Positions 1 to 64,000 of a stretch of 64,000 nucleotides of DNA are shown here, piece after piece (positions within the stretch are counted from its first letter, which is position 1; each line of letters starts with the position of its first letter). The translations under genes and the position numbers were made by a program. This DNA is from Ascidia mentula (Eukaryota > Chordata > Ascidiacea > Phlebobranchia > Ascidiidae), in the NCBI GenBank assembly GCA_947561715.1, contig OX387205.1, positions 7,755,001 through 7,819,000 of the forward strand, written 5' to 3'. The notes under the pieces are model-generated. The model was not told the origin of the DNA, did no database searches, and saw nothing but the letters and a program-made list of their open reading frames with translations.

Positions 1-772
1 ATAAGTGAAAACATTTGATTGTTCTTGCTTTTTCGAACGATATACCTATCAGCGAGAAATTGAAAAAACAACGAGAAAAAAGTGTTGTGTGTAACCAGAT
101 GCACTGACCAAATAAAAAGTTTATCCGGCGTGAAAAAACAAAACAAGTTTCTTTGCAACTATTATTTCAACACTCCCCCCAAAAAATTTACGTGTTATTT
201 CATCCTCGTTATCCTTATTTGAATATGATCAGATTTGATTTAGAAATATGCACAATTAAACAACAAACTACACAGCAAGCAATGCGTGGCACAAATCCAA
301 GTGATGATTACGCAGCCTTGAGAGAGCTGCAACTTCATACACGTGCTGTTTGTCAACACAGGTCAAACTGTGTCGCAACCCATCAACTCCCAGTGTGACA
401 GGCTGGGATCCTACGGCAGACGGTGAATCTATGTGAGGAGATCACCTTAAACATATATAGGCACCTGACTTGATAAACTTTATGGTTTTATCGGTGCACA
501 TGTCATTTTATTTCTGTCGTATGCTATACTGTTCATCTGCGTAGTTGCTTTTTGCACAAAATATATTTGGTTTGATTTGTGTTTTGAAGCGCACTGGTGT
601 GCCCTGAATAGAATCAGCGGTGTTCCGCGAAATTTTTACCAATTTTTGTGAAAAAAATGTCATGTGAAAACACACATTTTACAAGCGCTTGTGCCACTGC
701 AATTAATAACGCAATTGTTTAAGCTTGAACAAAGAATACCTGGCATAAAGACTCTATTTTTCATTTATAAAT
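1..772. other. Gene-free stretch upstream of NMNAT
   Basis: I see no convincing exon here. An 81-codon open frame on the + strand (153-398) has no recognisable motif and low-complexity composition. Around 440-560 lies one copy of a short dispersed repeat also seen near 8420 and 17200. The far left could hold regulatory DNA or the end of a neighbouring gene, but nothing shows it. Confidence 0.6.
440..560. repeat. Dispersed short repeat A, copy 1
   Basis: This stretch matches 17190-17312 and, over a shorter core, 8420-8490. Shared words include a 'ggttttatcggtgc'-like block, 'cttctgt/tttctgt', a 'tgttcatctgcgtagt'-like block and 'caaaat(a/g)' at the end. Copies are diverged by many substitutions and small indels, so the family looks old. 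It may be the tail of a SINE or non-autonomous element. No coding content. Confidence 0.5.
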
Positions 773-1112
773 AGTGAAGTACGATGTTCCAATCTATTTG
801 CTGCAAAACGGAAAATACTACTACTACACCGGGTCACAAAGTTTTTTCCAAACTTGATCCGCAAATAAGTATGTGTAAAACAGAAATCTGTGCGAATTTT
901 AATGATTAGGCGTGAACAGGGCCACCGCCTGTTATTTTTGTTCATAAATTTGAGTTCAAATACTACACGAAATCGTAGCGTTAATATTCGCACAGATTTC
1001 TATGTTACATAGGCTTTATATGTATGCGGATCAAGTTTGGAAAAAACTTTGTGACCCGGTGTAGTAGTATTTTCCGTTTTGCAGCAAATAGATTGGAACA
1101 TCGTACTTCACT
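773..1112. repeat. Foldback element with about 90-bp inverted arms
   Basis: The left arm (773-863) and the reverse complement of the right arm (1025-1112) are the same sequence except for one extra 'tac' in a tac-tandem of the left arm. Homology weakens but continues inward (around 881-905 against 978-1003). The middle is about 70-120 bp with no coding potential. This is the structure of a foldback or MITE-like non-autonomous DNA element. I could not define a target-site duplication. The arm identity implies a recent insertion or gene conversion between arms. Confidence 0.8.
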
Positions 1113-1312
1113 CAAATGGTTTAACACTGACCTCTTAGTTGCCTAAAACAGTTGTGACACAGTACGAACTGTTGAAGTTTAGAAAAAATTATGCTAACAT
1201 TTCTAATTCTACGGTGTCCTGTTTGCCACCTGCTGTTAAAGATCACAGTTGTGTTTAAACTTTAGTTTTGCACATGGTGACAATTTAGAAAGTGTACAAA
1301 TTGTTTGCAGCA

Positions 1313-1327
1313 ATGATAGGAAAATGA
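1313..1327 (+). promoter_or_regulatory. Candidate four-codon upstream ORF of NMNAT
   Basis: A good splice acceptor ('ttgtttgcag') ends at 1310. Just after it comes ATG-ATA-GGA-AAA-TGA, a tiny frame (MIGK then stop) 38 bases before the NMNAT start codon. If 1310 is the spliced-leader or intron acceptor of the mRNA, this would be a short upstream ORF that could dampen translation of NMNAT. The acceptor itself is an inference. Confidence 0.35.
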
Positions 1328-1365
1328 GGTAGAACTGATTCTTTGTTATATATACCTTACACAAA

Positions 1366-3865
1366 ATGTCTTTGGAACATCGTTGTCCAGTGGTGCTACT
1401 TTGTTGTGGTTCATTCAACCCCATAACAAATGGACACACTAAAATGTTTGGTGAGAAAATACAGAAACTCCTAAAAAATGTTGTTGTGATTGCATTAGTA
1501 ATTTCATTTTTACATATAATGGTAAATTTATTTTTGCTATTTATTGAACAGAAAGCATTAGTTGTATTGCTTAGTTTATAAATATTTTAAGTATTGTGAA
1601 ATTTATGTGTATATTAATAGCATAATACATGGAGTGTCAAATAATTGGCAATATAATTAAAACAGGTCAAATACTGAGTTGGTTGTGTTAAAAGTTTTGC
1701 CTTGTCACCTTTTAACTTATGTGATTCCAATTTTAATTCTTTGATTATGTGCAGAAATTGCAAGAAACTTCTTGGAGCGAACTGGTAATCATATTGTAAT
1801 AAGTGGAATAATTTCCCCTTGTCATGATTCACATCCAATGGCTATTGGATCATCATCAACAGATCGCATTGCCATGTGTAGCATGGCACTTAAAAAGCAT
1901 TTATGGCTAAGGTAACTTTGTCACATTGCTCTACAACAGTTTCTGTTGTTTTAATTTGTATTGGTTTATAGTTTGTATATATGTATCTATAAACATTCGT
2001 ATCACATTTCCAAAAATGAAAAAATACTACAGAGTGATAAAATTGATCACTTTTGCCATGACGTAATGTTTGAATAGTCTAGACTCACCTTTTTTTATGC
2101 ATGTGGGATCTGATCAATGCTGGAGTGCATAAATTATTGATGATTCTCTGTGCTTGTTAGGTGCCTGAAAACTTTGGCACAAATCTTCTTGACACTAAAG
2201 TGCAAATTTTTATGTCATCTTACACTTTTTGTTTGTCTTCAAAGAAACAAATGGTTGCCTCCTGTTGTGTTATATGCAACAGTGGCCATTTATCTGATTT
2301 GTTACAGTTTGACCTGTGTTTGCGTTTATTTGATATTTTACCTTGAGATATGATGCAACGATTAAAACACTAAGTCTTAAATTTTCAGTGTTGACACCTG
2401 GGAGTGTTCACAAAGTGGATGGGTAAAGATTATTAAAGTGCTGCATCAAATTTCCAACAAGATTAAGGTTTGTGATTCATCAAATATTTTGGCAAAATTG
2501 GTTTATTTTCTGTTCTTAACAATTAACTCTGGTTGTGTCAAGTTAAAAACTACTAAATCTGAACTTTATATTATAATAATATCTATGTCAGTAGAAGAAA
2601 ATATGTTCTGACCCATAGTCTTGGAGGCCTTGCTGTAAGTGGGAGGTGTAGCTTTGATTTTATAGGTTAATTATCCCAAAATAGTGTAAATGATTAGTAC
2701 CACATGTCTGTTGATCATAATTGCAAAAGATTAATTCACAAGGTTTGAACCACCATGTTTCTAGGCCGAATATGGAGTTGAAGATTCAAAAGTAAATCGC
2801 ATCAATTTGAAAAACTCCAAATACCCACATAGTGCAGTTACACTTCAACCCAATGGTGCTTACCAACATCAAGTTATGCACAATGACATAAGTTTAGGAG
2901 GTCCGTTGTCAATTGCACCATGCTCCATACTCAAATCGGTCAAGCAGGATGACAGCTTAGAGCTTAACGAAGCATCTGAAACAGATCAAGATGGTTTGTA
3001 CAAGTATCCTCATGTTGCTATTCTTAAACATTTACAGAAAATCTTACCTTTTTTCACTGACTATATAAAAAGTGTTAACCACAACCTGCAAGAAAAATTC
3101 AATGCATATATGTTTAGGGATAGCATTCAATCGCTTGAGTAACAACTTCCACAAAATGTGCTGTGCACCACCTGCTGTTGCTTTTAATTTACAGGTAATG
3201 TTATTTTTAAGAATTTCGATTTTATTGTTGAAAAGAAAGTTATGTTAATGTGTTGAATGCTGTGTGGCAGGATAATTTGATTTATGGGGCAGCTTATGAT
3301 CTTCGACGCACTAAAGTAATGTTGTTGTGTGGTGGAGATTTCCTTGAATCATTTGGACATCCGGGACTTTGGACTGATGAAGAGGTGATTTTGCTATAAA
3401 AAATGTGTTTGTTTAGAAATGCACTCGAAGTGAATGAAAATTACCAAACTGCTGACATTATAATATCTGCTTTTAAATTTTCAGATAACAGAAATAGTAT
3501 CAAAATATGGCATTGTCTGTATTCCACGCGTTGTTGACCCATCAAGCACAAACAAGGGACAATTTATGAGAAATGCACTGGACAGATTGCAGCATATCTT
3601 TTGTCATGTTGGAGGCACTGTTATTATAGTCAATGATGCTAGAAGGGCAGAAATTGCTGATATCAGTTCAACAAAATGCAGGTACTTAAAAACACTTTAA
3701 CAATTTAGTGTTGCAAGATAAAAAAGTTGATCATTTATTACATTTTGCAGAGCTGCTATTAAAGAAAAGAAAATTCATGAAGTGGAACATATGCTTGATC
3801 CATCTGTTGTAAACTACATCGATAGATGTGGCCTTTACGTTTCAGATGAAAATTATCAAAAATAA
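1366..3865 (+). CDS. NMNAT: Nicotinamide/nicotinate mononucleotide adenylyltransferase
   Basis: Joins NMN (or NaMN) to ATP to make NAD, the last step of NAD synthesis. Exons: 1366-1450, 1755-1911, 2389-2467, 2765-2993, 3118-3194, 3271-3384, 3485-3681, 3751-3865. They sum to 1053 nt in one frame, 350 aa. Exon 1 carries the nucleotidyltransferase signature GSFNPITNGH, whose His is the phosphate-binding HxGH-type residue. Exon 2 reads ISGIISPCHDSH, exon 3 VDTWECSQSGW, exon 6 VMLLCGGDFLESF and exon 7 the C-terminal ISSTKCR, all matching human NMNAT1-3. The protein is longer than human NMNATs (about 250-310 aa) because exons 4-5 add a Ser/Asn-rich linker, the place where vertebrate isoforms also differ. 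The exon 4/5 joint is the least certain. An AATAAA lies at 4224-4229. Human NMNAT isoforms differ in compartment; no targeting signal is evident here. Confidence 0.93.
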
Positions 3866-5186
3866 TACTTTGTTTTGTCAAAAATGCATGCAAGCAACTT
3901 GTTTTTTATCCAATGTTGTCATTATATGTTGAGCAGTATATTTATTTTTGTGCAATACTTTTCAACTGTGAGATTTCCATATTTTCTGTTTACCTGCTCT
4001 ATTTTACTGTCATTTTCAAAAGTGTTGGTGCTGCTTAAACTGTCAACTTTACCTATCAAATCTTCATGTGGCATTAGATGAAGGATTGTGAAATATTTTA
4101 TTTTTTACATAGTGGTTATTCATTTTTGCAATATGTCACATGGAACATGTACTTGATGTTGTAATTATTCCTTCAACAACATTGCTGTGCTTACTGTACC
4201 ACAAAAGCATGCTGTATGGGATAAATAAAATGATTTGGTATGTAATAGACAAATTGTAGGTGTGTTTGTACCACTGCATTCCTGTTGATTTGATTTACTG
4301 CTAAAAAAGTGTATTACTTCTGCAAGTTGCTATACCGTTCAAACCTTGGAAATGATGCTGCATGCCACATTAAAAAAAACAGTTGAAATAATTTGTCTTG
4401 TACAGTAGTCTAAAAACTTTAAAATGTTGGCATCCTGCGTGACACTGCAAGTGTAAACATATACAATTTAGAGCAAGTCCTCGAGTGGTCTGATGAAATA
4501 CAAAGGACTGACGTTTTGAGTAACAATTGTGACGTAACAGCGCAGTCAAAGCAAGGAGTTTCCAAAATGGAACTTTTTACTGGCATCTGTGGCAAAACAA
4601 ATTATACTTTTCAACATGTTTTCTGCCCGCACTTCTGTTGCTATGGCGTCTGATTATCTTCCCAACAGACGTTTGTTTTATGAGGTGAGGTATAACATGT
4701 TAATTTGTGATTGTATTGATATTTACAATACGCGTTAAAACATTTGCAAAAATTCATGAGGGCAAATTGTTATTTGATAGTTTTGGGAGCGTCTTTTCAT
4801 TCGATACAAATTCTTTCAAAATAGGCGTTCGTACTTAGGTATGTGCTATTGTCCCGTAACAACACCTTCAATGGGAGCACGACAACAAACCGCTTGTAGT
4901 GTTTCAAATGTTTTGCGCGTAGCTTTATCGGAAAGTCTTTGTCATAAGCTCAGCTGTTTACCATCAGGGTCTTAGTGAAAAACTCTGTTTGGAGAGAAAT
5001 ACGGTGCGACTGTCGAGATGTCAAGTGCCTTTGAGAGAGCGGAGTATTTGCTAGATAGAACAGGCCTGAGTTGTTCCTAGTATCTTTTTGTAGTTTTCAC
5101 TTTTGCAAAATATGAAGTTTATAATTTATTGTAAATCGATTCCCTTTTGGTATTAATAGTTCAATTTTCATTTGTGAAAGAGAATC
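3866..5186. other. NMNAT 3' UTR and SPACA9 upstream region
   Basis: The first about 380 bases are NMNAT 3' UTR, ending near the AATAAA at 4224-4229. The rest is the upstream region of the next gene; no further ORF, repeat or RNA gene was recognised. Confidence 0.6.
4224..4229 (+). terminator. Poly(A) signal AATAAA, NMNAT
   Basis: A canonical hexamer about 360 bases after the NMNAT stop codon, in an AT-rich stretch with T/G-rich sequence downstream. Confidence 0.6.
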
Positions 5187-6756
5187 ATGAACGAAACTCG
5201 CAGCATTCTGACGAATTTGGAGCGTCGTTTCCAGAGATTTTCCCAGCAACAGCTGATTTTTGTCACAGCTTTAGATCGTTGTCGAAAAACAGCTTTTGAA
5301 CCATCGAAACAAATTTCCACGTTAGCACAGGTGCAAGAAAATTTCGTGATTATACTAGAATCTTGTTTTACAATCTTCTTACAACTAAATTATGTTTTGA
5401 ATACGTGATCGTGTCGTAATGTACCGGTAAGCAAATGTCTCCCCCACGAAAATGGTCGACATTTTTATGTGCGTTGTCGTCGTCGTCACATTTTGTAAGG
5501 GATGAGTGCGCCACAGGTTCATGACCAAAACTACTTTAAATTATGGATAACATTCAATGAAAATTCAAAATACATTTCTTGATGATTAGAGAGCAGCAAA
5601 TCATTGGTTCTTTGCATATATTTTTTAAGAATTTGTAAATTTTCTATGCATTCGTCAAAATCCAAAATGTCACTGTTATTGTACAGGTGCAAAACTATGC
5701 CCAACAAGTGTCAGACAATGCAACCGACAAACGCATTTTTAACATCTTCTTAACTATGGTTCAAGATCTCGCTGATTTCCGGCGATTTTTATGCAAACTT
5801 TCCAAACGCAAATGTGACGGTAAATTAAACAAAACATTTTCTACCTGGAAAAAAATATTGGAAAGTCGACAGGTACGTGAGAAACCTTTTCAAATAAACG
5901 TTTAGGAAAACAACAAAGGCAACGTTTTCGTAAAAAAACTTTTTTTTGTATGTGCCTATAATTACATATTTTTTCATCATGTGATCAGTTACGTTCAGGC
6001 TTCAAACGTGTTAACAGGACATTTCGAAGCTTCGTGCCCGATTTCCATATTGCCATGTAAACCATTTGAGCTGCGATGAAGCTCGAAATCATTTCGGGGG
6101 AATTGTCAGTGTTCTCCCTGTCGCAATGGAATGTGCTCGAGATGCTGTGGAAAGAATCGAAAAAATTCGTGCTTACAGAGAAATTACCAGGAACTCTGAA
6201 GAATCTGCTGCAGGTTGCCTATTCTTATTTATTAGTGTTATTTTTGGATTCTTTTACCTTTTTACCTAATTATCAAAATAGAATAAAAGTAATTGTTTTT
6301 CGTCATACTATGGTGCTCAGCATTGCTACTCTCTTTTTGGTCTCTATAAAAAAAAAATTATTTTGATGTGCAGATTCTTTGGAAAACTCACCCAATGAAG
6401 TTAGCGGCAACGTGCCACAAAATAACTCTCCAGTTATTTCCTCCCCAATATCTTCCAACTCGTCTCGAGTTTCATTTCATACGCAAAAATCTTTTTCCAA
6501 ACCAGCTGATTTCGTTGAATCTAAAGAAAGACCGGCGTCAGCGTATGCAAAACAAGTCTTAGCTACCGATAAAGCTTGGAAAAAGCAATCACCTCGTCGT
6601 CCGAAAAGCGGAATTGCAACCCAACCCCCCAAATACCTTGTCGCCACGTTGAAACCAGCTCTCAACTGGCCTCACAAAACCATCTCTGAAGCAGAAATGC
6701 GAAAAATGCTGGAACAAAAAAAGCATAGTCTCGGGCGGCCAGAATGGAAACCGTAA
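5187..6756 (+). CDS. SPACA9: SPACA9 homologue, axonemal microtubule inner protein
   Basis: Exons 5187-5330, 5687-5872, 6018-6213 and 6374-6756 make one frame of 909 nt, about 302 aa. Identity comes from side-by-side matches to human SPACA9: the start MNETRSILTNLERRFQRF, QQQLIFVTALDRCR, AQVQNYAQQ, ATDKRIFNIFL and, most telling, NHLSCDEARNHFGGIVSVLP. In vertebrates SPACA9 is a small helical protein inside ciliary and sperm-tail microtubules and is linked to the acrosome. The tunicate protein keeps that about 175-aa helical part and adds a basic Ser/Pro-rich C-terminal exon with no match I recognise. The ATG is the first in the exon and matches the human start. Exon 3 uses the acceptor ending at 6017; the nearer one at about 5999 would hit a stop. 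An AATAAA lies at 7064-7069. Confidence 0.9.
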
Positions 6757-9192
6757 CAAACTACTCAAACAAGTCAATGCCTTCAAACAAACGTAATCTA
6801 TTATTTTTCATGAAAATACACATGGAAATCGCATTGTACACAGAGCGGACATGCTATATAGCCTGCACCAAAATACTGAATAATGATATTTGATATCGTA
6901 CACATCACACATGTTCTTTCGTCCATGGTCCTATCTATGAAATGATACGGATGAGATACGTCTTCTGTGCCCAACATTTTTACCACGTGTGATGCTGATG
7001 TTTAAAGCCAGTCACAGCAGTAGCCTAGGTATCCACAATCACCCAAACCATGTGTTGTGGTACAATAAAAGCAATTAAAGGCATAATTTCGACCCGTTTT
7101 GAAATTTACATTTTTATACGCTGTATGTGTCCATGTTCTTCAAAAAAACGTTGCTGATAGTCGCAGATAAGTCGCTAAACTTGTGTGGCACAACTAAAAC
7201 ACAAGTAATTGCTTAAAAAGCAATATCTCAATAAGGTCTCGTACAAAAATTTAAATCGGATTCTTTTTATTTGTAAGGGGTTGGCAACCCTCCTTTGAAG
7301 GTTCATTCAGCCCATTGTCTTTTTGCCCTTCATTGAGATTTAAAATCAACACTAACATTTTTTTATCCTTTACTTTGAAATAATTTTGACTACAGTAGCT
7401 TAGTATGAGTACAAACTCTACTTTACAATCTGCACAATGCTAGAAGCACAAGGATGCAGACCGGGATGTAAAATCAGCCTTATTTTATACCTAACTTAAT
7501 TCTCCATTTAAAAAAAGGGCCACAGAAAATAATAGTCTACACTGCATGTTACTTTGTGAGAAAGGTATCAGAAAACAGAAAAGGGAAGGATGTATCGTTG
7601 GACGTTTGGAGAGGCGATGCCCCCGTCTATTAGGATAAATGATCTGATACCCATAAAAAAACTAAAACAGCGTACTATACAACAAAATGGCAACGAAAAG
7701 CCCTTCACAAATTTAGGTCGTAGTTTTGTATACTAGAAAAAACTGTGCAATCTATGTGATAAAACGTAAATAGTGCTTAAATTAATAGATCGCAAACATA
7801 AATTTGAAGGGTGTTTTTGAGACATGATAATTTTTACATTGTTGCAAGATTGTACTGATCAGAAAACCAATAAAGTATGTTTGTCCTTTAAGTGCATGCG
7901 ACACGGTCATGGCAACTTTGCGTCAAACTAAAGGTACATCTACAACAAACATATTTCCAAAGTTTTTCGGTTCTACGTCAACTAAAAAATGTAGAAAACT
8001 GCACGAAAAGTAGTGGAGACCAAAAATCGTAAACCTTTTTCGCTGTAGCGAATTTGACGCCAAAAAAGTGCATTGTTTACATGGTAGGAGAAGGCGCCTT
8101 ATAGCAGATATCGAATAGTTTCAAACATAGGAGAATCCACAAATTATGTAACCTCACAGGTCCGGACAAGATTTTACATCATACAAAAATAAGTGACTGT
8201 GACGTCACAAACCAAAGGCTTATTTGCCCTGATTATTGGAAGACCATAGGGTATAGCAGCAACGACACTTCTCTGTACTTCGATAAGACGAAGATGGTGC
8301 GTTTCTTTGCTCAGTGACATTACATGACGTCATTTTAGGAATGATGTCATAACCTCAACCTCACCTTTGTGTTGACTTTAAGAGAGATCAGTGATGTCAT
8401 GTAATTCCCTTCATGATTTAATATGTGCCCTTTACATTACTCGTGATTTCTGTTTATCCGCGTAGTATTTTTTTGCATAAAATACAAATTACTTGATTTT
8501 GATTTGCTATATTTGTTTGATTATACATCTTGATTGGCCTTTTTGGATAATATTTTTCGTCTGTTTTTACAAACTTAAATACTCTATCGGCTACGTAAAT
8601 ATGTGTATATGTTTGTTGGCGTAATTAATTTAATTTTAAATTAACTGTGTGTGTGCATTGTTGTGTAAGGAATTTTTGTCACTTGGAGTTATTGAACAAT
8701 TATTTAGAAATACAGGCAAGTTATCTGCTATATAAAGAGAAAGGAATTGCTGAATTGCGTTACTTTTCTCGAAGTTAGTCTATTTTACTTAAAAAGACAA
8801 ACAGCAGGAAACGGTGTGTTGAATTTGTGTCAAACTACAATTTACGAAACAGTAACATAACATCCCAACATTACCATAAGTAAAACAATTTACGAAAATC
8901 AGTTTTTTTTGCCTCTTCAAGTGGTTTGTTATTTTTATGTTTTATAGACAGCGTTTGGGCAAGTATAGGCCTACTTATTGGCATGCTTGTGCAATCTATC
9001 CACTTAACGTTATGCAGGATACTATTTGACAATTGCTTTCCTTTTTTGCAGTATGTACCACCATTTTTTTTATTGCTGCTGACAATTGGTTAAGCCATTT
9101 TTGTTGTAATGTAACAATCATAGTGACCAATCTCCTGCCACAAACTTTGCACTACACCCAACTCCTTGCCACGCAAAACACCCATACACACA
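6757..9192. other. SPACA9 3' UTR and intergenic region
   Basis: The SPACA9 3' UTR probably ends just after the AATAAA at 7064-7069. From about 7090 to 9050 I see no exon-like frame. The stretch 8420-8490 holds a short copy of dispersed repeat A ('ccgcgtagtatttttttgc'-like core). CRE-like TGACGTCA sites occur near 8199 and 8323. A splice acceptor ('ccttttttgcag') near 9051 may begin the 5' UTR exon of the next gene. Confidence 0.55.
7064..7069 (+). terminator. Poly(A) signal AATAAA, SPACA9
   Basis: A canonical hexamer about 310 bases after the SPACA9 stop codon. Confidence 0.55.
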
Positions 9193-12100
9193 ATGGATTC
9201 AATAATTGGTGAAGATCCAACTCTTCCTCTTAACTTCGACATGAGGTATAGATTTGTTTTGTATAACTGTCACATACAAAGTTATTCGGCTTTGATTTAC
9301 TGAAGTTTTTATTTAGAGAATTAATCAGTATTACATATGTATATGTCATGTATAGTTGGGTTTTTGATTGTTGTGCAGGCTTAAGCGCCAAAGAATTCCT
9401 TCACAGTACTTTGGATATTCTCTATGGAAACAAAATATTTTTACTTCAGTAAAGTGGCAAAATGTTTGAAAATGTTGCCATGATCTGGTTATAAGATAGT
9501 TAATTATGCTTTGATCAATTCAATTCCATTCATCATTTTAAATTATTTTGACTGTGTGGGTGGTGAGAATCAATCATGGGGGCACACGGGCACTGACCCC
9601 TTGTTTTTGAGCTTGGATATCCCTCCAGCCATATTTACCTGGGTGGCTCATCCAGCTGTATGTACATGTAACTGTTTTTTTTTCAAACCATGCACAATGA
9701 TCTAAAACGTTTGCAAATCTGTGATTCACCATTTCCCACAAACAATCGTCGATTGTCTCAGTTTGTTACATAAATATTGTGCATAGTAAATAAGAAGTTT
9801 TGTGCGTTAGTCGATGTGTAACTGGTTACTTTATTGTTGATGGTGGCCCTGAGAAACAAAGTAAATTTTCCAAGCTAATGCATCACTACATTGGATATAC
9901 CATGGCACCTAAACGCCCCAAAATCCGAATCATGGAATTCATTACCTAGACACGTTGTTAAAAAACACGCCTTTGCAAAAGAACTGTGTTCAGGCTGTGC
10001 ATATTCGTTTCGAAAATTTCATTTTTTCTCATGCTGCACAAGATAGATAGTGTTATTGACGCGCTGTAATTCTCGCGTTTTGTGTTGATCCAGTTTGTAT
10101 GTTCTGTTTCGCTTTGTACGTTGTAAAGTAGTACAGCTAGGTATTTGAATTTTGCAGATATATAAAAAACACTTTCATGACGTCACAAAAATTTAGCCCC
10201 TTGTGCTAAGCAAATAGTGGATGGCAAGAATGTTGTGGTGTAAGGTAAGGAACTGTCTGTAGATAGTCAAATATCTTTGGAAGTCTACAAATATTTGGAA
10301 TTGTGGCACTCTTATAACATGTAAGATTGTATTTGAACGATTCTTGAAACCAGACCAGTCCAACAGATTTCCAAAAATCCAAGTGTGAGTAGTGATTATA
10401 TGCTTCCAACGTCTCCCAGGTCAGTAGTTTTTCAGCGAACAGGTTGAGGATGAAATCGTTTATCTCCGTCGTAACGAAACGTAATCCAATTCTAATATGA
10501 GTTTATATGGTGTTGATTAGCGCAGAGTCAAGCAAATATAATCGCGTCAGCACTTAGCAACGCAACAAAATGCTCAAGGGACCCCCTGCCCTCGGTTGGG
10601 AGTGTCATTAGCAATCTGACATTGACGAGTTGTAACGCGTGTGCAATGGCAGTCCAATTCACCTTAGCGATAGGTTCGTCATTGGTTTCCTTAATCCTCA
10701 CTTTTTTCCTTAGCGACAAGTCGCATAGTGTCATTGTAGGACGCATTTTATGCGTTTCGGATAAATTTTGTACGTGTGGAATGTTTTGCAAGTTATAGAG
10801 TTTTTCGTTTTGAACTACTTTTATGTCGTGTTGTAAACAACTGCCACATTGCCACCGGCACTTCGACTGTTATTGTGTCGTAAACACCTCGCTTTACTTT
10901 AGTTTTGTGCGATAACTGTTGAGGGAAATTCGTGGTTGTTGTGTGACAATTTATCGTTGACGCGCCTTCTTTAATAGAACGACGTTCACGAGTGACGCAT
11001 AATATGACGTTGACCTGAAAACCAGCTGATTCACACGAAGGCGTTGGGCCGAAAATTAGTGTGAGAAGTAGTAGCTTTGTACTGCAAATTGAATTTGAGA
11101 GCGAAGTCGCACTTGCGTGTGGGATACTTTCGACCAAATGAAATCAATGAACAACATGAAACGACATCGCTTGAAGTTGTAGTACCATAAATTACTACTT
11201 ACTCTTCACTGGATTTGGAAACTCGGATTTTCTGCTTTTTACTGGTATTTGTGATGTTTCCTTTTCTGAAATCATGGACTGATGCCAGACACAGGTAATA
11301 ATAGTTCAGGTGGTGGTCATTAGATGAAGTGTCAAATTGGAAAATTAAACTGGTAATTATTGAAGTGATCGGATAAATTATAACCATGTCTTTGCTAATA
11401 TTGTTGTAGTTCACAGCTGTGCCACATGTGTGTTCGGTTTTATGCCTTAGTGATAAGAGGCTGCATAAGAAGAGTTTATGTTGGTGCATGCTTATATAAT
11501 GGTGGAAGATGATGTTTTTAATAAATTATTAATTCATACGCTTTTTGCTGGACTTATTGCATTTCTCAAAATATGTGACACTGTGATATTGATTGAAGTT
11601 GCAGCAATCCGGTTTATCACTACTTTATAAGTATTGTAATAGGATTAACTTCCTTGTATTGCCGGTCTTATATATTAGATATGGAACAAAGTCAGTGATT
11701 TTAGTGTTGCAAATATGCTATGCTACTGCCAGTAGATTCAGTTACTAAATATTGTAGCATTTTTCCATTTTGTTGTATATAGAAACGTGTAATCATAGCT
11801 TTAAAAAATTGAGGGAAATACACAATCATCAAACAATGGCCCTTTAATTGGGGTGCTATACTGAACATTGTTTGAAGTACATTCTTAAGTGATGCTTGAT
11901 TGTTTGACAAGTTTTTTACAAGTTGTGCGGTCAGCTATGGTCATAACATTAGCACTTGAAAGATAAGTGTGGTATTCATTATATTACATGTGAAGTAAGT
12001 AATGACAACACTACACATTCTTGTCATTGTAAATCGCAGTTAAAGATTGCAATATAAAATACAGTTTATTATTTTTGTATTGCATCAGGTATTATTAAGA

Positions 12101-13768
12101 ACAGTTGAATTTAGTTAAATTAACTTTACCATTTGTTGCATTATGTTTCAGCCTAAATATGTCACAATTTCCCAACACATCTGGATTTACAACACCAACC
12201 AAAACTAAAGAACAATCTGCCGACACTTCTAAAAATGCAGTTGGAGTCATTTATCCTGCAGGTTTGTGTCAAGTTTTACTTGATTTGTTTTTGGCATAAA
12301 AGTGTGCTCTATTATAAGCAACGCAGAATTAACTGGTCCAACTTGGCTGCGAAACCTATTATAAGCAAATATTAATGGGTTGTTTAATGGAATACAATAT
12401 TCTGTAATTGATTTTGCAGTGCTTAAAGTTGTTGGAGAAAGACATTCACCCAACACCAATCAAAACATGAAAGATTATAGCACAGTAAAACTTTTTTTGT
12501 TTTTATGGAAGAATGAAGTAGCTGTAATTGTGTGGCAAAATTTAATTTGTTATCCAGATTAATTAAATATGCTACCTTATACCTTGTTACAATTAAGTTA
12601 TTCGACATAGAATAGAAAGTTGTTGTGTGTGTCACAGCATCGGTTAAATTTTTAAAAAGAACATCATCTGAATTTGCAACAGTTTCAATGCATGTGAAGG
12701 AGTCTCTTTGCTAACTGCACGCTTATTATTTCCAGCAAATATCTGACCTCAAAAAGGAAAACTTTAGTTTAAAACTTCGAATATTCTACATGGAAGAACG
12801 AATGCAGGAACAGTTTGATGGAGATCAAGAGCACCTCCTGAAAATGGTCAGTGTCCGCAAGGTTTTTGTTAATCTAACAACAATGTTAAAATGATAACTA
12901 ATTCCAAACCCCTTTTTTTTAAACAAGTGCCTTGGCTACCCTGAGAAATGCTCATTTATTTGTTTATACTTTTTACAATTCAATCCACAACCATTGTGCT
13001 TAATGTATTGTTTGCCAAAGGCAAATATTGTTTGGCTGGAGGAAGCCTCTTCTATCATGTCTTTTATGGCCACTGCTTCATTCCAATGGGCAAGTTTAGA
13101 CATAACTGCTGAAAGCTTTCGCAACTCATCCACAACAAATGAATTACAAATACCCCACTCATGGTTTACTGTTTTAAACAAATTTGCTCTCGCCAAACTT
13201 CCCATTAAAGATGCCGTAACTAGCTTGCTTGAAGCGTAGTTAGATGATGATTAGTGGTGGTGAACACTCTTACTTGGATTCTGTTATGTGGTAACTGCCA
13301 AACTATACTTTTGGACAATGGCGTCAAACTGTTTTAGAATTGGCAAAATTACACAGGTGCAATTTAGTGTAGTAAATGTAGGCAAATGTAATAAATAATG
13401 TATTTAAAACAATGTTCTACTGAAGAAAGAAAGCAATATAGTTAAACATTTGTTAAACACTTGTTTTCTTTAGAACATTGAACTGAAAGTGGAATGTGAC
13501 AGCCTAAAAAAAGAGCTACATGACAAAAATGATCTTCTTATCAAAGCTTCGTAAGTTGCAATTAGTTGTTAGGTTGAATGGTCAATAAATTTTTTTGGGT
13601 TAAATGTTGAAATATATGTGTATTAAATAATCTTTTTATTGAAGAAATGCAGTGGCGTGCATAGAATCCGCCAGCCCAGCTGAAATGCAAAGAGCCAGAA
13701 GTGAAGCAGAACATGAAGTAATTCAACTCCGTGAGATGATGAATGATAAAGTTCAGTTTGCTGAAAAG
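9193..13768 (+). CDS. CDK5RAP2: CDK5RAP2 exons 1-6, N-terminus with CM1 domain
   Basis: Exons: 9193-9245, 12152-12261, 12420-12484, 12736-12846, 13474-13550, 13645-13768. Exon 1 ends in AG and exon 2 starts with C, giving a Ser across the 2.9 kb intron. Exons 3-5 encode CM1: NMKDYSTQISDLKKENFSLK followed by LRIFYMEERMQEQF, then NIELKVECDSLKKEL, almost identical to human NMKDFENQITELKKENF and following. CM1 is the gamma-TuRC-activating motif shared with centrosomin, pericentrin-family proteins and fungal Mto1. Confidence 0.93.
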
Positions 13769-16700
13769 GTACAATATTTCTTTGTATAACTTACTTGCCA
13801 AATGCCAACATATTCCTTAAAAAGCACTTTGCAAAAAAAACATTATGATAGAACTCTTCGCAGAGTATGTATCTTTCTTATCAGGAAAAAATGTATTACT
13901 GTAGTGTCTGTATATTAAGTTTATGGCCGAACTCTATTTAAATAACAGGAGTCAGGCCACAAAAATGTGTTTCGCCAGGTCATAGGTTGTGCACCTTTGC
14001 CATAAAGTTTAACTGTTTAAAATCAGGAATTGAGAGCAACAAAGCAAGATGCTGAAGACTGTTTGCAGCAAGCACTTCACATGCGAAAACAACTGGAAGA
14101 AATGACTGAAGAAAAGAAGCAACTGCTTGATGAATTGCAGCAGGAAAAGGACACAGCTCAAGAGTTAAGGGACCAGCTCGCAGCCAAACCTCCAGGTAAT
14201 TTGAAATAACTTTGACTATATACAACTGCGATGCAAGTTTGTGTCATAGAGTGTTTTATAATTTGGATTTCATTGTGGGACCATTTTTGTGTTTTAGATA
14301 ATTGGGTGAGTGAAGATCAGAAAAAGAAGCTTGATGAGCTGGAAGAACAACTAAAAGACCTTTGCAATGAACTAGCAACTAAAGATAGGTATATATGTGT
14401 AGTATTTTGGGTTTGGTACAAAATTGCTAATACAAACATATTTTTTCAAACTAATACAAACATATTTTTTCAGCACAATTTCTCAATTAAAGAGTAATTT
14501 AACTTCAAAACAAACTCTTATTGAACTTCTAAATGAGGAGAAAGAAACAGTATACAACCAAGAAGTTGTTCCACTACAGAAGGAAACTGAACACCTGCGG
14601 AAAAATCTCAAGGTGTCTTATATTAAAATGTTGAGCCTTTTACTGATAATACTGATAATAAGTTTATTAATATCATTATTTAGGATACTGAGGACAAATT
14701 AAAAGAATCTCAAAAGCGAGAAGATGCTTCGCAAACAGCATACCAGGTAACATTTATTTTTAACCAATTCTTCCTTGATTTGCCTTATGATATAATCATT
14801 CCTTTTATTTTTTATTGTACAATATGAATATATAAGCTGATTCAACAATGTTGATTAAACTCTGTGTAAACCCTTCTCTTTCTTATTATGCCAAAGAAGA
14901 AATAAAACAATATATACACTGAAAATGTTTTTCTTAATAATATGTATAATTGTATGTGTTGAGTGTTGAGTTGAAAGTAGTCCCATGTATGTTCAGTAAA
15001 GTGTGTTGTCTCATTGTGGAATTGGTCAAATTTTTACATGTTTGGTGGTGGGTAGAATATTGTTATTTGTTAATCATCAGGAAATGCTGATGTTACAAGA
15101 TGAATATCAGGTAATATGTCTTGCATCTTGGATATATTGGATTATTTTTATCGTGGCATGAAGCAGTTGTATTTTATAAAACCCTTTTTGCTGGTTTTAA
15201 TGGATGTATATGTTCATGGGTTTTAACAGATGCATTTAGGTCATGTACCAGCTTTTTGGTTAAATTTATTTTGAAATTAAATGAATTTTTGGTTTTACTC
15301 TGAATAAGAGTGTGTGACACCTTATGTTACCTAAATATTTTATGCATGAATTGAAAGTTTAATATTCTAGTTGCTGTGTGTGTGTTTTGTTTGTTCATTT
15401 TGTATCCAGTTTAATATTTAGCTTAAGTTGGTAGTAAACATATACAGAACTTGGCATGTGGATAATTGTTGTCGGTGTACTTGCATGAATGTTTATGGAT
15501 CTAGTCCCAATGTATTTGAAGCTTCATTTTGTCCAACTGCACCACATCAAGAAATTTTGTTTCAGATAAAATTGGATTAAACTATTGCAGGAAACCTCTT
15601 TAACTCAAATAATATTATAGATGTTGTGATGTTTTTTTCATAGGAATGTTAAAAACTTGTTCAGCTATAATTTATTTATTTGAGAATGTTTTTAGGATCA
15701 CATAACTGAACAACAACAAAAATTGGACGAATACGAACTGGCAACAAAACAAATTACTGAAGAATTAGAGAAGAGGGAAACTGAAGTTAAAGTAAGAACA
15801 AAGATGAATTAAATCCAATCGCATTGATTTCCAAGTTAGGACCTGCATAGTGGGGCGATCCTGCCTTGTTATGCATTAAACACTTCTGCATTAATCAAAT
15901 ATAAATGGGAAAATTTAGGATTTGAGGGAAGCACTGGAAGAAACAGAAGACAGTTTGAAAGAACTCAAAACCAAGATTGATGCTCAGACTGAGGACAGCA
16001 AAAATTTAGATGAACAATACAAAAAGGATATAAACAAACGGGATCGTGCAATAACAGTATGTTTGTCACTAGTAGAGTAATGAGCTATATCTAACTATGT
16101 GTTTTCACCAGGGTCTAACACAAATCATAAAGAAAAAAGATGAAGAACTCCAAATGATAAGTGATGAATTACAAAACTATCAGAGAAAAGAAGAAGAATT
16201 TCTCACTATAATATCAAAACTTGAAAGAAAGAAGGTTTTGAAATAAATTTTGCATTTTTGTGTGAATTGGAAGTCTTGTGTAAATAATATATGTAAACAA
16301 TTTGTGTTTGTGGTGCTTCTTTAGTTTAAAATTTTTGTTGACTTGGAATAACCTTGTGTTTGTGGTCTGCAGCCACACTCCCCACCCAAAGATTCTTTGA
16401 TTGCTGCTTTAAGAAGTCAGCTCAAGGAAAGTGATGCTGCTCTGCAGGTAAGACAACATTTCTTCCATTTTTTATATGTTTATGTAACATAGTGTTACTT
16501 TACTAGGATGCTTTAGATGAAAAACTTCATTCTGAAGATGAACACCAAAAGTTTAAGAGAGAAAGTAACAATCAAGCAAGAGAGAAAGATAGAATAATAG
16601 AAAGCTTGCAATCACAGGTTTAACTAATATAACACACATTTAAAACTGTAATGAAATAATTATGTGCCAATTTAAATCTTATAAACCTTTATATTTTTCT

Positions 16701-19700
16701 GAAAAAGATAATGAAATTACTTTTGTTTTTAGTTGGCTGATTATGCGGAATCGATATCGAGCCTTGATACACAAATCAAAGAGAAGGACACAGAGTTGCA
16801 ATCTGTAGCAAACAAATACAAATCCTTGCTTCGACAGTTAAAGGTGGAAACTAGCTAAAGTTGTTCCCACACCGATTATTACAATATTTTTCATTTACCT
16901 AGTCTAAAGAAGATGAGTGCTTGAGGGCATTACGTGAAAGAGATGAATGGCAACAACAATTCCAAGAAGAAAAAGAAAAGTTTATTGAAATGACAAGACG
17001 AACATTGCGCCGTCGCTCAAGCAGTGATTTTGGATCTATCACCAGTCTCATTGAAAATGACTCAGATTCCAAAAACAAGTTATTTGAGCAAAAGTTGAAG
17101 CATTTGGAACAAAGTCTTGAGGTTTGAACAAAAACTGTGTTTTGTTTTAAAATTATCCATTATTTTTTATGTATCTTTGAAACTGCTGAATTTAAACATG
17201 GGTGCATGTGCATGACTCTATGTCGAAAACCTTATTGGTTCTATCAGTGCCCATGCTATTTTACTTCTGTTGTTTGTTGTTTATTTACGTAGTTGTCCAT
17301 TGTTCCAAAATGAAATTACTTGAACAAATTTCAGGAAGCAAACATATCAAGGAATGAAGCCTGGGCCAATCTTGAGAAAGTTAAAAGTCAACTTACCCGA
17401 GCATTGCAAGCAAGGGAATCAGACAATGATAAATCTCAACAAAAACTTGCTCATCAAGATGTTAAAATTCATAGGCTTGAGGAACTTGTAAAGAAAAAAG
17501 AAGAAGAAATAGAAGTAAGACTGGTTCCTTAAATGCAGCAGAATCTAGCCTTTAAGTAGGTATTGTCTTCCCACCAACGACACCAATGTATTAGGGTATG
17601 CATTTAATTGTTTGAAACAAAATGTTTCATGGTGAAGTCAGCTAGAAATTGAAGTATGTTTATTTCCCATGTAAAAGTTTAAGACTTCCTTCTGTTATAG
17701 GTATTATTCATGGTTAAAAAAAAGTCAAGCAAAATACTTTCTTGTAATATATTAATTTTTTTTTTCCTTTTTGTGTGACAGGATTTGGAAGCAAAATTAA
17801 AGTGTGAATTGGATCACCTCACACAGTAAGAACTTCATTTTTATCACAGTCGAAATTTGGATTATTTACCCATAGGCGTATCCAGGAATTCCCTGGTTTT
17901 GCTATGGAACACTCGATACGAGTTTTAGCTGTAGAACTTGCGCCGTAGTTTTATTACCACGACTTTGAAAGAAAGGCTTGAATATATTTGTTAACTAAGA
18001 GGGATTGAATGTGTGGTAACAATGCCAAGTGTTCTGTAACAACGCTCCCTGTTTGGAAACAATGGCTATTGCAAGCATATGGTTTTTAGGTCAACGTTAA
18101 AGAAAGTTTTTGGTTTTCACAGGGATTTTGACAAAAAATTACAGTTACGTTTGTTTAACTATAAAAACATACAAAAATATTTCACAAAAGTAAGCGGTCC
18201 GGACCCCTTTTGATGTAAAATTCATACTTTTTAGTTCAAGCGAAGATGGAACAGATTTAAAAAAAAACACATTCAACTTTCAGCAACAAATACACAAACT
18301 ACTAAAAAAGATTGCTTCCAGGGACAAGACTATACAGGTCTACATAAACTGCAGTTATTTCTTGCTGTTTTTAATTTGGTTTCTTGAAAGATAAGTTTTA
18401 ACTATCAAATGCCTCAATATTTTTAACACAAAAAAAAACAGGATCTGAAACGACAAAAGCAACAAAGAATCCACACAAGCTTTTATGACGAATTGACATC
18501 AGAAAGTGGGTCAGTAAGTGATGAGGTGGATGATGAGTTTGGTTTTAACTTTCATTCGTCTTATCATTATCGGCCATCAAAATCTAAACAACACAAACTG
18601 AGGTCAGTTGCTAAGTTACTATTTTATTTGTTATTTTCTTATCAGTAAGACATCAAACATATTTTTGTAATTTAAAAACTTTTAGTGAAGAAATGCCAAC
18701 ATTTTACCCATTTCTTTTCAGACCTAAGCGTAATCAGATAAATGAAGTTACAAATGATGGAATTGCTGAAAAACCTCTGAAGCAACCACATACCACTGCA
18801 AAGGTACTTGTACTTAACTCACAAACTTCACATTGAATGTTACAATTGAATTTTAACAGAATCTTGCGGCAAACCAAAGCCTTACAAATACATTTGTCCT
18901 CCCCCTTGATCAAACATCATATCTTGGAATGCCAGATGTTTACAGAAGTCCTGAACTAGATTCAGACAAATCATTTGACTTTAATGATGATATTATTAAA
19001 CTAAGGGAAATTCTTCATCAAACAAGGTAAGTGAAATGCTATGTTTTTAATAAAATCGTTTTATGTTATATTTAGTAATTTAAAATAAAGATTGACAGTG
19101 GACTGGTTCGGATACATAGCAATTGTTTTCTTTAAATTCCTTCTAATGTTTACGGTTACTATTGAACATGTATCAACTACCAGCTCACCATTGTTCTTGA
19201 GAAATGTCCAGGGACAAAAGAAGTAGCCTTTTTCCTAATCTAATTGTTCAATAGCCTGTAAATGCCATAAAACCCATCTCAGTTTATAACTTGGACAAAT
19301 AGTTCAACTCATTGTTGCTGAATTTGGACTTTCCACAAACATTGCTGGGAATATTATTGTGTAGGGAGGAATTGTCGAAAGCAGTTCGTGAAACAGCTGA
19401 TCTTAAAAAAGTATGCGATGATCAAAACAAAAAAATTAGGGATCTTCAGGCAAATTTGACTGACCAAGTTGCAGAGAAACAGAAGTTGGTGAATGATCTT
19501 CACATAAAGACCAACAACATGTAAATAAAAAAGGCAGTGTGTCAAAAACCGCAAATAGTTTTAAATAAATTTCATTGTAGGATGGAGAAGGAGTCAGAAA
19601 TACTGGGGTTGTTGGCCAGAATTAAAGATAACCAATCAAAAGGAAAAACATTGATCGATGATGACATGAATGGATTAGGTACTGATGATGATGTGTCCGT

Positions 19701-22700
19701 TGCGTCATCGCAACGCTCTAGGTAAACTTTGGTTGGAGGAATTTTTTTTGTCCCAATTTCTGTAATTATAATGTACATTTGTGTTCAGAATTTTGTCCGG
19801 GGATGAATATGATGGAATGAGCAGTCTCAAGAGAAAGGAGCTGTTCGATGTCATCACAAACTTAAGGAAGAAGTTGACCAATGCTGAAAAGGTTTTTATT
19901 TTAATTATTTTATTTGCTTATTGTTTTATGTAAGCTACGTACATATTGCCACTGATTTAACCTTTCATGTTTGTTTAGGTTAATGATCTTTTGAAGCAAG
20001 ACCTTCAGCATCAGGCTGCGATTGTGAAAGAACAAGCAGATATATCCATGGCAAATCCTATGCTTGTGGATGAATTATCAGCAGAGGTTCAGAGATTGAA
20101 AGCAAAACTGGAAGAGAATGAAAGGTGGGGTAACTTTTTCAATTTTTTGCATATTTTTATACCTTTCTTGTTGCTTTGTACAGAGCTCAACCTGCCAATC
20201 ATCAAGGCTTATTGAAGAGAACCTCTTCATTATTGCGAAGTAAACTTCCTGTTCCGAAAGACAAAGTAAGTTGATTGTTGTTTTCATTCTATTTACAGCA
20301 TTATACAAATACAAAAATTCAAAAAATAGAACATTCAACATTTTGTTAAAAGGAGCAAGTATTGTGATGCATAATATTGGGAAGTGAGCAAAGGTTATCG
20401 TTTTGTTCAGGTTGGGGGTAGTTTCAGTGGAAACTCTTTACAGCAGGAATTGGAACGAACCCGCTTACAAAACAGAAAGTTAAATGAAAGACTCGCATCC
20501 ACTGAACAAACTGTAAGACAACAATCTGATAAACTCAACAAGTGCAGACAGGCATTAAGTAAGTACTGTTTGTGAAAGTTTACCTGTAAATGTTGTCAAA
20601 CTACACTTATGACAACATGTTTGCTGTGGACAGAAACACTTTAAAAACAATCACTACTACTTTTTAGGAGAGGCTGGTATTGCCAGTCCACCATCTTCAC
20701 CGATCCGGGGAGCTCGTAGCGTTCCAAATTTATTCCAAGAAAGTCATGGTATTACTATCTCGGAATTGAAGCCTTATGAACGTGAGTCAATATTAATATG
20801 TATAAAGAAATCCTCTTCAATGTGAATTTATGTCCAATTTAAGGTGAAAAAGTTCATTCAACACAAGACCATTCATCAAGCTCGAGTTCAGACACCAGTG
20901 ATGTTGCCACTCAAACTTCTGGTACAGATAGTGGAATAGTGGCCGTCTCCCCCAAAGTTGAACAAAAGTTAGTTAAACATATAGGGTGTGCCTCCATGAA
21001 TACATTGTGATGCAAAAATACTGTCTAGGGACTTATTGATTGATGTGTAACCTTTCAGTTAGGTAATGCAATTGATTTTTCTCCTGGGAGGTTTGTGTTG
21101 CTCAAGGCAGCAAAGCGTAGTTGGTGGCAGCTGTTGGGAGATAAACTTCTTGTAGGTTCTAAATACAAGTTATCTTTATTTTTATGAGTTGAGAGAGAAT
21201 CATTTGAGCAGACAAAGAATTAATTTTGACCCTTTTTTTAGGTATAACTCACTTATTCAAGCACAAGCAAAAGAGTTATCAGAAATTCGACAACAGATAA
21301 ATAAAGCAAGAGAAAACACAGTTTCTTTAGAGTCTGAAATGGGTAAGAATTTAGTTTGGTCTTTTTGTGTTATTTCTTTGTATATATGTGTTGATGTTAA
21401 TGTATAACAAGTATGTGTATCTTTCAGATGTTTTAAATCGTTATGTTGAGTCTCTCCTTGTGTCATTTAACAATGCTGACACTGCGCTTGTAAATGGTGT
21501 AAAAAGTGAGATTGAACATAGCAGGTCGTTAATCAAGAAGCTACGGAATGGGTTGTCAAGTTAGTAAACTGGCATTGATTCTTTAAATTATATTCAATGG
21601 TAAATAATGTTGTTGTATGTTTGTAGATAATGCTGGTGAGACATCAAACTCTGAAAGTGAAACACTCTACTCTTCAGATAATGAATCAGTCGTCAAATCT
21701 CATTCAACACAAGTTCAAAGGTGATTAAAAGATAACTGTACATTTGTTTGTAGCAACACTGGAACATTTTTTTGTTTGGCCCTATTTGAATAACTGAATC
21801 TGTTGGGCCCAGACTTACTCAGCAACTACATGAGAACAAAATTTACATCAATGAACTGAAAAATCAGTTGGAAGCAGTTAATGGAACTGTGGGTGGGAAC
21901 GGAGATGAAAGCCCACCTTTCTCCACAGAAACTTACACTGCACAAATATGGCTAAATGATCCAATCCACAATTCATCTCAATACTCGTCACCAGCTGCTA
22001 ATTCAACCAACAGCACAAAACCAGTAAGAATCGTTTAGTGTTGAATTACAAACCAGTTTTTACCTCCATTTTCATGTTTTACTTGTGTTTACATTTAATT
22101 TTGCCTGTGCAGACACGTGACCAGTTACAAAGACTTACCGGAGTCAACTTGATGACGTCATCGTCTCATCCCTCATTGCGGTCAGCGCAGGAGGAAGAAT
22201 TGTTTGTTGATCAAGGAGAATCGTCACGCCTTCCTTCGGTTCTTGTAAGTTTTTCATTCACACGTTTTTTTCACGTTTTAGTTTTGTTTATTCCACTGCG
22301 TGTATTTTGACAGACCGACCATGATGATAAATTTGCGGCGTTGCCAAGTGCCCTGGAGAATACAACCCAGAGATTGTCCTGGCCACTAGCACAAAATTTA
22401 GTTCAGCCTTCAGGTGGGAGGTCTCCACGGAAGTCGATGCCCATGTACCAGAAAACTATCGCTGTTACTGAGTATTTACCTCCTGGGGCCAAAACCAGAA
22501 AAGGTTTGTGTTTAACAAAACTGACAAAAAATTCGTGATACCTAAAATTGTGATAATCCTACCTGAGACCAACATAAGTACAAGTTTATTAAAAACTGAA
22601 CATTTCGTGAAGTTTCGTGTCTTAAACTTAAGGAAGTAGTGGCGAGGATCGGTTGCTTGGTAACAGAAGACAACGTTTACTCACCAACAACGATGAGGCT

Positions 22701-25700
22701 GAATGTACGGCATCGTATGGTGGTGCGTGGTTGGTCGGAACTCCGAACAAACACGAAACGATCTTTAATTCGCCCAAATACAGAACAAGGTTAGAAAGAA
22801 TGCAAGAAAAAGGAGTAGCGAATTTTTTAACATTTTGCGGGATTTCAGCCATAACCGAGTCCCACCAAGTTCATGCGATGACGAAATCGGTGACGACGAA
22901 CATCGTTTTGCACGGGAGTTGGATCGACTGCGAAGAAGATTGTCCGACAGCAAGCGAATAAACCGGTAACAGAGCAATAAAAATTTCAGTGCCCAAATCC
23001 AGTGTTTTTAGGAAGCCTAATGTGGAATTTGTTGTAATTGTACCTCCACGCCTTATGCTGAGATTTTTTTCTATAGAACGTTGAAGGAGGAATTAGAGCT
23101 GGCAACAAGAAGCTTGCAGAGAGCAAAAGAATCTGTCGTTCCTGGATATCAACGATCACCAAATCGAACCACCGGTAAAATTTTGTCCGCACATTAACAT
23201 AAACACTGACAGCTACCAATCGAAGGAATGCTTTTAGCTGCTGAATTTAGCTTAAGATTGCATTGTGTAAATAATGGATGATCATCTGCAACGGCGCTCG
23301 TTACTTATTCATGCGTTTTGTCCGCTTGAGTGTCCTCATGGGAGGGTAGTCTCTTAAATTCGGGACTAACATGCACAAGCTGGTCGGTATTCAATTTTTT
23401 TTCGGTGAAGGTGAAAAAGAATGTAAGAAGTTCAGGGAATATTGCGAGTTGTCATCATTATCGCAACGCGGGTAAATTTAATTTTTAAGTAAAGAAAATG
23501 GATTGAGCTGGAATAACAGGGACAACTCAGCAGCGGGTGATTTTTTTGCAGACATGTTGGCTCAACACTTAAGCGAGATTCGCGGTTTAAGACAGAGATT
23601 AGAAGAAACCATTGCAACAAATGATCGCTTAAGAGTGAAACTTGAAGAGAGATTAAAACAAGCGGGTGCCAATCCACCAGATCACCGTAAGTGAAAAATA
23701 TGAAATAATTACAATGCATGTATTTGTAGTTAATTGTTTTTGATCCAGTTTCGGCCAACATCTACCTCTCACCCGAATCTCAGTTTCCTCCCTCTCATCC
23801 GACAGACTTGCATCAACGTGTGAGAAATCTTGAAGATGAAAACGCTAAACTATCCCAGCAACTTGTTGCTGCCAAGAAAGGTAATGTCTAATTTTTGTTG
23901 TGTCTGATATTGTTAGTTTGTTTTACGCAGGCCTAATGCACAATATTGTCACAAAATATTTTTGTAATATTTGCATACTTTTTGCACTAATGATGAACGC
24001 CATTCGTTCATTGCCACTGTGCTCACGTGTATATATTTTGTTCTAAAAATTTTAAATCCACAGTTGATTTAACTCAATATTACTCAACAGACGCATCACA
24101 TCAACAAAGAAACCTCGAACACCAACTGCAAGAAAAATCGAGTCAGACCGATGTGTTGGGTAACCACATCGACCAGTTGCAGAGAGAATTACAACAACAG
24201 AACTTGTTTGTAAGCTTTCAGCAAATGCAGAAAATGTTTAATTTGCTTGCTTTCATTTTTACTAACATATCCCCATTTCTCCACAGAGCGAGCGATTGGC
24301 CACTGAGCTCGCATCAAGTGACCAGCAGTTGCGTCAATTGAAATTACGAATGCCCGAAACCGAGAGAGAAAAAGAGGCGGCGGTAGCTGATTTTAAGCGT
24401 GAAAAAGATGTTGCAAATCGGTACGAGTTGTGTTTGTAGTGTATTAGTTATTGGCGAGGATATAACCCAAAATATAAAGTATAATAGGCACATAATGCTC
24501 TCGGGTGCATATAATTACCAAAGCTTGTTTAACAGGTTGAAGAAGGATATGACAGTATTGCAACGTGAACTTCTTGAATCGCAAAACTTGGTTGACACAC
24601 TCAAGTCAGAAGTTGCTTTACACGAAAAACTGTCAAGGACTAATTCCATGGCAGGTACTAAATGATTTCATCGATCTTTATTATAATATATCTCTCTAAA
24701 CACTGAAACTTATTTGCAGAACATAGCGACGTTGAAAGAAATCTTGATCTAACCGAACTCCTGCAGGAGATTAGGTGTTTGCGGACTCAACTTGAGCGAA
24801 GTATTGACGCAAACAGCGCTTTGCGAAGACAGCTTGAGGAACAACTTAAGGGTGATAACCCTGAGCATGATCCTGTGCTTACAACAATCAACATACATCA
24901 CCTCACACCGAGGGGAAAATCATCTCGCCAGGGTTCGCCCAAGTCAACTCACAACAGCGCAAGACGGAAGCTGAGATTGGGTAATTTGATTTTGTTTATT
25001 CTGGAAAATGTCAAATGTTGTTGTTGCATTTAAATTGTTATGTGTTGAATTATCTAGGTGTCAAATTTGTGTTGCAACAAACACAATTGTATTTTTTTAT
25101 AATTAGATGTTGAAGGCGGGAGCACTCTAATGACTCCACCAGCCTCTGCATCATCTGGGGCAGAGGATCATCTCAACAAGTTCTTTCCTAGTGATAACCA
25201 GCAGAACCAATCCTTCCCTAAAGACAAGCCTTACTTCTGCAAAGGAGGTAAGTGTCGATTTTTTTGCATTTAAGTCTGGCTTCTACCTAAGTTTTTTGTT
25301 TCACAGGAAAATATACAATGTGTAAAAGTGATGTCTTCTCACGCCTGCAGAAGAACTTGCTGGACAGTGGTGTGCTGGTTCATTCAATGCACGAGAACAT
25401 GAGTAATGGACACATACAGAAGGTATGAAACTTATCTTTTAGACTAGAAATTCTGTTATAACGATATCTTTCCTTCTGCCAGACACCAGACAGAAAGGCC
25501 ACAAAAGAACTTTCTCGGCGATTGCAAACTTTGCTTCAGCACCTCGCCCAAAACGACAGACTTCTGGAAAAGTTTTGGCCAGTCGACATTTCCCCTGCTA
25601 AGTTACCACTGAACGGTCGCACAACCTCCTTTAGTTCGTCGGGTGTAGCCACTGGAGGGCACTGTTCATGCTCAGGTTCGGAAGCTGCAGAAGCAGTTAG

Positions 25701-26121
25701 TGGCCGCCGATCTGTAGATGAACAATCGACCATGTCGGAGGTATGTATGTGTCTTGTTCTTGTTGATGGGGACATAATTCCATTACAGTTCAACTTGGCC
25801 GACATGTAACTTATTCATAATGTTCAGACTGATGGACTCCGCAAGGAGGTTGGCAAGTTGAGACAGCGTTTGTCAACGCAGGATAAATTATTACAAAGCA
25901 CTGTGGAAAGACTGCACACTACGAACCGCATGAAAGAAGGTATTGAAAGTGCCATAGTGGAGCAGCTGTCGAGAACACACACTGTTTTACGAAAAGCACG
26001 AGGAAATTTGGAGGTTTGTAATTTCGGTAATGTTTTGAAATAAAAATACTTTTGAAGGCGACCTGACACGAAAATATGTTTTTGTTTGTAGGCTAAAGTC
26101 CAGCATTCCACAAGAAAGTAA
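9193..26121 (+). CDS. CDK5RAP2: CDK5RAP2/myomegalin-family centrosomal coiled-coil protein
   Basis: A 52-exon model with all phases agreeing gives 6603 nt, about 2200 aa (human CDK5RAP2 1893, PDE4DIP about 2346). The family recruits gamma-tubulin ring complexes through CM1, binds the centrosome/Golgi through CM2 and links to EB1 on microtubule ends. The start MDSIIGEDPTLPL matches human MDLVLEEDVTVPG. Collinear matches run to the end, including YNSLIQAQAKELSEIRQQI, LAQHLSEIRGLRQRLEE, LLQEIRCLRTQLERSIDANS and VLRKARGNLE. Most of the protein is heptad-rich coiled coil with Ser-rich linkers. Exon coordinates are given in the four part entries. One gene here may stand for both vertebrate paralogues. 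An AATAAA lies at 26431-26436. Confidence 0.93.
9246..12151. other. Large first intron of CDK5RAP2
   Basis: This 2.9 kb intron has no exon with matching phase between its borders. Four short open frames lie on the minus strand between 10206 and 11489; none has a recognisable domain or splice context. The long length may mean it holds an internal promoter or enhancer, but no specific element is visible. Confidence 0.5.
14027..18337 (+). CDS. CDK5RAP2: CDK5RAP2 exons 7-21, first coiled-coil block
   Basis: Exons: 14027-14195, 14298-14388, 14474-14612, 14684-14746, 15081-15110, 15696-15791, 15919-16056, 16112-16234, 16373-16447, 16507-16617, 16733-16843, 16903-17121, 17335-17514, 17782-17825, 18235-18337. 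Nearly pure Glu/Lys/Leu/Gln heptads. Exons 10-19 are all multiples of three with phase-0 borders, so any one could be skipped without breaking frame. Exon 11 is a 30-nt microexon (EMLMLQDEYQ). GLTQIIKKKDEELQ and NKYKSLL correspond to human GLTMALKSKEKKVEEL and NRYKSLL. Confidence 0.88.
15848..15905. repeat. Dispersed short repeat B, copy 1
   Basis: Shares with 40155-40215 the blocks 'gtggggcgatcctgccttg' against 'gtggggcgaccctgtcttg', then 'atgc', 'taaacacttctgc' against 'gtaacacttctgc'. Both copies are intronic. Probably a fragment of an old SINE-like repeat. Confidence 0.5.
17190..17312. repeat. Dispersed short repeat A, copy 2
   Basis: In the intron between exons 18 and 19 of CDK5RAP2. 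Matches 440-560 over about 110 bases, including 'tttaaacat', 'tatc(a/g)gtgc', 'attttacttctgt', 'ttatttacgtagttg' and 'ccaaaatg'. Confidence 0.5.
17873..18215. repeat. Candidate decayed DNA-transposon fragment in an intron
   Basis: Starts with 'taggcgtatccaggaatt' and ends near 'gcggtccggaccccttttg', words often seen at ends of non-autonomous DNA elements in animals. The two ends are not clear inverted repeats of each other and no second copy is in this window, so the call rests on resemblance only. Confidence 0.3.
18442..22023 (+). CDS. CDK5RAP2: CDK5RAP2 exons 22-36, middle region
   Basis: Exons: 18442-18602, 18722-18803, 18860-19026, 19365-19520, 19581-19721, 19789-19891, 19979-20124, 20184-20265, 20411-20558, 20668-20781, 20844-20967, 21242-21342, 21428-21559, 21627-21720, 21813-22023. 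Coiled coil alternates with acidic Ser-rich linkers. Exon 29 holds the SKLP motif. Exon 33 begins KYNSLIQAQAKELSEIRQQ, matching human RYDSLVQSQARELSLQRQQ, and exon 34 (RYVESLLVSFNNAD) matches the human AFEELLQASD segment. Confidence 0.88.
20239..20250 (+). other. SKLP motif, candidate EB1-binding site in CDK5RAP2
   Basis: Exon 29 reads LLRSKLPVPKDK. Human CDK5RAP2 binds EB1 through an SxIP-like motif, SRLP, in the basic Ser-rich string KKSRLPILIKPSRS at the same relative position. Here S-K-L-P sits in a similarly basic, Ser-rich context (KRTSSLLRSKLP). Position and context support homology; binding is inferred. Confidence 0.6.
22113..26121 (+). CDS. CDK5RAP2: CDK5RAP2 exons 37-52, C-terminus with CM2
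   Basis: Exons: 22113-22244, 22314-22503, 22633-22789, 22849-22965, 23077-23174, 23495-23686, 23749-23880, 24064-24209, 24287-24420, 24536-24654, 24720-24980, 25107-25247, 25307-25422, 25483-25740, 25828-26013, 26092-26121. Exon 42 (LAQHLSEIRGLRQRLEETI) and exon 47 (LLQEIRCLRTQLERSID) are two related repeats also paired in human. Exons 51-52 are CM2: LRKEVGKLRQRLSTQDKLLQ and VLRKARGNLEAK, the region that binds pericentrin/CDK5R1 and targets centrosome or Golgi in vertebrates. The acceptor of exon 42 (after 23494) is a choice forced by phase and is the weakest joint. Confidence 0.88.
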
Positions 26122-26430
26122 TTGCCGCGAAAACACAAGACAGAGTTATAAGATATATATCATGCTTTATAAAAAAAAACTGTGTCATAAGTCAAACATT
26201 GACTTGCTATATTTTATTTACTTCCGAGTGGTAAATAGTTGTGTGTCGCGAAAGATTTTTATTGAAGTGCTTTTATTTGTTACATACTTGCCTTGTTTGT
26301 GGCAAATGCCACACTGCCCTTAATTACACCCTTTACTCGCAGTTTACGTTTGTATTCCACGAAACATGTGCACATTTGTTTTAAATATGTAACTGAAAAT
26401 TGTTCGATCATCAAACGGACCTTTTCTGGA

Positions 26431-26436
26431 AATAAA
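26431..26436 (+). terminator. Poly(A) signal AATAAA, CDK5RAP2
   Basis: A canonical hexamer about 310 bases after the stop codon. Confidence 0.6.
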
Positions 26437-27173
26437 TATAATGATAGCGGATAAATACATCTATTTATTCTGTGATAAATTGCTACATGTGCAGGGTAGT
26501 TTGGTTGACAAAAGAAGAGATGAGTACTGTAGCAACACGCATGTTTCCATACTTAATTCTTTACACATTTGGAACACAGGCGGACCAAAGGCTGCAGACG
26601 GTGTTAGGCTTTACGGCAGAAATCGCACAGCCTTCTGGCATCCGGCTCGACGACAGACCTTTTTCTTCATTGTAACTTGTTAAATACCCGTTCGCACTTT
26701 TCTCTGTCTCAATTCGTTGTCATAACTCCTTTAATTATTCTCTGTCCATAACTTTGCCTCCCAACTATAGTCTCGGTCACTTAACTAACAACTGGCACGC
26801 GGTAGAAGTTACTTGCTCAGTCACTAACGCGCTTGGAACAAATTAAACTTTAAGCCACCTGGTATTGCAATCGTGTCTTTCAATCGAACTTAGTTACCTA
26901 TACAGCAAGAACACGCAAGCAGACTTTAGATTCAGCAAAGCAGCAATTGGGAATTATATCGTACGCTGCAGTACAACCATAAAAGTTGTTAGGAGATATC
27001 TCAAATTAACGGAAGGGCAAAACAACATCCCTCGCTGTATATAGCACAAAAATTATTAATAGTCAAAGCGTAGACTATTTTTCTACCAAAACAGTCGGTA
27101 TAGTTATCCATATAATCAGTGACACGATTGTTGAGATGACCTACGACATATACGAAAGATAAACTGTTACTGG

Positions 27174-27396
27174 GGTATATTATATTGCTGAATACTGCCC
27201 TTCTGGCAAATTTTATTTACGTTTCGGCTGTTATGCCACAGAGAACGTAAGTTTAACAAAGTGGACACATTTGTGCCTCAAATGTGTCCACTTTGTTAAA
27301 CTTACATTCTTACCTCCTGATGAAGGCTGTTGCATAACAGCCGAAACATAAATAAAATAAAGTTTGCCAGAAGAGCAGTGTTCAGCAATATATACC
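27174..27396. repeat. Foldback element with hammerhead-like core
   Basis: An inverted repeat. The inner arms, 27247-27272 and 27280-27305, are 26 bp, perfectly complementary, with a 7-base loop. Outer arms (27174-27246 against about 27306-27396) are similar with gaps: 'ttctggcaaa', 'gtttcggctgttatgc', 'gctgaatactgc' against 'gctgaacactgc'. In the right arm CTGATGA (27317-27323), a 7-bp stem with loop (27325-27342) and GAAAC (27343-27347) follow one another as in hammerhead ribozymes, but with one extra A before the stem. Confidence 0.7.
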
Positions 27397-28163
27397 AAAG
27401 ATGCTTGTGTGGTTAACATCATCACTCTTTTTGTAACACTCGCATACGCGTTTGTGTTATACCATCACTTATGCTAGTCCTAATAGTTACAAAATTGAGA
27501 GGATATCAGGGATAACCTTTTTCATACCAGCGCGGTAGACAATGTTTCAAAAAACGTGAGAATGGACACCAAAAGCGAGATTATTAAAGCTAGTAAAAAC
27601 ACTAGGCGTGACTGGTCTACTGCTTCATCTTTACAACATATCAAAAACAGAAGTTGTTGTGTTAGAAGTTGTTGGCTGCATTTAACTCCCATCTTTTAAA
27701 TTCGTTTCTGAAAGGAACCTGCAACAATGTAATATATATACAAATAGTCACAACCTTAACCCCACTTTCTCATGTGGAAAGCAGCTTCCTCTCCTTTGTG
27801 CTGTGTTTGCAAGCTATGTTAAATCAGCAAAAGACATCTCCTTTCATCACCTGAAAAGCCCCCCTCAGTTTAGTTGTTATATCGCTTTGGTGTAAACATG
27901 TTTGGTCAGCCAAAAAAATATTTACCAGCAGAAAAACTAAAAAAAATGTTGCTGTTTTGTGACATATGTAATTTTGCTGTAGATACAATCTCATGTAATA
28001 CATTTTGTGAACAACATAAAGTGTCAATGAAATTTGATAATAGCAGGCACTACAATACATGCAGGAAATAATGAATTTGGCCACCAGACAAGATAGCACT
28101 CTATCAATAAATTCATCATTATATAAATTTTAAAGGACTATAGATATAAAAGATTTATATCAA

Positions 28164-28757
28164 CTATTTCTTGTCAGAGTGTGGACTAATCAAATCTTCA
28201 CAAATTTTGGTCAGTTCCTTTGTTTCTTCACGCTTTTGCTCTAAATTAGATTCCAATGACCTTTTTTTCGTTTCTAGTACTTTAAGTTGGGTTTGTAAAT
28301 TATTCAGCAAACTCTTTGAATTGATGTCAACTTTATTGAGTTCTGTTTTGCTTTTTGATATTGCAGCTGTTACATCTCGAGATATACATTCAGTCTTTTG
28401 CTCAGTATCCCGTATTCTTGACTCCATTTCATCAATTGCCTTTAATGTCACAGTGCGATTAGTGTTCAATGTGTCAATGCTGGCCTTCAAACTTTTATTC
28501 ATCTCCAATTGTGATTTGATGGATGTATCAAGTGCACTCAAGTTCTCATTCAACTTGTTTGTCACTTCTTCCATTTGACCTTTCTGTTTCAGCAACATTT
28601 CACATTCACCATACACTAACTCTTTTTCCTGATTATGTAAAGTGTTATTGAACTGTTTTTGCAATGCTTCAATTCGTTTCCTTAACTTTTGGTTTTCTTG
28701 TTTTTTTTCTCTTCTTATTTTGGACTGCATTTGCTGAACTTCCTCCTCAGTGTACAT
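28164..28757 (-). CDS. Intronless coiled-coil protein with TACC-like C-terminus
   Basis: A single open frame of 197 aa, almost entirely heptad coiled coil (Lys/Glu/Gln/Leu-rich from about residue 10 to 190). The end, RSLESNLEQKREETKELTKI then CEDLI, closely parallels the extreme C-terminus of TACC proteins (human TACC1 LEQKNQEIEELTKICDELI). TACC proteins bind XMAP215/chTOG and act at centrosomes, spindles and microtubule plus ends. The rest shows no specific match, so this could be a short TACC, a retrocopy fragment or another coiled-coil protein sharing the tail. The ATG at 28757 is the first in frame; upstream exons cannot be excluded. No AATAAA was found downstream on this strand. Convergent with CDK5RAP2. 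Confidence 0.65.
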   Translation of the reverse strand: MYTEEEVQQMQSKIRREKKQENQKLRKRIEALQKQFNNTLHNQEKELVYGECEMLLKQKGQMEEVTNKLNENLSALDTSIKSQLEMNKSLKASIDTLNTNRTVTLKAIDEMESRIRDTEQKTECISRDVTAAISKSKTELNKVDINSKSLLNNLQTQLKVLETKKRSLESNLEQKREETKELTKICEDLISPHSDKK

Positions 28758-30563
28758 TTTTTATTAGCTCTTTTTAACTTAAAATATATGAATATATAAT
28801 TTTACCACAACAGAAGGCTAATCACAAAACATTTTTGTCTGTTTATACAAATACTGTTGTCAACACATCTCAAATTTGGTCTGGATGCACTTCAAAGAGA
28901 TGTTAGTGAAACAGTCTGGTAAAAATCATAGCAAACATGTAAATTTAAGTCAGAAAAGCTATAAATGATCCTGTTTCCTGTTAAAAACCGTCCTCTCTTG
29001 TGAGAGTGCTACAACACAATGCCCTCTCTTTGCAATTACAAGCACATCTGGTTTAGCAAATACCCAACCCAAGTGTTGTATGTGCAAGGCAACTTGTAAG
29101 GACAGACAAAAGACAAGTAATTATGTTAGCGAAACTTGATGTACCCTGGTTTTCTATGTATATAGTCGTAATATCTGTAATATAATTTTAGAAATACCCT
29201 TATTTATTTATATCACACGCACCCGGCGAGACTCATATCAACAAACTTTTGGCGTACATTGCTACGCCGTTACTACGTTAACGGTTGGCACATTTGTGTA
29301 TGGCTGAATAATCGCTTGAAAATATATTGTCCGGTCAAAATTGATGTTGCTTTTTTTAGAAAGGTCTATAAATATAGTACATAACAACACGTAAATAATA
29401 GCAACTCCTTAATAAAAAAGCTACACAACGTAACTGCCTCGCAATTTAAGAATTTTTAATTTCACGGTTCCTTTCGAGTTCCGAAATGGCGTCATCAATA
29501 GGTCTGACGTCACCATGCTACAATATATTTTTTTCTGCAGTTAACACGCTGTGCGACTGGTGCGACCCTTTGATGTCGAGATCCCGTTTTTCGATGTGTT
29601 AATTTACTCAATGATATGAAATCGCATCTTTACCTCTGACTTTATTGGTATTGGTCGAATTCATCACAAATCTGTAATTTTGCAGGTTTGGGCATATATT
29701 CGCTGCAGTTTCTGACTAAATGCGTACGCCACTCCAAGCGAGTGTATTGCACCGGCTGTGCTTTTGTTCGGTGTCTACAAAATTTATGTTTAGTGCTCGG
29801 CGGTTTTCGTACTGTCGCACAACGAGTTTAATCGAATGACCAACCGTTATTAGTTGCCGCGCGTGTGACTTAGTTCAAAAACACGTGTTGCAGTGCTATT
29901 TTGGATTTCAGATTACGAATGAAGGGTCGCAGTTGGTTTGTCGGAAGATTTTGAAGGAATTGCATCACCGCGAACCCAACATCAAACCTGTCCAGAAAGT
30001 CCCGGTGAGACAACATGCTGCCTGCAGGTCCTGTCAGAATAGATCTGTGCTGGTCGATGAGATCAAATCTGAGAGATCACATTGTGATCTGTTAGATTGA
30101 AAACCATGTTCTGTTTATTTGTGGAAAGAGTCGCTAATATATAGGGATACATCAAAGACGAGACAGAAACAAAGAGATAATTGCTGCGATTGCATGCTGT
30201 GGCCTCCAAGAAACACATAGGAATGTGCACAGACCTTCCCGAAGATTTAGAACATCAACTGGTTGAACATGTCTGCAGCTCTTCAATTATTATGGCTTTT
30301 TTGCATAAGATTGTAGTTGCTTTCAATGGTTGTAATGTTTTTTGCTTTGAATATCTTTATTTTATGGTATTGTTTTGCAGTGTTCAAGTTTGTTTGTCAT
30401 TTTTAGTTATTTTACTGTTTCATATTTTAGAAATACTGTTTAATAAAACATATGAGCTCAAATTAAATATTGTGGAAATGTACAAAAAATTGTGACAATG
30501 TTTTTTGTGTAAGATTGTCATTACTTTTTAGCAACTTAGTGAAAGAGAAATCACATGGATTGT

Positions 30564-30800
30564 GAGTGGTCCAATTTACACACACTACTGGTCCAAATTA
30601 CACACCGAGTGTGTAAATTGGACCACTCGGTCCAAAATTTTTAATTACTAATTATTCCCTACATGATAACAACTAGAATCTGATTTTTTGCTTGACAATA
30701 GTTTGGGTGATAACATACCAAATCGTGTCAATAACTCTTCTGATCAACTACTATATTTTTTTTTATTGGGGTTTTAACTTAAGTGGTCCAAATTACACGA
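30564..30800. repeat. Palindromic cluster built on 'tggtccaaattacac'
   Basis: A perfect 20-bp inverted repeat ('gagtggtccaatttacacac' at 30564-30583, its complement at 30609-30628) encloses a direct copy 'actggtccaaattacacac' (30587-30605). A further direct copy, 'aagtggtccaaattacacga', lies at 30781-30800. Four copies of the same 15-mer within 240 bp suggest the ends of a small non-autonomous element, perhaps nested. Confidence 0.55.
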
Positions 30801-31009
30801 CTTTCCCCTATTGCATTATCCCATAATGTGACCCAAATGATTTAGCCACCGAATGTTCTCGAGTAAAGTTATTCATTTAATATCCTGTTTACCATATAAA
30901 ATATTCTCACAAGATACAAAATCTTGCATTAAACTAACCATTTCAATGCGTCCCAGATAATACGAGACACACGTGAATCACCTATACCCGGTTCACACAC
31001 ACACAACTT

Positions 31010-31300
31010 CGATGTGTGCTGGCTGACAATATCCTGTATTTTGTGTTCTTGCATTTTATTACTTCGACTGGCTCGTGGTATCACGTGACATTGTTGACCA
31101 ATCGGCTCTCAGTGTGGAGAGCTTTAAAAGGCCCAGTTTAGACCGGTAAGTTCAATCTATTTGATTCCATTCGATTCTACTTGTTCTATTGTATTACTGT
31201 TACACTGCTATTATTACTGAGACTCTACAAGCTATTCGCTGGCTTGGGATTTATTCCCACAGCCTGATAATAAACTGTTTAATCGGGGTGAGGTGAGGTC
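31010..31300 (+). promoter_or_regulatory. CCAAT/TATA block, solo-LTR-like or G9a promoter
   Basis: In order: CCAAT box ('gaccaatcgg', about 31099), TATA-like 'ctttaaaagg' (about 31122), a likely start region, a strong splice donor 'ccg|gtaagtt' (about 31146) and 'aataaa' near 31269. Such spacing fits a solo LTR fossil (promoter, R region, poly(A) signal within about 300 bp). It equally fits the host promoter and first noncoding exon of the G9a gene, whose coding exon starts right after an acceptor at 31980. No second LTR copy or coding part is visible here. Confidence 0.35.
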
Positions 31301-31330
31301 CAAACCTCACACAACCCACTGGTTGGGAAG

Positions 31331-31345
31331 CACTGCCCTACACGA
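31331..31345. mobile_element. hAT-like terminus (reverse of CAGTGCTTCCCAACC)
   Basis: Near 31321-31345 the sequence 'ggttgggaagcactg' is the reverse complement of CAGTGCTTCCCAACC, a typical hAT-superfamily end. Followed by 'ccctacac', which would be the target-site copy. No matching opposite end or second 'ccctacac' was found nearby, so this is at most a remnant. Confidence 0.35.
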
Positions 31346-31980
31346 AGATGTCTAGCTTTGTCAATTAAGTGATTTTTGCCAACATCCTACTTACTGAACA
31401 GTTTTATGCCTCATATAAACGTGTTCGGAAAATCTTCGATTCAACATTATGTGAAAATAAGATTTGTAACCGTACATGTTATAAGCAACCGAAACCAAGA
31501 AAACACAACCATATGGGGAGCTGTCATGCAACGGATTATGAGAAACGCAAACTGGACTCGAGCGCGGCAATGATTTTTTTGCATTGTTTTAATATTTTTG
31601 GTGGTGCACGTTGCAAATAATTGTCGCGCCTTGTCAAAGCCTTTTTCTGTGCTATGTTTTCAAAACACTGCTTTGTGTCGGAAATATTACAGTACAACTG
31701 AAAGTTAATGTTGCTTTGCAAAGGTTAAACGAATATAACTGTATGCAGATCCGTCTTAATGCTTTTTCGAGCGAAATGTAGGTGACAATAGATCTGCCAC
31801 ATGACAATATTTTGTGCCCTGAAACCTAAACCCCATTATTTTATCATTACCTTTTGAAATGGTTAGTGATGGTTATAATTTAACCAAGAACTACATCTTC
31901 AAGTTACTTGTCACACAGAAATGGTGATGAAACTGTTTGCATGTAAAACTCATATATTTCTTGCATGGTAAATGTTACAG

Positions 31981-32676
31981 ATGGCCTTTAGAACGAACAA
32001 AGTAGAATTTGCTGTAGCAGGAATACGTATTGGCACATTAAGAACCTACCCTGTTGTAGTAAAAGTAACTGAAGAGGAAGGCAAAGAAATTAAACAAACT
32101 GCACCCTTTGTTTTGACTGAAAAAGGAGTGAGATTTACAGTCTCCAGAAAAGGTATTTGTTAGTGTGTACTTGAATTATTTGTACAGTTTACCCCAAAGT
32201 GATAAATTTTGTTGCAATGCAAACTACTAATTGCTGCTTTTTCTGTATATTTAGATAACACCTCTGAAGGAGATTTCAATATCAAAATTTCAGCAAAGCA
32301 CATAAAGCTTGTTGAAGCACATTTAATGCGAGGATGTCCTGTAGTGTGGATTAAACCAGATGAAAATTGTGCTGAAAAAATTAGAAGTATATGCAACTTA
32401 ACTGACACAAACCAGGCGTATTTTGATCCAAGTTCCAAAGGTAAATTCCCGTTTCTCTATTAAACCAATAGGAATTTTTACAAAGCAATATTATACATTC
32501 TTGCAGCGTCTCCTGAGCAAATGATTGCTATCATAACCAAACTTGATCCCTTGCCACTGAGCACCAGTCAAGGCATTCAACAACTATTTGCCAAGATGGC
32601 CAGAAATCTCAAACGTGACCAAGATTCATTTTTTAAAATTATTTCTCAAAGTGAATGCAACAGCAGATTGGTGAAT
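31981..32676 (+). CDS. SENP6/7-like PH module encoded by first three exons
   Basis: Exons 31981-32152, 32255-32440 and 32507-32676. Matches to the module that precedes the protease domain of human SENP6: [12 protein letters not shown] against [32 protein letters not shown] against [31 protein letters not shown] against EEQYIILIFQNGLDP; and [16 protein letters not shown] against NFFAKIPFEEANGRLV. The order and spacing agree over about 180 residues. SENP6/7 cut SUMO chains, but no Ulp1/C48 catalytic domain follows here; acidic linker and G9a follow instead. The similarity is from memory and needs a profile search. Confidence 0.6.
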
Positions 32677-35600
32677 GTATGTGTATTTGGTTTTGTTCAG
32701 TGTTGTTGTTCTATTTATTGCTTTTGTCTGTAGACTATATCGTTTATGGAAGGGCGACCAACAGATTCTTCTTCAGCTACATCCAAAAAATCAGGCTCAA
32801 AGGTTTTAGTTATGGTTTGTATCCTTGTAGGAGTAGTTTTTCTGTGAGAAAGGAAGAAACAATATTATATGTAAAAATTCTTATATGGTGTAGTTGTTAG
32901 TTTGTTACAATGCAGAAACATAACTTTTGTAATTGTAATTGTAGATATGTATACGCCTTGGAAGTCCATGTACAGTGTTATGCAAATGTAGTATATGTAT
33001 TGTGCAGAAACGGATTGAATCAGATTCTGACTGGTCGAGTGTATCAAGTGATGTTGAGAAAGTTGTCAGCAAAAATAATATTATAGATGATGATGATGAT
33101 ATGATGGATGATTGTGATAGTGATCCTAGTTTCACGCCTTCCACAAAACCAAAAAGTATGTACACAACAAGTAAAATATAAGAAGTAGTTTTTGTTCAAT
33201 TGTGTCCATTCGAAGGTTCTTCATTAAGAACAGATCTGAGACACACTGGCAAGCAGCAACACCAAGCAGAAAAGTATTGCTGAAAATAAATGTTTAATTG
33301 TGATTATAAAAACAAAAATAAGACTAACTAATATATTACTGTTGCAGGGAAGTTACCAAAGTTCCGCAACATGTAAGTTATATGAAATCTGTGTTGTTAA
33401 TTTTGTGTATATAAAGTATATACATTGTTTTGTTACTTTACATGCAGGCAGATAATACGTCCACAATAACACCACCACGGATGTGAGTACTTTTTGTTTT
33501 AATTTGCTGTTAATTCTGTTAAACAAACATCTTCCTAATCTTTTTGTAAAGAAAACTAATAATTTTGAAGTTTGATGTGTTTTAGGGATGCAACAAAGAA
33601 GGTTCACAGAGCGAGAAAATCAATTCCAAACAGACATAGGACAGTGAGCATTGAAAGTCAGCTGCGTGCCCGAGTCGAAAATAAAACTCCGTCCACCCCC
33701 TTAAATGTTAGTTTTAACACAAAACAGTAATAAAGGATTTTGGGTAACTTTGCTATTTCTGTTTTTAGGATAAAGGTGTTAGTGGTTTATTGAATCCAAA
33801 TAAAAGAAAGCATAGTGAAGATAATGATTCAGACCAAAGGCTTACTCAAAATTTCAGTGATGTCTCTTCACGTCATTCAGGTCTGTAAAGCTATATTATG
33901 CATGTTATAGCAATAGCAACATTTATAATACTTGTCTACTCCCAAATATTTTTCTAAAGAAATTGAACCTGCAAAGAAGAAGCCAAATGATTTACTGACA
34001 TGGATAGGAAACAAAAAGAAGGTAAATAATTTACTGTTTTTTTTCCCCAAACCTCCAAGGCATATGTGCATATTTTTGTTGTTTTTGTGCAGAAGAAAAT
34101 TGATTCGCGTTCTAGTTCTTCGTCACCTGTTGATCAATTGCAACTTCCACATGAAACAAATCTAAATACTGTGTCTCAAAAATCTGAAGAATCAAACATG
34201 TCAAAACTAAAGGTTTGTTAAAACTTTACTTCAGCCTGTTGTCAACAAAACAGAAGTTTGTAAATAAACGAACATTTGTGATCAATGTTTTTTATGTAGG
34301 AAAGCAAGACTCAATTATTACAAAGGGATATGATGGTAGGTGATCATGTTTCTGCATTTTTGTTATCTTGTATTTAAACATCATAATTATATAGTCTCTA
34401 AAGCAAGGAGCTAAGAGTTTGCATTCTCTGGACCCACTGTGTACTTGTGTGGTTCCCAGTGTTCATCATGTCAATTTACAACGTGTAGAAGGAGTTAAAT
34501 GCATGGCAATCGACAATATCAGTGGAAGGGTAAATATAGTAATGATAAACACTGAAAAACAACTTTATTGACTGTTTATTAATGTTGTATGATTTCGCAA
34601 GTAAAGTTTGATGAATGTTCATTTTTTTTTATAAATTTGTTGTTATAACAAAATATGTTTTTAAAGTTTTACATGTGTTGGTAATTGTTTTGCAGTTATA
34701 CGGATGTCATTCACCTATAAAACATCCTGAAATGATGAGACCATCAAGCAAAATTCCTGTTCTGGGGTTATGTGATGAGCACCGGTAAGCCCAACACACT
34801 CTATGTATTAAACTGTCAAAGTTAATTGACTATGAGGAAATTACTTTCTGTAGTGAACGAATGGTCAGACATGAAAGCTGCCCTGGTTGTGGAACATTTT
34901 GCTGTGGCGGAATTTTCCTTGTCTGTTACAAAAACCATGAATGTCCTCACCGTTTTCATCGGTATTGTTTCCAGTTTTTAATATTACCTTTAGTTTGTGT
35001 AACTTAATAATCTATTCTTCTGGCATATATAAAAAAAACAGGAACATTATATTTAGTTTGTTTATTGATCTTAAGTTATAAATTATGATTCCAACTAGAA
35101 GTATGTACAACTATAGGTAAAGGTACTACTTCCATATTGGGGTAAAAACACATTTGGTATCGGTTTAACACAGGCATGGGCAAACGCTGGCCCATGGGCC
35201 AAATTTGTCCTGTTTGGCCATTCATTCTGGTCCACTTGGGGTTGGTATAAATTAGCGTGTTTTTAACAATCTGTTCACACTCCAGTTTAATTGTAAATTA
35301 AGTGCACGATTTTTTTGCTTTCTGTTGCAGCTTTTAAATGTTCAATTACATTACAAAATCACTCATATATGTGATTTTATGAACTATAATAGAAAGACTG
35401 TTTGTCCACTTCATACTAGCATGGATCATTGACCTGTCAAATTTTTGATAATTTCCGTCCTGTGAGCCGAAAAGTTTTGCTACTCTATTTCAACACGTTT
35501 AACAACGTTCAGTTTACCCTCGACCACACTCCGCCACTTTATCCGTATATACAGTATTTTTCATAACTATTTTAGTCACATGGACAGCTGCTTCCTGGGA

Positions 35601-38600
35601 GGGGTACTACTTAGATAATGAAATTAATTATATATACAATAAAGTGTCGCCCATACAACTTAACCTTAATATTATCACAATATTTTTATACGCTGAGGAG
35701 TTTGCTCCTTTGCAACGGAACAAGGAATTTATGTGTATTAACAAACCTGACCACGCTCCTGTCGGTTGAATTTTTTACAACAAAAAATGTATCATTTGGT
35801 GAATTTTAATCCTGACTTACCGATCGTTTTGTATGAAGTTAAAATCGACTCGAAGGATTCGTCAGTTTAAAAGTCGATTTGATTCCAATAATTCTTGTAA
35901 CCGCAAGCATCACTGACGTCATCACATTCCAGTGCTGCAAAGTTAAAACATTTTTCTTCTCGTAGGGATTGCATGATCTTCAGTGGTCGTTCGTCTGGAT
36001 GTCCGCACTGTGGAAGTGACGGTAGTCATGTCAAGGAGGTAACTCTGACTCCGTACAAGGATGAAAACCTGAAATGGATTCTGGCTGATCGAAATGCAGA
36101 CAAAATGGAAAGAAAAAAATATGCCGAAAATCGGTAATTTTTATCACATGCATGACTACTGAAGAAAATTCCAATTAAAGTCGAAGTTAGATGGTGTCCA
36201 AATGACAAAATAAACTGATGATAGCACAAACACCTTTTATGGAAAAACACCAATTTTTCTGATACATACGAAACGATTTGTTTTAGTTTAAAAAGAGTAA
36301 ATGAAACCACGAGTGTTTTTCTGATATTTCCATGATTATTTCAGAGGAAAAAGTGCTAGAATGGGGCATCCCGCAACTACTCCGTATGATCCTGTTCGAA
36401 TTCCGGGAGTAAAAATCGAACTAACAGGAATCAAAATCGACACGACTGGTCTGCACCCGGGAAAGCACCGAAGTGATTTGGAGAAAATTCTCGAATCTTT
36501 TCAATCCGATCCAACGTAAGACGCAGCGACGGTTAATTGAACAAAAAAATACGAAATCTGTCCTAATGTTGTTAATGGGCGTGTTACATAGAAGCATACT
36601 TGCCCTATAATATTGTTGTAATGCCGGAATTTTGTTTGCGTTAAAAGTTAACAATGTTCTGCAGTAATTTCTGTCACAATTTAGGGCTAAGAAAACAAAA
36701 TTCCAACCTCGTCAGCTGATGCACTTCGTAAAACAAGGAGAAGTAAGCAAGGTAAAGGTCCAAATTCTATTCCAAACCACAGTATGCTTTCAGTTTTCAT
36801 ATTTAAGGTTCTTCAAATGCTTGATGATATCGAGATTGCTTGCCATGTACCCGAACTGAACGAAGCTTTATTTGAAAGTGTTGATCAAGGCAACATTCCC
36901 ATAATGCACCTTCTCCTGCAATCCGGTGCCGAAGTAAACGCCAAGGACGAAACTGGGGATACACCGTTGGTATGTTACTTATTTTGGGTCGGTCTTTTAT
37001 TCAAGTCCATTGCTCATCCCTGTAGTAAGTTTTCTGTTGTGATTGAATAAAACCCGTTGTTGCTGAGTGGAAATTTTCATTTTGCTGAAACTTTTGTTTT
37101 CTAGTTTCACGCTTTGCGAAAACAGATGAAAGAAGTTATGTTTTATTTGCTCATTAACCAGGCTGATGTCACGCTCAAGGATGAGGAAGGTGAGTGATTT
37201 GATGACGCAAAATGGATGTAGTATAATTTGACCTTATTTCAATTGTGTGAAAAGGTCAACGTTTTGATAAATCCCTATGCGCAAAAACATGGAGCTTTGT
37301 ATTTTGAATAGGAAAGCCAAAGTTCAAACAGGGTTTAACTCCTGTATTTTGCGTTAATTTTATACTTTTTTGATAAAACGTGACAATTAATTTGTTTTCA
37401 AAATGAGTACACGAAAAATCCACCAAAACCAATAATGTTTCTTGAGGTTTAACATATATATGAATCAGGTATGACGTGTCTTCACCACGCCGCCAAGGAA
37501 GGGTTTATCGAGGGTTGCCACTTACTCATGACGTATGGCAAGGCTGAGATAAACTCACTAGATGACGGGGGATGGACTCCTATCGCTTGGGCCGCCGAAC
37601 ATAAACAAGCGAAGATGGCAAAATATCTCATGCAGTATGGCGCAGATTGCAATATTGTCGATGAAGTACGTGTTTGTTGCCATGCACAAATCTAACATTA
37701 ACACAATTACATATAATTGTTGATCAAAAGTTGCCTAACGTAATTAAGCATAAAAATATTTGCAAAAAGTTGCTTTTTGTACACATACATTTAAAAATTA
37801 TGTTATGATATTTGTGTATTTCATCGTAGGAAGGAAACATCTGTTTGCAATGGGCTGCTCTGTCAGGAAACATAGAAATCATGTTACTATGCATTCAATC
37901 TCACTGTCAAGTTAACCATGTAAGCAATGATTGTTGTTATTTTAATAATAAAATTGTTATTTTCCTTTTGTACAAGTCAAAAAGTTGTTTGTATGAGTGA
38001 CAAATTTGTGTTTTTGACGCTTACAGAGCAACTCCCACGGGGACACAGCACTTCATATTGCTGCTAGAGAAGATCACTATACCTGTGTGACGGCACTCTT
38101 GGCTGCTGGTGCAGATCCAACACTTGAAAACAACGATCATCATACTTCAGTCACGGTTAGTTGAAAAATCTATTAATACAGAGGCGTTTTCATAAAGCGT
38201 CAATCCCGAGTTTCTATATAAATATATTTCAATATTCGGCCGGACAAAGACACCGAAACTGAATACTGACAACGAATCCTACAAACGAAATGCTTGAAGC
38301 CGTGGTGCTTGGAATCGTGCTTTGTCATTAGGATTTATTTACGAAAATAGGATTGCACGAAACAAACACTTTAGCGCAAGAATAACCACACCAAAATAAA
38401 GTTATGTTTCTACAGCGAAAATACAGGCGGCTTTCTGTGTTTGCACACCCCCAGTGTATATGCACAGTTGCTCTACACTTATCTCTCTCCTTGTGAAAAG
38501 CGGTCGTACAACAACTTTTGTGTGATTCCAATGAAACATGCAGTGAACTTTCGTGTATATAATTTTATTCTTTCATAATTCTAAAACGCAGGTTGCTCCA

Positions 38601-40333
38601 GAAGACAGCATGTCGTGGATGTCGTTAAAAATCAATGCAGCCATTCGAAAAGCTTGTTTTATCAACGGCTCAATCGTTCCTTTCAACCGAGAACGAGTTC
38701 TGTCAAGAGACTTGTCACGTGGTTACGATAAGGTGACGTGTTACTCATGATCAGTTAAATGTTTGAGTGTTTTGTTTGTTTGATATTTGGTAAAACTTCA
38801 TAGATAATAAATAATGGTTGAATAAAGTCGGATGTTATAGGTACCCATCATGTGCGTGAATGCAGTTGATGACGCACCATGCCCCACAGACCCCCCTCTA
38901 GGCTTCCATTACGTCACAGATAATGTGCACACGTCACAAGAAACTCGAATCAACGCAGTGATATCTGGAATCCAGGTATAAACATCCTAAAGTTTTTTTC
39001 TTTTTTCACATTGCAGTGATATGTTCACAGTGCGATAGCATGAAACACACGAACATTTGTTTGATTTCTGATATTTCTGTTTCAGTCATGCGATTGTGGG
39101 GATAGTTGCGAATCTTCATCGTGTGTTTGTGGGCTGATCAGTGAGAGGTGCTGGTATTCCAAGCAAGGAACTCTTTTGCCACAATTTGATATGCGTGAGA
39201 CCCCACTGTTGTTCGAGTGCAACAAAATGTGCAAGTGTAGTAGAACGTGTACAAACAGGGTGGTGCAGAACGGTATAAGGTATTCATTCATTCTAAAATA
39301 AAATTGTTGAAAATAGAATCAATTTTAATTACTGCTGTTTTTTATTATGATCACTTGCAAAATTGAAAACGAAACGTTTGGTGATATTACTCATATTCAA
39401 CATTGCAATAACGTTATTTTTAATTTGTTCTAGGTACCGATTGCAAGTTTACCGGACTCATGGCATGGGTTGGGGTCTTAGAGCTCTCGAACCAATTCCA
39501 CGAGGTTCGTTTGTGTGCGATTATGTTGGGGAACTTATAACAGATGCTGAAGCAGATGTGAGGGAGGACGACTCATACTTGTTCGATCTCGAAAATAAAG
39601 TGAGTTGCAGACAAATTCGCATACTCGTGCTAAACTTCAGAAATCGTTTTTGATTGACTGCATATTGTAGGATGGAGAGATGTTCTGTATTGATGCGCGT
39701 TGCTATGGCAACGTGTCGCGGTTCATAAACCACCTGTGCGACCCGAATCTTATTCCGGTTCGCGTGTTTGTCGAACATCACGACATAAGATTTCCTCGTC
39801 TCGCCTTTTTTACCACTAGAGATATTCATGAAAATGAGGAACTGGGGTAAGTGGGTGTGGGACTGTTGGTATTGTTGACAATGTTTTCGTCCGGTTTCAT
39901 TATACAAATACTTTGTTATGAAAGGTTTGATTACGGGGATCGTTTTTGGGACGTGAAGTGTCGCCAGTTCACTTGCCACTGTGGATCTCCCAACTGTAAA
40001 TACTCAGAAGAAGCTTACAAGAAAAAAGCTGAACGTCCGAAGGAAGGTAAAAAATCATTTTACTTGATTCAATTTAGAAGCTTTACTTTGGGTTATTGTG
40101 AAACTAGATCGTTTTGCCTTTTTTCGTGAAAGTTAAACATATACTTTAACTGTGCGGTGGGGCGACCCTGTCTTGCCATGCGAATACATGGTAACACTTC
40201 TGCGTTGTCACACTTTGAATGAACTGAGTTCTTTCACTCTAAACAAAAATAAATATTTGTAGATGAGCAAGCCGTTGAATCGAGTGGCAACGAAGCGACA
40301 AACAAGTTGGATAATAATGAACATGAAGTGTAG
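31981..40333 (+). CDS. EHMT: G9a/GLP (EHMT) histone H3K9 methyltransferase with N-terminal SENP6/7-like module
   Basis: A 31-exon model, 3720 nt, about 1239 aa, with every intron phase agreeing. G9a/GLP write H3K9me1/2 in euchromatin and read the same mark with their ankyrin repeats. Order: PH-like module (exons 1-3), acidic and Ser-rich linker (4-13), Cys-rich region (14-17), ankyrin repeats (20-24), pre-SET, SET and post-SET (25-30). Linker exons: 32734-32802, 33008-33155, 33216-33273, 33348-33372, 33448-33482, 33586-33706, 33769-33880, 33960-34021, 34093-34212, 34300-34335; then 36345-36515 and 36685-36751 between Cys-rich and ankyrin parts. The ATG follows a 'gttacag' acceptor directly, fitting trans-splicing or an untranslated first exon. 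The last exon is 40263-40333; AATAAA at 40529. That the N-terminal part belongs to the same mRNA is inferred from continuous frame. Confidence 0.9.
33281..33290 (+). terminator. Possible alternative end: stop codon plus AATAAA
   Basis: If the donor at 33274 is not used, exon 6 continues KYC and stops at 33281-33283, overlapped closely by AATAAA at 33285-33290. That would give a short protein with only the PH-like module and acidic tail. It could mark a real alternative transcript or the boundary of two once-separate genes. Confidence 0.4.
34395..36133 (+). CDS. EHMT: G9a cysteine-rich region, exons 14-17
   Basis: Exons 34395-34529, 34696-34784, 34854-34961, 35966-36133. Cys pairs: [44 protein letters not shown]. 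Human G9a reads [20 protein letters not shown] and CPHCGEESSKAKEVTI in the same order, while [18 protein letters not shown] matches human LMRPSNKAPLLVLCEDHR. This zinc-binding region lies before the ankyrin repeats in all EHMTs. The intron between exons 16 and 17 carries a hAT-like insertion. Confidence 0.9.
35163..35504. mobile_element. hAT-like non-autonomous insertion with 8-bp target duplication
   Basis: Inside a G9a intron. The left end, CAGGCATGGGCAAACGCTGGCCCATGGGCC with palindromic GGCCC, resembles hAT-family ends ('caggggtgggcaaact...ggcccgcgggcc'). The right part 'gagccgaaaagttttgc' resembles the usual other end. Exact 8-bp copies of 'gtttaaca' flank it at 35163-35170 and 35497-35504; 8-bp duplications are the hAT hallmark. 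No transposase frame; internal sequence decayed. Confidence 0.6.
36808..38155 (+). CDS. EHMT: G9a ankyrin repeats, exons 20-24
   Basis: Exons 36808-36969, 37105-37189, 37469-37665, 37830-37919, 38027-38155. About six ankyrin repeats with motifs such as [43 protein letters not shown] and [17 protein letters not shown]. In mammalian G9a/GLP these repeats bind H3K9me1/2 through an aromatic cage; the two Trp plus Glu of WTPIAWAAE and the Trp of CLQWAA are at the cage positions, so methyl-lysine reading is probably kept. Confidence 0.9.
38592..40333 (+). CDS. EHMT: G9a pre-SET, SET and post-SET, exons 25-31
   Basis: Exons 38592-38732, 38841-38975, 39086-39279, 39434-39599, 39671-39846, 39925-40046, 40263-40333. 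Pre-SET Cys cluster: [88 protein letters not shown], catalytic [10 protein letters not shown] and [11 protein letters not shown]. Post-[13 protein letters not shown] (C-x-C-x4-C). All key residues of an active H3K9 methyltransferase are present. The final short exon is acidic and unconserved. Confidence 0.95.
40155..40215. repeat. Dispersed short repeat B, copy 2
   Basis: In the last G9a intron; shares 'gtggggcgaccctg', 'cttg(c/t)(c/t)atgc' and 'aacacttctgc' with 15848-15905. Confidence 0.5.
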
Positions 40334-41367
40334 TTCGCAGTTTGCCAAAATGCGTTTTGCTTTTTTTATCGTGTGTTTTGTGGTCCGTGTATGATTGAGC
40401 ACCACATTCTTGAGCTCGTTCTGTGATTTCACTTCGCATTTCACCAATTACACCTCGTGATTAGTTTGAATATTTGTAGTTGTCGTTTTTCATTTTTCTG
40501 AAATAAGAAAGACTTTGTGTTTTTTGGAAATAAAGAGGTGCTTTTAAATCCACGACCGTAACTAACCTCGACGATACATAACTTTTGCGTAATTAAGTAA
40601 TTACTATGTTGTTTGTGATTTCAGCTGCGTGACGTCATGTAAGTTAGGAATTTTTAGCAAAATCTTTCTGCAGCAATAAATATTTCTAATCCATAATTCA
40701 TACAAACAATTACGTAACCAAGGGAAACGACAAACATAGGCTCCTATTGCCGTCAATAAGGTGAACAGTTTTTACTACCAACATTTGTATCAACAAGTAT
40801 ACCAAAACAAATTAGGAATATAACAATTCGCTGTACCATGCAATCTCGTCGTAATCTGTTTGTAATCAAAATTGCCGGTAGTGTTATAGTTTTACCGAAT
40901 GTCGCACAAATTTATTTGGTTTATGTTGCCGATCGTGAAGGTGATACTTCCTCCCAAATGAAAACAAATGTGGATATGAGAAGCTGTTACTTCTTCGTCT
41001 GCTATTTATCTCGCCTCAAATTTGGAACACACACGCGCGCGCTTATCGTCGCGTCTGTGACGTAACACTGAAGAAGCAAGCGTACAGCTGCGCTGGTGAT
41101 GCATCTTTGACGGTTGAGCATGACAATTAGCAGAAGGAGACAGTACTTTGTGGTTAGCAGTCGTTGTTTTAGAAATCTTGTACAACAAAAATTTGTATTT
41201 TTTAGAAAATCTAAAGCGCTGTAAGGTAAACCATGTACATTTGTTTTGTATTAAACGCGTAATTAATTGCTGAGGGATATTGAAATGATGTCGCCAAGAT
41301 TCAGACACTACATTTCTATTTTTTCAGAATTCATTTGTTTTGAGCGGTATTTAAACCATATTAAACG
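40334..41367. other. G9a 3' UTR and nexilin upstream region
   Basis: AATAAA at 40529-40534 probably ends the G9a mRNA. The remaining 0.8 kb is upstream DNA of nexilin. A strong acceptor (pyrimidine-rich, cag ending at 41327) 40 bases before the nexilin ATG suggests a trans-splice site or an untranslated exon upstream. No other gene is seen. Confidence 0.6.
40529..40534 (+). terminator. Poly(A) signal AATAAA, G9a gene
   Basis: A canonical hexamer about 200 bases after the stop codon. Confidence 0.6.
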
Positions 41368-44300
41368 ATGCCATCAGAGAATATAGATACGAATATGAAA
41401 CGGCGGCGAAGGGTAAATTGCAATATTGGGTGGTTGATAAATTTACTGGGCTTACATCATTGATACATGTTTGGTTCCAGGTTAAGAAAGGAGATGTACC
41501 TGCAAAGAAACCAATTCGCCTTGTATCGTCTCTTGGAGAAGGAAAACTAATGGATCGTTTTCAAGTACAGGAACATTCATTGATAAACAATTTGTAAATT
41601 ATAACCAATAAACTATAAAGTATTTACTAATATTAACAGAACACACTGAAAGAAAAAGAAAGCAAAAAGAAATTGCGAGATAAAAGCGAAAAGGAACGTA
41701 AAGATGCCAAGGAAAAGAGAGATCGAGAAATTGCTAAGTTTCAAGAAGAGGTTTGCTGCTGCCATAACCGATTGCTATCTTCGTATTGGTAAATCTCCTC
41801 ATTGCAAATGTTACTAGATTAACGCTTTGCTGGAAGACAATCCTGAACCGGTTAAACCAAAGAAAGATGCAAATAAAATATACGTGCCCAAGTTATCTGG
41901 AACTGTAAAAGTAAGTTGATTTTCTTTTCTTTTTTGTTACTAGGCTATATTTTTATTCGTCCCAAAATTCTCTTGGCGTAAACTCTCCATAGAGATTTAA
42001 ATGTTTCTACTTTTTTTTCCAGCGTAAAATTAGAATAGACCAGAGCGTACAGCTAGTTGCAACTTGAAGTAAATTTCGGTCAAAGGTCTAATTATCAATA
42101 GAAAAACATTTTGTAGATTATATGAAAAAAAAGTATCTGTCATTTTAACTTTTACTCTTAGTAGGAAAACCGTATTTCGCAATTTGTAAACCAATTCTAC
42201 CTGGAGTCCGTTGGCTTTCCTAAGTTCTTCATCGAACAAATTTATGTTTTAACCACGTCCCAATTTACTCATAAGACTTGTATTACCCCAGGGAAAATTT
42301 GAAGCACTTGAGCAGAAGAAACAAGAAGAAGAAAAGTCGAAGATGAACCAAGAACGAAAAAAACGACTGGACCGAGATTTGAGAGAAAAGAAACGCATTC
42401 AGTTGGAAATTGCCAAGAAGAAACAACAGGTAGCTTGTAATTTTTTTAAGCCTGTAATTCGTCGATGTTGCACCTGTCAAATTTTATTGCAAAAATGTTA
42501 GCTTAAGGAGGCGGGAGAAAACGAGGATGAACTTCCTGATGATCAAATTTTAACGAGCGGGAGAATACCAGGGAAAATCCAGACCAACTTTGAAAAAATA
42601 AATGAACAAAGACTCGAAAAGGAAAGAAAAAAACTGGAACTGGAGAAGAAACTAAAGATTTCATCAGAAATAAAAGCTGTAAAAGAATATTACTCCAACT
42701 CCCAAAATCAGGTAAACATTTTTTAAATATTAACAATGGAGTGAGTAAAACCTTTATCTTTACTCGAAGGAAAGCGATAATAACGAAGACACACCAGTTT
42801 CTCCAAAAACTGCACCCGGTAAATTAAAAAAAAATTTTGATGAAATTCTGCGCTCACGTGAAGAAGAGAAATGTCGCCGCTTGAAGGAAGAAATGAAAAG
42901 TAAATTCGAGGAAGAAAAACAACAAATGCGCGTCGCTAAATTGGTTTGTGCTGTGCAAATTGTTTTGTAACTGATTAAATTCGTATCTTTAATTTTGAAT
43001 CCAAATTTGTCTGCGGCGCAATTACTGTGGGCTCACTTTATTTTTAGGCATCTGGTGAAGGTGATTCAGAAGAAGATTTAACTTCCGCCTCCCAGTCAAG
43101 CAGTTGCGAAAAAATTCGAACGAAGCCAAACCGTCTTTCATCGTCTTTTACTAACTTCGACTTGCTGGAAAAGAAACGATTGGAAGATGAGAGAAAGAGA
43201 ATTCACGAGGAAAGGAAAGCATTGCTGGACGAAGAAAGAAAACTCTTCGAACAAACAAAAAAATCCCTCGAAAGAGATTCTTCTGACGACGAAATATCAA
43301 AAACAAAATTTCACGAAGAGGTGCAGATAAATTGTATTCAAACGAATTTGGACTGGAAGGCCTTCCACCACAAGTTGTTTGCTAAACTTTTTTAGCCTAG
43401 CCTTTTCAACAAATGGCAAAAAAGAAAAATATTTATTGCTTATATGCTACGATGTATTCGTATGGCTTCCAAGTATTTTGTCTCTATGTTAAGTTTGATA
43501 TTTTTGTAGGCCGCTTCCCCCGGTCGTTTAGATTCGTCTTTAACAAAATTTGACATATTGACGCAACAAAAATTTGAGGAAGAGAGGGAAAGGATTTTAA
43601 GGGAAAAACAAAGATTACTCGAAGAGGAAACTCAAAACTTTAAAAAAGAACAAGTAAATAAATTTTCTACTTGTGCTCACGTTTTGTTGTTTATAATATA
43701 TATGAGACAAACACATGTATTTTGCCCAAGATGCGTTTGGCGTCACAGCAAACTGATGATTCAGATAACATCACCAATTCATCCCACTATTCGTCGAGCG
43801 AGAATGGAAATTCGGATGAAAAGAAACTAAATCATGAACCAAAATGTAAGAAATTAACAAAACGCAGAAAAAAAGCTAAACATTTGCCAAACAAACTGGA
43901 GTACAGCAAACTCAAATTCGATGTGCTGGAAAGAAAAAGAATTGAAAACGAAAGTATGCGAATGCAGGTTGGTATTTGTTTGTTAAGCAGGTTGACATTC
44001 ATTTATAAAGAGCAATTTTCCATATGATACCAGCAACAAAGGCAACAACTTCTCGAAGATGAAAAACGACTTTTTGAGGAAGCAAGACGTCGACAACAAT
44101 TGGAAAACGAAGAAGATAATCTCGAAAATCATCAGGTCCCTTTAATTTTCTTGACTAAACAGCTTTTTGTTAAATTACAAACAAATATTAGGTTTCTGAT
44201 TTTTCCTTTACTTGACATTTACCCATTCTTGTATTTAAAGTAATTTACAACTTAGCTCGTCACAAGAACTAGGTAAATTTTTAGTAGGTGTCCGCAGATT

Positions 44301-47300
44301 TTGATGATTTTATAAAAAAGGCCCGTGACCACAAAAAGATTCGAAACCACTGACTTAAAATGATAAAATTGATTTTCTGAAACGATCTCCAACAGCATAC
44401 ACCTTCAATCACAATATTTTGATTTTGAAATATCAGGAAAAAACACGTTCCACTTCCCCTGGCCGTCTGGAGTCTACGCTTACAAATTTTGACGTCTTGA
44501 CCAAACAAAAACTGGAGGAGGAGAGAGAAAGAATCCGAAACGAGAGAATAAAACTCATGGAGGAAGAAAAGCGGTTGATGGAAGAAGAGCGAAACAAGCT
44601 CAAGGTAAAATATGTTGTGAAATTTTGCAGAGCATAAAACATGGATCCCTGGTGAGTTTTTTGGATGTCTTTTGAAACTCGTTCGTTTATCAGATGCAAG
44701 AAAGTGAACAATGCCAAGAAGATAACACTGGTTCTATTGACACAAAATGTTTTCCGAAACCACAAAAACTTAACAAGTCGTTTACTCAATTTGACATGAT
44801 GGAAAAACGTCGAAAACAACAAGAAAGAGAAGAACTTTACCGAGAGAAAGCAAAAAAACTGGAAGAAGAAAGAATTGCATTCAAGAAAGAAAAGGAAAAT
44901 ATGGTATAAGAGTGTTTTGTACGATCGTTATTTTGCTGCTTGACATTGTCCACCCATGTGCTTTAATGCTGTTTAATAAACATTCCCCTACTTCTTGCGA
45001 CAAGCACACTTTCTCAATATAATTCCATACTTCATTAAAATTGTTAAAAACTACATGCCAATACTTTTACAGGATCTGCATAGTGACCTGGAAGAAAACG
45101 AAGATAAAGCAAATAATTATCTTTATCGAAAACCGAGCAAATTGTCAAAGAAGTTTACTGAATTTGACCAAGCTGAGCAACAGCGAATAGAAAAAGAACG
45201 ACTTACTGCACATGAGCAAAGAATAAAAAAACTCCAAAGTGAAGTTAGGGCATTTGAACAGGAACGAAAACAATATCATGTAATTATTTTACGATTTATT
45301 AGTTACTCCACAGTATTAAACAGTTTTGTTTACTTCTTTTGCATCCCTTGGTTTGAGTGCCAACATAAATCAAACAATGCATTGTACGTTGTGCAGGATA
45401 GCGATGACGACATAACAAGTGGTACCAAAGCTTTACTCGAGTCAAGTCGTGACAGTCCACGTCCCAAGAAGCTCTCACAATCTCTCACAATGTTTGATGT
45501 CATGGAACGAAAGCGTCGAGAGGAGGAGCGTGAAAAACTACAGAGAGAAAAAGCCAAACAGCTGGAGGAAGAAAGAAAACTGTTTGAACAATCGCGGCTT
45601 CAAACCGTAAATAAATTAACCATTATTAATATTATGAGCAGAGCTGGGTGCGTAACAAAGTTAAAATAATCAATATTGATGTTTTTTAAGGAGGAAAATG
45701 GGTCGGATGAGCAGGGGGATAATATCAGGCAAACGTCCGAGGAAACTCGAAACGTGAAACGAATGAATGTAAAAAGCAAGATAGAAGCGGTGATGAGGGC
45801 GCAAGAGGAAACTGAACGAAAAAGGATTGAAGAAACCAAGTTTTGTCGTATGACTGTTGAACAGCAGGAAATGTTTTTGGCCAGAGAACGCCAGGTTGGT
45901 ACAGTCACATTATGTACGGTGTATAAGCTCCAAATGTTAGTTTAAAAGCAGTTGTGCTACACGTTGTATAAGTTGAAGGTAAGATGCGTCTAGCAACTGG
46001 GGAAACTTTTTCAGATCCGTTTTCTGAAAGAACAGTTGGCCCAAGCTCAAGCTGAAGAATATTCAGATGATTATTCGGATTCGGATGAAAGTGGAGAAGA
46101 TGGCGAGTATTATTATTATTACAGTGATGATGAAGGTGAGGAAGAAGATGACGATGATGATGATTGCGACGAGGTGGGTGTTTAGGCAAGCATATAGGCT
46201 GTCATTATTAATACGACATGAAAAACGAACAAACAGTAGTTAGTTTTTTGTTTTAACATAAGTTATTTTATTAAAAGTTGGAAATGAATAGCGGATTAAC
46301 ACAATTTAATTTTTGTTATATAGTCGGAGGAAGGCAATGTTGAAGAAGAAGAAGCTGATAAACAAAGCAACGAAGGTACCACATTTCTCCTGACTTTACA
46401 ATTTCCAAGCAAAACATTGTCTAACTCTATCATATTCCGCATGTTAAAGGTTCGGAAACGAAGTCAACGATAAGTGACGGCAGCAGTGGGTCAGGAGCTT
46501 ACAGCGGTGCTCCATACTTTGTTCAAACTTTGAACAACATTTGCGTGAAAGAAAGTGAACCAGTTCGCTTTGATGCAAACATAAACGCAAACCCTCATCC
46601 AAAGGTAGGTTTCAAACATATTTATTACTTTGTATGCGAAAATGGAGGATACCACTTTGAATATAACAACCATCACTCCAATGTGAGGGAATAGATTGTA
46701 AAAGTACAGTATCTCAGAGAGTTACATTTAATCAAATATGTAGTTCTTTTGTTAAAATGACCAAGAATTTCTCTCATAGTAGGCTGATCTAACATACTGA
46801 CGTGTCCTCAAAAACATTTTACAAAAATCATCGAATCGAATTTAAAAATTGCATTTCAGGTCACGTGGTATTTCAAAAACCGTGTAATTCGAAACAGTGC
46901 TGATTACCAGTACATCAACAAAGGAACGCAATATTCGCTATACATGAATGAAAGCTTCGTGGACGACTGTGGCGAATATATGTGCAAAGCTGTCAACGAT
47001 AAGGGGACTGCTACCAGCAAAGCGATGCTGAACGTCCTCGGTATGTCTTTGTTCACGACGCCTTCAATTTTCATACTGAATGTATCAAAGCTTATTATAG
47101 CGGGCAGAAATCACTTGAGGAAAAAAGGCCCTTTTACCTTTACCAGTATAAGCGTTTATTATGTTTTTTGGTGTTGATATCTCATAGTAATTGTACTGAT
47201 GGTTCAAATATCCAAAGCTTTATTGGACTATGTGTCCATTTTTTTTATTTGGCGCATGATTAGCTACAGAATATGCCACCGCAGCGAAAATACAAACCGT

Positions 47301-47612
47301 TATTTCTAATGAGGGTTTTTTACGACCTATTTAACGATGTCATTAAAAGTTCGGTTTCGACCGAATATTTTCTCTAATTACACATCGCCAGATTTACCTC
47401 CGCTTTCAGTTAAGCAAAATTCTAAAACATGAATAAAACAGATTGATTTAAAAGTTTTACTCAGCTACTACAGATACGGTATCGATCGACAGCCTACCAG
47501 GGTGGCTTGGTTCACCGATCCGGTGTTGTTTATTGTATTTTCATCGGCAAAACATGAATAATTTCGAAATAATTCACTTACTTCAAACCTTACAGAACCT
47601 GATGAAGAATAG
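41368..47612 (+). CDS. NEXN: Nexilin, F-actin-binding muscle Z-disc protein
   Basis: Exons: 41368-41412, 41481-41564, 41640-41750, 41818-41910, 42292-42429, 42502-42711, 42770-42943, 43048-43320, 43510-43653, 43749-43967, 44034-44135, 44437-44604, 44694-44903, 45073-45279, 45397-45606, 45691-45894, 46015-46173, 46324-46375, 46450-46604, 46860-47040, 47596-47612; 3156 nt, about 1051 aa. The first 17 exons are all multiples of three with phase-0 borders. Human nexilin (675 aa) matches: KIYVPKLSGTVKGKFEALEQ against [20 protein letters not shown], and the C-terminal Ig domain. In vertebrates it binds F-actin and stabilises Z-discs and junctional membranes of muscle. The middle is Glu/Lys/Arg single-helix sequence in serial modules; exon 17 is a very acidic tract with a Tyr5 run. 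An AATAAA lies near 47813. Confidence 0.93.
43048..45894 (+). repeat. NEXN: Tandem exon-sized modules within nexilin
   Basis: Exons 8, 9, 10+11, 12, 13, 14 and 15, and more weakly 16, repeat one module: basic lead, then (S/K)(S/K)(S/F)xx(F)D(x)(L/M/Q)(x)(x)(K/Q)(K/R), then EEERExx...LEEERxxF. Cores include SSFTNFDLLEKKRLEDER, SSLTKFDILTQQKFEEER, STLTNFDVLTKQKLEEER, KSFTQFDMMEKRRKQQER, KKFTEFDQAEQQRIEKER and QSLTMFDVMERKRREEER. Each starts and ends in phase 0, so exon duplication keeps frame. The module matches human GKLKLSFEEMERQRREDEK units; the tunicate gene has more copies. Confidence 0.8.
46450..47040 (+). CDS. NEXN: Nexilin C-terminal immunoglobulin domain
   Basis: Exons 46450-46604 and 46860-47040 encode an I-set Ig domain: GAPYFVQTLNNICVKESEPV, NPHPKVTWYFKNRVI, YMNESFVDDCGEYMCKAVND. 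It has the core Trp of strand C, the D-x-G-x-Y-x-C signature (DCGEYMC) and the typical AVN(D/N)KG ending. Human nexilin reads DEGEYMCKAVNNKGSA at the same place. The first core Cys of strand B is absent, as the matched residue is in RFDANINA; human nexilin also lacks it (RFTVKVTG). Confidence 0.92.
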
Positions 47613-49735
47613 TAATTTCATAATACTGGAGAATAAAAGGCAGCAATCTACCCGACTTTCGACAAATTAACGTCAAGGAACAAACACACAGCAGCGTGGA
47701 TAAAACATTTAAGCATAGATGAGAAGCTTTTTGTATTTCAATTCAAGATGTTTTGTGTATATTCTTAAATTGTTATTTCTACATTTACCTATAAAACAGG
47801 ACAATAAAAATACTTTGTTACATTTTTACACAACTTGTAGCCTATGGAAATAGTGAGCTTGCATGAACCTACGTGTATTGTAACTTTCTTTTTTTATATT
47901 TTACGTCAGTAATGTAAATAAAAAAAAATACTAAAAATGTTCATTTGCGACATTTTACAGTGTTGAAGTTTTTTTGCAAAACGCCATGAAATGGTGGTGC
48001 GTTCGCTACGTGTTTTGTCATCCACTAGGTGGCTAATGGAGTAAAAGTGTAACTTTTGCGCAAAAGTAAAGGTGGCTGCTTCGTTTCTCCATGTAAGGTT
48101 TCTCATTATCAAAAGTTCTCTGCGCGGTCAATGCAGTCATGGTGTTCTCACATGTACAATTCACTACACTGGATCCAATGTTTGATGTTCCGAAATCTGG
48201 TTAGATGAGATAAGACCGACTTAAAATGTGATTTCGTCACGTGCCTTAGAGGAAAAGTCTTTCTAAGATTCTTGCACCGTTTCATCCAACATTCAATATC
48301 TAAAACCAAAAAGGAAACCCTTAGGGAACTTTAACTTGGACGAAAAAAATCTAGCGTTTATTTACTTTTGAATTATTTTGCAAAACTTCTGCTTCCCTGC
48401 GAAAACACAAACGTAAGCGAGAAAGACTTTTTCGCGACGTGAAACATCGAATTAGAATCAAACGCAAATCATGCTGGGTATTTGTTTGGTTTTCGTCTGC
48501 ATTGTCGGACGATTATCAAACTGATCTCGGAAATAAATTCGTTCCGCCACAATTCTCAGCATGTAGCTGTTATAGCGACGTAGGTCGAACTACTGGATAT
48601 GTTTATGTAGTCTACTCGTCAATTACGTGCACAAAAAGATAAAGCTATGAACTCTCAAACATATGCATGTATTTCATTCAGGTTGACCTTTAGAATTTAT
48701 TATAAATGTATAGTTGTTTGTAATGTCAACAACACAGGCCCAAAAAGCAAACGACCAATTCCAATCATTTTACGTGTTGCAAATAATGTAGCTTCAACAA
48801 AACCTTTTACCCAAAGTTATTAAATATTCAGAAAAATAGTTTTGTTGAATTGTTAGCAAGAGATTTAAACTCCGCAAAGTAAATCCGTTTAAACGTGTTG
48901 CCGGTTGACGCCGACTCACAGCTTGTCGAACCAACCGGGAGATTTTTTTCTTCTTTTCGTTGCGAATTATAGAAGCAACGCGTGCACTGCCACACTCGCT
49001 CCATTGTTGCTCAATTGTGATGGAATTGATAATAATCAGAGTGTCTGACGCATTGCGCATTTGACGTTCATTTTGTATTGGGGCTCACACGCGTTCAATT
49101 TATGAATGAGGAGGTTTGAATCGAACGAAAAATAGATCTACAATTATCTGTACTAATGTAATCAATAACAGATTAGTTGTTTGTTTGCAATAATAAGTTA
49201 AATGAATAACCTAAAAACAAAAGCGTGAAAGACCATCGCCTGTATTCAGTGAGTAGGATTAGAGTCAAATATAAACAGAATTTAACTTACTAATGTATGG
49301 CCGCAGATATATTTTGCTAATTTAATCAGATAGGTGGGGCAACGTGCCAAAAACAACCACCTGGTAGTCAGTTACAGAAACTGCGTCAAAAAATTTGACG
49401 CTTCGCAGACAATTGTGGTTTCATAATTGTAAATGAGAAAAAAGTTTGCAAGATTTTACCGCCGGGCACCGACTGACTTTCCCACTCTCTCTGTCGAGGA
49501 CAGTGCGGCTGCTGCTCAGTAACTGCCGGAGGTCTGACTCGTTCGCCATTTTACGGTTAGGAAAGTTGAAGACTCTTGACAGACGTAGAAATACATTTTG
49601 GCTGCAAAGATTGTACAAGGAAGGTTTGCGTAAACTTTGGCAACTGAATAGAAAATGTTAAACCTAACTAGCAAACTATTGTATTTTTAAAGCGAATGAT
49701 CTCAGAAGCCTTCACGCTAGATATCTCTCGTGTAA
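47613..49735. other. Nexilin 3' UTR and intergenic region before Lmx
   Basis: AATAAA hexamers near 47631 and 47813 mark the nexilin 3' end. The remaining about 1.9 kb has no recognised exon. A CTCF-like 12-mer, CCACTAGGTGGC, lies at 48022-48033. The last few hundred bases are probably the Lmx promoter and 5' UTR. Confidence 0.55.
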
Positions 49736-52700
49736 ATGATCCGCAGAAAAAAATATACAACCAGAAATAATTGCAGCAGTTTTATTACGCATACAACGCC
49801 AATGCTTGTGCCGGAAACACAGATGCGTTTGGAAAACACGCCGGAATTGGCCTTCGCAAATCGGGACAAGATTTCAGACGAAGAATTTGTTCATTCTTCC
49901 AACAACCAGTGGCCTAACTTAGATAAACTCGAAGATTGCCATCTCATCGCTGATGTTTCTCGCCATTATCCACCAACAACATTTGGTGACGGACAATCAG
50001 CACCCGGTTCAGCAACATGTGTCGATAGCGAACATTCAAACATAGATATATGGTCCAAAGCGACTGGGAACCTGACATTTTCCAGCAGTCAACTAACAAT
50101 GGGAGCACACGAAAATTGCCAAGATAATTTTAAAAAGGAAAGCGACGTTCCAAATGTTGGCCAAGCATCACCCAACTTTTGTCAAGGATGCAAGAAAATT
50201 ATTCAAGTAAGTCAGTTGACAGAACTCTTTGATGAAGTATCACAATCACAGTCTAATATACAACGAAAAATCGGTATCTGATTTTTTATGACAAGTTTAT
50301 AGAACAAACCCTCATACATTTGTCGCTATAAAATCGTGATATATCTGATATATATATATTTCGCATACAATCATGCATCGTCAGTAGCAAAATAACGGTA
50401 ACGTTCTGGGTTACACTAGTCGAGGGCTTGTGAATACATTTTAAACATTCGTCTTTACTTATGAAAGATTTTTTGCCAAAAGCAATTTGCATTTATCATG
50501 ACACATTTTTGTGGCTCAATGACCAAATTCAGACAGTTTTAAAATAATTACTATTTGTCGTTTAACATCACAAAATACAGTGGCACAAAAATACGAAACA
50601 GGGGGCATGTTTTGTGAGGGATAATTGTTTTATAAATTTGCAGCAACACATTTTCGTTTTTTAGTAATAAAGTTTTTGTTATAATTTTTCAGGCGTTAAA
50701 CTTTAAACAAACTACGTTCATTTGATTGTTGTGCAAGGTTTCATTCTTATTTTTATATACTGGTTGAACAGGTACAGGCCCGTTTATTTTACATAATTTC
50801 AATCTTTCGGTTTAATTTCAAATAATTTCAATTTAACTTATTCACCGAGGTAAATCTTGGATGTGAAAGAGGAAACAAATTAACCATTATCTTGTTTGGT
50901 TGACGCTAAAATTACTTTTATACTCATATGAAGCCATTTTGGCGATACAGAACAGTTAATTTCTCATAGTATCAGTTATTGAGTTCGTTTACATAAGGAG
51001 AATACATGTGCACGATTTTACGCAATTCTTTTACGATGTGGTACGTAAATATTGCTGAACAGTTACATGAACCTTTGCATTTCAGGATCGCTATTTGCTG
51101 AACATCGCAGGGCTTTGTTGGCATGAAAACTGTGCCAAGTGCACATCTTGCTTCTCAAAACTCACAACTTCATGTTTCTTCAACGACGGTCAGCTTTATT
51201 GCAGGGATGACTATGAAAGGTGACTTTTGTGCATTGTTTCGATAATGTTGACATTACTTGGAAAATTCACAACAAATAAAACTGTTGTTGTCGCTTGATT
51301 CGAACCCTGTAGCGTTTTTACCAGCAGCACAATCTATTGTGATGATGGGATAAAGTAGTGAACCTGTTGATTACCTGATGGTGGGTATGCTTGTGACGTA
51401 AGTCCTTATCAGAGGGATTGTCGATACACCGCCACGTGAGGAAGTGGTACTGGAGTGCACATATGTTGTGACTACACTGGTGGAATTTTGTGACATATGC
51501 TGTTAATTACAGTCAATTTTTAAAGTAAAAACGTCAATATTTGTCGCCTCTCCATAATTCCACTCGCAAACAAGGCGCTTTTGCTGGGCGGTCTGTCGTT
51601 TCGCTCCAATGTCTTCTTGACTTCCCACATCACGACAGGAAAATTGGTCGCGCCAGCGAAATAGATATTGGACCTCTGAGAAATTTGTGTAAGCTTGATG
51701 TGCCGCCCCTCAACGACGTTTTAAACGTCACCGCTCGTGTATTGATTTTCGGTGAAAAATTATTCGTTGTCGACCGATGTGATTCCGTCTTGTTGCGAGC
51801 AATTAGCTTCATTATTGCTTGGGTGCTTGGGGAGTTTTGGCAAACAAGTGTTATGAAATTTTGGATTTGCAATCTGTTAATGTAAATCATCCAGAAAGGG
51901 TGTTATCATGGTCAGCTAAAGGCTCAATATGTAATCCTATCTAACAATCAATAGCTTGAGGAGTGGACGTAATTTCAAAGATTTGAATTACAATCCAGGT
52001 GGTTAAAGCGATGCTTTTTGATGGTTGTTGGTGCCATTGTTTCGGTAGCAAGACGTCGTTGGCGCGCCATGTGATAGGCGAGATTCCGATAAACACTATT
52101 TGCTCAACAGAGGGTAAATATTTTAATAGGGACACTGCTTGACATGACACCCCACGTACTGTGTTCAAATAGGCAGGTTGTAAAAATAAATTTTATTTAG
52201 AAAAATATATTTTACAAATTGAGAGAAGGATCCTATGCGCTAAAAACCTTCTAAATTCCGTTTTTTTTTTAATCTGTTGAGTTTTTTGTTGAAGAAGACC
52301 ACCGCCAACCAGCAACAACAATTACACGCTTTGGTAACAGATTTTCAGGTGCCCTTTGCGCGTAGTTTGAACCTCTTCGTAACAGTAAGAACTTTCCGTA
52401 CGGGTGATACCAATGCGGGCAGGTTTTATCGGGCGTGCTCATCAATTATGATAAATCGTTTCTCGCATTAGGGAATTGTTTGAAACCATTGCGGTGGCGA
52501 GTAACCTACTTCAAACAGCTGTGTATTTCATTGCACGCACTTGCAGCGTAGGAAACCGTGCACATGTTATCGTCTAAATCGTGACAATAAACATTGGATG
52601 GTGCCCTTGCCAAACTGGACGGTTAAGATAGTGTTACTTAATTTGGTCGTTGATGTATGGCCGTTAATAAATAAACTGTGAAAAATGGCCACTCGGTGAC

Positions 52701-55700
52701 TTATGAAGAATGTATTGTCGGGTAGTTTGTCTGGCTTCTTGTCGCGGTTGTTCTCAATCCTAAAACAGATAAAACACATATCTCAGATGGAATGTTGAAA
52801 GTTTCGCACCGCCGATCGTTTTCCGCGGATGCGCCGACATTGTCCTGGCGTGTCGTCATTGAGCGAGATAGGCGTGAAGAGAAAATCATCGCAAAGTCGC
52901 ATGCTTTTAAACAAACAAACAAACGGTCGCTCCATATTGACGTCGTTCGCCTGCCTTTATCACTGCGGGATCTCTTTTCTTTCTAAACCCTCGTTGAGCG
53001 ACGCGGGTTTTCTGTGGGCGTGCGCCTCCTGTGTCGACTGCTTGCCCGCGCATTGTCCTATCTGCAAAATATATGCCTCTCGCTTACTGTCACAAAGACC
53101 CACCATGGCCTCATAATGTCAATATCCCGCTGTTAAAAACCCCAGAAGACGATTTGATAAGTGTCAACGCATAACTTGAATTGTTGTTTAAACCTCGGAC
53201 GTCGACCGAGAACTTGGAACCCGGAAATGTTGTATTTTCCTCCAACAATAAAACAATTCGCTCCAGAAAAGCATAGTTTGCACTTTGCTCGAATGCCGCG
53301 AGATGATATTCGTGATGAGATGCCAATTTGATACAGGTGTTTGTCATAACGATACAGTGCCGACGCCTTAATTCCCGCGCGATTTTGTCGGCGATCAGTT
53401 GTTGTCACGTGACGTGCAGGCTCTATCATTGTCCAATTTGGCCCGATTGTGAACCGCGATAAAATCACGTAGACGCATTACCGTCGTCTGGCATGTACAA
53501 CAACCTCAGAATAGTGATTGTGAGATATGTTTCCAAAATGCCACCCCGAAAAATGCCACCTGCAACTGTTGTCATCTTGCCAACTTTCTTGTCGCGTTGA
53601 GTTCAAAGAGCGAATGGTCTTATTGCTGCATTTACTGCTTCTCCCTTTCCGGTGGAAATTACCTTAAAGTTGAGTTATTGTGGGAGTAAATTCCCAACCT
53701 CATAATGAATGAAGTTTTTACGGTAGTCGGACGTTTGGCTGTAGGTATAGAACGGTGATTGGCTCGGAAGCATTTCATAAAACGTGGTGGGCAGGCTATT
53801 GGGTTACCCGGCATTGTGCAGGAATGCGCTCTCAGTCGTCATATTTATGGAGGGCCGATTGTGATGTAACAGGTGCGTCGACTCGCCGGCCAGGGGTCAT
53901 CGAAAGTAGAAGAGAGTGATCACGCTGGTTGAAATGTACCGTAAAAATCGGAAATGTTTACTGTATGATTTACGCCTTACGGGGTACATCCTATCCGGTT
54001 GTACGTCATACCCGGCGGTATCATGGGGGTTTGTGCGGAAGGGTCTGTGTACAATTTTTGATGCATGCTGATTACAATTTCCCACCAAGCAGTACAATCT
54101 CGTTTGATCATCAAGTGTTAAGCCTGTGCTGAAATCTAATCTTCCCGTTTAATCTACGAAGACTAGGATGACAACTTACTGCGTCACAAGGCACGAGTGA
54201 CTGGCGGGCAACGAAAAACAAGCGCCTTTTAACTTTGATGAATTGTCACTTGTCGTGCAAAATCCGTGGAAGGATTTTCGGTGAGGCCGCAAAATCTTGA
54301 CGTCTAAAGCATCGCAGCACACGCCTCCGATTAATGGAGTGGAAACACCATTTCGTGTAAATTCTAAAAGGATAAAGGTGAAGGGTAAAGGCGAACTTTA
54401 CCATTCTGCTTGATGGCTGCGGCGTTACAGTGTTACACATACCAACAACTTGTTTTCGTTTGAGATCAGTCGTGCTAATGAGGCTTTACGCTGAAGGTCG
54501 GTTTAAGTGGTTGTTGGCTGCTCACTGTCTGTTGGAGGTTGAACGTTTTAGCTTTTACTAAAAAGACACTGTACCACTTGTCGAAATAATATGATTTATC
54601 ACAAAATTACGCCGTAATGGAGTACCGGCGACAATTTAAAAATATTCAGAGGAACATAATGGATATTATGCAATTCCTTGAAACGGGCATGCAAGCGCAG
54701 CTATGGCCAATTAAAGCTGGTTGAATGGTATACTCTGTCTGCATAATATACGATCACTGCTTTTAAAAGGTCTGTGTTATGGCAACATTTTTATGTGTGG
54801 TGGTCTTTTTTTTTGTGGTTGCGTGGGCTTGACTCGTTTTTCACACCACAAGAAAGTCTTTCTTTCCAGTGCATGAATCCAGGTAAAAAAAACGCTTTTA
54901 TGAGCCATGATATCCTTCTTATAATGCGTCCACGACTTTGGTTTGGAAATCGGCCATAGAATGGCGGCTGTTTCACGAAATCGCATTGGGGCGTAACGAA
55001 AAGTCGCTTGTTTGTGTATGTCTTTGTTTGAATACAAAACTTCGTAAAACTGTTAAGGAATAACAAATATTTACGCGCGACAAAACGACTGCGACGTCGT
55101 TGTTAAAAACTATTTGAAACTCTTTTCCAAATACTTAGTGTAAATGCTGTTGTAGTCTTCATTTATCAGATGCGATTATTTGCACGAAAATGTTTGGCGA
55201 GTTCCTAATTCGTTTAGTAACGTGTGTTTTCGGTTTAATTATATTTGTGTTTAAATTTTTTTCAATGGCGCAATGTTTTACAGTTTTTTACTTTTTGCAA
55301 ATGTATTTGGAAAACTTTTGAACTCTATGCACGTGTATTTGACCTTATCCTGGCGGTTATACATGGCGCGACGACTTTAACGTAAACAAAGCAACACGTT
55401 CTTTTGTGCGCCAAGTATAAACACAACTTGCTTGTGTCCTTTTTTCCTAGCGACCCGAGTCGCGTTCACCTGGCTGGTAACATGTCGTAAATGTGACACT
55501 GTCCACAAAACAGTCATCAATTTTGTGTGTAGGTAACACCAGTCATTGCGCTTGTGAAATTGCGATTTAGTGCTGTACGAAAAACGTACTTTGGAGATTT
55601 GACATACAAACACTTTGTCAAACCAGAATATGTCTTGGGGCATTTGCTAAAGGTGTTGCCCACAATCGGTTTTAGTGACAACGTCTACACCTTACGACGA

Positions 55701-58700
55701 CAAATCCCTGAAATAATCCGTTAATCAGATAAGCATGTTTCGGTTTGATGGACTTTTTCGCACGCGTTTATAACTTCTTGCAGATACAGTGTTCTACAAA
55801 CCAATCCTGTGCTGGAAAATCGAAGTTAAAATCTTAATTAAGAAATATGATCGTTTTGGGGGTTAGGAACAAAAATAACCGGCCTTTCTTAAACCTGCAG
55901 GTTACCACTGTGACGTAATATTGGTTAGCGGCCAGCTGCAACGCCGTACGATCAGCTGTGTGTGTCAACAGTTTCGACCCTGGGCAGGGTTGGGCCTTAA
56001 GCATGCTATGTTATCACCAAACGTGTAACTGTCCATGTGGGACTTTGTAACGCGACTCTATGACAACGAGTCGTATAAATCTTGGCGCAATTCTCGAAAA
56101 TGAGAAAAATTGTGGTTTTATAGGTCCTGGTCACACGACTGGGGCGTCTCATCAGACCGCTTGCCCATCGAGATACGGAAGTATTCTCGACACTTGGATC
56201 ACTTCGAACAAAGGATTTACACCCAAACAGCCGCCTTGTCGCGTCGCTCGTACAAGCACCTTTGACTCGCAAATACAATTCGGACACGTGCGCTTTTTCC
56301 ATTCAAGTCTATTTTACTAAAATTGCGCCTGTTCCACTGCCTTTCCTCTTTTTTGTGTAATATTTTAATTTTAGGAGTTTTATTGTATTTCTGAAGGAGC
56401 ATGGGTAAATGGTGCAATAATATTTGTGAATTACTCCACTTATCTTGTATACACTTCCAAGCCAGTCAACAACCTTCGATAACGACATTCAAAAAGTCTA
56501 AAATCAATTTTCACAAAACGAACACGTTATTATGAAACCAAGTACGAACAATAAACGATTATTGTTTTTTGCAGAACAAGAACAAGATGCGCTGGTTGTT
56601 CAAGTCAGATTGAAAAAGACGAAATGGTGATGAAAGTAACCAACTCGTTGTACGTGTATCATGTTGCTTGCTTCGCTTGTGCGATCTGCAAACGTCTTCT
56701 GCGCAAGGGAGATGAGTTCATATTTAACAAGTATGTTCTGACTCTGTGCTGACCTCTAGCGTAAAAATGTTTGCTAAGTTGATCACCCGTTTAATTTTTG
56801 TGTAGTTTTTACCAATATTGTAAACATGTTTGTATCCATATTTCTTGCTTATATACTCGGCGTTCACGTGTAAAATTTCTTGATTAGCATCGGCGAAAAC
56901 TCCAAAGTGATTGAACTGCAGTGCAAGTCTTGCTGGGGACAATGCAAAGATAGAGCGGGCTCGTTGGTGGAAAAATTGAGTGTGAACGATGAAAAGCCAT
57001 TGATCATAAACAATTTGTCGCCGGGACGTAGCAGCGACGTAACCGATTCTATTCTCTCCCCCAAAAGTTTGATGTGCGCTCTTTCACGTATGTATTTCTG
57101 TGCAATTTTCTGTCCTGTCCCATTCCTGCACATTATTTTAATTTTACTAAAAAAAAAACTGCTTAGCTTCGAAAAGCGACGAGGATGAAGGAATGTCATC
57201 TGATGATGATTCTACCTGCGGACAACTAAATTCTTCGAAAGAAGAGCCAGGAGAGGGAGATATACGGTAATGTTTCATTATATCGATAGCATCAACGGGT
57301 TTAATTACAGCCACCGGTAGTTTTTATTACAATTACGTGACTTATATGTATTTTCTTCAATGTATTTAATGTTTTTTTTATATTTTGGCTCCACAGGTCT
57401 CGAGATGCAGACGACAACGAATCAAAAGACAGCAAGAGATCAAAACGACCTCGAACTATTTTAAATGCAGTGCAAAGAAGGGCGTTCAAGGCGGCATTCG
57501 AGGTCACCCCCAAGCCCTGTAGAAAGGTATTTTCAGACAGACAGTTTATAATCATTAAATATTTTTGTAACATTGAAAATTCGTATACTTTCTGGTAGCT
57601 ATAAATAAAAAATTTAAATTTACGAAATTATGTTTTAGGTTCGTGAAACTCTTGCGAAAGATACAGGATTAACTGTTCGAGTCGTCCAAGTTTGGTTTCA
57701 AAACCAGCGGGCAAAAATGAAAAAACTCGCAAAAAGACAACAAAGCCAAGAGGCTGCAGCACAGAAAGCAAGAGAAGAATTTGGTACGAATTTCTACAAA
57801 ATCTAATATTTTGTTTGTGCTAACATATCCATAAACGATAGCATTTCCTCACTACATAGGCCAAGACCAAAAAATAAATTGCAACGTTGCTTTGCGAATA
57901 AACAGATTTTATTCAAAAGAAATGAAAACCGATCACGCATATGAGCAGAAATACGCATTTAAGTTTTCTAAGACAATGCTCGTGAAAAATAAGCACAAAA
58001 TTGCAACCAAGAATAAACGCAATAATGTTATCGAACGTATTGCTTGCAGCATTCCACGCTTTTGATCCAATGAACCCAATGATGCACCACCATCTACCTC
58101 ACCTCATTCGTGACGGTAAACCAATGATGGAAAATTATGGTTACATGAACATCAACCAATCAGGCACCATTCCTTTCACACAAGTTCACTGCGAACAGCA
58201 ACAGATGGGTGAGTAAAATTTAGGTTGAAATGTGATAAATCCCTTACTTCGTTATTTCAAGTGGTCAATTGAGCTGCAGACGTGTACACTGATCCGACCT
58301 ATAAGGTCTCCAAAATCAGTCATCGTCTGTACTTATGAGACAATTTGAAACAATTTGCACTGTCTGCAACCCATTGAATAATGTTAGCTCGTTTGCTTGT
58401 AAAATTCTGGCCATATTATTTCCCAACCATTCATTGCCGCTAACAAAATTACATTTATTTCCTGAGTTCCAGAATCGTTTGGCATAAACCGGATATGTTT
58501 CTTTTTTTGAAATAAAAAAGCTAAAAGTACGATTAATTATTTAAAGCTCACCAAATTATTCCAGGTTTTCCAGCCAGCAACTATTACGACAACATGACGT
58601 ATTTCGAAGGAGGTAACACAACGTCGCCACCTGGTGGTGATTGCGTCACCAATCCACATGTACCGGGGTGCAATCCCTCGATCAACCAAATTCCCCAGTC

Positions 58701-58872
58701 CACCCACAACCAAGTATTATTTCCCAACAACTTGTTCTTGCCCAATGCAGCTGGAAGGGAAATGACGAATGAGAACGACACCTTGTCCATTTCTCCCATA
58801 CATCATACGTCTGGGGTGGTGACACCCATAGATAGTTTGTACACCATGCAGAACAATTACTTTAACTCGTGA
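49736..58872 (+). CDS. LMX1: LMX1-class LIM-homeodomain transcription factor
   Basis: Exons: 49736-50206, 51086-51219, 56575-56730, 56888-57087, 57167-57266, 57397-57526, 57639-57783, 58050-58208, 58565-58872; 1803 nt, about 600 aa. Vertebrate Lmx1a/b control roof plate, dopaminergic and serotonergic neurons, and limb and kidney development; the tunicate gene should be a neural regulator. LIM1: [40 protein letters not shown]2: [33 protein letters not shown]. The homeodomain is LMX-specific. An Asn/Ser-rich N-terminus of about 130 aa precedes LIM1, longer than in vertebrates. The start could also be the ATG at 49802 (MLVPETQ). Intron 2 is 5.4 kb. AATAAA at 59053-59058. Confidence 0.95.
51220..56574. 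other. Large second intron of LMX1
   Basis: A 5.4 kb intron between the LIM1 and LIM2 exons, far longer than others in the window, with patches less AT-rich than flanking introns (about 52800-54200 and 55900-56300). Many short open frames exist on both strands but none has a domain or splice logic. Long introns in developmental regulators often hold enhancers; that role is inferred only. Confidence 0.5.
57436..57737 (+). CDS. LMX1: LMX-type homeodomain
   Basis: The 60-residue homeodomain is split by the intron at 57527-57638, in the loop before helix 2. Exon 6 ends [10 protein letters not shown]; exon 7 begins [20 protein letters not shown]. Helix 3 is [20 protein letters not shown] with Gln50 and Asn51. 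Human LMX1B reads SFEVSSKPCRKVRETLAAE and [20 protein letters not shown]. The near identity makes the family call secure. Confidence 0.96.
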
Positions 58873-61800
58873 GTTTTCCGGAAATACCTCAGTGTTGATG
58901 TTTCTGTTTGTCACTTTATGAAAACTAGTATTTATTGCCGGACAGAAAAGGTCGTGGCGATTGGCTCCGTGTTTGGACGCTATTATTGTTTCTTAGCGTT
59001 CCCTTAAACGAAAAGTTTGTTACATCCGTTTTCTTGTGATTGCTGTACCTTTAATAAAAGTTTTGAGGGTCTCACGAAAAGTGGTTAGTACAAGTTAGCA
59101 TGACAGTGCAAACAACTGGGAGGCCAAACTGCAATAATTTGATTGGACATTTTACACTAAAATCTGTTTTTACACTGAATTGGCAAGAGAGGAAAAAGAA
59201 AGCTTAGTGAAGAGAAGTGCACCGTTTTAGGATTGATTTTTACCAAAATCTAGGTTATGATTTACTCGGGCTGCTTCACGTAAATGTTGCTTATTTTGTC
59301 AGCAAAGCTTTAGTACTAATGTCCAAAATGACCGACTTCGCCACAGCAATTATCCAGCAACTAGTTTTAATGTCATTTTGTAATGAAGAAATGGATCCAA
59401 CATAAAAATTATTTTCTACAAAATCGATTTGCCGCTACAGGGAAGCAAAGAGCAATTTTTTGGTTGTTAGCAATTGAAGTTTGGCACGGGGCGCACACCA
59501 ACCAATTTAATTATGTTAAAACAATAAGAGCGTGGCGTGTTCGTGACAATTAATAACCTTTATATGAAAACAGTGAAGTGAAGTAAAACTCTTTTTTCAA
59601 CTTGGCAAACGAAAATTTGGTTGATTTCTTTATCAGACGATTGTTAATTTGTGTGTCACAAGAAGCACAACATTTTACTAAATTGGTAAAACTTTTAAAT
59701 GTTTTTCCGTTTTAAATAAAAAAGTTTGCATAACAACATGCAATTGATAAGGTGTAAGCGTTTCTAATATTAAGTTTTGATGAAAGCCGCTTCAAAATTA
59801 CTCAAGGCATTTTTCAGATACAGAAAAAGCTAATGGCATCGCCCAATTCTGTACACCAACGCGTACAACCGAAGCATGGCATTTTGTCACCGAAAAATCA
59901 CCTCATAAACTTGACCAAAAAGCTCCAACTCCGGATGTCCTGTGACTGGAACTTAAGCGTGCGACGCGTAAAAACAAAAACATCTCGAAAAATTTAATTA
60001 CGTGCCGTGTTTGGAAAGTATGCGGCGGTATCTCGTCGTCAACTTTGTTGTGTTTATTGTGTTAGCAAATTATCTCTTAGTGTAGAATTCGCGCTATTCG
60101 TATTCGGTGACGGGGCGTGCTACCGTTTGGGTTTTGAACTTGTGGCTGGCGCAAATGAAAACTATCGGCGGCGGAGGCACTTTTTGCCCTGTTGGCTTTG
60201 AAAAGAAGCAACTGAAGCTGAAAAGCACAACGTTATCTGCTACTGGCTCACTTGAATCTTTGATGATCTGTTCCGTTGATCTGTTAATTAGCTTTTCATC
60301 GGATTGATCAATTGATAATTATTATGTTATATTATGCACATTTTTGTTCACTCTACAAATATAGAACAACATAAAACTCAAACAAAAAACTTTTTGTCAA
60401 AATGATTATATTTTACTTCAAATGTTTGTTCTCTTTAATGATTTTTCTGATATCGCAAAATAACTTAGCTGTAAAAGCCGTCACCATGTTTTGAATTTCT
60501 GGTCAGGCAAAATCGAAACCAAAACACAAATTATCCGTGGCCCAGGTGGCTGATTTTACGTGAAGTCGATCGAGCATTTCAAAGCAATCACAAACTCAAG
60601 GATGAACGGAAGAGGGGTTAACAGACGCCAACAGTTCCAGGATATTTAAACGAATAGTTTCGTGTCAGTTATGCACGACACGGCACGGCACATGGTGACG
60701 TCATGACAGGGGTGAGAAAACACAAGGACGAAGACTCGTGAGGTATTAATAATAATAACCACTGGTGAACGTAATCACGCGGTCAAAAATGAACATTAAA
60801 ATAAAGAATTCGCCCTTTTTTGTCACCTTGCTTGGTATCAGTGCTGTTAATATATATACGTGCGGATGGTTACCATGGAATGGAATTTCGCATCAAATAC
60901 GAAAATTTCAAAATGGCGGTGGACAGTTTTAGGTGTTTCAATTGGTACTGATAGCTAAAAACACTTTTCTCAAAGTTATTTTTATTTACCGTTCAAATGA
61001 ACAACGTCTGCGTCACAAACAAGTGATGCGCGGAGATCAAACATTCAGGTCGTCACGCTTGAGTGATAATCGGTGTCTGCAGCCGCATCTTCACAACCAC
61101 TTCTCAACCTAAACCAAAACAAAAGCGGGTAAAGGATTTTTGGTTCTTTATTTGTTTTGCGAAGATGCGTCGAGGAGGTGCTCGAAGCTACTTGTATTTC
61201 CCAACAGCTTTCATGTTTCATCCTAACGGTCGGGCGAGGAATTTTTTACTGGTATTTATATTCTACTTAAACGAGCAGACATTACTCAAATGTTTTGAGT
61301 CATTTATACTTTACTACTTGCTTTCAAAACCTATCGGTTCCTCAGAATTCCACGTAAAGCCTCGTGGTTCTGTAAATATTTCTTCGATGTGTATGCCATT
61401 AACATCGACTTTTGGCAGAAACACGTAGCGTCGTGTACTCCCATTTACGACCACTTCCTTGATAAGCGTTCAAAAATAATGTACCGAGCATTATTTCAGC
61501 TATGTGATGGTGCAACCGCAAGAACGTGGCCTCTGGAACACCACAACTTCGCAGCCAGTCAAAACACGTTCTTGTTCTTCTTGTGTAAAAACGCTAAAGG
61601 CAACAACGGATCTGTAATCGGGTGGTGTTTGCAGTGCTTTGGTGGTAACACTAACATATTTTGTGTTGAAAACGCTTAATCACTTTGTGACGTAATTTTA
61701 AAGCATTCGTTGTGAGGTTTATAGGCGATGGTTTGTTTTCACTCCACCTGCGGGAATCATGTTTTGGTGTATTACGTTTCCCTGATTGTCGGCTTTCTAA

Positions 61801-64000
61801 CAATGCGGACACTGTATTCTTACCGGGTCATACGCATTCCTGAAATCTCTGTCGCGTTGTCTAATCACACAACATCGCCCAACTGGCAACATACAAAGAT
61901 CCAAAGTCATTTGAGCACCCCGTGTACTTTGCTGCTTTCCAGGAACTGACGACAGAAGACACACGATTGCTTGAGTGGTTGTAACAAAAAAATATAATTA
62001 ACTATTGGCAAGACAAAAAAGGAAATTGGAATCACATATTCAAAATTCTGGAGCATTAAAGGTCGGAATTTAGGAGAATATTGTGAACACGAATATCGAT
62101 GAATTACATTTGTGTGGGATCAGGTTTAACATTTGTCGGTGGTCAAAAAACTTTGTTTCCTTAAAAACGCCTTGCTTTAATCACGGTTCCAAAAATACGA
62201 ACATTGGCCGACATTAGATAAGTGGGCGAATGACATCATCAGAAATTACAGATTCAAACATTACAGTTACAATTTACAACACAGATTTGTAAGTAAAAGT
62301 CATTTGGTTTCTCATATAGCCCGGAAAGGAAATTAGTCGGGTCGTTTAAAGCAATTTTCTCACACAACTCATTTTGACGCCATTTAAATGTCACACCGCT
62401 AAAATGCCAAATGAAACAATTCACCAGATTTTTGATATAAGTATTTGACAAGCAGTTTATCACCAGAGAATTTAAATTCGGCATCTTTCCAAACCACTTC
62501 CGGCATTGGAGACATTTTTATCCAAACAACGTTTGAATGCAAATTTATCGTAAAACAGCTAAAGCGGCCATAAGGTCGAAACTCGTGTAATGACGAAACA
62601 GAGCAACCAGTATTTTAGGATTTTCTTCGGCATTTTAAGGGTTAGTGATTTTATCTCATACCTCGCGTGTACGCAAACCAAGCGCCTACTGGTGATCGTT
62701 GTGGCGGGTTTGGTTTGCGAGACGAAAAATATAGAAAATATTACGATGAAAATCTAGCTTCACGTTGATAAGTTCCGCGCAGAAATGTGGTCGGACTTTT
62801 CCGTTTTCGGTAGAGCCACGCCATAAACACATTCGCGTAAACGTTTTAACTGCGTGATGTGAACTAAAACAAATGTACTCGCTTTAAGTTCGGGGCCAGT
62901 TTATGCGAGCTAACCGAATGTCGGTGTATGTTGTATTTTGGAAACATTTTAATCTGTGCCTTGGCTTGGTGCAGACTTGCGGCACCGCCTCTTGTCAGCT
63001 ATGTTGCATCAAAGCAGATTACAGGGTCCATCGGTTCAAGTCGTCTGCAATGTGTTTGTGATGTAATCGGAATATTTACGTACGTGTCGTCGATGCGGTC
63101 TGCCGGTAATCTTGTTATTTATGGCCAACCTGCACTTATCCCACGTTTTCGGGTGAGACTTGTGAATTCTTACGGGCGATTAAATTGATCATAACACGTC
63201 ACGTCACGCTTGCTTGGATTGTTTGCTGCGATGCTTGGATCCGCATTCCTGTTTCTCCCAAGTGGAAAGGTCGCGGCAAAGGGAATTCTGTGCAGGTCGG
63301 GAGGAAAACTTTGTCCTCCAAACGGATTGTCGGTTAAAACCGTGCAAACCACCCAGGGTGCCCTTTCGCGACATGTTTGACATTCCCCACTTGCGTGGAT
63401 TTTCATCCATGCTGATGTCATTTGTTGTGTTGTGAAAATATTGCGGCAGCTTAGCATGACGATACGGCGAAGAGTCGAAAACAACCGGCTTTAATCCACG
63501 GTAATGCTTGCAGATTCTGATGTTGTGTGAGACGAAGCCCATGTGTTGCCAAAATGATGGCGATCGCTTAGCGCGTCAATCACGGCTAATCGTCTCGGCA
63601 AGTTTACAGATAACATCTCTAGCGACACGAGACGCACAGCAATATTCTCCTGAAATCGGCTAACCGTGGAGACGTTATACCCGGGAGTTCGTCTGAAACA
63701 CGTTTGTGCCATATACCCACCATCTTATTTCAAACACAGGAGAATAGAATATGAGAATCAGCGGGCATTCCTGAATGATGGCTGTTCTTGCCCTCTGCTT
63801 GTATTACGGTGCGTGTGGAGTGTGACCTTTCTATGGTGAAATTACACTGGATAAAAGTAAAGACGCGAGCCGAGCGGCAACAGGTGTCGGTGAAAGAAGT
63901 GTGCTTACTTTGTTGTGATGCGCTCGTTTACAGGGGCAGTGATGTGGAGCGGCGGCTCGCGATGGGTGTCCTTCCGTACAAAGCCGGCGCGCGTGGCATC
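58873..64000. other. Region downstream of LMX1 with no recognised gene
   Basis: The LMX1 3' UTR likely ends after AATAAA at 59053-59058. In the following 4.9 kb I found no exon pattern, tRNA, repeat pair or transposon protein. The longest open frame (61063-61428, 121 codons) lacks domain signals. Base composition becomes less AT-rich after about 62600. The sequence may be regulatory DNA of LMX1 or of a gene beyond the right edge. Confidence 0.5.
59053..59058 (+). terminator. Poly(A) signal AATAAA, LMX1
   Basis: A canonical hexamer about 180 bases after the LMX1 stop codon. Confidence 0.6.

Follow-up and report, generated by a model that had tools for sequence, protein, structure and literature searches.

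The window, here the whole 64,000-nucleotide stretch of Ascidia mentula DNA that was analysed, corresponds to C73:7755001-7819000 in a 195.8-Mb genome and contains 0 N bases. The final gene model within it occupies 31981-40333 on the + strand, comprises 31 exons, predicts a protein of 1243 amino acids and has its sole stop at the end (40331-40333). Its features are as follows, in window coordinates.

31981..32152, + strand: exon 1, which carries the ATG and the opening portion of the SENP6/7-like module (IRIGTL)
32255..32440, + strand: exon 2, module part CPVVW ... YFDPSSK; the intron after it is in phase 1 and has its exact counterpart in the genome's own SENP6/7 gene
32507..32676, + strand: exon 3, last module exon, with GT-AG boundaries
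32734..32814, + strand: linker exon 4, Ser-rich, with a weak donor; the alternative donor 32802 is also in frame; coding score 0.7 bits
33008..33155, + strand: linker exon 5, acidic, open in the used phase only; donor 33155 is of median strength
33216..33273, + strand: linker exon 6, small, keeps the frame from exon 5 into exons 7-9
33348..33372, + strand: linker exon 7, 25 nt, coding score 0.9 bits, with the top-scoring + strand acceptor of the window
33448..33482, + strand: linker exon 8, 35 nt, open in the used phase only, coding score -2.2 bits
33586..33706, + strand: linker exon 9, encodes KVHRARKS
33769-33880, 33960-34021, 34093-34212 and 34300-34335, + strand: linker exons 10-13, a phase-matched chain
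34395..40333, + strand: exons 14-31 of EHMT (G9a/GLP), with the Cys-rich region, ankyrin repeats, Pre-SET and SET

Exons were joined by hand from GT-AG boundaries, and the linker was revised after splice-site scoring with matrices trained on 26 donors and 27 acceptors, of which the EHMT exons 34395 onward supplied 17 donors and 18 acceptors and the genome's own SENP6/7 gene the remainder. The reading frame stays open, with matching phases, from the module through ten linker exons into the Cys-rich exon at 34395. A preliminary description of the locus had claimed such an in-frame run into G9a/GLP, free of stops and with the same number of linker exons, and the 31-exon chain retains both. An initial 30-exon model, which used donor 33159 and lacked exon 33216-33273, was dropped, as all 26 training donors score higher than 33159. 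A possible alternative is the path 33155-33348-33586, which skips exons 6 and 8 (33216-33273 and 33448-33482); it scores lower than the full chain at penalties of 6, 8 and 10 and nearly equal to it at 12. The best path of a crude gene finder disagrees with the 31-exon model over exons 3-4; with a penalty of 12 the disagreement includes exon 5. The step of the model that is in doubt is the one from exon 5 to exon 9.

At the 5' end an AG acceptor lies immediately upstream of the ATG of exon 1 and an in-frame TAA lies at 31969-31971, so the acceptor is possibly one for a spliced leader, whose addition at 31981 may form the start of the mRNA. If there is no splicing before exon 1, translation from an ATG at 31972 would make the protein three residues longer. 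The two introns within the module, 32153-32254 (102 nt) and 32441-32506 (66 nt), are both multiples of three in length, and exons 1-3 lie in one frame.

The EHMT part was compared with Pfam using a 1212-amino-acid splice variant that omits exons 33216-33273 and 33448-33482. This query matches EHMT1-2_CRR (PF21533) with an E-value of 4.2e-31 and 107.6 bits against a cut-off of 27.5, followed in order by PF12796 (ankyrins), PF05033 (Pre-SET) and PF00856 (SET), all above their cut-offs. The EHMT domains are complete, as in EHMT1/EHMT2 (GLP/G9a), and the predicted identity of the gene is an H3K9 methyltransferase. Across the genome the Cys-rich family is found above cut-off at one locus only, that of the window, with a further match on C2 below cut-off.

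Exon 9 adds a feature that the preliminary description does not mention, the H3K9-like automethylation-type motif KVHRARKS. It resembles the automethylation site of human G9a, which we take to be KVHRARKTM, so an ARKS/T motif of this type in the N-terminal linker is a further likeness to EHMT1/EHMT2. In human G9a a Glu-rich region follows the automethylation motif, whereas the acidic stretch of the window protein precedes it. With KVHRARKS in exon 9, the G9a gene therefore extends at least to 33586. Automethylation of G9a at K185, phosphorylation at T186 and HP1 binding are described in PMC8541646.

A Pfam search of the 1212-amino-acid protein finds no Peptidase_C48 domain at E<=1, in agreement with the earlier statement that no SUMO-protease domain follows the module, and none of the 87 genome Peptidase_C48 matches listed is on contig C73. 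Many long single-frame C48 reading frames elsewhere among these 87 listed matches look transposon-borne. A protease exon cluster at C1:26842845-27066601 and C1:23075385-23088748 consists of repeated copies, some with in-frame stops, and looks SENP1/2-like, judging by motif.

The preliminary description also proposed a search for a separate SENP6/7 gene, and one is present on C52. A human SENP6 protease stretch finds two strong exons there at C52:4856549-4857603, with 77% and 60% identity. The gene reads continuously, including QDNYSDCGVFLLEYVE, and has the His, Asp and Cys motifs intact. Its own copy of the module is encoded upstream on the same strand, as SVRIGQF ... YFDPEGSDDQVFIVFYF ... SFFIEISVTEANNR, and provides a comparison from the same genome for the exons at 31981-32676, which encode a module of about 180 residues with the landmarks that had suggested a SENP6/7 relationship.

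Under four alignment settings the window module matches the genome's own SENP6/7 module with z-scores of 5.99, 5.32, 4.95 and 4.08; 1, 0, 0 and 3 of 2000 shuffles, respectively, are as good, and so are 0/3336 translated stretches used as decoys. Five loci, L009, L010, L011, L013 and L016, were left out of the decoys, and window 31001-32800 and the module exons of L019 were masked. The exons of the own SENP6/7 module were picked by eye with the landmarks known, which favours the match somewhat. A profile built from the own SENP6/7 module and human SENP6 matches the window module with a probability of 83 and an E-value of 9e-6 over 100 columns; the match spans residues 69-173, that is exons 2-3, and 0/200 shuffles are as good. 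For exon 1 the kinship to SENP6/7 consists of the short IRIGTL motif only, which stands in the right order.

The gene structures agree at one point as well. A phase-1 intron falls at the same residue in both genes, after YFDP and three further residues, splitting a codon as G|CG after YFDPSSK in the window gene and as G|AT after YFDPEGS in the own SENP6/7 gene. This common position and phase is an independent mark of the kinship of the modules. The other module intron of the window gene has a phase unlike that of its neighbour in SENP6/7, and the own SENP6/7 gene has one extra module intron that the window gene lacks. By these comparisons the window module is homologous to the non-catalytic module of SENP6/7 over residues 69-173, and the relationship that had been claimed for exons 1-3, and for which a profile comparison had been proposed, is borne out by the own-gene match, the common intron and the profile E-value over exons 2-3.

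The contrary explanation, that exons 1-3 are unrelated to SENP6/7 and that their landmarks are due to chance, draws on the scores obtained with human SENP6 alone. Against it the window module reaches z-scores of 1.3-2.3, with 67-228/2000 shuffles and 61/3336 decoys as good. Human SENP6 performs no better against the own SENP6/7 module (z 0.6-1.6; 144-497/2000 shuffles and 264/3336 decoys as good), and since the human sequence scores weakly against both, the module seems to evolve fast, so that single sequence pairs would test weakly. The module also lacks a Pfam model and a structure: Pfam and PDB sequence searches with it give no match beyond a sub-cut-off Pfam E-value of 0.15, Pfam has no match for the human SENP6 module either, and a PDB sequence search with human SENP6 gives matches only from query residue 198 on, on the protease side. 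The PH-like fold that the preliminary description gives to the human SENP6 module is a candidate fold for the window module; an AlphaFold model of the latter has a pLDDT of 34.6 and derives from a single-sequence read-through that included intron residues, and it was not used. With the window module as query, a genome-wide search at E<=1 returns the window alone, but the same search also missed the own SENP6/7 module, and other diverged copies are therefore possible; with the human SENP6 module, a genome search at E<=10 gives one chance-level match (E 4.33). Set against the match to, and the intron in common with, the genome's own SENP6/7 gene, a chance origin of the landmarks is highly improbable.

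Whether the module and EHMT belong to one gene turns on the DNA between exons 5 and 9. We consider it probable that the fusion is genuine, with one mRNA and one protein containing both the module and EHMT: a single gene at 31981-40333 would encode an EHMT that has gained an N-terminal module of about 180 residues. The module would either descend from the non-catalytic one located ahead of the protease in SENP6/7 or have a common ancestor with it. We infer that one mRNA would carry all the exons. Donor 33155, with a score of 7.0, fits the phase of the next exons; donors of this strength occur 1.8 times per kb. Over its 18 codons, exon 33216-33273 scores 7.0 bits as coding sequence when read in the phase that the chain requires; its other open phase scores 2.4. 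Among 1000 dinucleotide shuffles of 33182-33330, any fitting exon appears in 145 and one as good as 33216-33273 in 3, a test that was made after the stretch was noticed and that counts a single outgoing phase only; it is supportive of fusion, not decisive. Exons 33348-33372 and 33448-33482, with coding scores near or below zero, lend no support of their own. A cruder path test over 32683-33570, run at two penalties, gives 0/200 shuffles as good at either of them, a result that cannot separate fusion from an operon, since both include exons 4-5 as coding sequence. The RNA fold of 33156-33347 is unremarkable (z -0.91).

The alternative is an operon, in which an upstream gene made up of the module and its acidic tail is co-transcribed with EHMT and split from it by spliced-leader trans-splicing at 33348, exon 5 reading on to a TAA at 33179-33181 that ends the upstream gene. 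A query consisting of the 16-base Ciona leader plus GTA, with at most one mismatch, gives 957+1173 (2130) matches in the genome, many of those listed lying in tandem arrays, and 0 with the reversed control; with matches this abundant an operon is possible. Among the matches listed, tandem arrays lie at C1:15239663-15293557, mostly with a spacing of about 720 bases, and from C71:13038730 onward, mostly with a spacing of 281/430 bases. Operon genes in Ciona are described as abutting without intergenic DNA and as often mispredicted as fused (PMC2760879), and upstream operon genes there as ending with the AG that serves as acceptor (PMC6836712). The two parts at this locus likewise lie close together on the same strand. 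The proposed trans-splice acceptor is the one with the highest + strand score in the window, and an AATAAA lies at 33285. Joining 33372 to 33586 creates AACATGG, whose ATG is in frame with EHMT and has an A at -3 and a G at +4. This ATG lies immediately ahead of the ARKS motif, a natural place for a separate EHMT to begin. Unlike in Ciona-type operons, however, the two parts can be connected through a donor in the right phase and an exon that bridges them: 33155 and also 33170 are usable donors just 5' of the putative stop, in phase to continue into EHMT, and the small in-frame exon 33216-33273 sits where the 3' UTR of the upstream gene would be. The AATAAA is 57 nt ahead of the acceptor, whereas upstream mRNAs in Ciona are described as ending at the acceptor itself (PMC6836712); neither a second AATAAA nor an ATTAAA occurs within 33182-33347, which leaves the region close before the acceptor free of both. 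The bridging exon and the in-phase donor favour fusion as the predicted arrangement without proving it, and we regard the operon as rather unlikely. Less likely still is that both modes operate, a fused protein being made along with a module-only protein and a short EHMT through alternative poly(A) use or leader addition. Signals for either mode are present, and the insect Su(var)3-9/eIF2gamma locus provides a precedent for a shared H3K9 methyltransferase locus (PMC1435931).

The fused gene that we consider probable differs from EHMT1/EHMT2 in its extra N-terminal module of SENP6/7 type, and we know of no vertebrate EHMT with such a module. It has the non-catalytic module in common with SENP6/SENP7, and one module intron agrees in residue and phase with that of the genome's own gene; it is unlike them in that no C48 protease follows; a methyltransferase stands in its place. 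Insect Su(var)3-9/eIF2gamma resembles it as an H3K9 methyltransferase gene joined to another gene. In that case the products are reported to have only their first 80 residues in common, by alternative splicing, and the join is interpreted as neutral (PMC1435931), whereas the window gene would keep the whole module in the enzyme.

For the fused protein a function as a docking domain can be proposed, in which the module may bring the H3K9 methyltransferase to partners or chromatin common to SENP6/7. Docking would place it beside the retained ARKS-type automethylation site, whose counterpart in human G9a is HP1-binding. Human SENP7 is reported to keep HP1 at pericentric heterochromatin without protease activity, and catalytically dead SENP7 to rescue HP1 localisation (PMC6726658); the SENP6/7 family can therefore act at H3K9me chromatin without the protease. 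G9a itself is reported to be SUMOylated (PMC8541646). The SUMO-interaction-motif pattern has four matches in the first 470 residues, all within the module; a stretch of exon 1 resembles such a motif, a pattern that is common by chance and possibly a buried strand here. We infer that a docking role or a SUMO-pathway role of the module may apply. It is a tentative suggestion that an ascidian lineage grafted a docking module of a poly-SUMO protease onto G9a/GLP, giving a methyltransferase directed straight at SENP6/7 partners or at SUMO-rich chromatin. If so, the locus would be a natural gain-of-module experiment that could reveal what the unexplained SENP6/7 module binds, and a module carried without its protease would let a binding partner be found apart from SUMO cleavage.

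Among the titles listed in searches of one literature library, none dealt with ascidian EHMT or with an EHMT that has a SENP6/7 module. If fused, the gene would represent a new domain architecture for a central chromatin enzyme, brought about by a module for which there is no matching Pfam model and no structure found by PDB sequence search. If the locus is instead an operon, G9a would share its transcription with a protease-free gene of SENP6/7 type, and the case would illustrate how genomes with spliced leaders can imitate gene fusions.

Other observations concern the remainder of the window and genome. A genome search for Cellulose_synt gives one match above cut-off (27.1 bits vs 24.7), and the same search is positive in 3/14 control genomes, which are bacteria, so that the match says little by itself; taken with the spliced-leader matches it is consistent with an ascidian tunicate. 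At 28164-28757 on the - strand of the window an exon codes for a TACC C-terminal coiled coil (E 1.3e-14), and one at 46788-47174 on the + strand codes for an immunoglobulin I-set domain (E 3.6e-11). Between them, adjoining reading frames at 43048-45669 (+ strand) contain similar repeats of a Ser-rich ... FD ... ERKR ... EEER type, which are perhaps a repeated module of one gene.
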